A DNA stretch of 35,262 nt. Origin: a virus. Both the position numbers and the translations under genes were made by a program. The notes beneath the pieces were generated by a model. The model saw nothing but the letters and a program-made list of their open reading frames with translations. It was not told where the DNA came from and made no database searches. Positions 1 through 35,262 of the stretch are shown one piece after another. The stretch spans positions 1-35,262 of IMG/VR virus record IMGVR_UViG_3300035703_000251. The stretch is one strand, 5' to 3'. Position 1 is the first letter of the stretch. The number at the start of each line of letters is the position of its first letter.

Positions 1-18
1 GGAACACGATTCCGATGC

Positions 19-783
19 TCATTGCATCAATTCTAAAACCCGATTTGCCACCACTTCCGACACTTCCGGGACTACTGCGTTTCCGAGTCCTCGCAAGCGG
101 TGAATTCGATTGGGAACCCCATCAGATATTCCACCGCTCGTACCGGCGGGTACAGAAAGCCTTTGTTCTGCCGAAACCAGTCCCTCAAATTGTTCCCAGG
201 ACCACGGTTTTTTCTTGGCCTTCCGCTTCCCTTGTGGTCGCACGCTGCGGGAGTCGGAACGAATCCACGCGATGATGAACACTCTTTCCCTGCGATGGAG
301 GGCACCAACGGCCGCAGCCGAAACGCAATGCCACTCAGCATCATACCCGACCGAGGCCAGCGTCCCGAGAACTCTGTCCAGCCCCCGAGTAAACAACGCT
401 GCCACGTTCTCCAGCACAACCACTCGCGGTCTGAGTTCGCAAACCACGCGAATGGCTTCGAAGAACAGCCCTGAACGTTCACCGTCAAGTCCTGCCCCGA
501 GTCCGGCGTAGGAAATGTCTTGGCAGGGGAAACCGCCGATGACTGCGTCTGTTTCAAATTTCCGCCTCCAATTCGCACCGAGCCACGGTGAGATTGGTCG
601 CGGTGGAAACGCTCGAACGTCGCGAAACTTTGGGACCGCTGGCCAATGCTTTGCGAGGATTGTGTTTGCATAGTCGTCAATCTCCACTTGCCACTTACAG
701 ACCATTCCAGCCCGCTCGAATCCAAGATCGAAGCCGCCGATTCCGGCAAACAATGATCCAAATGTAAGCGGTTTTAGATTCAC
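19..783 (-). CDS. DNA (cytosine-5-)-methyltransferase, short phage type
   Basis: Transfers a methyl group from S-adenosylmethionine to C5 of cytosine in a DNA target, probably protecting phage DNA from restriction. Visible motifs in order: I (FAGIGGFDLG), IV with catalytic Cys (GGFPCQDIS), VI (LENVAAL), VIII (RRERVFIIA) and IX/X (RIHRLRGLGNAVVP). Only about 50 residues separate motifs VIII and IX, so the target recognition domain is very short. I chose the GTG at 783 because TTGGAG lies 5 bases upstream and the protein then begins just before motif I (254 aa). In-frame ATGs at 831 and 864 would overlap or abut the integrase gene. It is the last gene of the leftward operon. A second reading frame across the same DNA also looks coding (separate entry). 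The family call is firm; the target sequence is unknown. Confidence 0.93.
   Translation of the reverse strand: MNLKPLTFGSLFAGIGGFDLGFERAGMVCKWQVEIDDYANTILAKHWPAVPKFRDVRAFPPRPISPWLGANWRRKFETDAVIGGFPCQDISYAGLGAGLDGERSGLFFEAIRVVCELRPRVVVLENVAALFTRGLDRVLGTLASVGYDAEWHCVSAAAVGALHRRERVFIIAWIRSDSRSVRPQGKRKAKKKPWSWEQFEGLVSAEQRLSVPAGTSGGISDGVPNRIHRLRGLGNAVVPEVSEVVANRVLELMQ
72..761 (-). CDS. possible overprinted protein inside the methyltransferase gene
   Basis: This 229-codon open frame lies wholly inside the methyltransferase gene in another frame of the same strand. Its second half resembles, from memory, a kind of phage protein often found with C5 methyltransferases: CWRTWQRCLLGGW, then WPRSGMMLSGIAF, PLVP, a TPAACDHKGSGR segment and a C-terminal EYLMGFPIEFTACEDSETQ. 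Each block is the shifted reading of a methyltransferase motif: LENVAAL gives WRTWQRC, YDAEWHC gives MMLSGIAF, and the VPNRIHRLRGLGNAV region gives GFPIEFTACEDSETQ. The first 90 or so residues match nothing I know, so the true start may be later. It could be a real overlapping gene, a product of frameshifting, or a frame kept open by the constraint on the methyltransferase. I cannot decide from one sequence. Confidence 0.35.
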   Translation of the reverse strand: MDHCLPESAASILDSSGLEWSVSGKWRLTTMQTQSSQSIGQRSQSFATFERFHRDQSHRGSVRIGGGNLKQTQSSAVSPAKTFPTPDSGQDLTVNVQGCSSKPFAWFANSDREWLCWRTWQRCLLGGWTEFSGRWPRSGMMLSGIAFRLRPLVPSIAGKECSSSRGFVPTPAACDHKGSGRPRKNRGPGNNLRDWFRQNKGFLYPPVRAVEYLMGFPIEFTACEDSETQ

Positions 784-841
784 AATAACTCCAATGTTTT
801 CTTCATTTGAGATGAGCAGCGGAACGCTCATCCGATAGCAA

Positions 842-2044
842 TCACCACAGCGGCAACCGCTCAATCTCTTCCGTGATCTCTTTCAAGATGTCTTCGTTCT
901 GCAGGTAACTTTCCGTCGTCATCTTTGCGACGCCTTCTTCGCTGACTGCATGGTGAAGAATGTAAGATGATGCTGGACGGCCGACCTGTTTAGCCCACAT
1001 GGCGGAACATCCCTTTCTGAAACTCGCAACCTTTCGCTGACCGAGACTCAGGCGAATGATCGGCTTTTTCTGCTCAATTCGGACCGCATCAGACAGACAA
1101 GCTCGATTGAGTATCCCGATGAACTCTTCGGAATAAGTCCTGCTGTTGTTCCGCATCGGAAACACTCGGTCTGGATCCAATCCGCGGAACTGTTCAATCA
1201 GGTTTCGCAGCTTCCAGGACAAAGGCACGATCACATCTGCCGGCCGATCTGCGGCCTCGTCTTTCTTTGACGTTTTGTGAACGAGGAACCACGCCCAGCC
1301 AGCCTCATTGTGCAGATCCTCTACGACAGGGCATTGCGTGTCTGTAATCACTCCGGACCACAGCAGTCCTTTCTTTTCTGAAGAGCGAGCCGCAAACCAG
1401 TCCTGGCTCCGAAATCCGTAGGCATAGTGCGACAACAGAACAACTTCCCAGAATACCGATGGCGGAACATTACCGAGTCGAGGCCATTTGCAGCCGTCGA
1501 CAACTGCCAGCATCGCCTGCAATTCGTTCAGTGTCACAGGAACAGCCTTTACCCGTCGTTCCTGTTCCGTACGTGGTCGCATCAGATTGATTGTGGCGCG
1601 TGGCACCGTCTCAGGCTTAACTCTAATCATCCCGGCACGAACGCATGCAGCAGCGAGCTTGCCAATGGCGCACAGAGCCTTGCAAGCCATCGCAGACGAA
1701 TTCCCCTTCAGCTGATTGCGAATGTGCTCAGCATAGGCCCTTAGAATCTTTGGCTGCTCCAGGAGGCTCAACGGACGGCCTCCGACGATTCGATGCTGTG
1801 AGCGTCCCCACGCTTCGAATTTGTCAATCGCCGCTCGATTGTCTCTAATCGTTTTCATTTCAACACGCTTTTCTCGATCAATGGCCGACAGCAACTCGTC
1901 GTGCAACTCGACCAAACTTCTCAAATCACCAACAACTGGCTCCGGTTCGACTGCCTCATGCTGCCTGAACACCTTCAGAGGAACATTCCCGACTGGACCT
2001 GCGTCGAAAGTAAACTGCCACTCACTCAACTGGACTGCGGACAT
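842..2044 (-). CDS. int: tyrosine recombinase / phage integrase
   Basis: Predicted site-specific recombinase for phage integration and excision (400 aa). The N-terminal part (about residues 50-150) looks like a SAM-like core-binding domain. The catalytic part shows a plausible first Arg in YAYGFRSQDW, a second Arg in KVASFRKGCSAMWAKQ, a His in SYILHHAVS and a C-terminal Tyr in TTESYLQNE, in the order of the family. The second Arg context departs from the usual HxLRHTFAT form, so the assignment rests on the overall pattern. Start: ATG at 2044; there is no strong ribosome site close to it, and GAGGA lies about 19 bases away. It sits between a small hypothetical gene and the methyltransferase. 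No attP-like repeat was recognised around it. Confidence 0.78.
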   Translation of the reverse strand: MSAVQLSEWQFTFDAGPVGNVPLKVFRQHEAVEPEPVVGDLRSLVELHDELLSAIDREKRVEMKTIRDNRAAIDKFEAWGRSQHRIVGGRPLSLLEQPKILRAYAEHIRNQLKGNSSAMACKALCAIGKLAAACVRAGMIRVKPETVPRATINLMRPRTEQERRVKAVPVTLNELQAMLAVVDGCKWPRLGNVPPSVFWEVVLLSHYAYGFRSQDWFAARSSEKKGLLWSGVITDTQCPVVEDLHNEAGWAWFLVHKTSKKDEAADRPADVIVPLSWKLRNLIEQFRGLDPDRVFPMRNNSRTYSEEFIGILNRACLSDAVRIEQKKPIIRLSLGQRKVASFRKGCSAMWAKQVGRPASSYILHHAVSEEGVAKMTTESYLQNEDILKEITEEIERLPLW

Positions 2045-2112
2045 CTGAACGACTCACAAAACAATTCCTCAGAATCATCCCTGTGGGTTGCGGCGCTCCG
2101 TCCGATGCAATT

Positions 2113-2130
2113 GCCCGCCTTTCGACGGGC
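2113..2130 (-). other. short hairpin upstream of integrase
   Basis: Inverted repeat GCCCG/CGGGC with an 8-base loop in the 105-base gap between the small gene ending at 2150 and the integrase start. No T-run follows on the minus strand, so it is not a standard terminator. It could lower read-through into, or translation of, the integrase gene. Structure only; the function is a guess. Confidence 0.3.
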
Positions 2131-2149
2131 TTCTCTCACAATATCAACC

Positions 2150-2470
2150 TCACGCCCTGGCACTCTGCCGAGTGTCGTCCTTCTCAGTCTTCACTTTCCG
2201 AGTTCGCAGGTTGTCTTTCGCTTCGACCTCCAGCCACTGCTTGCCCTCGTCGATTCGGAGCCGAGTGATTCCGTTCTCCTTCATCAGCTCGATCGCCTTG
2301 TCCTTTGCGTGTCGAGTCTGCTCCGTGAACTTGTTCTTCTGTCGCATCGCTCGGAGGTAATCGTCGACGGCCTGCTGGACAACTTCGGGTGGCTTGTCGG
2401 TCCATTCTTCCGCCAGTGGTCGCTGTCGATCCGGAGCTGGCGTGATCTTCTTTATCTTTCCTGTTGCCAT
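2150..2470 (-). CDS. hypothetical protein, charged, possible nucleic-acid partner
   Basis: 106-residue protein rich in Lys, Arg, Glu and Asp. No domain recognised. It begins MATGKIKKITPAP and is predicted largely helical (VVQQAVDDYLRAMRQKNKFTEQ). The segment ITRLRIDEGKQWLEVEAKDNLR looks like a short beta hairpin. GAGGAG lies 9 bases before the ATG, a strong ribosome site that supports both start and frame. It lies between the RuvC-like gene and the integrase in the leftward operon, in the place where recombination-accessory proteins occur. A competing frame (2184-2477) has composition typical of a shadow and is not called. Confidence 0.65.
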   Translation of the reverse strand: MATGKIKKITPAPDRQRPLAEEWTDKPPEVVQQAVDDYLRAMRQKNKFTEQTRHAKDKAIELMKENGITRLRIDEGKQWLEVEAKDNLRTRKVKTEKDDTRQSARA

Positions 2471-2483
2471 TGGTCAAAACTCC

Positions 2484-3071
2484 TCAGAAGGGCTTCTCGG
2501 CTTCAGACTCGCAGAACTCCGTGATCTGCTCAGCTGTTGCCGAATGTCCGGACAAAACCTTCGCCACGGCCTCACGTTGGGCTTCGTTGCGTGGCTTCTG
2601 CCGTCCGACGATGCAGAGAGCCATTTGGTACAGGACGAAGCTGTCGGCCTCGTCGTTGTTCGTGAAAAGCCTTCCAGTGTCTTTGGCCAGATGAGCCATC
2701 ACGACATCCTTCGGGCTGTTACCTTTGCCAGTCGCGAACTTCTTCAGGCCACTGGCAGTGACTTCGATCACGTGGGGCGTGTAATCAACCAGGTGGAAGC
2801 GAAGTAGTCCTCCGAATTCCCCGAGGTACATCTGGCCGCCCATGTTCTTCGAGTAGGCGTATTCTTCGATCAGGATCAGCTTCGGGCGATGAGCTTCGAG
2901 AACTGACAAGATGTCGGCGATCAGCTTCTCGTAGCGTTTCACCCGATCGAGGACCGTGTCGCCCAGCTTCTTAGATCCACGGGAGGCCAGAACGTTTGGG
3001 GCTTCATTCGTTCCGAGGCAGATCCCCGTTGATGTGAGGCTCGGGTCTATTCCGCAAACTGGCAGGCTCAT
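2484..3071 (-). CDS. RuvC-like Holliday junction resolvase
   Basis: Predicted RNase H-fold endonuclease that cuts four-way DNA junctions made during phage replication and recombination, before packaging. Acidic residues in RuvC order: Asp in VCGIDPSLTSTG near the N terminus, Glu in LILIEEYAYSKN at about residue 70, and the pair in FTNNDEADSFVL at about residue 140, followed by the helix carrying ALCIVG. The length (195 aa) is close to RuvC and phage homologues. The start at 3071 lies inside the preceding small zinc-ribbon gene, and GIDPS follows directly. It belongs with the exonuclease and annealing protein upstream in the operon. Family assignment is good; the exact substrate is inferred. 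Confidence 0.85.
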   Translation of the reverse strand: MSLPVCGIDPSLTSTGICLGTNEAPNVLASRGSKKLGDTVLDRVKRYEKLIADILSVLEAHRPKLILIEEYAYSKNMGGQMYLGEFGGLLRFHLVDYTPHVIEVTASGLKKFATGKGNSPKDVVMAHLAKDTGRLFTNNDEADSFVLYQMALCIVGRQKPRNEAQREAVAKVLSGHSATAEQITEFCESEAEKPF

Positions 3072-3195
3072 CAGATTTCTCTTTCTTCGTTCGCCCGCAC
3101 TTGTCGCAGGTCTGTCGTTTGTTGCTCACCAGTCGATTGCACTGGCAACGCCAGGTGTGTGTCAGTTGGAACCCGTTTCGCCATGGTGATGGCAT
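3004..3195 (-). CDS. small zinc-ribbon protein
   Basis: 63-residue protein with two Cys pairs, CQC near residue 18 and CDKC about 13 residues later (TWRCQCNRL, TCDKCGRTKK). This suggests one structural zinc site of the ribbon type. The ribosome site GAGG overlaps the stop codon of the upstream loader-like gene and lies 8 bases before the ATG, which supports expression. The last 68 bases overlap the RuvC-like gene. Such small ribbon proteins often accompany phage replication or recombination enzymes and may bind DNA or a partner protein, but no function can be assigned. Confidence 0.6.
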   Translation of the reverse strand: MPSPWRNGFQLTHTWRCQCNRLVSNKRQTCDKCGRTKKEKSDEPASLRNRPEPHINGDLPRNE

Positions 3196-3204
3196 AGGAT
3201 GGCC

Positions 3205-3801
3205 TCACTCTTTGAGACGCGCCACAGACAGATCAGGAATGCGCACGGTTCGAGCCACTGGCTTCGCCATCGTGATCGCTCCGGCCGTCGCGTGTGGAAG
3301 CAGTCCTGTTACAACCTCGACCGGCTGCTGAGTCTGCAGAAGCCCTGCCAGCGGTTGAAATTCACCGATCCCCGACCGAGCAACCGAGACATAGGCGTCG
3401 ACGAATGCCTTCGCCTTCCAGTGCATTTCCTCACTCGCAGTGTTGCAGAGTTGAGTCCAGCCCCCGATCGCCCTGATCGCTGCATGAACGATCGGATCGT
3501 CGAAGTTGATTCGGTAGTAAGCCCCGTAGCGAAGGATCGTTGACCGCACGACTCGCCAGGCAGCTTGCGCCCGTTGCTCGTCCGAGAGGCCAGCTGCTCC
3601 AGCGTAACGCCTGACGGCTGCTGGAGTCGGCCTCTGGTCGCTCTCGGTGTTGAACCGACGGATCGCCGATTCGATCGCTTCGAGTGGCATCCCCTGGAAT
3701 GAATCCAGCCAGAGTCGAAGGCTGTCGCCGGTGACCGTGATCGAATGAAGCTCGAAGAATGCTTTCAGGACTCGCTTCAGTTTGTCGAGGTTGTCGGCCA
3801 T
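3205..3801 (-). CDS. helicase-loader-like replication protein
   Basis: 198-residue protein. The N-terminal part (LRLWLDSFQGMPLEAIESAI, then RPTPAAVRRYAG) resembles G39P-type helicase-loader N domains that act on phage replication forks. The middle segment, DPIVHAAIRAIGGW followed by LCNTASEEMHWKAKAFVDAY, resembles DUF6475-type domains of phage replication proteins (recalled likeness, not searched). The C-terminal 50 residues are low in structure and may hold a partner motif. TGATG couples it to the gene upstream (stop and start share position 3801). The context of replication-initiation-like protein, loader and resolvase fits a role in placing the host DnaB helicase. Confidence 0.6.
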   Translation of the reverse strand: MADNLDKLKRVLKAFFELHSITVTGDSLRLWLDSFQGMPLEAIESAIRRFNTESDQRPTPAAVRRYAGAAGLSDEQRAQAAWRVVRSTILRYGAYYRINFDDPIVHAAIRAIGGWTQLCNTASEEMHWKAKAFVDAYVSVARSGIGEFQPLAGLLQTQQPVEVVTGLLPHATAGAITMAKPVARTVRIPDLSVARLKE

Positions 3802-4094
3802 CAGTTCCCCTCAGCAGTTAATGCCATCAGCTTGACACGAATGTCGGCTGCCAGTTTTCTGATATGAGTCCTCAGTCGATCGATGTCATAGGCTTCGATC
3901 GTGACAGAGAGCCCGAGCGTGTGATGCAACTGAACGGGACTGGAAAGAACCTTCACATGCCACTGCAGGTAATAGGAGCCGTCCTGGATTCGAGCGAGTT
4001 CCAATCGACACGCGACTGGCTGCTCAGTGACTTGAGAGATGATCTCCCCGATGATGGTCTCGATCTCGTCGCTGTCGATAATCTTCTGGCTCAT
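3801..4094 (-). CDS. hypothetical protein in replication operon
   Basis: 97-residue acidic protein with no recognised domain. It begins MSQKIIDSDEIETIIGEIIS and looks like a helix, a beta-rich middle (YYLQWHVKVLSS) and a C-terminal helix rich in Arg and Lys (RLRTHIRKLAADIRVKLM). It is coupled on both sides: ATGA with the upstream gene and TGATG with the loader-like gene. A structural partner of one of the flanking replication proteins is the simplest guess. Nothing in the sequence shows enzymatic activity. Confidence 0.7.
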   Translation of the reverse strand: MSQKIIDSDEIETIIGEIISQVTEQPVACRLELARIQDGSYYLQWHVKVLSSPVQLHHTLGLSVTIEAYDIDRLRTHIRKLAADIRVKLMALTAEGN

Positions 4095-5239
4095 CCGAAC
4101 ACCTCATCGAAGGCTGAATCATTCGTTGACTTCCGTCGGTCGTGCGCGGTGGCGTTTGACGGCTTCCAGTTGTCGTACTTTCCTTCGAGAACCTTCGCGA
4201 CAGTGTCGGGCCGGAGGAACCAGTCGATATCAGCTCGCCAGTTCTGATCGTTGGCCCCCTGCAGACATTTCAGGTTCCTGATCTTGTCGATGGCCTCTCG
4301 CCAGTTCTGCTTCCAGAACGCATCTCGCATTCGCTCGGCGATCTTCTTCCGTCGCGCTGGTGTGACAGCTCGGCAAACTGTGACGCCGTCGATCATGTTC
4401 CACTCGTTGACGACAGTGTTGGCCACTGCGAGACCGGCTTGAACCTGCGGAACCTTTGCAGGAAGCAGGCTCGGCGGGGCAAGCTGCAGCCAGATCGGTC
4501 TGATGATCTCAGCGAGAGAATCCCGCTCGTCTTCTGTCCCGTGATCGAATGCGAAGTGCAGGAGTTCGGCGATCTGATTGAGAGCCAGGTCGACGGTTCG
4601 CGTTTCCTCTTTCTCCCGCTCTGGCTGATTGCTCGGAACCTTTCCGTTGATCAATCCGAGCGGCTGTGAACCGCCAGAGATCGGCGACCAGTCTGGCTTA
4701 TCCCCGACGACAGAAGCCGTTTCCGCTTTGCCAGATTCGGCGGGCGGCGTTCTGTCTCTCCTCACCCCTTGAGTGTTCTGCTTTTCTGGCGGCAGCACTC
4801 GACTCTCCGGGGTCATCACCTTTGGTGTGTTTTCTTTTTCCGTGTTGCGACACCGTCCCCATGAAAGCATCTCCTGAACTGTGGCTTTGCAGTCTTCCGC
4901 CCACTCCAGAAGCTCCGGCGCATCGTCCATCGCGACGACGGCCCGGAAGTGGCTCCAGGTGAGATGCCGGAAACTCTGGTAGATCGTCGAGAACTTCTCC
5001 CAGACTCGGCGGCACTGCCAGACCTTGTCCTCCGACTGCTCGATCATCTCAGCGAAGGCTGCATCTGTCCGCCCTCTGCCGTAAGTATGGAACCAGCGGT
5101 GAGCACATTCCCCGATCACCCAGTTCCCAGCGTTGGCGGCCTTGTGAGCCGTCTGAATCAGCTGGTACTCGGCATCGTCGGCAGTCTTTACGAATGGCGA
5201 CTCGACACGGGCTTCGGCTTTGGCAACGATCTCGATCAT
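4091..5239 (-). CDS. phage replication-initiation-like protein
   Basis: 382-residue protein with two conserved-looking ends joined by a polar linker. The N domain (about 1-130: GECAHRWFHTYGRGRTDAAFAE, then YQSFRHLTWSHFRAVVAMDD) looks like an all-helical DNA- or partner-binding domain. The linker (about 135-215) is rich in Pro, Glu and Lys and is probably disordered. The C domain (about 285-365: TPARRKKIAERMRD, NWREAIDKI, NWRADIDWFLRPDTVAKVL) matches a pattern common at the C terminus of phage and Gram-negative replication or primosomal proteins. It probably recruits the loader encoded downstream to the origin. It is coupled by ATGA to both neighbours. No origin repeats were recognised inside it. 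Confidence 0.6.
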   Translation of the reverse strand: MIEIVAKAEARVESPFVKTADDAEYQLIQTAHKAANAGNWVIGECAHRWFHTYGRGRTDAAFAEMIEQSEDKVWQCRRVWEKFSTIYQSFRHLTWSHFRAVVAMDDAPELLEWAEDCKATVQEMLSWGRCRNTEKENTPKVMTPESRVLPPEKQNTQGVRRDRTPPAESGKAETASVVGDKPDWSPISGGSQPLGLINGKVPSNQPEREKEETRTVDLALNQIAELLHFAFDHGTEDERDSLAEIIRPIWLQLAPPSLLPAKVPQVQAGLAVANTVVNEWNMIDGVTVCRAVTPARRKKIAERMRDAFWKQNWREAIDKIRNLKCLQGANDQNWRADIDWFLRPDTVAKVLEGKYDNWKPSNATAHDRRKSTNDSAFDEVFG

Positions 5240-5550
5240 CTGTTGTAGGCTCCCCGCTTTCGGCTATCAGCTTCGAGCTTCTCCAACTTCTCGACGTTGA
5301 TGTCTGGCCGATCGTCGACGAACCCGAAGTCAGGCTGCTCGAAAATCGCGTTGCACTTCTGGCAACGATACCGGCCAGCTTCGAGGGTCTGATGAGGCCC
5401 GTCGCTCGCACAACTCGGGCAACTGGATCGCCATCGGTTCCGGTTCTTCGATGGCCTGCAGATCTCGATCGGAGAGCCACATCCGAGGCAGTGGCTGCCA
5501 TTGTGCGGACGCTTTCCTCCGCAGGGTCTGCATTCGTGTTCGCTGGTCAC
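5236..5550 (-). CDS. double zinc-ribbon protein
   Basis: Cys-rich protein with three to four CxxC units: CRPCGG, CLGCGS, CPSCAS and CQKCNAIFE. This is enough for two zinc sites. The C-terminal part (about 30 residues, EKLEKLEADSRKRG) is a charged helix. I prefer the GTG at 5550 (104 aa, first residues TSEHECRPCGG) because AAGG lies 9 bases upstream. An in-frame ATG at 5658 would add 36 residues without a recognisable motif and overlap the upstream gene by 65 bases. The stop overlaps the next gene by ATGA. Probably a nucleic-acid-binding accessory factor of replication; the exact role is unknown. Confidence 0.7.
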   Translation of the reverse strand: MTSEHECRPCGGKRPHNGSHCLGCGSPIEICRPSKNRNRWRSSCPSCASDGPHQTLEAGRYRCQKCNAIFEQPDFGFVDDRPDINVEKLEKLEADSRKRGAYNR

Positions 5551-5593
5551 TGGTAACACCCTTGCTACAAGGCTGGACAAAAGGGGGATCAGA

Positions 5594-6580
5594 TCAAACG
5601 CTGGAGAGCGATGCTTCAACGGAATCCACTGCGCTGCAGATTGATTCCAGAACATCATCGCCCCATGAAGGATTGCCGAGCTTCTTCAGTTCGGCCTTCG
5701 CATGCTTCAGCATCTGGCTTCGAAACTTGACAACCTTCTCGATCTCAGGCTTCAGCGCTTCGAGTCTCTCAAGGCGTTCAGCTTCCAGTCGCTCTGCTTC
5801 GATCCGATCGTCTTCGGCTCGCTTCTCTGCCTCGACTCGACGACGCTCGGCTTCGGCCAGTCGCTCACGTCCAGCGGCGATCTCCTGCTGCTTCCTGAAT
5901 TCGGCTCGCTCGTGTTCAATCTGCTCTCGCATCGCCTGCAGTTGCTCGGCTTCAACCTTGCGAGCTTCAGCCAGTTCAGCCTCGCGAATTCGAAGCTCTT
6001 CAGCTTGGCGAGCCAGTTCTTCGGCTCGTTCAGCTTCGAGGCGTTCACGCTCGGCTCGTTCTTCAGCCTCGCGCTTCGCTCTGGCGTCTTCCTCGGCTCG
6101 TTTGGCCTCTGCAAGCTCAGCGACTTCAACGCGAACTGCTTCGAGGTATCCAGCGAATTCATCGTCCGACATTGGCCGGATGATGGAGACGACTGGAGTT
6201 CCACCAGCTTCCACAACTGCATCGACTCGGCTCTGCAGCTTTCGCTCGGCAGCTTCTTGAATGGCTCGCAGCTCTTCGGCCTTCCGATCGTCTTCGGCCT
6301 TCTCTTCTGCTGCCAGTGCCTGCTCGATTGGCTCCAGCATCGCCTTGAGTCGATTGGCTTCACTGTCGATAGCTCGCCCACGCTTCAGAGATTCCTCCTT
6401 CAGATCTTTGCGAAGGTTCTCGACATCGCATCGCAGTTTCTTCAGTTCGAGGCGAGCGGCCCGAACGGTTTTGTAGCCGTCTTTCGCAACGGTCATGCCG
6501 GTGTATTTCTCGCGGATCTCGGAGATAATCTCGTCCGGCTTTCGAAACTCTGGCAGGATCAATTCGGCTGTAGCTGTCAT
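5594..6580 (-). CDS. DUF1351-like coiled-coil protein
   Basis: 328-residue protein. The N-terminal part (about 1-100: YTGMTVAKDGYKTVRAARLE, then NLRKDLKEESLKRGRAID) resembles DUF1351-type phage proteins usually found beside RecT- and YqaJ-type genes. Residues about 90-290 are an almost unbroken Ala/Glu/Arg coiled coil. The C-terminal segment (KPEIEKVVKFRSQML, then NPSWGDDVLESICSAV) is a compact helical end. I chose the ATG at 6580 because GGAG lies 8 bases before it; an upstream in-frame ATG adds 25 unlikely residues. It probably supports the annealing and exonuclease system encoded just upstream. Long antisense open frames here come from the repetitive codons and are not genes. Confidence 0.75.
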   Translation of the reverse strand: MTATAELILPEFRKPDEIISEIREKYTGMTVAKDGYKTVRAARLELKKLRCDVENLRKDLKEESLKRGRAIDSEANRLKAMLEPIEQALAAEEKAEDDRKAEELRAIQEAAERKLQSRVDAVVEAGGTPVVSIIRPMSDDEFAGYLEAVRVEVAELAEAKRAEEDARAKREAEERAERERLEAERAEELARQAEELRIREAELAEARKVEAEQLQAMREQIEHERAEFRKQQEIAAGRERLAEAERRRVEAEKRAEDDRIEAERLEAERLERLEALKPEIEKVVKFRSQMLKHAKAELKKLGNPSWGDDVLESICSAVDSVEASLSSV

Positions 6581-6705
6581 CTGTAACACTCCAGAAGGGG
6601 CTTGTCGAAAATGGGGTCGCACGGTTCGCACGTGCTTCCCGGTCGCAGTTCGCAACGCTGCCAGCCGAGTCCATCCCGCCTAACGCTTTTGACTGTCGTG
6701 GCCAT
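6577..6705 (-). CDS. small Cys-containing protein (42 aa)
   Basis: Short open frame filling the gap between the annealing protein and the coiled-coil gene. It begins MATTVKSVRRDGLGWQRC, has CEPCDP in the middle and ends LLECYR. Its stop overlaps the next start by ATGA, the same coupling seen through the whole operon; this is the main reason to call it. Four Cys residues (including CEPC) could bind zinc. The ribosome site is weak. No homologue recalled. Confidence 0.45.
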   Translation of the reverse strand: MATTVKSVRRDGLGWQRCELRPGSTCEPCDPIFDKPLLECYR

Positions 6706-6732
6706 GTGCGGGAGTCGGCCAGGCTCAATGGT

Positions 6733-7728
6733 TTACCCTGCTGCCAGTTCGTCGATCCTGGCCTTAATCATGCTGTTGAGCATTTCACGTTCTCCATCTG
6801 GCAGTCCGACCATTTGCTTCCGGATCTGCTCCAGTTCCATCACGCTTCCAGCAGCTTTGATCTGATCGTCGAAGGTGATGGCGGTCGATGCTGGCTCTGG
6901 TTCTGGCTTTCTCAGCTTCGACTTGGCGGCATCTGTTCGAGACTTCGGAGCAGAATCGCCAGTCGTCTCAGGCTTTCCTGCGTTCAGGTCGAACCAGTCC
7001 TCCCGCTTTGAGATGCCGTCGCGGATCGACAGAAAGATTTTGCTGTACGCGACGACATTGGCAGACGTGCAGGCGTCGACAGGATGCTGCAGGCGTGCTT
7101 CCAGCATCGCCTTCGTGACTCCGATCTCACCGAACGCGATGACCATATCCCGAATGCGGTCAGTCAAAGGCTTTCCGCTTCCGTCCTTCAGAGTCTTCTC
7201 GCATTCCGCGACAGCCAGGTCCTGAACATCTCCAGGGATTACTCCGAGAATGCAGGCGCGAACTCTGCGGGCTCCCTGGTTGGCGATCAGTTCGTAGATG
7301 TCCCGAGGGTCTGTGAGCAGCGTTGAACCCTGGCGAGTCGACCGGACATGCGGCACGTTGAACACCATTTGGCGGCGTGTGTTCGTCTCCAGATCCCAGG
7401 CGTAGGCCATCACGGAAGATTCGCCCGCCTTGTTGCTCAGTTCAATGATCCCGTAGTCGATGTTTCCCCAGCCCTGCGCCAACGCTTCAGCGAGCCGGAT
7501 CGACGGCCCTGTGATCTGTTGCCCGCCCTTCGGGTAAGAGTACATCGAACATTCCGCCAAAGACGTTCTCTGGCAGGATTTCTTTATGCGGGCGATCGCT
7601 CCGATCTCGTCACGGGGATACTGCTTTGCAATGATCATCGCGGCTTGTGTCTCAGCGGCTTGGCGGCTTGTCGCGATCGACATTGCAGAGCCCTGATTCT
7701 GGTCTACGGTTGAAAGTCCTGTACTCAT
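6733..7728 (-). CDS. putative single-stranded DNA annealing protein
   Basis: 331-residue protein of a widespread phage family with a conserved core: MIIAKQYPRDEIGAIARI, then PKGGQQITGPSIRLAEALAQ, YAWDLETNTRRQMVF, DPRDIYELIANQGARRVRAC and VIPGDVQDLAVAECEKTL. I recall this core next to YqaJ or lambda-Exo nucleases, so annealing of complementary strands (RecT/Rad52-like role) is likely, but it is inferred from context rather than motif. After about residue 230 there is a Pro/Lys-rich linker and a small helical C domain (DDQIKAAGSVMELEQIRKQM). I chose the ATG at 7728, with GGAG 7 bases upstream, over one at 7782 that lies on a hairpin. Confidence 0.65.
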   Translation of the reverse strand: MSTGLSTVDQNQGSAMSIATSRQAAETQAAMIIAKQYPRDEIGAIARIKKSCQRTSLAECSMYSYPKGGQQITGPSIRLAEALAQGWGNIDYGIIELSNKAGESSVMAYAWDLETNTRRQMVFNVPHVRSTRQGSTLLTDPRDIYELIANQGARRVRACILGVIPGDVQDLAVAECEKTLKDGSGKPLTDRIRDMVIAFGEIGVTKAMLEARLQHPVDACTSANVVAYSKIFLSIRDGISKREDWFDLNAGKPETTGDSAPKSRTDAAKSKLRKPEPEPASTAITFDDQIKAAGSVMELEQIRKQMVGLPDGEREMLNSMIKARIDELAAG

Positions 7729-7780
7729 TGGGTTCTCCAGAGGATTAAACGTCGTCCAATTCATCTCAACATTTGGCATC

Positions 7781-7802
7781 AAAACCGGCCATATGAGACC
7801 GG
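7781..7802 (-). terminator. hairpin with T-run between exonuclease and annealing-protein genes
   Basis: On the minus strand CCGGTC, a 6-base loop and GGCCGG are followed by TTTT. The stem is 6 bp with one G-T pair. It sits in the 100-base gap after the exonuclease gene and could act as a partial terminator or RNA end that sets relative expression of the two recombination genes. Confidence 0.4.
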
Positions 7803-7827
7803 AGCAGAAAGGGGGGAAACCCGTTTC

Positions 7828-8847
7828 CTATTTCTTCTTTAGCTTCTTCGCGGTCAGTCTCACGTGGCCAGCTCGCTTGACCTTGCCGAGATTCGCAGTC
7901 GCTTCGATGATGTCCTGCTCTCCCCAGATCTGGTCTTTGATCAAGGTCCGTCGAAGCTCGAAGTCAGCATCAGGAAACCGGCCAGACTCTGCATCCTGCA
8001 TGGACCAGAGGAGCTTCCCGCGAATCTCATCGAGTTCGTCTTCGATTCGCTTCTTCTGCTCCTTCAGCTGCTCCGATCGAGTCCAGAGGGCCTGATCGAC
8101 TTCGCAGAGCAAAGCCGTTTTCCCAGCATCATGCCCGAAGAGAGTTTGCAGCAGCTTCGACGTTCCTGAATGGCTCCAGTTCGGCTCGGGTGGATCTCCA
8201 GCGATGATTCGCTCGGCCAGTTCACGCTCTGCTGAAGCGATCTGCTCGATCAGATCATCATTCCGGGCCACGGTGTAGATCAGCAGATCCCGGCCATCGA
8301 CCAGGACAGGGAAGTCGCAGCGGTCGCAATTCACGACGGCCATTTGCTGTTGAGCCTGGAAGAGATAGCTCAGAGGAATCTGATCGGTTCCCGGCTCTCC
8401 GAACTTCTCGTGATCGTCTCCCGATCGATCAATCATGCGGAAGCTGGTCGCCTTTGCATCGACCGACCACTCATCGCCAGACTGCTGCGCGATCGCGTCC
8501 GGAGTTGCGGCCATGAACATGAACACCGGATGGAACAGCAGCGGCAAACCTCGATCAAGAATGCAGTCGGCTTCCTCCTCGTAGCAGTCGAGGATAACGC
8601 TTTCGAGCCTTCGCCCCATGTTGACGCGATTCGTCGAGGCCTCATCCCAGGACTGTTCGAACTCGCCCCGCTTTTCGAGGTACAGCTGGAGGGCTGACGA
8701 ATACGGCGACACGTTGCAGGCTGCAGCAGCTTCAGAAGCCCCGAAGACAACCGGCCTGGCTCGATTCGGATCGAACTTGCGGACGCTGTACCATTCCGCA
8801 GAGTAAGCTGGCGGTCCAACGATTGGTTTTGTGATCTGCGTTGTCAT
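7828..8847 (-). CDS. YqaJ-type viral recombinase exonuclease
   Basis: Predicted 5'-3' double-strand DNA exonuclease (PD-(D/E)xK fold) that makes single strands for the annealing protein encoded downstream. Visible signature: FGASEAAAACNVSPY (residues about 35-49), GRRLESVILDCYEEE (about 76-92), the active-site pair in FMAATPDAI and WSVDAKAT (about 112-133), and the helix QAQQQMAVVNCDRCDF (about 168-184), the usual YqaJ order. The C-terminal 100 residues contain a coiled coil (EQLKEQKKRIEDELDEIRGK) typical of the longer members. It is coupled by ATGA to the CsrA gene upstream. Length 339 aa is normal for this branch. Confidence 0.88.
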   Translation of the reverse strand: MTTQITKPIVGPPAYSAEWYSVRKFDPNRARPVVFGASEAAAACNVSPYSSALQLYLEKRGEFEQSWDEASTNRVNMGRRLESVILDCYEEEADCILDRGLPLLFHPVFMFMAATPDAIAQQSGDEWSVDAKATSFRMIDRSGDDHEKFGEPGTDQIPLSYLFQAQQQMAVVNCDRCDFPVLVDGRDLLIYTVARNDDLIEQIASAERELAERIIAGDPPEPNWSHSGTSKLLQTLFGHDAGKTALLCEVDQALWTRSEQLKEQKKRIEDELDEIRGKLLWSMQDAESGRFPDADFELRRTLIKDQIWGEQDIIEATANLGKVKRAGHVRLTAKKLKKK

Positions 8848-9020
8848 TGCTCCGAATTCTCCCGTTTGATTGCCTCGTAAACTTCCCCGCGATGAACACG
8901 AACATCAGCAGGGGCATCGATCGACAGGCGAACTCGCCCGCCCTTCACTTCCTGGACGATCACTCGGATGTTGTCACCGATCCGAATGATCTCCTTCGGT
9001 TTTCTGCTCAGTACCAGCAT
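8844..9020 (-). CDS. csrA: CsrA-family RNA-binding translational regulator
   Basis: 58-residue protein with the full CsrA pattern: MLVLSRKPKEIIRIGDNIRV, then VKGGRVRLSIDAPADVRVHR and GEVYEAIKREN. The VHR Arg needed for RNA binding in known CsrA proteins is present. CsrA binds GGA in loops near ribosome sites and blocks or stabilises mRNAs. I chose the ATG at 9020, which has GGAG 7 bases upstream. The start lies 47 bases inside the preceding gene, and the stop overlaps the exonuclease start by ATGA. Host copies are normally chromosomal, so a copy inside a phage early operon suggests control of host or phage mRNAs after induction. The family call is very secure; the target is unknown. Confidence 0.95.
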   Translation of the reverse strand: MLVLSRKPKEIIRIGDNIRVIVQEVKGGRVRLSIDAPADVRVHRGEVYEAIKRENSEQ

Positions 9021-9318
9021 CGACAGCTCCTTTTTCCTCTTGGGCCTCTTCAATGAGGCTCCGAAACTCATGAACAAAAATCAGCAGGCTTTTCGCACCT
9101 TCAGTGTCCCAGTCGAGCAGGTCGAGAAAATGCCGGAAGAACGGCTTCATCTCTGTGAACTCTTCCCGCGTCCAAACACTCATGAAACACGCGACGACGC
9201 ACACGCTTTGCAGGGCGTCATCGAGAATCCAGTCGCAATCTCGAAGGACTACGGCAGCGGCCTTCACATCCTCTTTCGTCCAGTGGACGGCTTTGCGGGC
9301 GAATTCGTTGCCTGTCAT
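8974..9318 (-). CDS. hypothetical protein upstream of csrA
   Basis: 114-residue protein, no recognised domain. It looks mostly helical: VHWTKEDVKAAAVVLRDCDW, a hydrophobic middle (DDALQSVCVVACFMSVW) and an acidic, low-complexity tail (GAVDAGTEQKTEGDHSDR). The last 47 bases contain the start and ribosome site of csrA, so the tail sequence may be shaped by that overlap. ATGA overlap with the upstream gene supports expression. Confidence 0.65.
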   Translation of the reverse strand: MTGNEFARKAVHWTKEDVKAAAVVLRDCDWILDDALQSVCVVACFMSVWTREEFTEMKPFFRHFLDLLDWDTEGAKSLLIFVHEFRSLIEEAQEEKGAVDAGTEQKTEGDHSDR

Positions 9319-9611
9319 TGCTGCCTCGCCTTCAGCATCGCGTCGGCCATCGCGTAGCAGTATTCCGCATCCTGCAGCATGAGGCGTCTACGCCATTCTG
9401 CCGCATCACCATCGGAAGAACGGTGGGACCGTTCATCTGGCAACGCTGCAAATCCAGACGCGATCTGCCCTGCGAACCAGTCGCGAAGAGTCATGCCAGG
9501 TTGTGGCCCCAAACCGTATTGGCTCGGAACCAGCAAACTTCCGTCCTGATTGTTGATAGCGTCCACAGGAACCGGAAACGCTGGCCCGCCGTCTTTGTTG
9601 TTCTTTGCCAT
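9315..9611 (-). CDS. conserved small phage protein (GGPAFP / MTLRDWFAGQ type)
   Basis: 98-residue protein of a common phage type. It begins AKNNKDGGPAFPVP, has GPQPGMTLRDWFAGQIASG in the middle and ends with YCYAMADAMLKARQ. I recall this layout in many early operons of phages of Gram-negative hosts, without a known function. The ATG at 9611 follows GGAAGTG. It comes directly after the tiny membrane peptide gene and is coupled to the next gene by ATGA. Confidence 0.8.
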   Translation of the reverse strand: MAKNNKDGGPAFPVPVDAINNQDGSLLVPSQYGLGPQPGMTLRDWFAGQIASGFAALPDERSHRSSDGDAAEWRRRLMLQDAEYCYAMADAMLKARQQ

Positions 9612-9614
9612 GGT

Positions 9615-9698
9615 TCACTTCCAGAGATTGGCTTCGATGGCCCCGAGGCCGAAGCAGGTGATGAGCAGGACGACCAGAAGAACGAGGCACGGCTGCAT
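9615..9698 (-). CDS. 27-residue membrane peptide
   Basis: Tiny gene MQPCLVLLVVLLITCFGLGA... ending in EANLWK. One hydrophobic segment covers nearly the whole peptide (residues 4-20), which predicts a single inner-membrane helix. Its ATG shares one base with the stop of the upstream gene (TGATG), and its stop is 3 bases before the next start codon. The coding match to a membrane helix plus coupling on both sides argues that it is real. It could be a modulator of a host membrane protein, as several phage micropeptides are; this is inference. Confidence 0.5.
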   Translation of the reverse strand: MQPCLVLLVVLLITCFGLGAIEANLWK

Positions 9699-9925
9699 CA
9701 AACCTTCTCCCCGGTCAACAGGCTCTCGCAAACGAACCCCTGGCGAACATAATCAGCAGCAAGTTCGATTGCTTCGTCATGCGTCGGACGAATCGTGTCA
9801 ACCCATGTGCTGCCGTTCCAGATCGATGATCTGCTCTGGCCATCTGAGTAGAAGACGAAGAACGCCTCGACCCCTTGCGGCTTATTCCACACTGACACAT
9901 GCTCGATCGTTGTTACAGGAACCAT
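9698..9925 (-). CDS. hypothetical small protein
   Basis: 75-residue protein beginning MVPVTTIEHVSVWNKPQG and ending ESLLTGEKV. Beta-rich first half (VEAFFVFYSDGQSRSSIWNG), then a helix (HDEAIELAADYVRQGF). It looks like a small globular domain of about one sheet and one helix. The ribosome site AGGAGG lies 5 bases before the ATG at 9925, which overlaps the stop of the HTH gene. A longer reading from 10207 shares only the C-terminal part and runs over the HTH gene, so it is not used. Confidence 0.65.
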   Translation of the reverse strand: MVPVTTIEHVSVWNKPQGVEAFFVFYSDGQSRSSIWNGSTWVDTIRPTHDEAIELAADYVRQGFVCESLLTGEKV

Positions 9926-10185
9926 CACGCCCTCCTCTTTCGCTTCGTTGTCTTCACCAGTGGTGTCTTGAACCGAGCCAGATACTTCGCCACTGACGCT
10001 CGGCTGATCAGTGTGTTCCGTCCGTATCGTTGACGCTGCAGAATCCCGTCTTTGCACAGATCCGAAATGTGCCAGCGGGTGAAGCTCATCTCTCGCATCG
10101 CTTCTTCCAGACTCATCCAGTCTGCAGCCAGAGAGGGAGGAACAACGAACGATTCCTTTTCCTCTGTAGCACTCTTGTTGCTCAT
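9925..10185 (-). CDS. helix-turn-helix protein, excisionase-like
   Basis: 86-residue DNA-binding protein. Residues about 22-70 form a winged-helix or MerR-type HTH as in phage excisionases: WMSLEEAMREMSFTRWHISD, then GILQRQRYGRNTLISRASVA. The tail is basic (KTTKRKRRA). GGAG lies 7 bases before the ATG. As first gene of the leftward arm, 245 bases from the divergent repressor, it may be the recombination directionality factor or an early transcription regulator. It does not sit next to the integrase, so a regulatory role is about as likely. Confidence 0.75.
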   Translation of the reverse strand: MSNKSATEEKESFVVPPSLAADWMSLEEAMREMSFTRWHISDLCKDGILQRQRYGRNTLISRASVAKYLARFKTPLVKTTKRKRRA

Positions 10186-10219
10186 GTGTGTCTCCGTTTG
10201 GTTTCACTTGGATGCAGGG

Positions 10220-10247
10220 AGAATAGCCGAGGAATGAGAGCCCGCAA
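10220..10247 (-). promoter_or_regulatory. candidate promoter of the leftward operon
   Basis: On the minus strand TTGCGG (10242-10247), a 16-base spacer and TATTCT (10220-10225) lie about 35 bases before the first leftward gene. Match to sigma-70 consensus is moderate (3/6 and 4/6), but the position is right for the start of a long operon. Confidence 0.3.
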
Positions 10248-10306
10248 GATGCTTCCGAAGCGGTGAAAGGCTGGAAAAACGCTGATTCCGAGCGGTTCCG
10301 ATGGCT

Positions 10307-10341
10307 CCCGATTCAGCCCGCCTTTTCCCGATTCACCCCGC
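10307..10341. repeat. 15-bp direct repeats, candidate repressor operator
   Basis: CCCGATTCAGCCCGC (10307-10321) and CCCGATTCACCCCGC (10327-10341) differ at one base and are spaced 20 bp, two helical turns. They lie in the divergent region between the leftward operon and the repressor gene, as expected for operator sites. A looser related string GATTCCGAGCGG occurs at about 10284. Function inferred from position. Confidence 0.45.
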
Positions 10342-10429
10342 AGAAAAACTTTCAGAAAAATTTGCCTACGTGTTGCGGGATGTGTTCGAAGGTGGCAAGA
10401 TTGCGACACAAGCCACAGAAAGGGCAACC

Positions 10430-10675
10430 ATGGCAAAGAAGACCGAACGAGAGACGAAGCTGGATCTGATCCGAGAGACATTCGCGGCCAATGTCAGGCT
10501 TCTGCGAGAGCGGAAAGGCTGGACCCAGGGCGAACTGGCTGAGCGCGTCGGCATGCACAGAGTGACGATCAGCAGGCTTGAAGCTGCGAACAATGAGCCA
10601 CTGTTCGCCGATGCTTGCCTCATCGCGGATACGCTTGGAGTGACGATCGGGGAGATGAGGTTCAAGCTGGGTTGA
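10430..10675 (+). CDS. XRE-family repressor (CI/Cro-like)
   Basis: 81-residue DNA-binding protein made almost only of an HTH_3 domain: NVRLLRERKGWTQGELAERV, then GMHRVTISRLEAANNEPLFA and LIADTLGVTIGEM. The recognition helix is about residues 42-52 (RVTISRLEAAN). There is no C-terminal protease or oligomerisation domain, so it may be a short repressor or a Cro-like protein and is not of the LexA-cleavable kind. I chose the ATG at 10430, preceded by AAAGGG. Upstream in-frame ATG codons would run through the repeats. It is transcribed away from the early operon, which is the classical switch layout. Confidence 0.85.
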   Translation: MAKKTERETKLDLIRETFAANVRLLRERKGWTQGELAERVGMHRVTISRLEAANNEPLFADACLIADTLGVTIGEMRFKLG

Positions 10676-10697
10676 AACAAGTCTGCTACAGTCACCC

Positions 10698-10718
10698 TAG
10701 TGTACGTAATTAGTGTAC
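10698..10718. repeat. TAGTGTAC direct repeats
   Basis: Two copies of TAGTGTAC at 10698-10705 and 10711-10718, period 13 bp, with an AT-rich centre (GTAAT). They lie 22 bases after the repressor stop and 11 bases before a perfect palindrome. Possible protein-binding sites. Confidence 0.4.
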
Positions 10719-10729
10719 AGGATTGGTTT

Positions 10730-10743
10730 CCGACACGTGTCGG
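10730..10743. repeat. 14-bp perfect palindrome
   Basis: CCGACACGTGTCGG is a perfect inverted repeat. Flanks TTT on the left and GTGGAAAA on the right extend it imperfectly. With no T-run directly after, it looks more like a dimer binding site (or recombinase core) than a terminator. Confidence 0.4.
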
Positions 10744-10910
10744 TGGAAAACATTGGGGTTTTGCGTTTTTTAGCTTGAGGTATTTTCGGAATTCTTGCCT
10801 GAAGTGGTTTTAACAATGTTGCTGTTCGCGGATTTGGCCTCTATCGTTTGGCCGTCCGGAAGTCGAGCCGAGACACAAAACCAGAAATAGCCGGGGAAAC
10901 TCGGATTGAT

Positions 10911-10955
10911 AAACCCTGTCAACGCTGCTCGACTCAGTGCTGACAGGGGTTTTTC
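10911..10955 (+). terminator. Rho-independent terminator
   Basis: CCCTGTCA (10914-10921) pairs with TGACAGGG (10941-10948), giving an 8-bp perfect stem, followed by GTTTTT. A 19-base loop is long but the T-run is clear. It would end transcription from the repressor region. Confidence 0.65.
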
Positions 10956-11244
10956 GTGTTCTGATGGAATGCAGCGAGGTTCGAGCCCTCGCGGAACACT
11001 TTGCGGTGGGGTCGGGTTGTCGTTCGCCTGTCTGGGACCGCGTTAAATCAAAGCCCAGAAAGAATACGATCGAAGCGACGAGATGACGGTGGAACGCCTG
11101 TTTTTTCTGCGTCGTGCTACTCTCTTTCTCTCTCTCAGTTCTCTGGGGGATAAAGGGGGTGCATGCTCGCTTCCTCAAATCTGATGGACCAACTGCGATT
11201 CTGAGTCACGAAGTGACGAAGAGAGATCGACCGTCTGAGGACAT

Positions 11245-11511
11245 ATGACGCAACCACTCTACTCAATCGGCACATGGGACACTGACGAGCAAGCCTTTCG
11301 CCCTCATCCCAACTGCCCGAAGCTGAACCAGACCCGAGCCGAGCTGGTTGAGTCCATGCGAATCCTTCAGCAGTACGGCTACCCGTGCCATCGATATGGC
11401 AACACGAGACACGAGGAAGACGGTGGTCTACGTGACAGCGACACGAGTGTCCTGATCGAGAGGACTGACGGGAAGTCTGAAGCTGAGATCCTGAAGGGCT
11501 GGGAGCGATGA
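11245..11511 (+). CDS. conserved small protein (GTWDTDEQAF type)
   Basis: 88-residue protein beginning MTQPLYSIGTWDTDEQAF and ending SVLIERTDGKSEAEILKGWER. I recall the pairing of a GTWDTD start and an IERTDG...W end in small proteins of planctomycete genomes and phages; function unknown. GAGG precedes the ATG. It is followed with a 4-base ATGA overlap by another small gene. Confidence 0.75.
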   Translation: MTQPLYSIGTWDTDEQAFRPHPNCPKLNQTRAELVESMRILQQYGYPCHRYGNTRHEEDGGLRDSDTSVLIERTDGKSEAEILKGWER

Positions 11512-11762
11512 ACGTGAGCATAGAACAAGCTGTTACCAGCATATCTGATGCAGTCGCGCAAAGGCTCAACAAAGTTGTCTCTGTGGATGACAGAACCGAG
11601 GGATACAAGACATTCAGTGTTGCTAAAGGTTATGACAAGCGAGTCTATGTGCAGGTCGCACTTGATCTGATTGAGGACAGCTTCAGCGATCTTTCTCATG
11701 TGGTTGAATTGGTGTGCGAACACCTATTGAGGCAGCTTAATCAGAAGCATTCCCACGGGTAG
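11508..11762 (+). CDS. hypothetical small protein
   Basis: 84-residue protein, MNVSIEQAVTSISDAVAQRL at the N terminus, ending RQLNQKHSHG. Amphipathic helices at both ends and a beta-like middle (TFSVAKGYDKRVYVQVALD). The coding sequence is more AT-rich than its neighbours (many T-ending codons), which suggests a different origin. ATGA overlap with the upstream gene supports it. No domain recognised. Confidence 0.65.
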   Translation: MNVSIEQAVTSISDAVAQRLNKVVSVDDRTEGYKTFSVAKGYDKRVYVQVALDLIEDSFSDLSHVVELVCEHLLRQLNQKHSHG

Positions 11763-11815
11763 GGGGTCGGAAAAGTTTCGTCTCTCCTGGACGGATACCG
11801 CACTGCAGTCTTCGT

Positions 11816-11850
11816 AAAAAAACGCCCAAACTTTCACTGGCGGGGGTTTT
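11816..11850. terminator. bidirectional terminator-like hairpin
   Basis: AAAAAAA-CGCC, an 11-12 base loop, GGCG, GGGG and TTTT. The stem is only 4 bp by strict pairing, but A-tract and T-tract flank it on both sides. It lies after the small gene pair and before the long right-arm operon. Confidence 0.4.
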
Positions 11851-11889
11851 GAACCTCCCCGGGCCGTCCGAACTGGCTCTTGAGCCCGT

Positions 11890-11919
11890 CTGGCAGACAT
11901 CCTCCGAGTGTCCTGCCAG
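11890..11919 (+). promoter_or_regulatory. hairpin overlapping the ribosome site of the DUF1353 gene
   Basis: CTGGCAG (11890-11896) pairs with CTGCCAG (11913-11919); inside it ACA pairs with TGT with one bulged C, giving about 10 bp. The loop holds CCTCCG. The AGGA used by the ATG at 11931 begins at 11918, so the stem covers its edge. It may limit translation of the first right-arm gene. Confidence 0.45.
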
Positions 11920-11930
11920 GAAAGCTCGCC

Positions 11931-12314
11931 ATGAGCGACAGCGACAAGCCAAAATTCATTCCCGTCGGCGGGCTATACGCCACGGCTGAAGATCTGCGAG
12001 TCGAACTCAGCGAAGTTCCCCAGGTCAGCCACTCGGTTCTGATCCCAGCTGGTTACACGTTCGACGGGGCTTCAATCCCTCGGTGGCTTTGGTCTCTGAT
12101 CGGCTCCCCGTTCGAGCCGGAGCTGATGCTGGCGGCCTGCGTTCACGACTGGTACTGCGAGCATACCTCGCAGCACTACGAATCGAGGGCTATCGGCGAT
12201 AGTGTGTTTTTCATGCTGCTCCGAAAGGCGGGCGTACCGGTCTGGCGTCGTCGGATCATGTTCCTCGGAGTGCGGGCGAATTCATTCTGGTTCTACGGGC
12301 GAAACATCCAATGA
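11931..12314 (+). CDS. DUF1353 phage protein
   Basis: 127-residue protein with the DUF1353 pattern: VLIPAGYTFDGASIPRWLWS, then IGSPFEPELMLAACVHDWYC and a C-terminal helix with SRAIGDSVFFMLL. DUF1353 is found in many phages, often near lysis or baseplate genes; its function is unknown, though its conserved His and Asp (VHDW) hint at a metal site. I chose the ATG at 11931 because AGGA precedes it. An earlier in-frame ATG at 11880 lies in the hairpin region. It overlaps the thermonuclease gene by ATGA. Confidence 0.8.
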   Translation: MSDSDKPKFIPVGGLYATAEDLRVELSEVPQVSHSVLIPAGYTFDGASIPRWLWSLIGSPFEPELMLAACVHDWYCEHTSQHYESRAIGDSVFFMLLRKAGVPVWRRRIMFLGVRANSFWFYGRNIQ

Positions 12315-12769
12315 CGGTTCACATTCTCAGGCTCATCCCCGGCGTTGCTCTGGCTCTCATGATGGTCGCTGCGATCACTGTCGCAGATGCCCCGAAGCCG
12401 TCCTGGACAACTGCGGCAAAGGTTCTGCGAGTCATCGACGGCGACACGCTCGAAGTCGAAGTTCGGCGAGTGATCCGAGTTCGGCTCCTCGACTGCTGGG
12501 CCCCGGAGAGCAAGATCGACCCGAGGATCCCTGAGGGCCGACAGGCTGCAGAGAAGAAAGCCGGTCAGGCATCGAAGGCGAATCTCCAGAAGCTCGTCGA
12601 AGGGAAAGATGTGATTGTCCAGATCCCGAGCGATGCCGAGGTGGCAAAGTCGATCACGATGGGCAGATGGCTCGGTCGAGTGTGGATTGAGGGCGACGGG
12701 GAGTCGCTGAACGAAAAGCAAGTTCGCGGCGGTTTCGCGACGAAAGCCAAAAGGGAGGAACTGAAGTGA
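12311..12769 (+). CDS. secreted thermonuclease-like protein (SNase fold)
   Basis: 152-residue predicted secreted nuclease. Residues 1 to about 26 are a signal peptide (LIPGVALALMMVAAITVADA). The SNase core follows: AAKVLRVIDGDTLEVEVR, VIRVRLLDCWAPES with the family Arg and Glu, GKDVIVQIPS, GRWLGRVWIEGDGESLNEKQ and RGGFA. Known members cut DNA and RNA and need calcium. In a phage it could degrade extracellular DNA or free nucleic acid in the periplasm; this is inference. It is coupled to both neighbours by ATGA overlaps. Note Cys in place of the usual Ile or Thr in LLDCWAPE. Confidence 0.88.
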   Translation: MTVHILRLIPGVALALMMVAAITVADAPKPSWTTAAKVLRVIDGDTLEVEVRRVIRVRLLDCWAPESKIDPRIPEGRQAAEKKAGQASKANLQKLVEGKDVIVQIPSDAEVAKSITMGRWLGRVWIEGDGESLNEKQVRGGFATKAKREELK

Positions 12770-13878
12770 AGAGGAACATCGTATGGGCCCTGCTGATCAC
12801 ATTCGTCGTCAGCTTGTTTGGCCAGATCGCCTTTGGGCAGTGTGTTCGGCTTGATGTCGACGGCGATCGGCCAGGCAAAGGGACTGCGTTTTGCATTGGT
12901 CAGACTCCCGAGGGTAACGGGGTCTATCTGACTGCGAAGCACAATCTGCGCGGAGCTGAGCGAATTCGAATCAAGGTCTTTGGGAAATGGTACCAGGGAA
13001 CCTGCATCAATCAGCATCCGACTGAGGATGTCGCCAGCTTCGAAGCTCGAGTGATTGTCGACGCTCTGAATGTCGGCGACGAGGAGCCATCCGGCGAGCG
13101 AGTTCGGATCTCGGGCTTCGGTCCAGAGTACTTCGGGAGGGAAGCCTGCAGTTTTTTTGGGGTCATCGACGACGGCTCTGTCCTCGGGGAGAAGGGCTTG
13201 CATCCGATCCCGGGAGACTCAGGGGCTCCCGTCGTGATCGGCGAAAACGTCGTCGTCGGGGTAATCTCGGGCTATGACACTCCGTACCAGCACACTTCGT
13301 TTCGATCAGACTACTCGGAGCAGCGACTTCGGACCCGATACACCGGTGTGGTGAAAATCCGCGAATGCCTGCAGCAGTGTTACCAATCCTGCCCGCCTGG
13401 AGGCTGCAGGATCTACATTCGCCAGGAGTATCGACAGCCAATCGGGTTCCTCGGAATGCCAGCTGGGCCACCGCAACGAGTCAACATCGCAGAGCCGGTT
13501 CCTCGTGTCTTCGTTCCGGAAGATCAGCCGACGCGGCCAGTTCCGGATCGAATCTCTGTACAAGGCCCGCCAGGTCCGCAGGGGCCTCCGGGGAAGGATG
13601 GCCGGTCTGTCACTCAGGCTGAAGTCGAGGCAGTCGTGAACGCTTGGCTCGACGCGAACCGCGACCAGCTGCGAGGGCCACAGGGACCGCCAGGGCCAGC
13701 GGGTTCATCAGCTTCGACGGCAGCACTTGAGACACGATTGACATCACTGGAGCAACGGCCGTTCAGAATCATCCTGTCATCAGATGGCAAGGTGATCGAC
13801 GACGAAACATATAGACCGGGGGAGCCGGTCGTTCTGGATTTGAAACGGCTTCGGAGTGTTTCTGATGCCAACAACTGA
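12766..13878 (+). CDS. secreted trypsin-like serine protease with collagen-like repeats
   Basis: 370-residue predicted exported protease. Signal peptide residues 1-24 (NIVWALLITFVVSLFGQIAFG). The chymotrypsin-fold triad is visible: His59 in YLTAKHN, Asp88 in PTEDVASFEA, Ser152 in PGDSGAPVV. A Cys-rich segment at about 200-215 (CLQQCYQSCPPGGC) follows the domain. Then come a Pro-rich spacer, two short Gly-Pro-Pro collagen-like runs (GPPGPQGPPGKDG at about 266 and GPQGPPGPAG at about 304) and a C-terminal domain (LEQRPFRIILSSDGKVIDDE). The collagen-like runs suggest a trimer. Proteases of this kind are rare in phages. It may act on the host surface or as a structural, fibre-like protein. It is coupled to the thermonuclease and to the next gene. 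Confidence 0.9.
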   Translation: MKRNIVWALLITFVVSLFGQIAFGQCVRLDVDGDRPGKGTAFCIGQTPEGNGVYLTAKHNLRGAERIRIKVFGKWYQGTCINQHPTEDVASFEARVIVDALNVGDEEPSGERVRISGFGPEYFGREACSFFGVIDDGSVLGEKGLHPIPGDSGAPVVIGENVVVGVISGYDTPYQHTSFRSDYSEQRLRTRYTGVVKIRECLQQCYQSCPPGGCRIYIRQEYRQPIGFLGMPAGPPQRVNIAEPVPRVFVPEDQPTRPVPDRISVQGPPGPQGPPGKDGRSVTQAEVEAVVNAWLDANRDQLRGPQGPPGPAGSSASTAALETRLTSLEQRPFRIILSSDGKVIDDETYRPGEPVVLDLKRLRSVSDANN

Positions 13879-14161
13879 AACGCCAGTCATCGGGGACGGT
13901 GTTATCACGATTGAATTGCCCGACGAAGGAAAAAAGAAAATGCCACTCGATCTGCCAGAAGGCGTCGGTCAGCTGATGATGACCGAGACAGCAGGCAACA
14001 TTCAGGCCAGCAATCGCAACTCGCGAAACGTTGGCGACATTGCCATGGGAGCCCTTCAGGGAACCATGGTAGCGAACTTCAAAGACACTGGTCTGATTGA
14101 AGGACGCACGGCTTCAGGCATCCTGGCAACTCCAATTGCGAGCCCAGCGAAGTCTGCATGA
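13865..14161 (+). CDS. hypothetical protein
   Basis: 98-residue protein starting MPTTETPVIGDGVITIELPD, with a central DLPEGVGQLMMTETAGNIQA and a Gly/Ala-rich end (DIAMGALQGTMVANFKDTGL). No domain recognised. GGAG lies 7 bases before the ATG at 13865, which is inside the last codons of the protease gene. The C-terminal part (about 55-98) has a small hydrophobic stretch but no clear membrane helix. Its position, coupled between the protease and a pair of overlapping small genes, suggests one functional cluster. Confidence 0.6.
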   Translation: MPTTETPVIGDGVITIELPDEGKKKMPLDLPEGVGQLMMTETAGNIQASNRNSRNVGDIAMGALQGTMVANFKDTGLIEGRTASGILATPIASPAKSA

Positions 14162-14421
14162 TCACTATCGAAGCGATAGTTCGTCGAATTCTCGACGAAA
14201 ACAAGGCGGCTCGGGATGAGGCCGAAAAGTTCACATCCCGAGCCGTTTCTGCAATCTCAAGGAATGCACCAGATGAGTTCTCCGACATCATCATCGACGC
14301 CAGTGGAACGGATCGAGAAGGCAGCGGTCAGCCGGTGGAAACTGGAAACACTGACAGGGCTTCTGGGTCTGCGATCGCTCCAGTCCCATCAACAACAGTC
14401 GGAACTGAATCAACGGGCTGA
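14158..14421 (+). CDS. hypothetical small protein, overlaps next gene
   Basis: 87-residue protein. The N half is helical and charged (MITIEAIVRRILDENKAARD), the C half is Ser/Thr/Gly-rich and likely unstructured. It starts with an ATGA overlap with the gene before. Its last 149 bases also encode the start of the next gene in another frame. One of the two may be favoured; the N half looks more like real protein than its tail. Confidence 0.5.
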   Translation: MITIEAIVRRILDENKAARDEAEKFTSRAVSAISRNAPDEFSDIIIDASGTDREGSGQPVETGNTDRASGSAIAPVPSTTVGTESTG

Positions 14422-14737
14422 AAACGAACACGTACGGCGCAGCGTTTGGGGATTCGAAGAGAAAGCTGCTCAGGGTGACGACATGCAATCGCAAACAATC
14501 CTCGGTGATCATCACATCACTCACCCGACGCCGATCATCTTGAACAATCAGCCATCCGGACAAACGGGGAGCCTCGCGAAAACCTTGGCCATTCTTGCTG
14601 CCGGTGCTTTGATCCCTGGGGCCGGAGTTGGCGGCTACCTCGCTTCGCAATTGTTGAAGCCAAAGCCGGAAACGAAAGCCCCAGCAGATGAGACGCTGGA
14701 TCTCGGCCTGCTTCGCGTTGAGGATCTGGAGCAGTGA
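14273..14737 (+). CDS. hypothetical membrane-anchored protein
   Basis: 154-residue protein. Residues about 1-90 are polar and helical (VERIEKAAVSRWKLETLTGL). A Gly/Ala-rich hydrophobic segment follows (TLAILAAGALIPGAGVGGYL, at about residues 105-125) and could span the membrane. A charged tail ends in GLLRVEDLEQ. I chose the ATG at 14273 with AAGGA 9 bases upstream; an in-frame ATG at 14216 lacks a ribosome site. The stop overlaps the GTG start of the sigma factor (GTGA). A holin-accessory or head-associated role is possible, but the sequence does not decide. Confidence 0.55.
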   Translation: MSSPTSSSTPVERIEKAAVSRWKLETLTGLLGLRSLQSHQQQSELNQRAENEHVRRSVWGFEEKAAQGDDMQSQTILGDHHITHPTPIILNNQPSGQTGSLAKTLAILAAGALIPGAGVGGYLASQLLKPKPETKAPADETLDLGLLRVEDLEQ

Positions 14738-15279
14738 CGGCAGCCCATGTTCTTCGAGATGAAGCCATGAGGCAGATCCGGCCAGAGGATCACATCGGCC
14801 TGGCCTGCATGATCGCTGCGAAGTTCACAACGCTGCATCCGATCGAAGACTCCGAGCAATTCGGGGACGCGATGGTCGGACTCATGAAGGCTGTCGAGAA
14901 GTTCCGGCCTGAACTCGGGTTTCAGTTTTCGACATTCGCCTACCACGTCATAAAGCGGCAAGTCATCGCAGGGTGGAAGCGAAGGCGCAAAGATGCTACA
15001 CGGATTTCCAGCACGTTCCTGGAGGACATTCCGGCCAGTCGTGAGTCCTTCGACGTGTCGGAGGGTGTTGACACTCAGGATCTGCTCGCGACAATGTTGG
15101 AGAATGTCAGTATATTACCCGAACAACAGCGGGCAGTGATCGAGGCCAGGCTGCAAGGCAAGAAGCTCCGAGAGATATCGGAAGCGATGGGACTGACAAA
15201 GCAGCGTATCCAACAGATCGAAGAACGTGCAACACGTATGCTACGCTGCATGATGGCACAAGCGGGGGCTATAGGATGA
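14734..15279 (+). CDS. sigma-70-family sigma factor
   Basis: 181-residue protein with regions 2 and 4 and no region 1. Region 2 (about 44-86): DAMVGLMKAVEKFRPELGFQ, then FSTFAYHVIKRQVIAGWKRR, the core-binding and -10 recognition helices. Region 4 (about 126-172): LPEQQRAVIEARLQGKKLRE, then ISEAMGLTKQRIQQIEERAT, the -35 HTH. It starts GTG at 14734, overlapping the preceding stop, with a possible later ATG at 14767. Phage sigma factors usually switch on late genes; here it sits directly before the packaging and head genes, so control of the rightward late operon is likely. Alternative: host-like factor picked up by transfer. Confidence 0.9.
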   Translation: MTAAHVLRDEAMRQIRPEDHIGLACMIAAKFTTLHPIEDSEQFGDAMVGLMKAVEKFRPELGFQFSTFAYHVIKRQVIAGWKRRRKDATRISSTFLEDIPASRESFDVSEGVDTQDLLATMLENVSILPEQQRAVIEARLQGKKLREISEAMGLTKQRIQQIEERATRMLRCMMAQAGAIG

Positions 15280-15785
15280 GCGTGCAACACTTCGACGGAT
15301 CAGTGGCAACCCTCGAACGACTCGAAGACGATGTTCGTGCCATCCGGAAGAAGTGCAAGACTCACGAGCACTGGCAGGAGCAGATCCTGAGATCCCTGAT
15401 CGACGCCGGCTGGATCTATTCGATGCTGGTCTGGCTCCCGGCCTGCAACATGCTTCACTGGGTCGAGCTGCTTCACGACGAGCGCGACAAACGGCGAGCA
15501 GCATTCGATCCCAGCTTCGAGCGGGAGAACTACGGGACCGAGCAGGCTCACAAGGCTTGCACGAAAGATCGAGAGCAGTGGTTCCGATTCGCCTTGATGG
15601 ATCTTGCTCGCCGAGGCTGGTCCCGAACAATGCTGGCGGCGGCATTTGGAGAACCGAGGACGAACATCATTCGGCGGCTGGAACGCCAGGACGGAAGGAT
15701 CGCATCGCCGGAGCTGATTGCAGACTTCCAAAACCGGGAACGAATTCGCAAAAGGTCCGACGCGGACGAAAACGAGGAATTCTGA
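15276..15785 (+). CDS. hypothetical protein with HTH-like C-terminal region
   Basis: 169-residue protein. The N half is helical and Trp-rich (HEHWQEQILRSLIDAGWIYS, then LPACNMLHWVELLHDERDKR). Residues about 109-135 (ARRGWSRTMLAAAFGEPRTN) resemble a helix-turn-helix, which would make it a small DNA-binding regulator beside the sigma factor. ATGA couples it to the sigma gene. I know no family. It could be a partner or anti-sigma-like factor, but that is speculation. Confidence 0.7.
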   Translation: MSVQHFDGSVATLERLEDDVRAIRKKCKTHEHWQEQILRSLIDAGWIYSMLVWLPACNMLHWVELLHDERDKRRAAFDPSFERENYGTEQAHKACTKDREQWFRFALMDLARRGWSRTMLAAAFGEPRTNIIRRLERQDGRIASPELIADFQNRERIRKRSDADENEEF

Positions 15786-15829
15786 AACGCGGGACAAAAG
15801 ATTTTTCGAAAAAGTTTCGGCGGTCTGAA

Positions 15830-16123
15830 ATGGCAAGAGCTGCGAAGTATCGGCAAGCGAGGAAAGAACCCGCGATTGTCACCCATCGGCGCGACAAGGG
15901 CCGACCATGGCGGCGAGCTCGGCTTCGATACTTCAACGCGGCGGCGACAAATCGACTCTGTCAGGAGTGCCTGAAGCGTGGGATCACTCGCCGGGCTGAT
16001 GTCGTCGACCATATCCAGACCGTTGCGAGCCGTCCCGACCTCGAATTCGAGGAAAGCAACCTGCAGGGGCTATGCAATGAGTGCCATGACAGCAAGACCG
16101 CCAGAGAAAACACGGGGAACTAA
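15830..16123 (+). CDS. HNH endonuclease
   Basis: 97-residue protein with the HNH layout: CQECLKRG (first zinc Cys pair), then VVDHIQTVASRPDLEFEESN (catalytic DH, then the Asn) and LQGLCNECHDSKTAR (second Cys pair and final His). Such proteins lie beside the terminase in many HK97-like phages and are needed for packaging cuts in HK97. I start it at the ATG at 15830. A longer in-frame reading from 15353 has shadow composition. The ribosome site is weak; a TTG or GTG start about 25 codons upstream is possible. The stop overlaps the small-terminase start (TAATG). Confidence 0.88.
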   Translation: MARAAKYRQARKEPAIVTHRRDKGRPWRRARLRYFNAAATNRLCQECLKRGITRRADVVDHIQTVASRPDLEFEESNLQGLCNECHDSKTARENTGN

Positions 16124-16590
16124 TGGCCAGACCAACAAAGTCCACAGAAGCGAAGAAACGCGACGGCACATATCGGAAGGACAAAGACTTCTCCCTCGAA
16201 TTGCCGGTCGAAGCTCCGGAGCCTCCAGACTTTCTCGGGGAGTCGGAGCGGGAGTGGTGGGATACCGTCGTCGGCTATCTGATGAAGCAGCGAACCGTCG
16301 CGAAGTGTGACGGGGTAGCGGTCGCGATGTTCTGCTCTGCGCTGGTCGAGTATGTCGAAGCCGATCGCGAAATCAAAACCAATGGCAGTTATGGCAGAAC
16401 AGACAAGGGCTATGAATATCTCCGGCCGGCGGTTGGAGTTCGCTCGAAGGCCTGGGACAAGATCCTGAAAATGTGTCGTCAGTTCGGAATGACGGCGGCC
16501 AGTCGAAACACGATCCTCCGAAAATCGAAGAGCGAGCAGGAGGAGGATCTGGAAGATGCTCGGAGTGAAGCGGCCAGGGGAGTTCGATGA
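16123..16590 (+). CDS. terminase small subunit, P27 family
   Basis: 155-residue protein matching phage terminase small subunits of the P27 type. Basic start (ARPTKSTEAKKRDGTYRKDK), then ESEREWWDTVVGYLMKQRTV, AVAMFCSALVEYVEADREIK and a C-terminal helix region (AWDKILKMCRQFGMTAASRN). The small subunit recognises the phage DNA and positions the large subunit. It lies between the HNH nuclease and the large terminase, with overlaps on both sides, the usual order in cohesive-end and headful siphoviruses. Length is normal. Confidence 0.9.
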   Translation: MARPTKSTEAKKRDGTYRKDKDFSLELPVEAPEPPDFLGESEREWWDTVVGYLMKQRTVAKCDGVAVAMFCSALVEYVEADREIKTNGSYGRTDKGYEYLRPAVGVRSKAWDKILKMCRQFGMTAASRNTILRKSKSEQEEDLEDARSEAARGVR

Positions 16591-18389
16591 AGGCTCCCTG
16601 CTATCAAGCCGAGATCGACGAGTACATCAACGGCGTGATGTCCGGCAAAATCACAGCCGGAAGGCTCCAGCGGTTGGCAGTAAAACGCCATGTGATGGAC
16701 CTGAAGCACGCAAAAAAACGCGGCTGGCACTTCAAGCCGTCAGTCGCCAGCTGGTGTATCTGGTTCATCGAATCGAAGTGCAAACACACGAAGAACTCGG
16801 TCGGTGCAAGGGCCGGAAGTCCTCTGATTCTGTCGCCTGCGCAGCGGTTCATCGTCTGGAGCTTGTTCGGGTGGCGAGATGCCGACGGATACCGGCGATT
16901 CCGGAAGGCTCACATCGAGGTGGCTAGAAAGTTTGGAAAGTCGACCTTCTGCGCGGCTGTTCTGCTTCTGGTTCTCTGCTTTGACGTGCCGGCCGATGAG
17001 TCCTGCGAGCTTTACACGGTCGCGACCAACGAAAAGCAGGCGAAGATTGTCTGGCGAGAAGCGAAAGCGATGGTGAAGAAGTCGCCAGCGCTCCGGGCCC
17101 TGATCAATACGCGGGTCAACTCGCTGGTTCTGAAGAAAGACGACTCGTTTATCCAGCCTCTCTGCTCTGATGGGGGCCAGTTGGACGGGCTTAACCCTTC
17201 CGTGATCGTTAAAGACGAGATCCACGCCTGGCAAGATCGGCATCGAGAGAGCCACGAAAAGCTCGAGACTGGCGACGGGGGACGCCTTCAGCCCCTCAAT
17301 TTGGGCATTACGACAGCAGGTTCCGACCGTTCAACGATCTGGAAAGAGGAGCGGGACTGGGCTCGGAGGGCTGTTGAGTCGGTTCTGACGGGTGAAATTG
17401 TCGACGATAGGCTCTTCAGCTTCATCTGCTGCATCGATACCGAGGCACACCAGTGCCCGCTCTGCTCTGGCAAGGGCTGCAGGGGCTGCGAATCCGGAAA
17501 CGTGCCGGCTGATGATCCGTTCGAGCGATCTTGCTGGCCGAAAGCGAATCCGAACCTCGGAATCAGTGTTGGCTTCGACAAATACCACGAACATGCGAAC
17601 CGAGCGAAGAAGGACGCGGCATACAACCGCGTTTTCATGCGGTATTACTGCAATGTGATGGTGAGCAGCTCCGAAAAGGCGATCCAGCCAGAACTCTGGA
17701 CCGGATGCAAGGGGAAGCCGTGGGTCGCAAAGGGTCAATTCTGCCGCGGAGCCGTGGACCTCGGGCGGTCTGATGACTTTGCGGCTTGGTGTCTGGTGTT
17801 TCCGTCGATCGTCGATGCTCTGGGCGAAGAAAAAGAGCCGATCCGCAGCTACGACATTCTCAGCAGGAGCTACACCTGCGAAGCCCGCGCTGAGGCTCTG
17901 CACAATCCTCTGGTAGATCGCTGGATCGAAGAGGGCCTGCTGACGTGTCATCCTGGCGACCAGGTCGACTTCGACGCTGTCGAGCAGGATATCGTGACAG
18001 TCTCAGAGGAATTCAACGTCGTCAGCTGGGCCTTCGACCCTACCTTCGCCCCTCAGATGATCCAGCGGCTGATCAACCTCTACGGATTCGAGGCTCACAA
18101 GTTCGTTCAGACTCCCTCCTGGTACAATCCGGCAGTGATTGAGCTTCGCAAGGCTCTCCGGCGAAAAGATGTTTCTCACGGTGGCGATCCGGTCCTCGGC
18201 TGGCAGATCGACAATTTGATCTACAAGCGGGACGCGAAGGATCTCTGCATGCCGGATAAAGGCGGTTCCCCGTTCAAAATCGACGCTGCCGTGGCTTTGC
18301 ACATGGCGATAGCTGACTGTCTGCACTATGCGGCCGACGACGAAAGCCGAATGTCGGTGTATGAATCACAGGGAATTAGGACGCTTTAA
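16587..18389 (+). CDS. terminase large subunit
   Basis: 600-residue packaging motor: ATPase plus nuclease. Walker A-like VARKFGKST at about residues 112-120, Walker B with catalytic Glu at VIVKDEIHAW (about 206-215), nuclease Asp in AVDLGRSDDFAAW (about 390) and a late acidic site in IDAAVALHMAIAD (about 565). Between the two domains there is a Cys cluster HQCPLCSGKGCRGCESG (about residues 288-303) that looks like a zinc knuckle and is unusual in terminases. Fits HK97/P27-type siphovirus packaging, with the portal gene 3 bases after it. Overlap of 4 bases with the small subunit. Confidence 0.95.
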   Translation: MKAPCYQAEIDEYINGVMSGKITAGRLQRLAVKRHVMDLKHAKKRGWHFKPSVASWCIWFIESKCKHTKNSVGARAGSPLILSPAQRFIVWSLFGWRDADGYRRFRKAHIEVARKFGKSTFCAAVLLLVLCFDVPADESCELYTVATNEKQAKIVWREAKAMVKKSPALRALINTRVNSLVLKKDDSFIQPLCSDGGQLDGLNPSVIVKDEIHAWQDRHRESHEKLETGDGGRLQPLNLGITTAGSDRSTIWKEERDWARRAVESVLTGEIVDDRLFSFICCIDTEAHQCPLCSGKGCRGCESGNVPADDPFERSCWPKANPNLGISVGFDKYHEHANRAKKDAAYNRVFMRYYCNVMVSSSEKAIQPELWTGCKGKPWVAKGQFCRGAVDLGRSDDFAAWCLVFPSIVDALGEEKEPIRSYDILSRSYTCEARAEALHNPLVDRWIEEGLLTCHPGDQVDFDAVEQDIVTVSEEFNVVSWAFDPTFAPQMIQRLINLYGFEAHKFVQTPSWYNPAVIELRKALRRKDVSHGGDPVLGWQIDNLIYKRDAKDLCMPDKGGSPFKIDAAVALHMAIADCLHYAADDESRMSVYESQGIRTL

Positions 18390-18391
18390 CG

Positions 18392-19957
18392 ATGCCTTTG
18401 AACCTTCGCGCAGCATGGCGGGCACTGACTGGCGCGAAAAGGCGATCGGCTGCCGACGATAACGATGACGACTGGATTCTGTCGCCAGAAACGCCTTCCG
18501 GTGTAAAATTGACCCGGAAAAAGGCTTATTCTGTTTCGTCCTGGTACCGAGCAATCAATCTGCTCAGTTCGACCGTCGCGAAGACTCGAATCGAGGTCCT
18601 CGACATCGCAAACGGGGCCAATTCGCACGATCCGAAGCACCCTCTGTCGCTGCTGCTTTCCGGCCACGGGCAACCGAACGAAGAAACGCTGAGATATCAC
18701 TTCGTTCAGACCCTAACGGCTCACGCAATCGGCCACGGTGGCGGATATGCGTACATTTTCCGCGATTCTGGCGGCCGTCCGACGGAGTTTCTGCAGCTTC
18801 GGCCCGATCGCACGTATCCAGTTCGCGAAAACGGCCAGCTTCTGTTTGTGACAACGATCGGCGGCGACTACGGAACGGCTCGCAGCGAGACCCGCAAGCT
18901 CCTGGCCGAGAACGTCCTGCACATTCACGGACTCGGTTACGACGGTCTGACGGGCTATTCCCTGCTGTCTTTGGCAGCTCGGGCGCTTGGTTCTGCCGTC
19001 GCGAAGGAGGAATTCGGGGCTCGGTACTTCAAGAATTCAGCCTCTCCCAGCGTAGTGATCCAAACCCCGAAGAAGCTGACTCCGCAGGCTTACAATAATT
19101 TGAAGAAATCATGGACAGAGCTGCGAACCGGTCTCGACAACGCTCACAAAACGGCGATTCTCGAAGAGGGGGCCGAAGTCAACGCGTTTTCGCACAGCGC
19201 AGCAGACTCCCAGCTGATCGAGGCCATGGGACGCGATCCGATCATGGTCTCGAACTTCACTGGCGTCCCGCCTCATCTGCTCGGAGTTCAGGGCTACAAC
19301 TCCTACAACTCGCTGGAAATCAGCTCGCAGGATCTGCTCGATTATGCTGTCGATCCGTGGTTCATCCCATGGGAGCAGGAGCTGGCGGCAAAGTGCCTGA
19401 CGGAGCGGGAGAAGCGGGAAAACACGCGAACCGTTCAGTTCCGAAGAAAGGATCTGATTCGAGTCGACCATGCGAAGCGAATCGCTGGAAATCGCGTTGC
19501 TCTGGGCGGTCATCCGTACAAGACCGTCAACCAGGTCCGAGTCGAGGAAGGCGATCAGCCTGTCGACGGCTACGACTTCATTCCAGTGCCTCTAAACATG
19601 AGCAGCACTCCGGATAACACCGATCCGGAGAAGCCCGACACGACGCCGGCAGACACGAACGAAGAAGCGGCTCGGGCTGTTCGCCAGTTGGTTGAACAGA
19701 CGGCGGCCAGGATGACGACTCGGCTTCATGGTGTTGCTCAGAAACTCGGATTTGTATTGCCTGGCGCTCATCGTTCAGTGCTGCTGGAATCGTTTGGGCC
19801 ATTGGTGAAGTTGGCACGATCAAGGGTATCAGCTGAAGCCGTCACGGACGAACTCATGCGGTCTGTTGAGACAGCTGCGAAGGAATCGCGGCTTGAAGAA
19901 TGGCTCGAAACAACTCCGGGCCGTGTTACCGATGCCATCTGTGGAAAACTGAAATGA
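18392..19957 (+). CDS. HK97-family portal protein
   Basis: 521-residue portal. Recognisable stretches: SSWYRAINLLSSTVAKTRIE near residue 50, KHPLSLLLSGHGQPNE, HAIGHGGGYAYIFRD, LHIHGLGYDGLTGYSLLSLA at about residue 175, GRDPIMVSNFTGVPPHLLG near residue 285 and the C-terminal tail. It forms the dodecameric ring at the head vertex through which DNA enters and to which the tail is attached. Residues about 410-440 are a Pro/Asp-rich tail (DNTDPEKPDTTPADTN), typical of an assembly tail. Its stop overlaps the protease start (ATGA). Confidence 0.93.
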   Translation: MPLNLRAAWRALTGAKRRSAADDNDDDWILSPETPSGVKLTRKKAYSVSSWYRAINLLSSTVAKTRIEVLDIANGANSHDPKHPLSLLLSGHGQPNEETLRYHFVQTLTAHAIGHGGGYAYIFRDSGGRPTEFLQLRPDRTYPVRENGQLLFVTTIGGDYGTARSETRKLLAENVLHIHGLGYDGLTGYSLLSLAARALGSAVAKEEFGARYFKNSASPSVVIQTPKKLTPQAYNNLKKSWTELRTGLDNAHKTAILEEGAEVNAFSHSAADSQLIEAMGRDPIMVSNFTGVPPHLLGVQGYNSYNSLEISSQDLLDYAVDPWFIPWEQELAAKCLTEREKRENTRTVQFRRKDLIRVDHAKRIAGNRVALGGHPYKTVNQVRVEEGDQPVDGYDFIPVPLNMSSTPDNTDPEKPDTTPADTNEEAARAVRQLVEQTAARMTTRLHGVAQKLGFVLPGAHRSVLLESFGPLVKLARSRVSAEAVTDELMRSVETAAKESRLEEWLETTPGRVTDAICGKLK

Positions 19958-20661
19958 GCCGAACACACCAGCAACGTCGCGACCTTCCTGTGAGCCTGAA
20001 AACGCGGGCTGACGGAACCCCGATTGAGACTCTGTCGGTTCGTGCCGAAGGGGATCAGATGCGTTCTCTGGTTGGCTACGGAGCTGTTTTTTATCGCGAA
20101 AACGAACCGGGTTCAGAGTTCTGGCTGTGGGATGACTTCGTCGAACGGATCATCCCAGGGGCTTTCGATCGAGCCCTGAAGGAAGACGACGTTCGGGCGT
20201 TCTTCAATCACGACGCGAATCATGTTCTCGGCCGTCGGCGGTTCGCTGCTGACGACTCGCTGAAGCTGACGGTCGACGAAGTCGGGCTCCGTTACGAGAT
20301 CCCGTTCGATTCTGCGGACCCTGATCACGTTTCAGTCTTCGGGAAGGTGCGATCGGGCAAGGTCTCGGGCTCCAGCTTCATGTTCATCCCGACGGCCGAG
20401 ACCTATCGCAGCGAAACCGATCCGGAGACGAAGAAGCGGATCGACATCGTCGAGGTTACGGAAGTCCGCCTGTTCGAGGTTGGTCCTGTCGTGTTTCCGG
20501 CCTACGACGCGACAACGTCCGAGCTTCGCAGACGAATGGCTGGAGATCTCACCCAGCGAGAGCGCGAAGCTCGTGATCGCAGAGCCTCACAGGGCGATTC
20601 TGAACGCCTTCGACTGTTCCGCCATCGCGTTGCCGTTGAGTCTGCTCTGCGTTCGCTCTGA
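19954..20661 (+). CDS. prohead maturation protease, HK97 type
   Basis: 235-residue serine protease that cuts the capsid delta domain during head maturation. Visible elements: RSLVGYGAVFYRENEPGSEF (about 34-54), WDDFVERIIPGAFDRALKED, the catalytic His region FFNHDANHVLGRR and the Ser region KVSGSSFMFIP. The tail (REREARDRRASQ) is charged. I start it at the ATG at 19954, which overlaps the portal stop; an ATG at 19900 lies in the portal gene. It is followed by a hairpin and the capsid gene. Fold and role are well supported. Confidence 0.92.
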   Translation: MSRTHQQRRDLPVSLKTRADGTPIETLSVRAEGDQMRSLVGYGAVFYRENEPGSEFWLWDDFVERIIPGAFDRALKEDDVRAFFNHDANHVLGRRRFAADDSLKLTVDEVGLRYEIPFDSADPDHVSVFGKVRSGKVSGSSFMFIPTAETYRSETDPETKKRIDIVEVTEVRLFEVGPVVFPAYDATTSELRRRMAGDLTQREREARDRRASQGDSERLRLFRHRVAVESALRSL

Positions 20662-20694
20662 ACGCTCACGAGTGCCTTCTGAATGCCGCCGAGT

Positions 20695-20720
20695 CGGCTG
20701 ATTGGCTGCCAAGTCAGCCG
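20695..20720 (+). other. stable hairpin upstream of the capsid gene
   Basis: CGGCTGA (20695-20701) pairs with TCAGCCG (20714-20720), and inside it TTGG pairs with CCAA with a CTG loop and one bulged G: about 11 bp in 26 bases. No T-run follows, so it is not a terminator. It ends 38 bases before the capsid start and may protect the 5' end of a processed mRNA. Confidence 0.45.
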
Positions 20721-20758
20721 GAAAGACAGAAGCACTCAAGAGCAAAGGAGCCATTCCG

Positions 20759-22102
20759 ATGGCAGTAACCGCGAAAGCCCTCCGTGAAAAACGCGAGGCA
20801 CTACACGCCAAGATGGTCGAACACCGCGACAAGATCACGGCAGACGCTTATAAGTTCGACGAGGCTGATGAACGAGCCTGGCAGCAGATGCACGACGAAG
20901 AAAAGCAGCTCGACAGCCAGATCCGGCAGATTGAGCAGGCTGACGACATCGTGAAGAACCGCGACAAGTCCCTCGAAGAGCGGGATAAACTGAAGCGAGA
21001 CTTTAAGAAAAAGTCGCGACAAGTTGACCCGTCGAAACCTCTGACTGCCGAAGAGCGCAATCTGGCGATCGGCGGGGCTCTTGTTCGGTTCCTCTGTGGA
21101 GTCGGGGCGGCTCTCAGTACTCAAACCCGCGAAGTTGTCGAACGCGCAAAGGCTCAAGGCTTGTACCGCGGCAACTCGAAGTTGCTCGACATTCGCTTGG
21201 GTTTGACTCCCGCAGAGACTCGCACGAAACAGCGAGCCTTGGCATTCGGAGCCCACTCTGGCAACGTTGGAACGCTCGGCCCTGAAGGTTTTGTTAGTAC
21301 GCTCGAACAGAACCTGCTGACTCACGGCCCGATGCTGCAGGTCTCGACGATCATGTACACAAACGACGGGCGGAACATTCAGGCTCCGTATGTCGATGAC
21401 ACCTCGAACGAAGGTGATATCGTTGCAGAAGCTGCTGCAGTTTCAGCAACGGCCGATCCTACCTTCAGCGAGCTGGTTTGGGGAGCCTACAAGGTTCGAT
21501 CGAAGAGGGTCATCTACTCCAGCGAATCTGCTGAGGATGTTGTCTTCGATCTGCCGAACATTCTGGCGGCTCTGCTTGGCGAGCGAATTGGCCGAGGCAT
21601 GAATCGTTATTGCACGACGGGAACTGGCTCCAGCCAGCACACTGGCGTTGTTATCGATTCGGCACTCGGAAAGACGGCGGCCAGTGCGACGGCCTTCACG
21701 GCTGACGAACTGATTGACCTGGAGCATTCTGTCGATCCGTCGTATCGCATGAACGCCACATACATGATGCACGACACGATTCTGGCTTACGTCCGAAAGC
21801 TGAAGTATTCAGGCTCTGGAGAATACATCTTCAAGTTTGAAAAGGGCACGAACGGAACGCTCAACGGGCGGAATGTTCAGGTAAACAACCACATGGCCAC
21901 GGCTTTGACGACTGGCCAGAAGCTGGTTCTGTTCGGCGACTTCTCGAAGTACATCGTTCGGGTCGTCAACACGATTCGAGTTCGCAGGAACCTCGAATTG
22001 CACAGCGACAACGATCAGGAATCGCTTCAGGCGTTCCTGCGATCTGACGCAAAGCTGAACCAGCACGGCACTTCGCCGATGAAGCGCCTGCAGTTGGCGT
22101 AA
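20759..22102 (+). CDS. major capsid protein, HK97 fold
   Basis: 447-residue capsid precursor. The N-terminal about 100 residues are a helical delta or scaffold domain (KALREKREALHAKMVEHRDK, KQLDSQIRQIEQADD), cut off by the protease encoded before it. After a linker, the HK97 fold is seen in LGPEGFVSTLEQNLLTHGPM, the E-loop to P-domain stretch NIQAPYVDDTSNEGDIVAEA, and near the C terminus QVNNHMATALTTGQKLVLFG and FSKYIVRVVNTIRVRRN. I use the ATG at 20759, which has AAAGGAG 8 bases upstream; an earlier start at 20702 lies on the hairpin. The most abundant virion protein. Confidence 0.95.
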   Translation: MAVTAKALREKREALHAKMVEHRDKITADAYKFDEADERAWQQMHDEEKQLDSQIRQIEQADDIVKNRDKSLEERDKLKRDFKKKSRQVDPSKPLTAEERNLAIGGALVRFLCGVGAALSTQTREVVERAKAQGLYRGNSKLLDIRLGLTPAETRTKQRALAFGAHSGNVGTLGPEGFVSTLEQNLLTHGPMLQVSTIMYTNDGRNIQAPYVDDTSNEGDIVAEAAAVSATADPTFSELVWGAYKVRSKRVIYSSESAEDVVFDLPNILAALLGERIGRGMNRYCTTGTGSSQHTGVVIDSALGKTAASATAFTADELIDLEHSVDPSYRMNATYMMHDTILAYVRKLKYSGSGEYIFKFEKGTNGTLNGRNVQVNNHMATALTTGQKLVLFGDFSKYIVRVVNTIRVRRNLELHSDNDQESLQAFLRSDAKLNQHGTSPMKRLQLA

Positions 22103-22174
22103 CGAAACCAGAGGGGCGTCCCGGTGGTGGATCGGTTCGGAGCCGTGAAGCCATCGGGGCCTTCTCGACATCTT

Positions 22175-22246
22175 GCCGGGGTAGAGCAGAGGCAGCTTGC
22201 AAGGCTCATAACCTTGAGGTCGGTGGTTCGAATCCATCCTCCGGTA
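22175..22246 (+). tRNA. tRNA with CAU anticodon (Met or lysidine-type Ile)
   Basis: A full 72-base cloverleaf can be drawn. Acceptor GCCGGGG with CTCCGGT (7 bp, two wobbles), D arm GAGC/GCTT, anticodon stem CAAGG/CCTTG with loop CTCATAA (anticodon CAT), variable AGGTC, T arm GGTGG-TTCGAAT-CCATC and A discriminator. CCA is not encoded. It lies between the capsid and the next head gene. CAU can read Met, or Ile AUA if the cell has TilS; the sequence alone does not tell. The gene is 29 bases before a ribosome site for the next protein, so it may be cut from the polycistronic late mRNA. Confidence 0.93.
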
Positions 22247-22281
22247 CTTTCAATTCAATCAAACCCTCTGAGGATTCAGCA

Positions 22282-22710
22282 ATGCCAGTTCCGCGACCGA
22301 CGAAGCCATTTCATGCCATCGAACTGACGGCCTCTCTGTCGTCTGGCGACATCATCGGAGAGCCGGGAAACATCATCGAGATCGACGAAACAAACCGCGA
22401 GGCGGCTATCGCGCTTTACATGGAACGCGGCTGTCGATTACTGCTGACTCCTGAAGCTCCGGAGCCTCCTCGGCCGTCTGGAGACGTTGACGAGAAGACG
22501 GATCACGACGATGCCGACAACGAGAACGGCGAAGGACTCGCAGACATCGACGACGCTGAAGCCGTCGACGAATTGCCGATTCCTCCCCGATACATCTCTG
22601 CTCTGAAAGACGCGGGGATCAAGACTCTGGCCGAAGCGAAGGCTCACTCGGATCTCTCCAGCATCCCGGGGATCTCGAAGAACATCGCGAACAAGATCGC
22701 TCAGCTGTGA
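22282..22710 (+). CDS. head-region protein with helix-hairpin-helix C-terminus
   Basis: 142-residue protein. N part beta-rich (FHAIELTASLSSGDIIGEPG), middle acidic and probably disordered (DEKTDHDDADNENGEGLADI), C part (about 98-142) a helix-hairpin-helix pattern: PPRYISALKDAGIKTLAEAK, then LSSIPGISKNIANKIAQL. Such domains bind DNA or protein. It lies between the capsid and the connector gene, a site of head-decoration or connector-accessory genes. GAGG lies 8 bases before the ATG. It is not a known structural family to me. Confidence 0.7.
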   Translation: MPVPRPTKPFHAIELTASLSSGDIIGEPGNIIEIDETNREAAIALYMERGCRLLLTPEAPEPPRPSGDVDEKTDHDDADNENGEGLADIDDAEAVDELPIPPRYISALKDAGIKTLAEAKAHSDLSSIPGISKNIANKIAQL

Positions 22711-22764
22711 AAGATCTGAAGAACTGCCGAAAGGCCACGCTCCCCCTGGACAGGACCGAAAAAC

Positions 22765-23382
22765 GTGTCAATCAAGATCGTCACAGCTCCGACCGTCGAA
22801 CCGATCGAAATACTCGGTCTGACGAACCTGAAGCGGCATCTGAACGAAGCCGTCGACGTGTCGGACAATGATGATCTGATCACGGCCTATTGTTCGACGG
22901 CTTGGGATTACGCTCAGCGATACACCTGGCGGCAACTGATCACGGCCAGCCTTCGTCTGAGTCTTCCCGGCTGGTTTCGGGAGCGGTACTTCTCCGAGTC
23001 GTACAAGTCGAAGGGCTCGATAATTCCGATCCCTCGCCCGAAGGTGATCTCAATCGACTCGGTGAAGTATTACGACGACAGCAACGTCCTTCAGACTCTC
23101 GGGGCGGCATATTGGGCGGCCGATGTCGAAGCCGATGTCTGCGAGCTGATCGTTTATGACTTCCCGACGGTCTACGATCGCCCCGATGCTGTCCAGGTGA
23201 ATTACACGGCCGGTTATGGCACGACAACGGCTTCCATGCCTCCAGTTCTCCTGCATGCTGTCCGGCTTTTGGTCGGCCAGTATTACGAATCCAGAGAGCC
23301 AGATCAGGCGAACACTGGAACCGTCGATGCTCTTCTTCAGGCGATCGAATGCCGAGACGAACGACTCCCGGAGCTTGAATAA
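22765..23382 (+). CDS. head-tail connector protein (gp6-like)
   Basis: 205-residue protein with the layout of phage gp6-like head-tail connector or adaptor proteins: LTNLKRHLNEAVDVSDNDDL near the N terminus, YCSTAWDYAQRYTWRQ, IIPIPRPKVISIDSVKYYDD in the middle, VYDRPDAVQVNYTAGYG and a C-terminal helix with LLHAVRLLVGQYYESRE. It forms the ring between portal and neck. Start GTG at 22765. Its stop overlaps the next ATG (TAATG), consistent with the head-tail joining cluster. Confidence 0.85.
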   Translation: MSIKIVTAPTVEPIEILGLTNLKRHLNEAVDVSDNDDLITAYCSTAWDYAQRYTWRQLITASLRLSLPGWFRERYFSESYKSKGSIIPIPRPKVISIDSVKYYDDSNVLQTLGAAYWAADVEADVCELIVYDFPTVYDRPDAVQVNYTAGYGTTTASMPPVLLHAVRLLVGQYYESREPDQANTGTVDALLQAIECRDERLPELE

Positions 23383-23741
23383 TGCCAGCGGCCGGGAAGT
23401 ATCGAACTCTGATCAGCCTGGAGCGACTGACCCCGAAGATCGGCCCGTCTGGCGGTTCTCGTGATGAGTTCGAACCGTACCTTGAGCGCCGATGCAAGCT
23501 CCGACTGGCCGGAGTTCGCGAGCAGCAACAAGTCGACGCCCAAAACGCTGTGCTGATTTCTCATGTGATTGAGCTTCGCAGAGATTCCCAGACGATGACG
23601 ATCACGGAGGGGGACAGAGTCCGCATCCTCGGCCGTTCTCCGATCGTGGCCAGAATCCTGCACATTGAGAGCGTTGTTGAAGCTGACGACAAGGGGCTGG
23701 AGATCCACGTCAGATGCAGCGAACGGAGTCGAACCCCGTGA
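23382..23741 (+). CDS. head closure / head-tail joining protein
   Basis: 119-residue protein of the SPP1 gp16-like joining type: KYRTLISLERLTPKIGPSGG, then FEPYLERRCKLRLAGVREQQ with the typical VDAQNAVLISHVIEL and RILGRSPIVARILHIESV. It is thought to close the connector after packaging and dock the tail. It overlaps the next gene by GTGA. Length is normal. Confidence 0.8.
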   Translation: MPAAGKYRTLISLERLTPKIGPSGGSRDEFEPYLERRCKLRLAGVREQQQVDAQNAVLISHVIELRRDSQTMTITEGDRVRILGRSPIVARILHIESVVEADDKGLEIHVRCSERSRTP

Positions 23742-24187
23742 ACGTCTCAGGATCTGAGGAACTGCAGAACCAGCTCGAAGCCATCGCTCAGCGAGTCGTT
23801 CCGCAAGCTGCGAAGTCTGGAACCGTTAAGTCGCTCGGAGTCATTCAGAAGGCGATCGTTCAGCGAACACCCCGGGGAAAATCGAAGCAGCTCCAGAAGT
23901 CGATCGGGAAACGGCTCACGAAGCGAGATCCGGAGTTTGTCGAGGGGAAAGCCGGGGTCAACGTCGGGAAGAATACCGGACGCGGAATCAACGGCGGGAG
24001 ATACGGAACGTCAGCTCCTCACGGGCACCTGGTCACTCTGGGAACTTCCGAGCGTTACACAAACCGGGGAGCGTATCGCGGGCAAATGGCGCCGAATGAC
24101 TTTGTGAACCGGGGCTTCTACGCATCGCAGCAGCAGGCGGCGAGAACGCTGATTGATCGCGTTCAGGAATCTCTGCCGACGGAGTAA
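23738..24187 (+). CDS. HK97 gp10-like tail/neck protein
   Basis: 149-residue basic protein with the HK97 gp10 look: helical start (SGSEELQNQLEAIAQRVVPQ), KSLGVIQKAIVQRTPRGKSK, a Gly-rich beta part (GTSAPHGHLVTLGTSER) and a final helix with FVNRGFYASQQQAARTLIDR. Proteins like this act at the top of the tail or neck. I use the GTG at 23738 overlapping the preceding stop; an in-frame ATG at 23714 is also possible. Confidence 0.8.
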   Translation: MNVSGSEELQNQLEAIAQRVVPQAAKSGTVKSLGVIQKAIVQRTPRGKSKQLQKSIGKRLTKRDPEFVEGKAGVNVGKNTGRGINGGRYGTSAPHGHLVTLGTSERYTNRGAYRGQMAPNDFVNRGFYASQQQAARTLIDRVQESLPTE

Positions 24188-24190
24188 CCA

Positions 24191-24682
24191 ATGATCTACA
24201 GCGAAATTCGGGCGGCTCTGCTCACGTTTCAGACCGTGACGGATCTCGTCGGAAAGAATACGACGTTTTCCGATCTCGCTTCGCAGTATGCCATCCGGCC
24301 GGGAAGACTTCGCGAAAGTGATCCTCATCCGGGGCTCGTGATGAGCATCCCGACTATCGAACTCGATGGCCCTCTCAGCGGTCGCGGTGGATTCGCTCAG
24401 GCTCAGCTGGAAGTCGCGGCTGTCACTCAGGATCTGGACAGCGCCTGGGATCTGATCAAAGCCGTCTGCTGGGACGGTGGAGATCCTGATGACTCGACGC
24501 GGGTTCTGTCCGGTCTCGACGGCTATCGCAATCTTTCAGGAAACGGACTGCAGGCGATCAAGCTGATGAACTTCCTCGAAGATCAGCTCGAAACCAATGA
24601 CAAGTCCGACCGGCTTCTCTGGATTGTGCAGGCAAACTTCACCGTGGATTTTGATGTCGCGAGCATTGCGACGGGGGATTGA
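24191..24682 (+). CDS. tail completion protein (DUF3168-like)
   Basis: 163-residue protein with the usual pattern of tail terminator proteins: MIYSEIRAALLTFQTVTDLV, LRESDPHPGLVMSIPTIELD, QAQLEVAAVTQDLDSAWDLI and IVQANFTVDFDV at the end. It probably caps the tail tube, as gpU does in lambda. It lies between the gp10-like protein and the tail tube gene, as expected. Confidence 0.75.
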   Translation: MIYSEIRAALLTFQTVTDLVGKNTTFSDLASQYAIRPGRLRESDPHPGLVMSIPTIELDGPLSGRGGFAQAQLEVAAVTQDLDSAWDLIKAVCWDGGDPDDSTRVLSGLDGYRNLSGNGLQAIKLMNFLEDQLETNDKSDRLLWIVQANFTVDFDVASIATGD

Positions 24683-24685
24683 TCG

Positions 24686-25114
24686 ATGGGAACTTATTCG
24701 AGTCTCGGAACGCTGTTGAAGTTGTCAATTGCCTCCGTGTTCACGACCGTTGCCGGAGTCCGCGACGTTGACTTCGAGACGCCCGAACTCGAACTCATGG
24801 ACGTTGACGATCTTTCGTCCGACTATGTCGATCGAGACATGACTGGCCGAAGTGCCGGGGGCTCCGTGAAGGGCTCCATGTTCTACGATCCAGCCAGCGC
24901 CAGCAACACGGCTCTGATCGCCCTCTACAACTCTCCGACTGTCACCTCTGGCGTCCGGATCGCCAGCTCATGGCAGATCGTCTGGTCTGCATCTCCGGCG
25001 GCGACTCAAGCCTTCACTGGCGTTCTCACGAAGCAGAACACGAAAGCCGAGCGAGGCTCACCACTGCTGAAGGATCTGGATATCGCAGTCACCCGCAAGC
25101 CGACGCTGGTCTGA
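24686..25114 (+). CDS. major tail tube protein
   Basis: 142-residue protein, called from position and shape. It is beta-rich, with SSLGTLLKLSIASVFTTVAG, DVDFETPELELMDVDDLSSD, SVKGSMFYDPASASNTAL and a C-terminal AFTGVLTKQNTKAERG. The sheet-rich repeat pattern and its position between the completion protein and the tape-measure cluster fit a tube subunit. ATG at 24686 is 3 bases after the preceding stop. Confidence 0.8.
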   Translation: MGTYSSLGTLLKLSIASVFTTVAGVRDVDFETPELELMDVDDLSSDYVDRDMTGRSAGGSVKGSMFYDPASASNTALIALYNSPTVTSGVRIASSWQIVWSASPAATQAFTGVLTKQNTKAERGSPLLKDLDIAVTRKPTLV

Positions 25115-25155
25115 TAGCTCCCTGTTTTTCTTAGTCACCCCTCTGGATTGCTCAA

Positions 25156-25554
25156 ATGAAGTGCCGACTGCTCCGTCCGACGATGATCTTCAACCCTCTC
25201 TGGTCAGAAGCCGAAGCTCGCAAGGCCAGCGAGAAGGGTGTCCTGTACGAAGTCCCCATGGAGATCGAAGTCGCGGCTGGCTTCGAGCTTTCCGACGGGC
25301 AGGCTTGGATTCATTGTTGCCCTGGCGATCTGAACGCCCCACCAATCGCAGAGCCTGCTGACGAAGAATGTGTGGCGGCTGTTCGTGACTGGATGGAAAA
25401 CAAGCGGCCTGCAGCGATCGCAGCGATCAAGGCTCAACTGGATCAGATCGACAAGATCACGAATCCGGAGGACAAAAAGCGGCTGCTCGCCATGGGCAAG
25501 GCTTACGGCCTGATCGGCGACAAGAAAGCAGCCTCCGAAGCTCCGAAGTCATAG
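25156..25554 (+). CDS. hypothetical tail-region protein
   Basis: 132-residue protein that begins MKCRLLRPTMIFNPLWSEAE, with a middle beta part (ELSDGQAWIHCCPGD) and a helical, Lys/Ala-rich C half (AAIKAQLDQIDKITNPEDKK). It lies between the tail tube and the chaperone pair. No family recognised. A hairpin follows directly. Confidence 0.65.
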   Translation: MKCRLLRPTMIFNPLWSEAEARKASEKGVLYEVPMEIEVAAGFELSDGQAWIHCCPGDLNAPPIAEPADEECVAAVRDWMENKRPAAIAAIKAQLDQIDKITNPEDKKRLLAMGKAYGLIGDKKAASEAPKS

Positions 25555-25556
25555 TT

Positions 25557-25574
25557 CTGCGGATCTCTCCGCAG
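25557..25574 (+). other. short perfect hairpin before the tail chaperone gene
   Basis: CTGCGGA-TCTC-TCCGCAG: 7-bp perfect stem with a 4-base loop, starting 2 bases after the preceding stop, then TTCGTTCTC. It could be an attenuator or RNA end that trims expression after the abundant tail tube genes. Confidence 0.4.
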
Positions 25575-25606
25575 TTCGTTCTCAACCCCTCTGGAAGGTT
25601 CAATCG

Positions 25607-26020
25607 ATGTCAGAAGTTCAACTCCTCGGCCGGGAGGATTTCACCGGCAACAAGGCGAAGGCCCGCCGATACGAAACGTTTCCCCTGCCATGGGATTCGA
25701 AGCGCGGTGTGCGTATTCAGTCCATCACGGCAAAAGAGCATGCTGAGTTCGAGATCAAAGCTCTCAGCAAAAAGGGCGGTCTCGTCAAGGATAAGCTGAT
25801 CGAAGCGAAGCGGCTTCTCGTCGCTCTGACTGTTGTCGATGCCTCGGGAAGTCCGTATCTCGACGAAGACGATGTTCGGCTCATGGAAGCCACTGACGGC
25901 CGTCTGGTGAGCTTCGTCTATGGCAAGGCCTGCGAGCACTGCGGGATCACGGAATCGGAGGTTGAAGACCTCGTAAAAAATTCCGGAGCGATCGAAAGCA
26001 GTTCTTCCGCTACGAACTAG
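25607..26020 (+). CDS. tail assembly chaperone (gpG-like)
   Basis: 137-residue protein in the position of lambda gpG, before the tape measure. It contains FPLPWDSKRGVRIQSITAKE, KLIEAKRLLVALTVVDASGS, VSFVYGKACEHCGITESEVE and a C-terminal Ser run (SSSSATN). Near the end its frame crosses A AAA AAT, a -1 slippery site, so a fraction of ribosomes should make the longer fusion with the frame that continues to 26352. The chaperone binds the tape measure during tail assembly. Confidence 0.82.
   Translation: MSEVQLLGREDFTGNKAKARRYETFPLPWDSKRGVRIQSITAKEHAEFEIKALSKKGGLVKDKLIEAKRLLVALTVVDASGSPYLDEDDVRLMEATDGRLVSFVYGKACEHCGITESEVEDLVKNSGAIESSSSATN
25975..25981 (+). other. -1 ribosomal frameshift site, A AAA AAT
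   Basis: The zero frame reads GTA AAA AAT, so the heptamer is X XXY YYZ in correct phase. A -1 slip continues as AAA AAA TTC and joins the open frame ending at 26352. The fusion reads FRSDRKQFFRYELALAFRVK, with no stop across the junction. It resembles the lambda G/T tail chaperone frameshift. Confidence 0.75.
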
Positions 26021-26034
26021 CGCTCGCTTTCAGA

Positions 26035-26352
26035 GTGAAAGACGCTGACGTTGACGCCTGGCTCGATCGCATTGAGCCGCGCGTCATCGCTCGGTGGGAA
26101 GCCTTCGATCGCATTCGCCCGATTGGCGAGAGCCAGATGGATCAGCGTTTCAAAGTCCTGGCTGCGTGGTTCTGTACGATGCTCGGCTCAAAAGCCTATC
26201 AGCCCGACGACATCAAGGGCATCACGCCAGAGATTCCAGAAGATCTCGACGCGGCAACGGAAGCGGAAGATCTGCTCGACGATGAGATCAGCCCCGAAGC
26301 TACCAGTGCGGACATTCTTCGCGATTACCGAGAACAGTCCCTCTTTCGGTGA
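26035..26352 (+). CDS. frameshift extension of the tail chaperone (gpT-like)
   Basis: Open frame in the -1 phase of the gpG-like gene, used mainly as the C-terminal part of a fusion made by slipping at 25975-25981. A GTG at 26035 could start it alone, but no good ribosome site is seen. It contains VDAWLDRIEPRVIARWEAFD, RFKVLAAWFCTMLGSKAY and an acidic tail (AEDLLDDEISPEAT). Read by frameshift it gives the FRYELALAF-VDAWLDRI pattern that I know from gpGT-like tail proteins. Its stop is 13 bases before the tape-measure ATG. The coordinates give the stand-alone reading; the frameshift-read part begins at 25981. Confidence 0.75.
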   Translation: MKDADVDAWLDRIEPRVIARWEAFDRIRPIGESQMDQRFKVLAAWFCTMLGSKAYQPDDIKGITPEIPEDLDAATEAEDLLDDEISPEATSADILRDYREQSLFR

Positions 26353-26364
26353 TGAGATCGAATC

Positions 26365-29145
26365 ATGCTCGCGCGGCTCGTTGTCCATCTGCAGGCGAAT
26401 TACGGCAGTCTGACTTCCGGCCTCCAGGTCGCGAAGAATCAGACTGCCGTCGCTGCTCAGTCGATCAGCAGTTCAGTTGCCGGGATCTCTGAAGGGACAA
26501 AGGGGATCGAGGATCTGAGCAATCGAGCCGAACAGCTGGCTTCGGCGATGGAAGCAGTAGTCACGACGGCGACAGTAGCCGAACAGACGATCATGGCCAC
26601 GGCCTTCACTGCGGACCTGGCGGCCGGAACCTTCGCGAAGATGGCGGCGACGGCTTCGACAGTCAGTGCAGGCGTTGCGGTTCTCGATCGTGCCACAATG
26701 ACGGCCACTGGAGGAATTGCCACGGTCACATCGGTGGCAGGCTCTGCAGTTCCGGTTCTCAACACTCTCTCAGGCACTGCTGCAAGCGCTGGGACGGTCC
26801 TCAGAACTACAGCTATGGGCGCCAGGTCAGTCGCTTCAGGTTTCGCTCTGGCGGCCGGGGCTACACGAGGAGTTGCGACTGGTGTCGGCCATGTGGCCCA
26901 CTCGATTCACGCGGTGATGATCGTCTCATCGCTGCTCAGTTCTGCCCTGTCCGTGATCATGATCCCTCTGAAGGCGATCGCGGTGATCGGGGCCTATGCG
27001 TTCGGAGTTCTAACCTTCGCTCTGCGAACGGTCCTGCTCCCGGTCAAGCTGCTCTGGAACGGCCTCACAGTGGTCGCTGGAGCGACTTGGGCAGTCGTGA
27101 AGCCGATCGCGGGTCTGGCTCTGTCGGTCGCGAAGGTCTGGTTCATCTTCAAGGGCTGGATCGGTTCGATCAAGCTCATCTGGCAGTGGCTCAGCTTCCT
27201 GCCTCCAAAGGTCCGGCTGCTCGTCGGGGCTTTGCTCGCCCTGGGGCTCGCTGGAAAGGCTGGAGCCGTCGCGATGCGGGCCTTCGGCTTCGCAGTCGGA
27301 GCCGTCGCGACTGTCGCACGGGGAGCTATAGCTGGCGTTCGTCTGCTGTCTCTTCCGATCCTCGCTCTGATCAATCCAGCGGCTGCAGCAGCGGTCGCAA
27401 TCAATCTGCTCTCTGGGGCTGCTGCATTCCTCGGGCGGACGGCGGCCAGTGCTGGCCTTGCAGTTTTCGGTCTTGCGACTCGCCTCGGTGGTCTCGCTGC
27501 TGCGGGGCTTTCGAAGGTTGCCAGTTCATTCGCAGGGCTCACAACTTCTCTGATGAGGTTCGGAGCGCAGGCTGCCATCATCGGCACGATCGCGGCTTCG
27601 ATCTGGGGTGCAAAGCTGGCAACGGCTGCAGAGACCTCCCGAGTCGTTTTCGGAACCATGCTTCATGACATGGAGCAAGGGAAAGCCCTGCTCGATCAGA
27701 TGCAGGCTTCGAAAGTCGCTCCGTTCTTCGACGCGAAAGCGATTCAGGACGCTGGCCGGGATCTCCTGAAGGCGAAGGTTCCTGTCGATCAAATTACGGG
27801 CCGAATGGAGCAACTGGGGGCTATCGCGATAGCAACAAAGACCCCGATCGAAGACCTCTCTCGAATCTATCGCCAAGGGATGGCGAAGGGGGCCTTCCAG
27901 ACGGATCTCGTCAACCAGATGGCAGAGCGTGGAATCGACATCTACGCGGCCCTGACGGCGGTCACCGGAAAGAGCGGCGAAGCGCTCGCCGATGCGATGC
28001 AGAAGGGCGAGATCGGCGCTGCGCAGATGAACGCGGCGATCGACCATATGACACTAAATCATGGGATCTACGCAGGCGTTGTTGAGAATGTTGCACAAAC
28101 AGCGGCCGGCATGTGGGCGCAGTCAACCAGCAACATTGCTATGTCCCTCCAAACGATGTTCACAGGGGCAAGCAGCGACAGCAAGAGCTGGCTGGCTTCG
28201 TTTGTGGATCTCACGGAGCAGATGAAGCAGCGAGCGGCGGCCGTGGCTCCAGTTGTCAGTCAAGTTGTTCAGACGATCGGGGCCTTCTTCTACGGGCTGT
28301 ATTCAGTCGCGGCAACGGTCTGGGCTGCGATCTTCGGAACCGCGAATGCAACATTCGGCGGCATGCTGAACACGGTGATGGAGTGGGTCACGAAGTTTCG
28401 CTGGTTCTTTACGAACTTGGTCCCGCTTGTTCAGTTCGTCGGGCTACAGATCGCTCTGGCGATGATCGTGGCCTTCAACGATATCTCATACTGGATCACG
28501 GACAAGCTTCCGGCGTATCTCACCTGGTTCGCCGACAACTGGCGAGCAGTCTTCCGGGATCTCGCAGTCGGAACGGCCACGGTCTTCGTGAATCTCACGA
28601 CGAACATCAAGAACGCAATGATGGAGATCTGGGCCTTCATCAAGTCTGGAGGAACGCAGGGGCTCGAATTCACCTGGACCCCGCTTCTTGAAGGATTCAA
28701 AGCGACTGTCGCGGAGCTTCCGAACATTCCCGAGCGGCCGATGACTGCTCTGGAGCAAGGCATGCAGCAGCAGATCCAGACCATCGGAACAGATCTGGCC
28801 GACTCATTCGACAAGATGATGAACGACGCGAAGGCATCAATGGAAGCGGCGGCTGTTGTTCCTCCTGTCGTTCCACTGCAGGACACTCCGGCCGGTGGCG
28901 AACAGAAGCCTGCAGAATCTCCTGGCATGTCAGCCACTGAGAAGGCGAAGGCGGCAGAAAACAAGGCGGTTCTGGCGAGAAGCGAAGAAGGTCAGAAGTT
29001 GCTTGCTGAGTTCATCCGTCGCGGTGTGAAGGATGACAAAAAGACCGTCGAGCAAGTCGCGAAAGAATCACGCGACCACCTCGCACGAATCTCCCGCAAT
29101 ACGGAGAACGCTCCGAAGATGCTGGCAAGAAATTGGGCGGGGTAA
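26365..29145 (+). CDS. tail tape measure protein
   Basis: 926-residue protein that sets tail length and leads DNA injection. Hydrophobic, Ala/Gly-rich segments fill about residues 190-430 (VAVGAVATVARGAIAG type), compatible with membrane insertion. The conserved tape-measure region follows (about 430-600: VFGTMLHDMEQGKALLDQMQ, GRMEQLGAIAIATKTPIEDL, KSGEALADAMQKGEIGAAQM). A hydrophobic segment near 640-720 and a charged end (SATEKAKAAENKAVLA) complete it. By the rule of about 0.15 nm per residue the tail would be roughly 140 nm. Long antisense readings here are shadows. Confidence 0.9.
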   Translation: MLARLVVHLQANYGSLTSGLQVAKNQTAVAAQSISSSVAGISEGTKGIEDLSNRAEQLASAMEAVVTTATVAEQTIMATAFTADLAAGTFAKMAATASTVSAGVAVLDRATMTATGGIATVTSVAGSAVPVLNTLSGTAASAGTVLRTTAMGARSVASGFALAAGATRGVATGVGHVAHSIHAVMIVSSLLSSALSVIMIPLKAIAVIGAYAFGVLTFALRTVLLPVKLLWNGLTVVAGATWAVVKPIAGLALSVAKVWFIFKGWIGSIKLIWQWLSFLPPKVRLLVGALLALGLAGKAGAVAMRAFGFAVGAVATVARGAIAGVRLLSLPILALINPAAAAAVAINLLSGAAAFLGRTAASAGLAVFGLATRLGGLAAAGLSKVASSFAGLTTSLMRFGAQAAIIGTIAASIWGAKLATAAETSRVVFGTMLHDMEQGKALLDQMQASKVAPFFDAKAIQDAGRDLLKAKVPVDQITGRMEQLGAIAIATKTPIEDLSRIYRQGMAKGAFQTDLVNQMAERGIDIYAALTAVTGKSGEALADAMQKGEIGAAQMNAAIDHMTLNHGIYAGVVENVAQTAAGMWAQSTSNIAMSLQTMFTGASSDSKSWLASFVDLTEQMKQRAAAVAPVVSQVVQTIGAFFYGLYSVAATVWAAIFGTANATFGGMLNTVMEWVTKFRWFFTNLVPLVQFVGLQIALAMIVAFNDISYWITDKLPAYLTWFADNWRAVFRDLAVGTATVFVNLTTNIKNAMMEIWAFIKSGGTQGLEFTWTPLLEGFKATVAELPNIPERPMTALEQGMQQQIQTIGTDLADSFDKMMNDAKASMEAAAVVPPVVPLQDTPAGGEQKPAESPGMSATEKAKAAENKAVLARSEEGQKLLAEFIRRGVKDDKKTVEQVAKESRDHLARISRNTENAPKMLARNWAG

Positions 29146-29148
29146 TCA

Positions 29149-30048
29149 ATGGCCGAAGTTCAGCGACACTGGTACTCGAAGACGATCATCGAGAAGAGCC
29201 GCGACGGGGAGAACAACACCCTCCGGAATACTCTGAAGGTCATCACGTCTGAGAAGGTGACATTCACCTGGCTCGAAACTCAGTCGTTTTTCCCGAAGCA
29301 GAACACAGAGCACTTCGAGGAGCCGGGGTTTTTCCTCGACGCGTGGAAGCCTACCCACTTACAGCCATGCTTCTGGGAAATTGAGCTGGAATACGTGCCA
29401 TTCAAGGCTGTCCAGGTCGATCCCGATCCGGTCAATCGCCCTCCAGTCATCACGTTCTCGACCTCACTGATCGAGCAGCCTGCATCGTACACGCCCGACG
29501 GGAAACCAATCGTGAACCGCGCTGGCGAGTTCATCACTGGCGTTATGCAGCAGATCCCTATTGTCGAGTACAAGTTTCTGAAGTACATGGCGAAAGATCC
29601 TAAATGGATTCAGACCCATCTCGGAGCGATCAATTCAGACTGGGTGAAGCTCCGAGGAATCGACTGGGCTCCGAAAACGCTCCTGCTCTCATCGGCTGCA
29701 GGTGGCGAAATCACGATCACGAATCGCTCGCAGTACACGGAGATCAGTGGCACGATCCTGGCCGATTATCGGACATGGACTCAGGAAGTCTGGAACGTCG
29801 GAACCGTCCAGCTGAAGAAAGTGAAGCGGCTGATCAAGGGGGTTTCGAAGGAGATCTGGATCCAGGTTCCGATCCTTGAAGGCAACCCGAAAAAGCCAGT
29901 AACCGAGCCCGTACCGATCGACGAAAAAGGATATCAGATTGTCGAGCCGTTTCCGGGCGGGCTTGTCACGGAAACCGATCAGAAGTTCATTCGCCTGAAG
30001 TTCGACACTCAACCGATCAAAGCCTTCTCTGAGTTGCCACTGAAATGA
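29149..30048 (+). CDS. tail-tip candidate, conserved hypothetical
   Basis: 299-residue protein just after the tape measure, the usual place of a distal tail or tail-tip protein. Beta-rich throughout: MAEVQRHWYSKTIIEKSRDG, EKVTFTWLETQSFF, PPVITFSTSLIEQPASYTPD, VKLRGIDWAPKTLLLSSAAG and KFIRLKFDTQPIKAF. No domain is certain. It overlaps the next gene by ATGA. I recall no named function; structural. Confidence 0.6.
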   Translation: MAEVQRHWYSKTIIEKSRDGENNTLRNTLKVITSEKVTFTWLETQSFFPKQNTEHFEEPGFFLDAWKPTHLQPCFWEIELEYVPFKAVQVDPDPVNRPPVITFSTSLIEQPASYTPDGKPIVNRAGEFITGVMQQIPIVEYKFLKYMAKDPKWIQTHLGAINSDWVKLRGIDWAPKTLLLSSAAGGEITITNRSQYTEISGTILADYRTWTQEVWNVGTVQLKKVKRLIKGVSKEIWIQVPILEGNPKKPVTEPVPIDEKGYQIVEPFPGGLVTETDQKFIRLKFDTQPIKAFSELPLK

Positions 30049-30770
30049 CGACAGAACTTTACGGCCTGACACTGCAGCAGCATCAGCGAGTCGAGAAGAT
30101 CGCTCGGGACTCGAAGACCATAAAGCGCCCCGGCGTGGACATCACGAAGGGGGCTGGCGATTATCCTCCGCCGATCCGAGTCGTCGCGATGTCCAATCGT
30201 GTCTATGACAGCACGCTCAGCGAAGCCCTTCCTGTCTTCGAATACGATCGCGATCGCACGGTCTACACAATCGAGCAGGTCGGCTCGGCTTTGTCCGGCT
30301 ATCTCGCCCTGACGGTCAACGGCGAGCGGTTCATCATCGAGTGCAGGGCCGATTCTCTTGCTGATGTTGTGGCTGCAGTCCCGGGGCTTCGAGCAACCGT
30401 TCTGCCAGGACTCTGGGAGCTTGACTTCGGGGAACTGGATGAAGTCGCAGCGGCTGCAATCTCTGTCACGGTCGAGGAGATCACCTCGGCGGAGGACGCT
30501 TCGCTCTGTGAGCTGCTCGACGACGAAGACTCCGTCGCTTTCACTGGCTCGACCATTGTTCGCAGAGAGTTCTGGGTGACTTCGCCAGATGATGACGAAG
30601 ATCTCGGGCTGGTTCAGCGAGACGTAACTGACGCGATCCCGTTCTCGACTTCATCCGTCGCGAAGGGTGCGATCGGATACGCGATCTGGAACTGGGACGC
30701 GGGTTATACCGTTATCGCCTGGCAGTGCCGAACGTTCTCCCATGCTCCTCTGCCAGGACCTTACGGATAA
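30045..30770 (+). CDS. hypothetical tail-tip protein
   Basis: 241-residue protein, acidic in the second half. The first third is polar and helical (YGLTLQQHQRVEKIARDSKT). The rest is beta-rich (LSGYLALTVNGERFIIECRA, EISVTVEEI-type stretches, DDEDSVAFTGSTIVRREF). Coupled to both neighbours (ATGA, then TAATG). Placed in the baseplate or tip module; no family recognised. Confidence 0.6.
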   Translation: MTTELYGLTLQQHQRVEKIARDSKTIKRPGVDITKGAGDYPPPIRVVAMSNRVYDSTLSEALPVFEYDRDRTVYTIEQVGSALSGYLALTVNGERFIIECRADSLADVVAAVPGLRATVLPGLWELDFGELDEVAAAAISVTVEEITSAEDASLCELLDDEDSVAFTGSTIVRREFWVTSPDDDEDLGLVQRDVTDAIPFSTSSVAKGAIGYAIWNWDAGYTVIAWQCRTFSHAPLPGPYG

Positions 30771-31744
30771 TGTGTCAGAAAACCGTTTTCCATCCGACTG
30801 GCCCATGCTGCGGAACACTTGGGCTTTGTAAACGATTCCCTTCGATCGATTGGAACCGCACGGCATGGAAGCTCACCCATCCAGGCGCAAGGTGGGCGGA
30901 GCAGTTGTATGTGCAGAAAAGCTACGGGGGCCCAGTCATCAACTTCGGAGTCGGTGACCCAGACAACGGGAAATACTCATATTCCGGCATTATGCCACCT
31001 ACTACCGATGTTCTTTTCAGCTGGCACACTTACCACATGCCAGCGGGTGTTTTTAAGTCAACAAACATAGCACCGTGTCAATGGCAGGTAAACTGCCGTG
31101 AGCGGCTTTGCCCTCATCGATATCTCTTGGCGTTTGTCAACAGTGGAAGTTTTCAACTGACAGCGAACAACATCGTTTCGGATGCTCCTCCATGGGAGCT
31201 GATGCGTGTTATGACAGATCAGGACGCAGATCCCGTGACAGGGCCATTCGGTTTCTCTCTCCCTGGCGAGGGGAACGCTGGCTTTTCATGGCGGGCGATA
31301 CTGAAGGCGGCGGAATGCTCTGTGCTCCCAGCTTTGCGAGATGCTGGCGTCCAGGTATCTCCGGAGGAAAGCATTGAAGGCGGGCTTCTCTATAGGCTGC
31401 AGAACGCTCTCGACGTGATCCAGTCGCCCGCAACTGATCTTCCGTGGCTTCACCCTCATTCAATAGACAGGGCCGTAGCTTTCACGCTCACAGGTGGAAT
31501 TCGGTTTGGTGTTGAGTTCGACAAGCGATCGCCCTATTACCGACAGCTAGTGATCTACGAAGGCGGCCTGTTCGATTCGGAAACAATCGATGATGTAACG
31601 ACGACTTGGATCGTGTCATCTCCGTGGACTCTGGTTTCGGGTGATGCTGACTCGCTCGGTTACGGCTTGCCCCTGCGATTCGAACGAACCGACGACAATG
31701 ATTGCCTTCCGGCGTGGATCGAATTGGAACTCATAAGGATCTGA
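30770..31744 (+). CDS. hypothetical protein with Cys-rich N-terminus, tail tip region
   Basis: 324-residue protein. The first 20 residues hold a Cys cluster (CQKTVFHPTGPCCGTLGLCK), which suggests a zinc or disulfide site. The rest is mixed beta and loops: LTHPGARWAEQLYVQKSYGG, PAGVFKSTNIAPCQWQVNCR and SIDRAVAFTLTGGIRFGVEF. Start at the ATG at 30770, overlapping the preceding TAA. It stands between tip proteins and the fibre, so receptor-near structure is likely. No match recalled. Confidence 0.6.
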   Translation: MCQKTVFHPTGPCCGTLGLCKRFPSIDWNRTAWKLTHPGARWAEQLYVQKSYGGPVINFGVGDPDNGKYSYSGIMPPTTDVLFSWHTYHMPAGVFKSTNIAPCQWQVNCRERLCPHRYLLAFVNSGSFQLTANNIVSDAPPWELMRVMTDQDADPVTGPFGFSLPGEGNAGFSWRAILKAAECSVLPALRDAGVQVSPEESIEGGLLYRLQNALDVIQSPATDLPWLHPHSIDRAVAFTLTGGIRFGVEFDKRSPYYRQLVIYEGGLFDSETIDDVTTTWIVSSPWTLVSGDADSLGYGLPLRFERTDDNDCLPAWIELELIRI

Positions 31745-31748
31745 AGCG

Positions 31749-33641
31749 ATGACTGTAAAGATTTGGCGCGGCGACGCTCCAGCAGTGGCTCAAGTGACTC
31801 GGATCACTCCAGCGAACGTCGAGATCGGTGACGTGTTTACGCTCACGATCAACGGGAAGTCGATCAGCGTAACGGCAACGGCTGCAACGGTCTCCAGTGT
31901 CTGCACTCTGCTTGCTGCTGCCATCGCGGCCAGTGTCGCGACGATTCCGGAGCTGAACGACTTCACCGTGTCGAATCAAACAAGCTCCCTGCTGCTCACT
32001 GCCAGGACTGCGGGGGTTCCGTTTGTCATCACGGCCAGTGCGACGAATGGCAGCTCGCTCGGTGTCACTGTGGCGACTGTACGCAACGGAGCTGCAGCTG
32101 GGTCGGTCGTTAATATGACTCAGACCTTCAAGATTCCTGTTTCCGCCTCGGGAACATTCGTGATTGCCATCGGTGGACAGTACACCTCTGGAATCGCTAT
32201 CGGCGCAAGTGCTGCAGCGGTTGAGACTGCAGTCGAGGGACTGAGTTCTGTCGGGACTGGAAACTGTTCAGTTTCAAAGTCGACAGATTCAAATGATGAT
32301 ACTTACGTTCTGACTTTCGATGGGGCTCTCGCGGGAACAACAATTGCGACTGCAGTTGTTACGATCAGCTCGACAAAGCCGATTGTCAGAACTACTCAGC
32401 AAGGCTCGGCAACAGGCACAATTCAGAACGAGATCCAGACGATCGACACGGGAAGTCTGACTGGGAGCATCTTGGCGGAATCATTCAGTGTCACCTTTAA
32501 CGGTCAGTCGAATGGCGCCGGGAGCTGTTTCCCAAGTACGACGGCTGCAGGGCTCGAAGGTCAACTCGAAGCCCTTAGCAATCTGAGTTCGGTCACTGTT
32601 ACGAAATCTGGCCAGGTCTTCACTGTGGAATTTACCGGGGCAGATGGCAGCGCGAATCAACCTCAGATGACCGTCTCGAATTACGGATCATCAACATCCG
32701 ATCATGCGATTACAGTCACGACGACTCCCGGCAGTGGCGCTGGTTCTGCAGTCAACGAGCAGCAGACCGTCACTCTGACCGGAGTTCCGACCGGTGGAAC
32801 GTTCACGCTGACATTTGACGGACAAACGACTTCAGCGATCGCGTACAACGCCTCAGCGGGTACCGTGGAAGCCGCACTCGAAGCACTGAGCAACATTGCG
32901 ACCGGGGACGTTGACGTGACAGGATCGGCGGGCGGCCCGTGGACCATTGATTTTGTCAACGGGATGGCGGCAACCAATCAGCCCGAGATGACAGCAAACG
33001 GGAGCAGCCTCACTGGAGGATCTGGTCAGTCGATCACGGTGGCGGAAGTCACTGCCAGCGCGGGGCCAAACCATTGGGACACGGCATCAAACTGGATTCC
33101 TGCTGGTGTCCCAGTGAACGGAGACGATGTTCGATTCGAGTTCGGAAACGTCGCCTGTCTCTACGGGCTCTCTCAGACCGCCGTAACGCTTTCAAGTTTT
33201 CATGTCGGGATGACATACACGGGAAAGATCGGCCTCCCGCGAATGAACTCGGTCGGGTACGTCGAATACAGAACGACAGAACTCAGCATCGGAGCCAGTT
33301 CGATTCTGATCGGCTACGGCGAAGGCTCCGGCCCTTCGAAGGTCGCACTGAACACGGGATCGGTTCAAACGGCCATCGAAGTCAGAGACGCGGGAGGAAG
33401 CTCAGAATCGGGCATTCCATGCGTCACATGGCGGGGAACGCATGCCAGCAACGCGATTCAGATCTATGGCGGCGACGTGGGGATCGCTCCGTACTCTGAT
33501 CAGTCTGCGAACGTGGCGACACTGGTACAACGCGGGGGAACTCTTGACGCGAAGCATACGGCGTTCTCGACCTCCATTCTGTTCGTCTCTGCCCTGTTCT
33601 ATGACTGCACACTGAACGGCCAGCCCCTCGGATCTTACTGA
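31749..33641 (+). CDS. tail fibre with internal beta repeats
   Basis: 630-residue Ser/Thr/Gly-rich protein. At least three repeats of about 90-110 residues between about residues 120 and 440 share a core: strand-rich GTFTLTFDGQTTSAIAYNAS, then AGTVEAALEALSNIATGDVD, then VDFVNGMAATNQPEMTANGS. Copies 1 and 2 have degraded versions (FSVTFNGQSNG; LEGQLEALSNLSSVTVTKSG). The C-terminal 190 residues look like a parallel beta-helix (HWDTASNWIPAGVPVNGDDV, then TTELSIGASSILIGYGEGSG). Repeats of this kind also occur in large planctomycete surface proteins. Probable receptor-binding fibre; followed by a glycosyltransferase that may modify it. Confidence 0.75.
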   Translation: MTVKIWRGDAPAVAQVTRITPANVEIGDVFTLTINGKSISVTATAATVSSVCTLLAAAIAASVATIPELNDFTVSNQTSSLLLTARTAGVPFVITASATNGSSLGVTVATVRNGAAAGSVVNMTQTFKIPVSASGTFVIAIGGQYTSGIAIGASAAAVETAVEGLSSVGTGNCSVSKSTDSNDDTYVLTFDGALAGTTIATAVVTISSTKPIVRTTQQGSATGTIQNEIQTIDTGSLTGSILAESFSVTFNGQSNGAGSCFPSTTAAGLEGQLEALSNLSSVTVTKSGQVFTVEFTGADGSANQPQMTVSNYGSSTSDHAITVTTTPGSGAGSAVNEQQTVTLTGVPTGGTFTLTFDGQTTSAIAYNASAGTVEAALEALSNIATGDVDVTGSAGGPWTIDFVNGMAATNQPEMTANGSSLTGGSGQSITVAEVTASAGPNHWDTASNWIPAGVPVNGDDVRFEFGNVACLYGLSQTAVTLSSFHVGMTYTGKIGLPRMNSVGYVEYRTTELSIGASSILIGYGEGSGPSKVALNTGSVQTAIEVRDAGGSSESGIPCVTWRGTHASNAIQIYGGDVGIAPYSDQSANVATLVQRGGTLDAKHTAFSTSILFVSALFYDCTLNGQPLGSY

Positions 33642-34738
33642 TGCTCCGGACACAGATGATCTTTCGCGGCGTGGATCACATCCGCGAACGGATTGCCACC
33701 TTGCACGGCATAGAGAACGCTTTGCAATGGTGGCCACCGAAAGAGCAGACTCCCAGCTCCGGCTGCCGTGTCGGTTTTCTCGCGACGGCTTACCTGCCAA
33801 TCGGCGGGACAGAAACGCTTCACAGAACGCTGCTTCCTCGACTGCGATCCGTCGTCGATCTCGCTGGCTTCGTTTCGACGGCAACTCACGGGGGCGATGG
33901 CGAGAAGCTCGAAGTGAACTACGCGACTGGATCACATGCAGCGCGGCTGCTCGCGGCTCACTGCGATATCATCGTTACCTGGGGAGTCAAAACACTGGCG
34001 CAGATCCTGCCAGCGCAAAGGCCGAAGGTTATCGCGGTCCATCATGCCGACTGGTCAAGCGGCTGGAGCAATGAGCTGATTCTGAACCAGTTGGATCTCA
34101 CGGACGCGGTTATCTGCGTTAATGAAGACACGGCAAGCAGGCTTTCAAGCTGTGGCAAGCCAGTGCACTACATTCCCAACGCGATCGACCCGCAAAGGAT
34201 CTGCCCGAGTGGAAAGCAGTCCGAGCTTCGCTCACGGTGGGGCATCTCGCCGAATGCGAAGATCCTTCTCTTCGGCCATCGACTCAGCGCTGAGAAGCGG
34301 CCGACAATGGCCGTCGAGATCGCGAAAGCCCTTCCAGACGATTGGGTCCTGGTCATTGCAGGCGACGGGCCAGAGCGGAATGCCGTCGAGGCGATAGCTT
34401 CCGATCGTGTTCGGATTGTCGGCCCGTGCGATTCATTGGCGGACTGGCTTTCGATCTCCAGCTGCTTCTTGAGTCTATCGACCTTTGAGGGCTTTGGCCT
34501 GGCAATAGGTGAAGCAATGGCGGCCGGAGTTCCGACAGTCAGCACTTCGACCGGGATCGCTCCCGGGCTGGCTGCAACGGTTCCGACGGATGCAAGTGTC
34601 GACGAATGGGCACGCGCGATCGTCAACGAGAAGCCGATCGTTTCACCTCGGAGGGTTCTCGATCTGTTCAATGTCGAGCGAATGGTCGAAGCATGGGCTG
34701 GCGTGATAGCACAAATCGCCCCGAAAAAAGGCCACTGA
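33641..34738 (+). CDS. GT4-type glycosyltransferase
   Basis: 365-residue GT-B enzyme. N domain: GFLATAYLPIGGTETLHRTL (about 45-65), DIIVTWGVKTLAQILPAQRP and VIAVHHADWSSGWSNELI. C domain: YIPNAIDPQRICP, ILLFGHRLSAEKRPTMAVEI, VLVIAGDGPERNAVEA and the nucleotide-sugar site FLSLSTFEGFGLAIGEAMAAGVP with the EGFGLAIGEA motif. It moves an activated sugar to an acceptor. Placed directly after the fibre (TGATG overlap), it may glycosylate the fibre or, in lysogens, change a host surface sugar. Substrate unknown. Confidence 0.9.
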   Translation: MLRTQMIFRGVDHIRERIATLHGIENALQWWPPKEQTPSSGCRVGFLATAYLPIGGTETLHRTLLPRLRSVVDLAGFVSTATHGGDGEKLEVNYATGSHAARLLAAHCDIIVTWGVKTLAQILPAQRPKVIAVHHADWSSGWSNELILNQLDLTDAVICVNEDTASRLSSCGKPVHYIPNAIDPQRICPSGKQSELRSRWGISPNAKILLFGHRLSAEKRPTMAVEIAKALPDDWVLVIAGDGPERNAVEAIASDRVRIVGPCDSLADWLSISSCFLSLSTFEGFGLAIGEAMAAGVPTVSTSTGIAPGLAATVPTDASVDEWARAIVNEKPIVSPRRVLDLFNVERMVEAWAGVIAQIAPKKGH

Positions 34739-34751
34739 ACCGATCCGGACG

Positions 34752-34767
34752 GCATTCTGCAGAATGC
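34752..34767. repeat. 16-bp perfect palindrome
   Basis: GCATTCTGCAGAATGC reads the same on both strands. It lies in the 72-base gap between the glycosyltransferase and the next gene. It could be a dimer binding site or a tight cruciform; no T-run follows. Confidence 0.45.
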
Positions 34768-34810
34768 AGACAGACTCGCCCAATAGAACAACAGCTGGAG
34801 ACGTTCCGTT

Positions 34811-35131
34811 ATGTCCAACGGAGAAGGTGCAACTGACACGAAGACGACGATCATTCGCGGGATGCTGGAGTGGTGGAAGGGTCAGCCATTCGCCAATTCA
34901 ATGGCCTTCCTGCAGCTGATCGCCATGGGCGGCGCGGTGTATCTCGCTGTGTATGTGCTGATCCCAGCTGAGCGCCAGGCAATTCAGCAAATGATCGAAC
35001 ACGTGGAGGATCAGCAGACTCAGCAGATCGACCGGCTTTCCGATTCGTTTGACCGAGCGCTGGATCGCATCTCACCTGCTGGCGTCAAAGTTGGTTCAAG
35101 TTCTACAGCGGCTATTGGTGGAAATGATTGA
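34811..35131 (+). CDS. small membrane protein, possible holin-like
   Basis: 106-residue protein. One membrane helix at about residues 34-52 (FLQLIAMGGAVYLAVYVLIP) follows a polar N terminus. After it comes a Gln-rich coiled coil (QAIQQMIEHVEDQQTQQIDR) and a small Ser/Gly-rich tail. GGAG lies 9 bases before the ATG. Location at the end of the structural genes fits a lysis-region membrane protein, but the single helix plus coiled coil is not diagnostic of a holin. Confidence 0.6.
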   Translation: MSNGEGATDTKTTIIRGMLEWWKGQPFANSMAFLQLIAMGGAVYLAVYVLIPAERQAIQQMIEHVEDQQTQQIDRLSDSFDRALDRISPAGVKVGSSSTAAIGGND

Positions 35132-35135
35132 GGAT

Positions 35136-35262
35136 CGGATCGTTGATCCGCGTGTCATGCGGCCTGTTCGGGTCGAAGTAAAGAATTCGCAGGTGTTATT
35201 GAGAAAAAGCGACTCCGCTGTTGGTTAATGAGCAGCGGAGCTTTCAGGAGTCGATTTCGTGG
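35136..35262 (+). promoter_or_regulatory. hairpin-rich leader of a gene outside the window
   Basis: A 6-bp hairpin CGGATC-GTT-GATCCG (35136-35150) follows the preceding stop. Then CTCCGCTG (35213-35220) pairs with CAGCGGAG (35233-35240), and CGACTCC (35210-35216) can pair instead with GGAGTCG (35247-35253). GGAG at 35247 is 8 bases before GTG at 35259, the likely start of the next gene. The two pairings exclude each other and one hides the ribosome site. Confidence 0.5.

Follow-up and report, generated by a model that had tools for sequence, protein, structure and literature searches.

In the lambda-type lysis cassette, genes for a holin, an endolysin and spanins are located before the terminase. 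Other prophages encode secreted enzymes that alter the lysogen, for example the DNases of streptococcal prophages. Little is known about phage exit from planctomycetes, the envelope of which is built unlike that of model bacteria. Here we describe a set of genes in the viral DNA of IMG/VR record IMGVR_UViG_3300035703_000251 (positions 1 to 35,262; this whole stretch of 35,262 nucleotides is referred to as the window), which includes a predicted exported trypsin-like protease with a collagen-like stalk. The parts are already known in phages: trypsin-like proteases, collagen-like stalks, staphylococcal-type (SNase) nucleases and DUF1353 proteins. The open-access papers searched contained no description of their combination, in which a protease predicted to be exported has a stalk, is accompanied by genes A, B and C, and recurs with phospholipase and nuclease genes before the packaging genes. 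The same searches found no papers dealing with trypsin-collagen proteins of phages or with phage lysis of planctomycetes.

The lambda-type cassette and the window have in common the pre-terminase position, overlapping small genes, one membrane protein and a hydrolase that is exported or directed at the envelope (predicted here). However, none of the window proteins is recognised as a holin, a peptidoglycan hydrolase or a spanin, and the hydrolases are of the protease, nuclease and phospholipase types. Like the streptococcal DNases, the protease and the nuclease are predicted to be exported and are carried by temperate phages, whereas in the window overlaps make the cassette part of a late-type gene chain, and the conserved genes A, B and C go with it. 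Chymotrypsin-fold proteases (Trypsin_2; the HtrA/DegQ and V8 folds; the phage protease family PHROG 9683) have the same fold, His/Asp/Ser triad and signal-type N-terminus, to which the window protein adds a Gly-X-Y stalk, a conserved C-terminal tip and three dedicated downstream genes, with no PDZ match.

The collagen-like proteins of Escherichia coli prophages and phage tail fibres show the same Gly-X-Y repeats in a prophage-encoded, likely trimer-forming protein; compared with the proteins described there, the window chain adds a signal peptide and a protease domain, and its gene is not beside tail genes (PMC3368898). Among known systems, the DUF1353 protein comes closest to TtaP, a group XIV-like phospholipase A2 (PLA2) with the same domain and the same H-D...D set, on which its measured PLA2 activity depends (PMC11525133). 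Fusions of DUF1353 to lysozyme, endonuclease and protease domains, as well as similar prophage proteins, have also been noted (PMC11525133). In the planctomycete phages considered here, by contrast, DUF1353 is encoded by a separate gene before the predicted exported nuclease and protease.

Organization of the cassette in the window

The cassette genes are arranged in the order DUF1353, SNase, protease, A, B and C, mostly with 4-nt overlaps, and run towards the packaging genes on the + strand. The DUF1353 gene (11880..12314, +; Pfam DUF1353, 1.9e-20), the annotated ORF start of which may be too early, is joined by an ATGA overlap to a gene for an SNase-type nuclease with a hydrophobic signal-type N-terminus (12311..12769, +; Pfam SNase, 1.2e-6; PHROG 452 endonuclease, 1.3e-16), and this gene is joined by a GTGA overlap to the protease gene. 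H89-D90 and D107 are invariant in an alignment of four DUF1353 proteins, and the relation to TtaP suggests that the window protein is of the PLA2 type, with predicted activity. The window gene matches a DUF1353 family that PHROGs labels 'tail assembly chaperone', a name that looks doubtful given the PLA2 activity of TtaP (PMC11525133).

The protease ORF (12766..13878, +; 370 aa) has a GTG start, just 5' of which sits GGGAGGA, a good ribosome-binding sequence. A first-pass annotation had proposed, for exactly this ORF, a secreted trypsin-like protease with collagen-like repeats encoded by a phage, and each of these elements recurs in our analysis. The signal peptide proposed there corresponds to a signal-type N-terminus called by eye and by hydropathy (residues 1-24, 12766..12837, +), which starts with K/R, continues with a hydrophobic stretch and ends at AFG/Q; from it we infer export. 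The triad is at the residues first named, that is, His59 in LTAKH (codon 12940..12942, +), Asp88 in TEDVASF (13027..13029, +) and Ser152 in GDSGAP (13219..13221, +). Trypsin_2 (Pfam) matches residues 39-166 with E=8e-6, slightly below the gathering score, and matches 6/6 members of the first protease alignment (best 6e-12). AlphaFold2 places the domain in an S1-type beta-barrel with pLDDT ~80-90 across most of its length (from a shallow alignment), and a Foldseek search with this model retrieved HtrA/DegQ, V8 and other S1-type proteases (E ~1e-8, prob 1.00). By its motifs and its modelled double beta-barrel, the window protein is an S1 (chymotrypsin-fold) serine protease of predicted activity.

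The two collagen-like runs consist of five Gly-X-Y triplets (residues 267-281, 13564..13608, +) and four (residues 304-315, 13675..13710, +), with a conserved helix (~residues 284-302) between them. The runs are short yet beyond chance, as none of 20,000 residue shuffles matched this Gly-X-Y content. Pfam Collagen scored 13.7 bits on the window protein, below the cut-off of 27.2, and matched four of six family members at E<=0.1 (best homologue, 2.8e-8). The chain also has a conserved C-terminal tip (residues 331-363, 13756..13854, +; alignments A9 and A10).

The first-pass annotation overlooked the cassette around the protease, i.e., the PLA2-type DUF1353 gene, the predicted exported nuclease and the three conserved downstream genes. 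Gene A (13865..14161, +; ~98 aa), the start of which overlaps the protease end, is the most conserved member. Gene B (14158..14421, +; 87 aa) follows with an ATGA overlap and is itself overlapped by gene C (14216..14737, +; up to 173 aa, start uncertain). By hydropathy, the gene C product has one Gly-rich membrane-type helix. Its tail is GLLRVEDL, and a GLGRIEDYL-like tail is present in most members. The size of gene A and an AMGxL look-alike prompted a comparison with R-body (RebB) proteins, to which hhalign assigned a probability of 0.2%. Six RebB genes in a row do occur in another planctomycete genome (G053:C1:2779423-2782953). Gene C could not be identified as a clear holin, having no family match and a poor AlphaFold2 model (pLDDT 60).

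A 4-nt overlap joins gene C to a sigma-70-type gene, and another joins the latter to the next gene; the terminase then follows. The sigma-70-type factor (14734-15279, +), with Pfam regions 2 and 4, lies right behind gene C and could drive late genes. No sigma-70-like promoter was found before the cassette in the window; planctomycete promoters may differ. The phage identity of the record is evident from the portal, prohead protease, terminase, major head protein and tape-measure-like protein encoded on the contig. The possibility of a host gene in a misassigned contig was ruled out by the head, tail and packaging genes downstream on the same contig.

Homologues and their genomic settings

Protease homologues were not found in annotated phage and plasmid records. 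They were found in uncultivated viral contigs (loci L002, L004, L007 and L018, and the fragment L020) and in bacterial genomes (L005 in a Planctomyces metagenome-assembled genome (MAG), L006 in a Planctomycetota MAG, the fragment L023 and the more distant L056). The complete protease is thus represented by the window and six further loci, and its 3' end only by two further loci; L056 is counted apart. A first scan of genome contigs with the protease as the query gave no match, and gene A as the query succeeded instead. When 392 genomes from the phylum and 170 from the family were scanned with gene A, only the two known hosts were recovered.

In alignment A10, the signal-type N-terminus and the catalytic His, Asp and Ser are kept in 7/7 complete proteases. 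Gly-X-Y repeats occur in six of these seven and are longer in L006; L004 has a coiled-coil-like stretch instead, so the stalk need not be collagen. Most members share the tip sequence DGxVIDDExYxPGEPVVLDLKR, from which the L006 copy has diverged. The L007 protease carries an N-terminal thioredoxin domain (1.3e-8), and the L056 protease, which is also stalked, matches Trypsin_2 weakly (0.012) but the family profile at 8e-57. In L020 (1-492), an in-frame stop at the contig edge separates an upstream open stretch from the collagen-tip part, reflecting either a split gene or a sequencing error.

Genes A, B and C are directly 3' of the protease in 8/8 homologous loci (on truncated contigs, directly 3' of the tip), with very diverged copies in L023. 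Between the window and L002, identity is 82% for gene A and 48% for the protease. In L006 the protease tip has diverged and so has the gene C tail, and L056 has neither, a co-variation that is compatible with contact between them, seen in two loci only. The small genes of L056 were considered as homologues of A and C, which hhalign did not support. The dN/dS ratios offer only rough support for purifying selection on the cassette, as synonymous sites are near saturation (dS 1.3-2.7, some undefined).

Upstream of the protease, L018 and L005 also have both a DUF1353 and an SNase gene, and L004 has DUF1353. In their place, L056 has a class-3 lipase (Lipase_3, 6e-17) and an Endonuclease_NS nuclease (1.8e-12) with a signal-type N-terminus. 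A lipid-attacking gene type accompanies the protease in five loci, in four of which there is also a nuclease, and the enzymes of L056 are non-homologous to the others. This recurrence is the strongest hint of a joint function. In L002, L007 and L006, no DUF1353/nuclease pair adjoins the protease.

The cassette is upstream of the terminase in the window, L018, L002, L005, L004 and L056. By BLASTP, the large terminases beside it are unrelated except for L002-L056 (26%) and a marginal short match for L005-L056, and the portals are unrelated among the four compared. As these neighbours are largely unrelated, the cassette is exchanged between phages as a unit. In L005 it belongs to an integrated prophage with an integrase, and a tRNA-Ala lies just outside. 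In L006, a solo protease-A-B-C set (L035 3734-6254, G002:C13) is located on a planctomycete chromosome 0.2 kb after a tRNA-Phe, with host genes around it and no phage genes found nearby; it is either a prophage remnant or retained cargo.

A second predicted exported trypsin, fused to a thioredoxin and a Gly-rich membrane helix, is encoded in record IMGVR_UViG_3300007643_000211 (G004; L030 13963-16276, -). The record has two terminase regions and seems to hold two phage genomes. The gene is in the second phage-like region, where it adjoins genes for a small membrane protein and an unassigned 207-aa protein. Neighbouring genes in L002, L005 and G004 that were suspected by eye to encode permuted-papain-like proteases gave no Pfam match.

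Possible roles of the cassette

Cysteine-rich YTV proteins are reported to be wall proteins in Planctomycetales (PMC8567305). YTV domains are present in both cassette-carrying MAGs (14 and 7 matches) and absent from 14 control genomes. Two penicillin-binding transpeptidases are encoded in each of the two MAGs, so peptidoglycan is probably present as well. No Pfam peptidoglycan hydrolase family was matched among the scanned window proteins or the 28 proteins of the L005 prophage. This absence counts for little, as several of the late proteins matched no family and may include an unrecognised endolysin.

The role we favour, tentatively and at a little short of an even chance, is that of a mobile phage cassette that breaks the planctomycete envelope, with its protein-containing wall, late in infection. 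It is suggested by where the cassette lies, by its overlapping genes, by the combination of enzyme types and by the wall of the host. Once the late operon is switched on, the SNase and the protease would be exported by the Sec pathway. The protease, perhaps as a trimer, would remain in the periplasm or on the cell surface, anchored by its stalk and conserved tip and perhaps assisted by protein A and the membrane protein C, and would cut wall and envelope proteins. The DUF1353 phospholipase would attack membrane lipid, and the nuclease would cut DNA that is released or in the periplasm. The proposal draws on gene content, conserved gene order, gene overlaps, signal-type N-termini, catalytic residues, the predicted fold and the exchange between phages with unrelated packaging genes, all of which are read from sequence.

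More specifically, a disulfide-rich protein wall might be opened by the stalked exported protease, sometimes thioredoxin-fused, together with the PLA2, the nuclease and A-B-C, replacing or acting beside a classical endolysin; we regard this narrower version as rather doubtful. The thioredoxin fusions of the L007 protease and the G004 trypsin would suit such a wall and thereby favour lysis. Several observations weaken the lysis reading as a whole. Given the peptidoglycan that the hosts probably have, a protease by itself might be insufficient for lysis. Gene C matches no holin, L006 keeps protease-A-B-C without phage genes, and the DUF1353/nuclease pair does not adjoin the protease in the three loci named above. 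Moreover, ungated hydrolases exported by the Sec pathway would act once made.

A role in lysogenic conversion or superinfection exclusion ranks close behind, and we consider it a serious possibility, if a less probable one. Hydrolases expressed from the prophage would aid the lysogen (in feeding or competition), or would destroy the proteins and DNA of incoming phages in the periplasm. Lysogenic conversion had been suggested in the first-pass annotation, and the intact solo set 0.2 kb after the tRNA-Phe among the host genes of L006 speaks for it, although that copy may be a prophage remnant. Exchange between unrelated phages is typical of cargo, L005 is an integrated prophage, and the site before the terminase is also home to the bor gene of phage lambda. 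However, the stop/start overlaps tie the window cassette to the chain towards the packaging genes, which fits late expression better, and a search for a sigma-70-like promoter belonging to the cassette found none, a weak argument for planctomycetes.

It is improbable that the protease is a virion part, i.e., a trimeric collagen-stalked tail fibre or spike in which the protease helps the phage to get through the host surface. Phage tail fibres commonly contain collagen-like stretches, and residues 265-315 give weak PHROG matches to tail fibre families, but all seven complete members have a signal-type N-terminus, a feature for which virion proteins, being made in the cytoplasm, have no use, and the gene is away from the tail genes, before the terminase. 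Least probable of all is a housekeeping HtrA-like periplasmic protease of host origin whose sole task is to relieve envelope stress while phage is being produced: the top fold matches include DegQ/DegP/HtrA and host genomes have many trypsin-type proteins, but no PDZ family match was found, most host matches span only the protease part of the model, and the stalk, the tip and the A-B-C genes are cassette-specific.

A conserved protease cassette at the lysis position beside unrelated packaging genes, often with a phospholipase and a nuclease, provides concrete candidates for phage exit. Should late envelope breaking be its true role, the cassette would represent the proteolytic equivalent of endolysins. 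Should it serve as lysogen cargo, it would be an exchanged set of exported enzymes that alters the envelope or the surroundings of environmental bacteria.

Elsewhere in the window, a CsrA-family regulator gene (8844-9077, -; 2.5e-22) is located in the early region, and the major head protein gene is closely followed by a tRNA-Met gene (22175-22247, +). A GT4 glycosyltransferase gene (33641-34738, +; 4.5e-19) lies where the late region is about to end and is followed by an ORF for a small membrane and coiled-coil protein (34811-35131).
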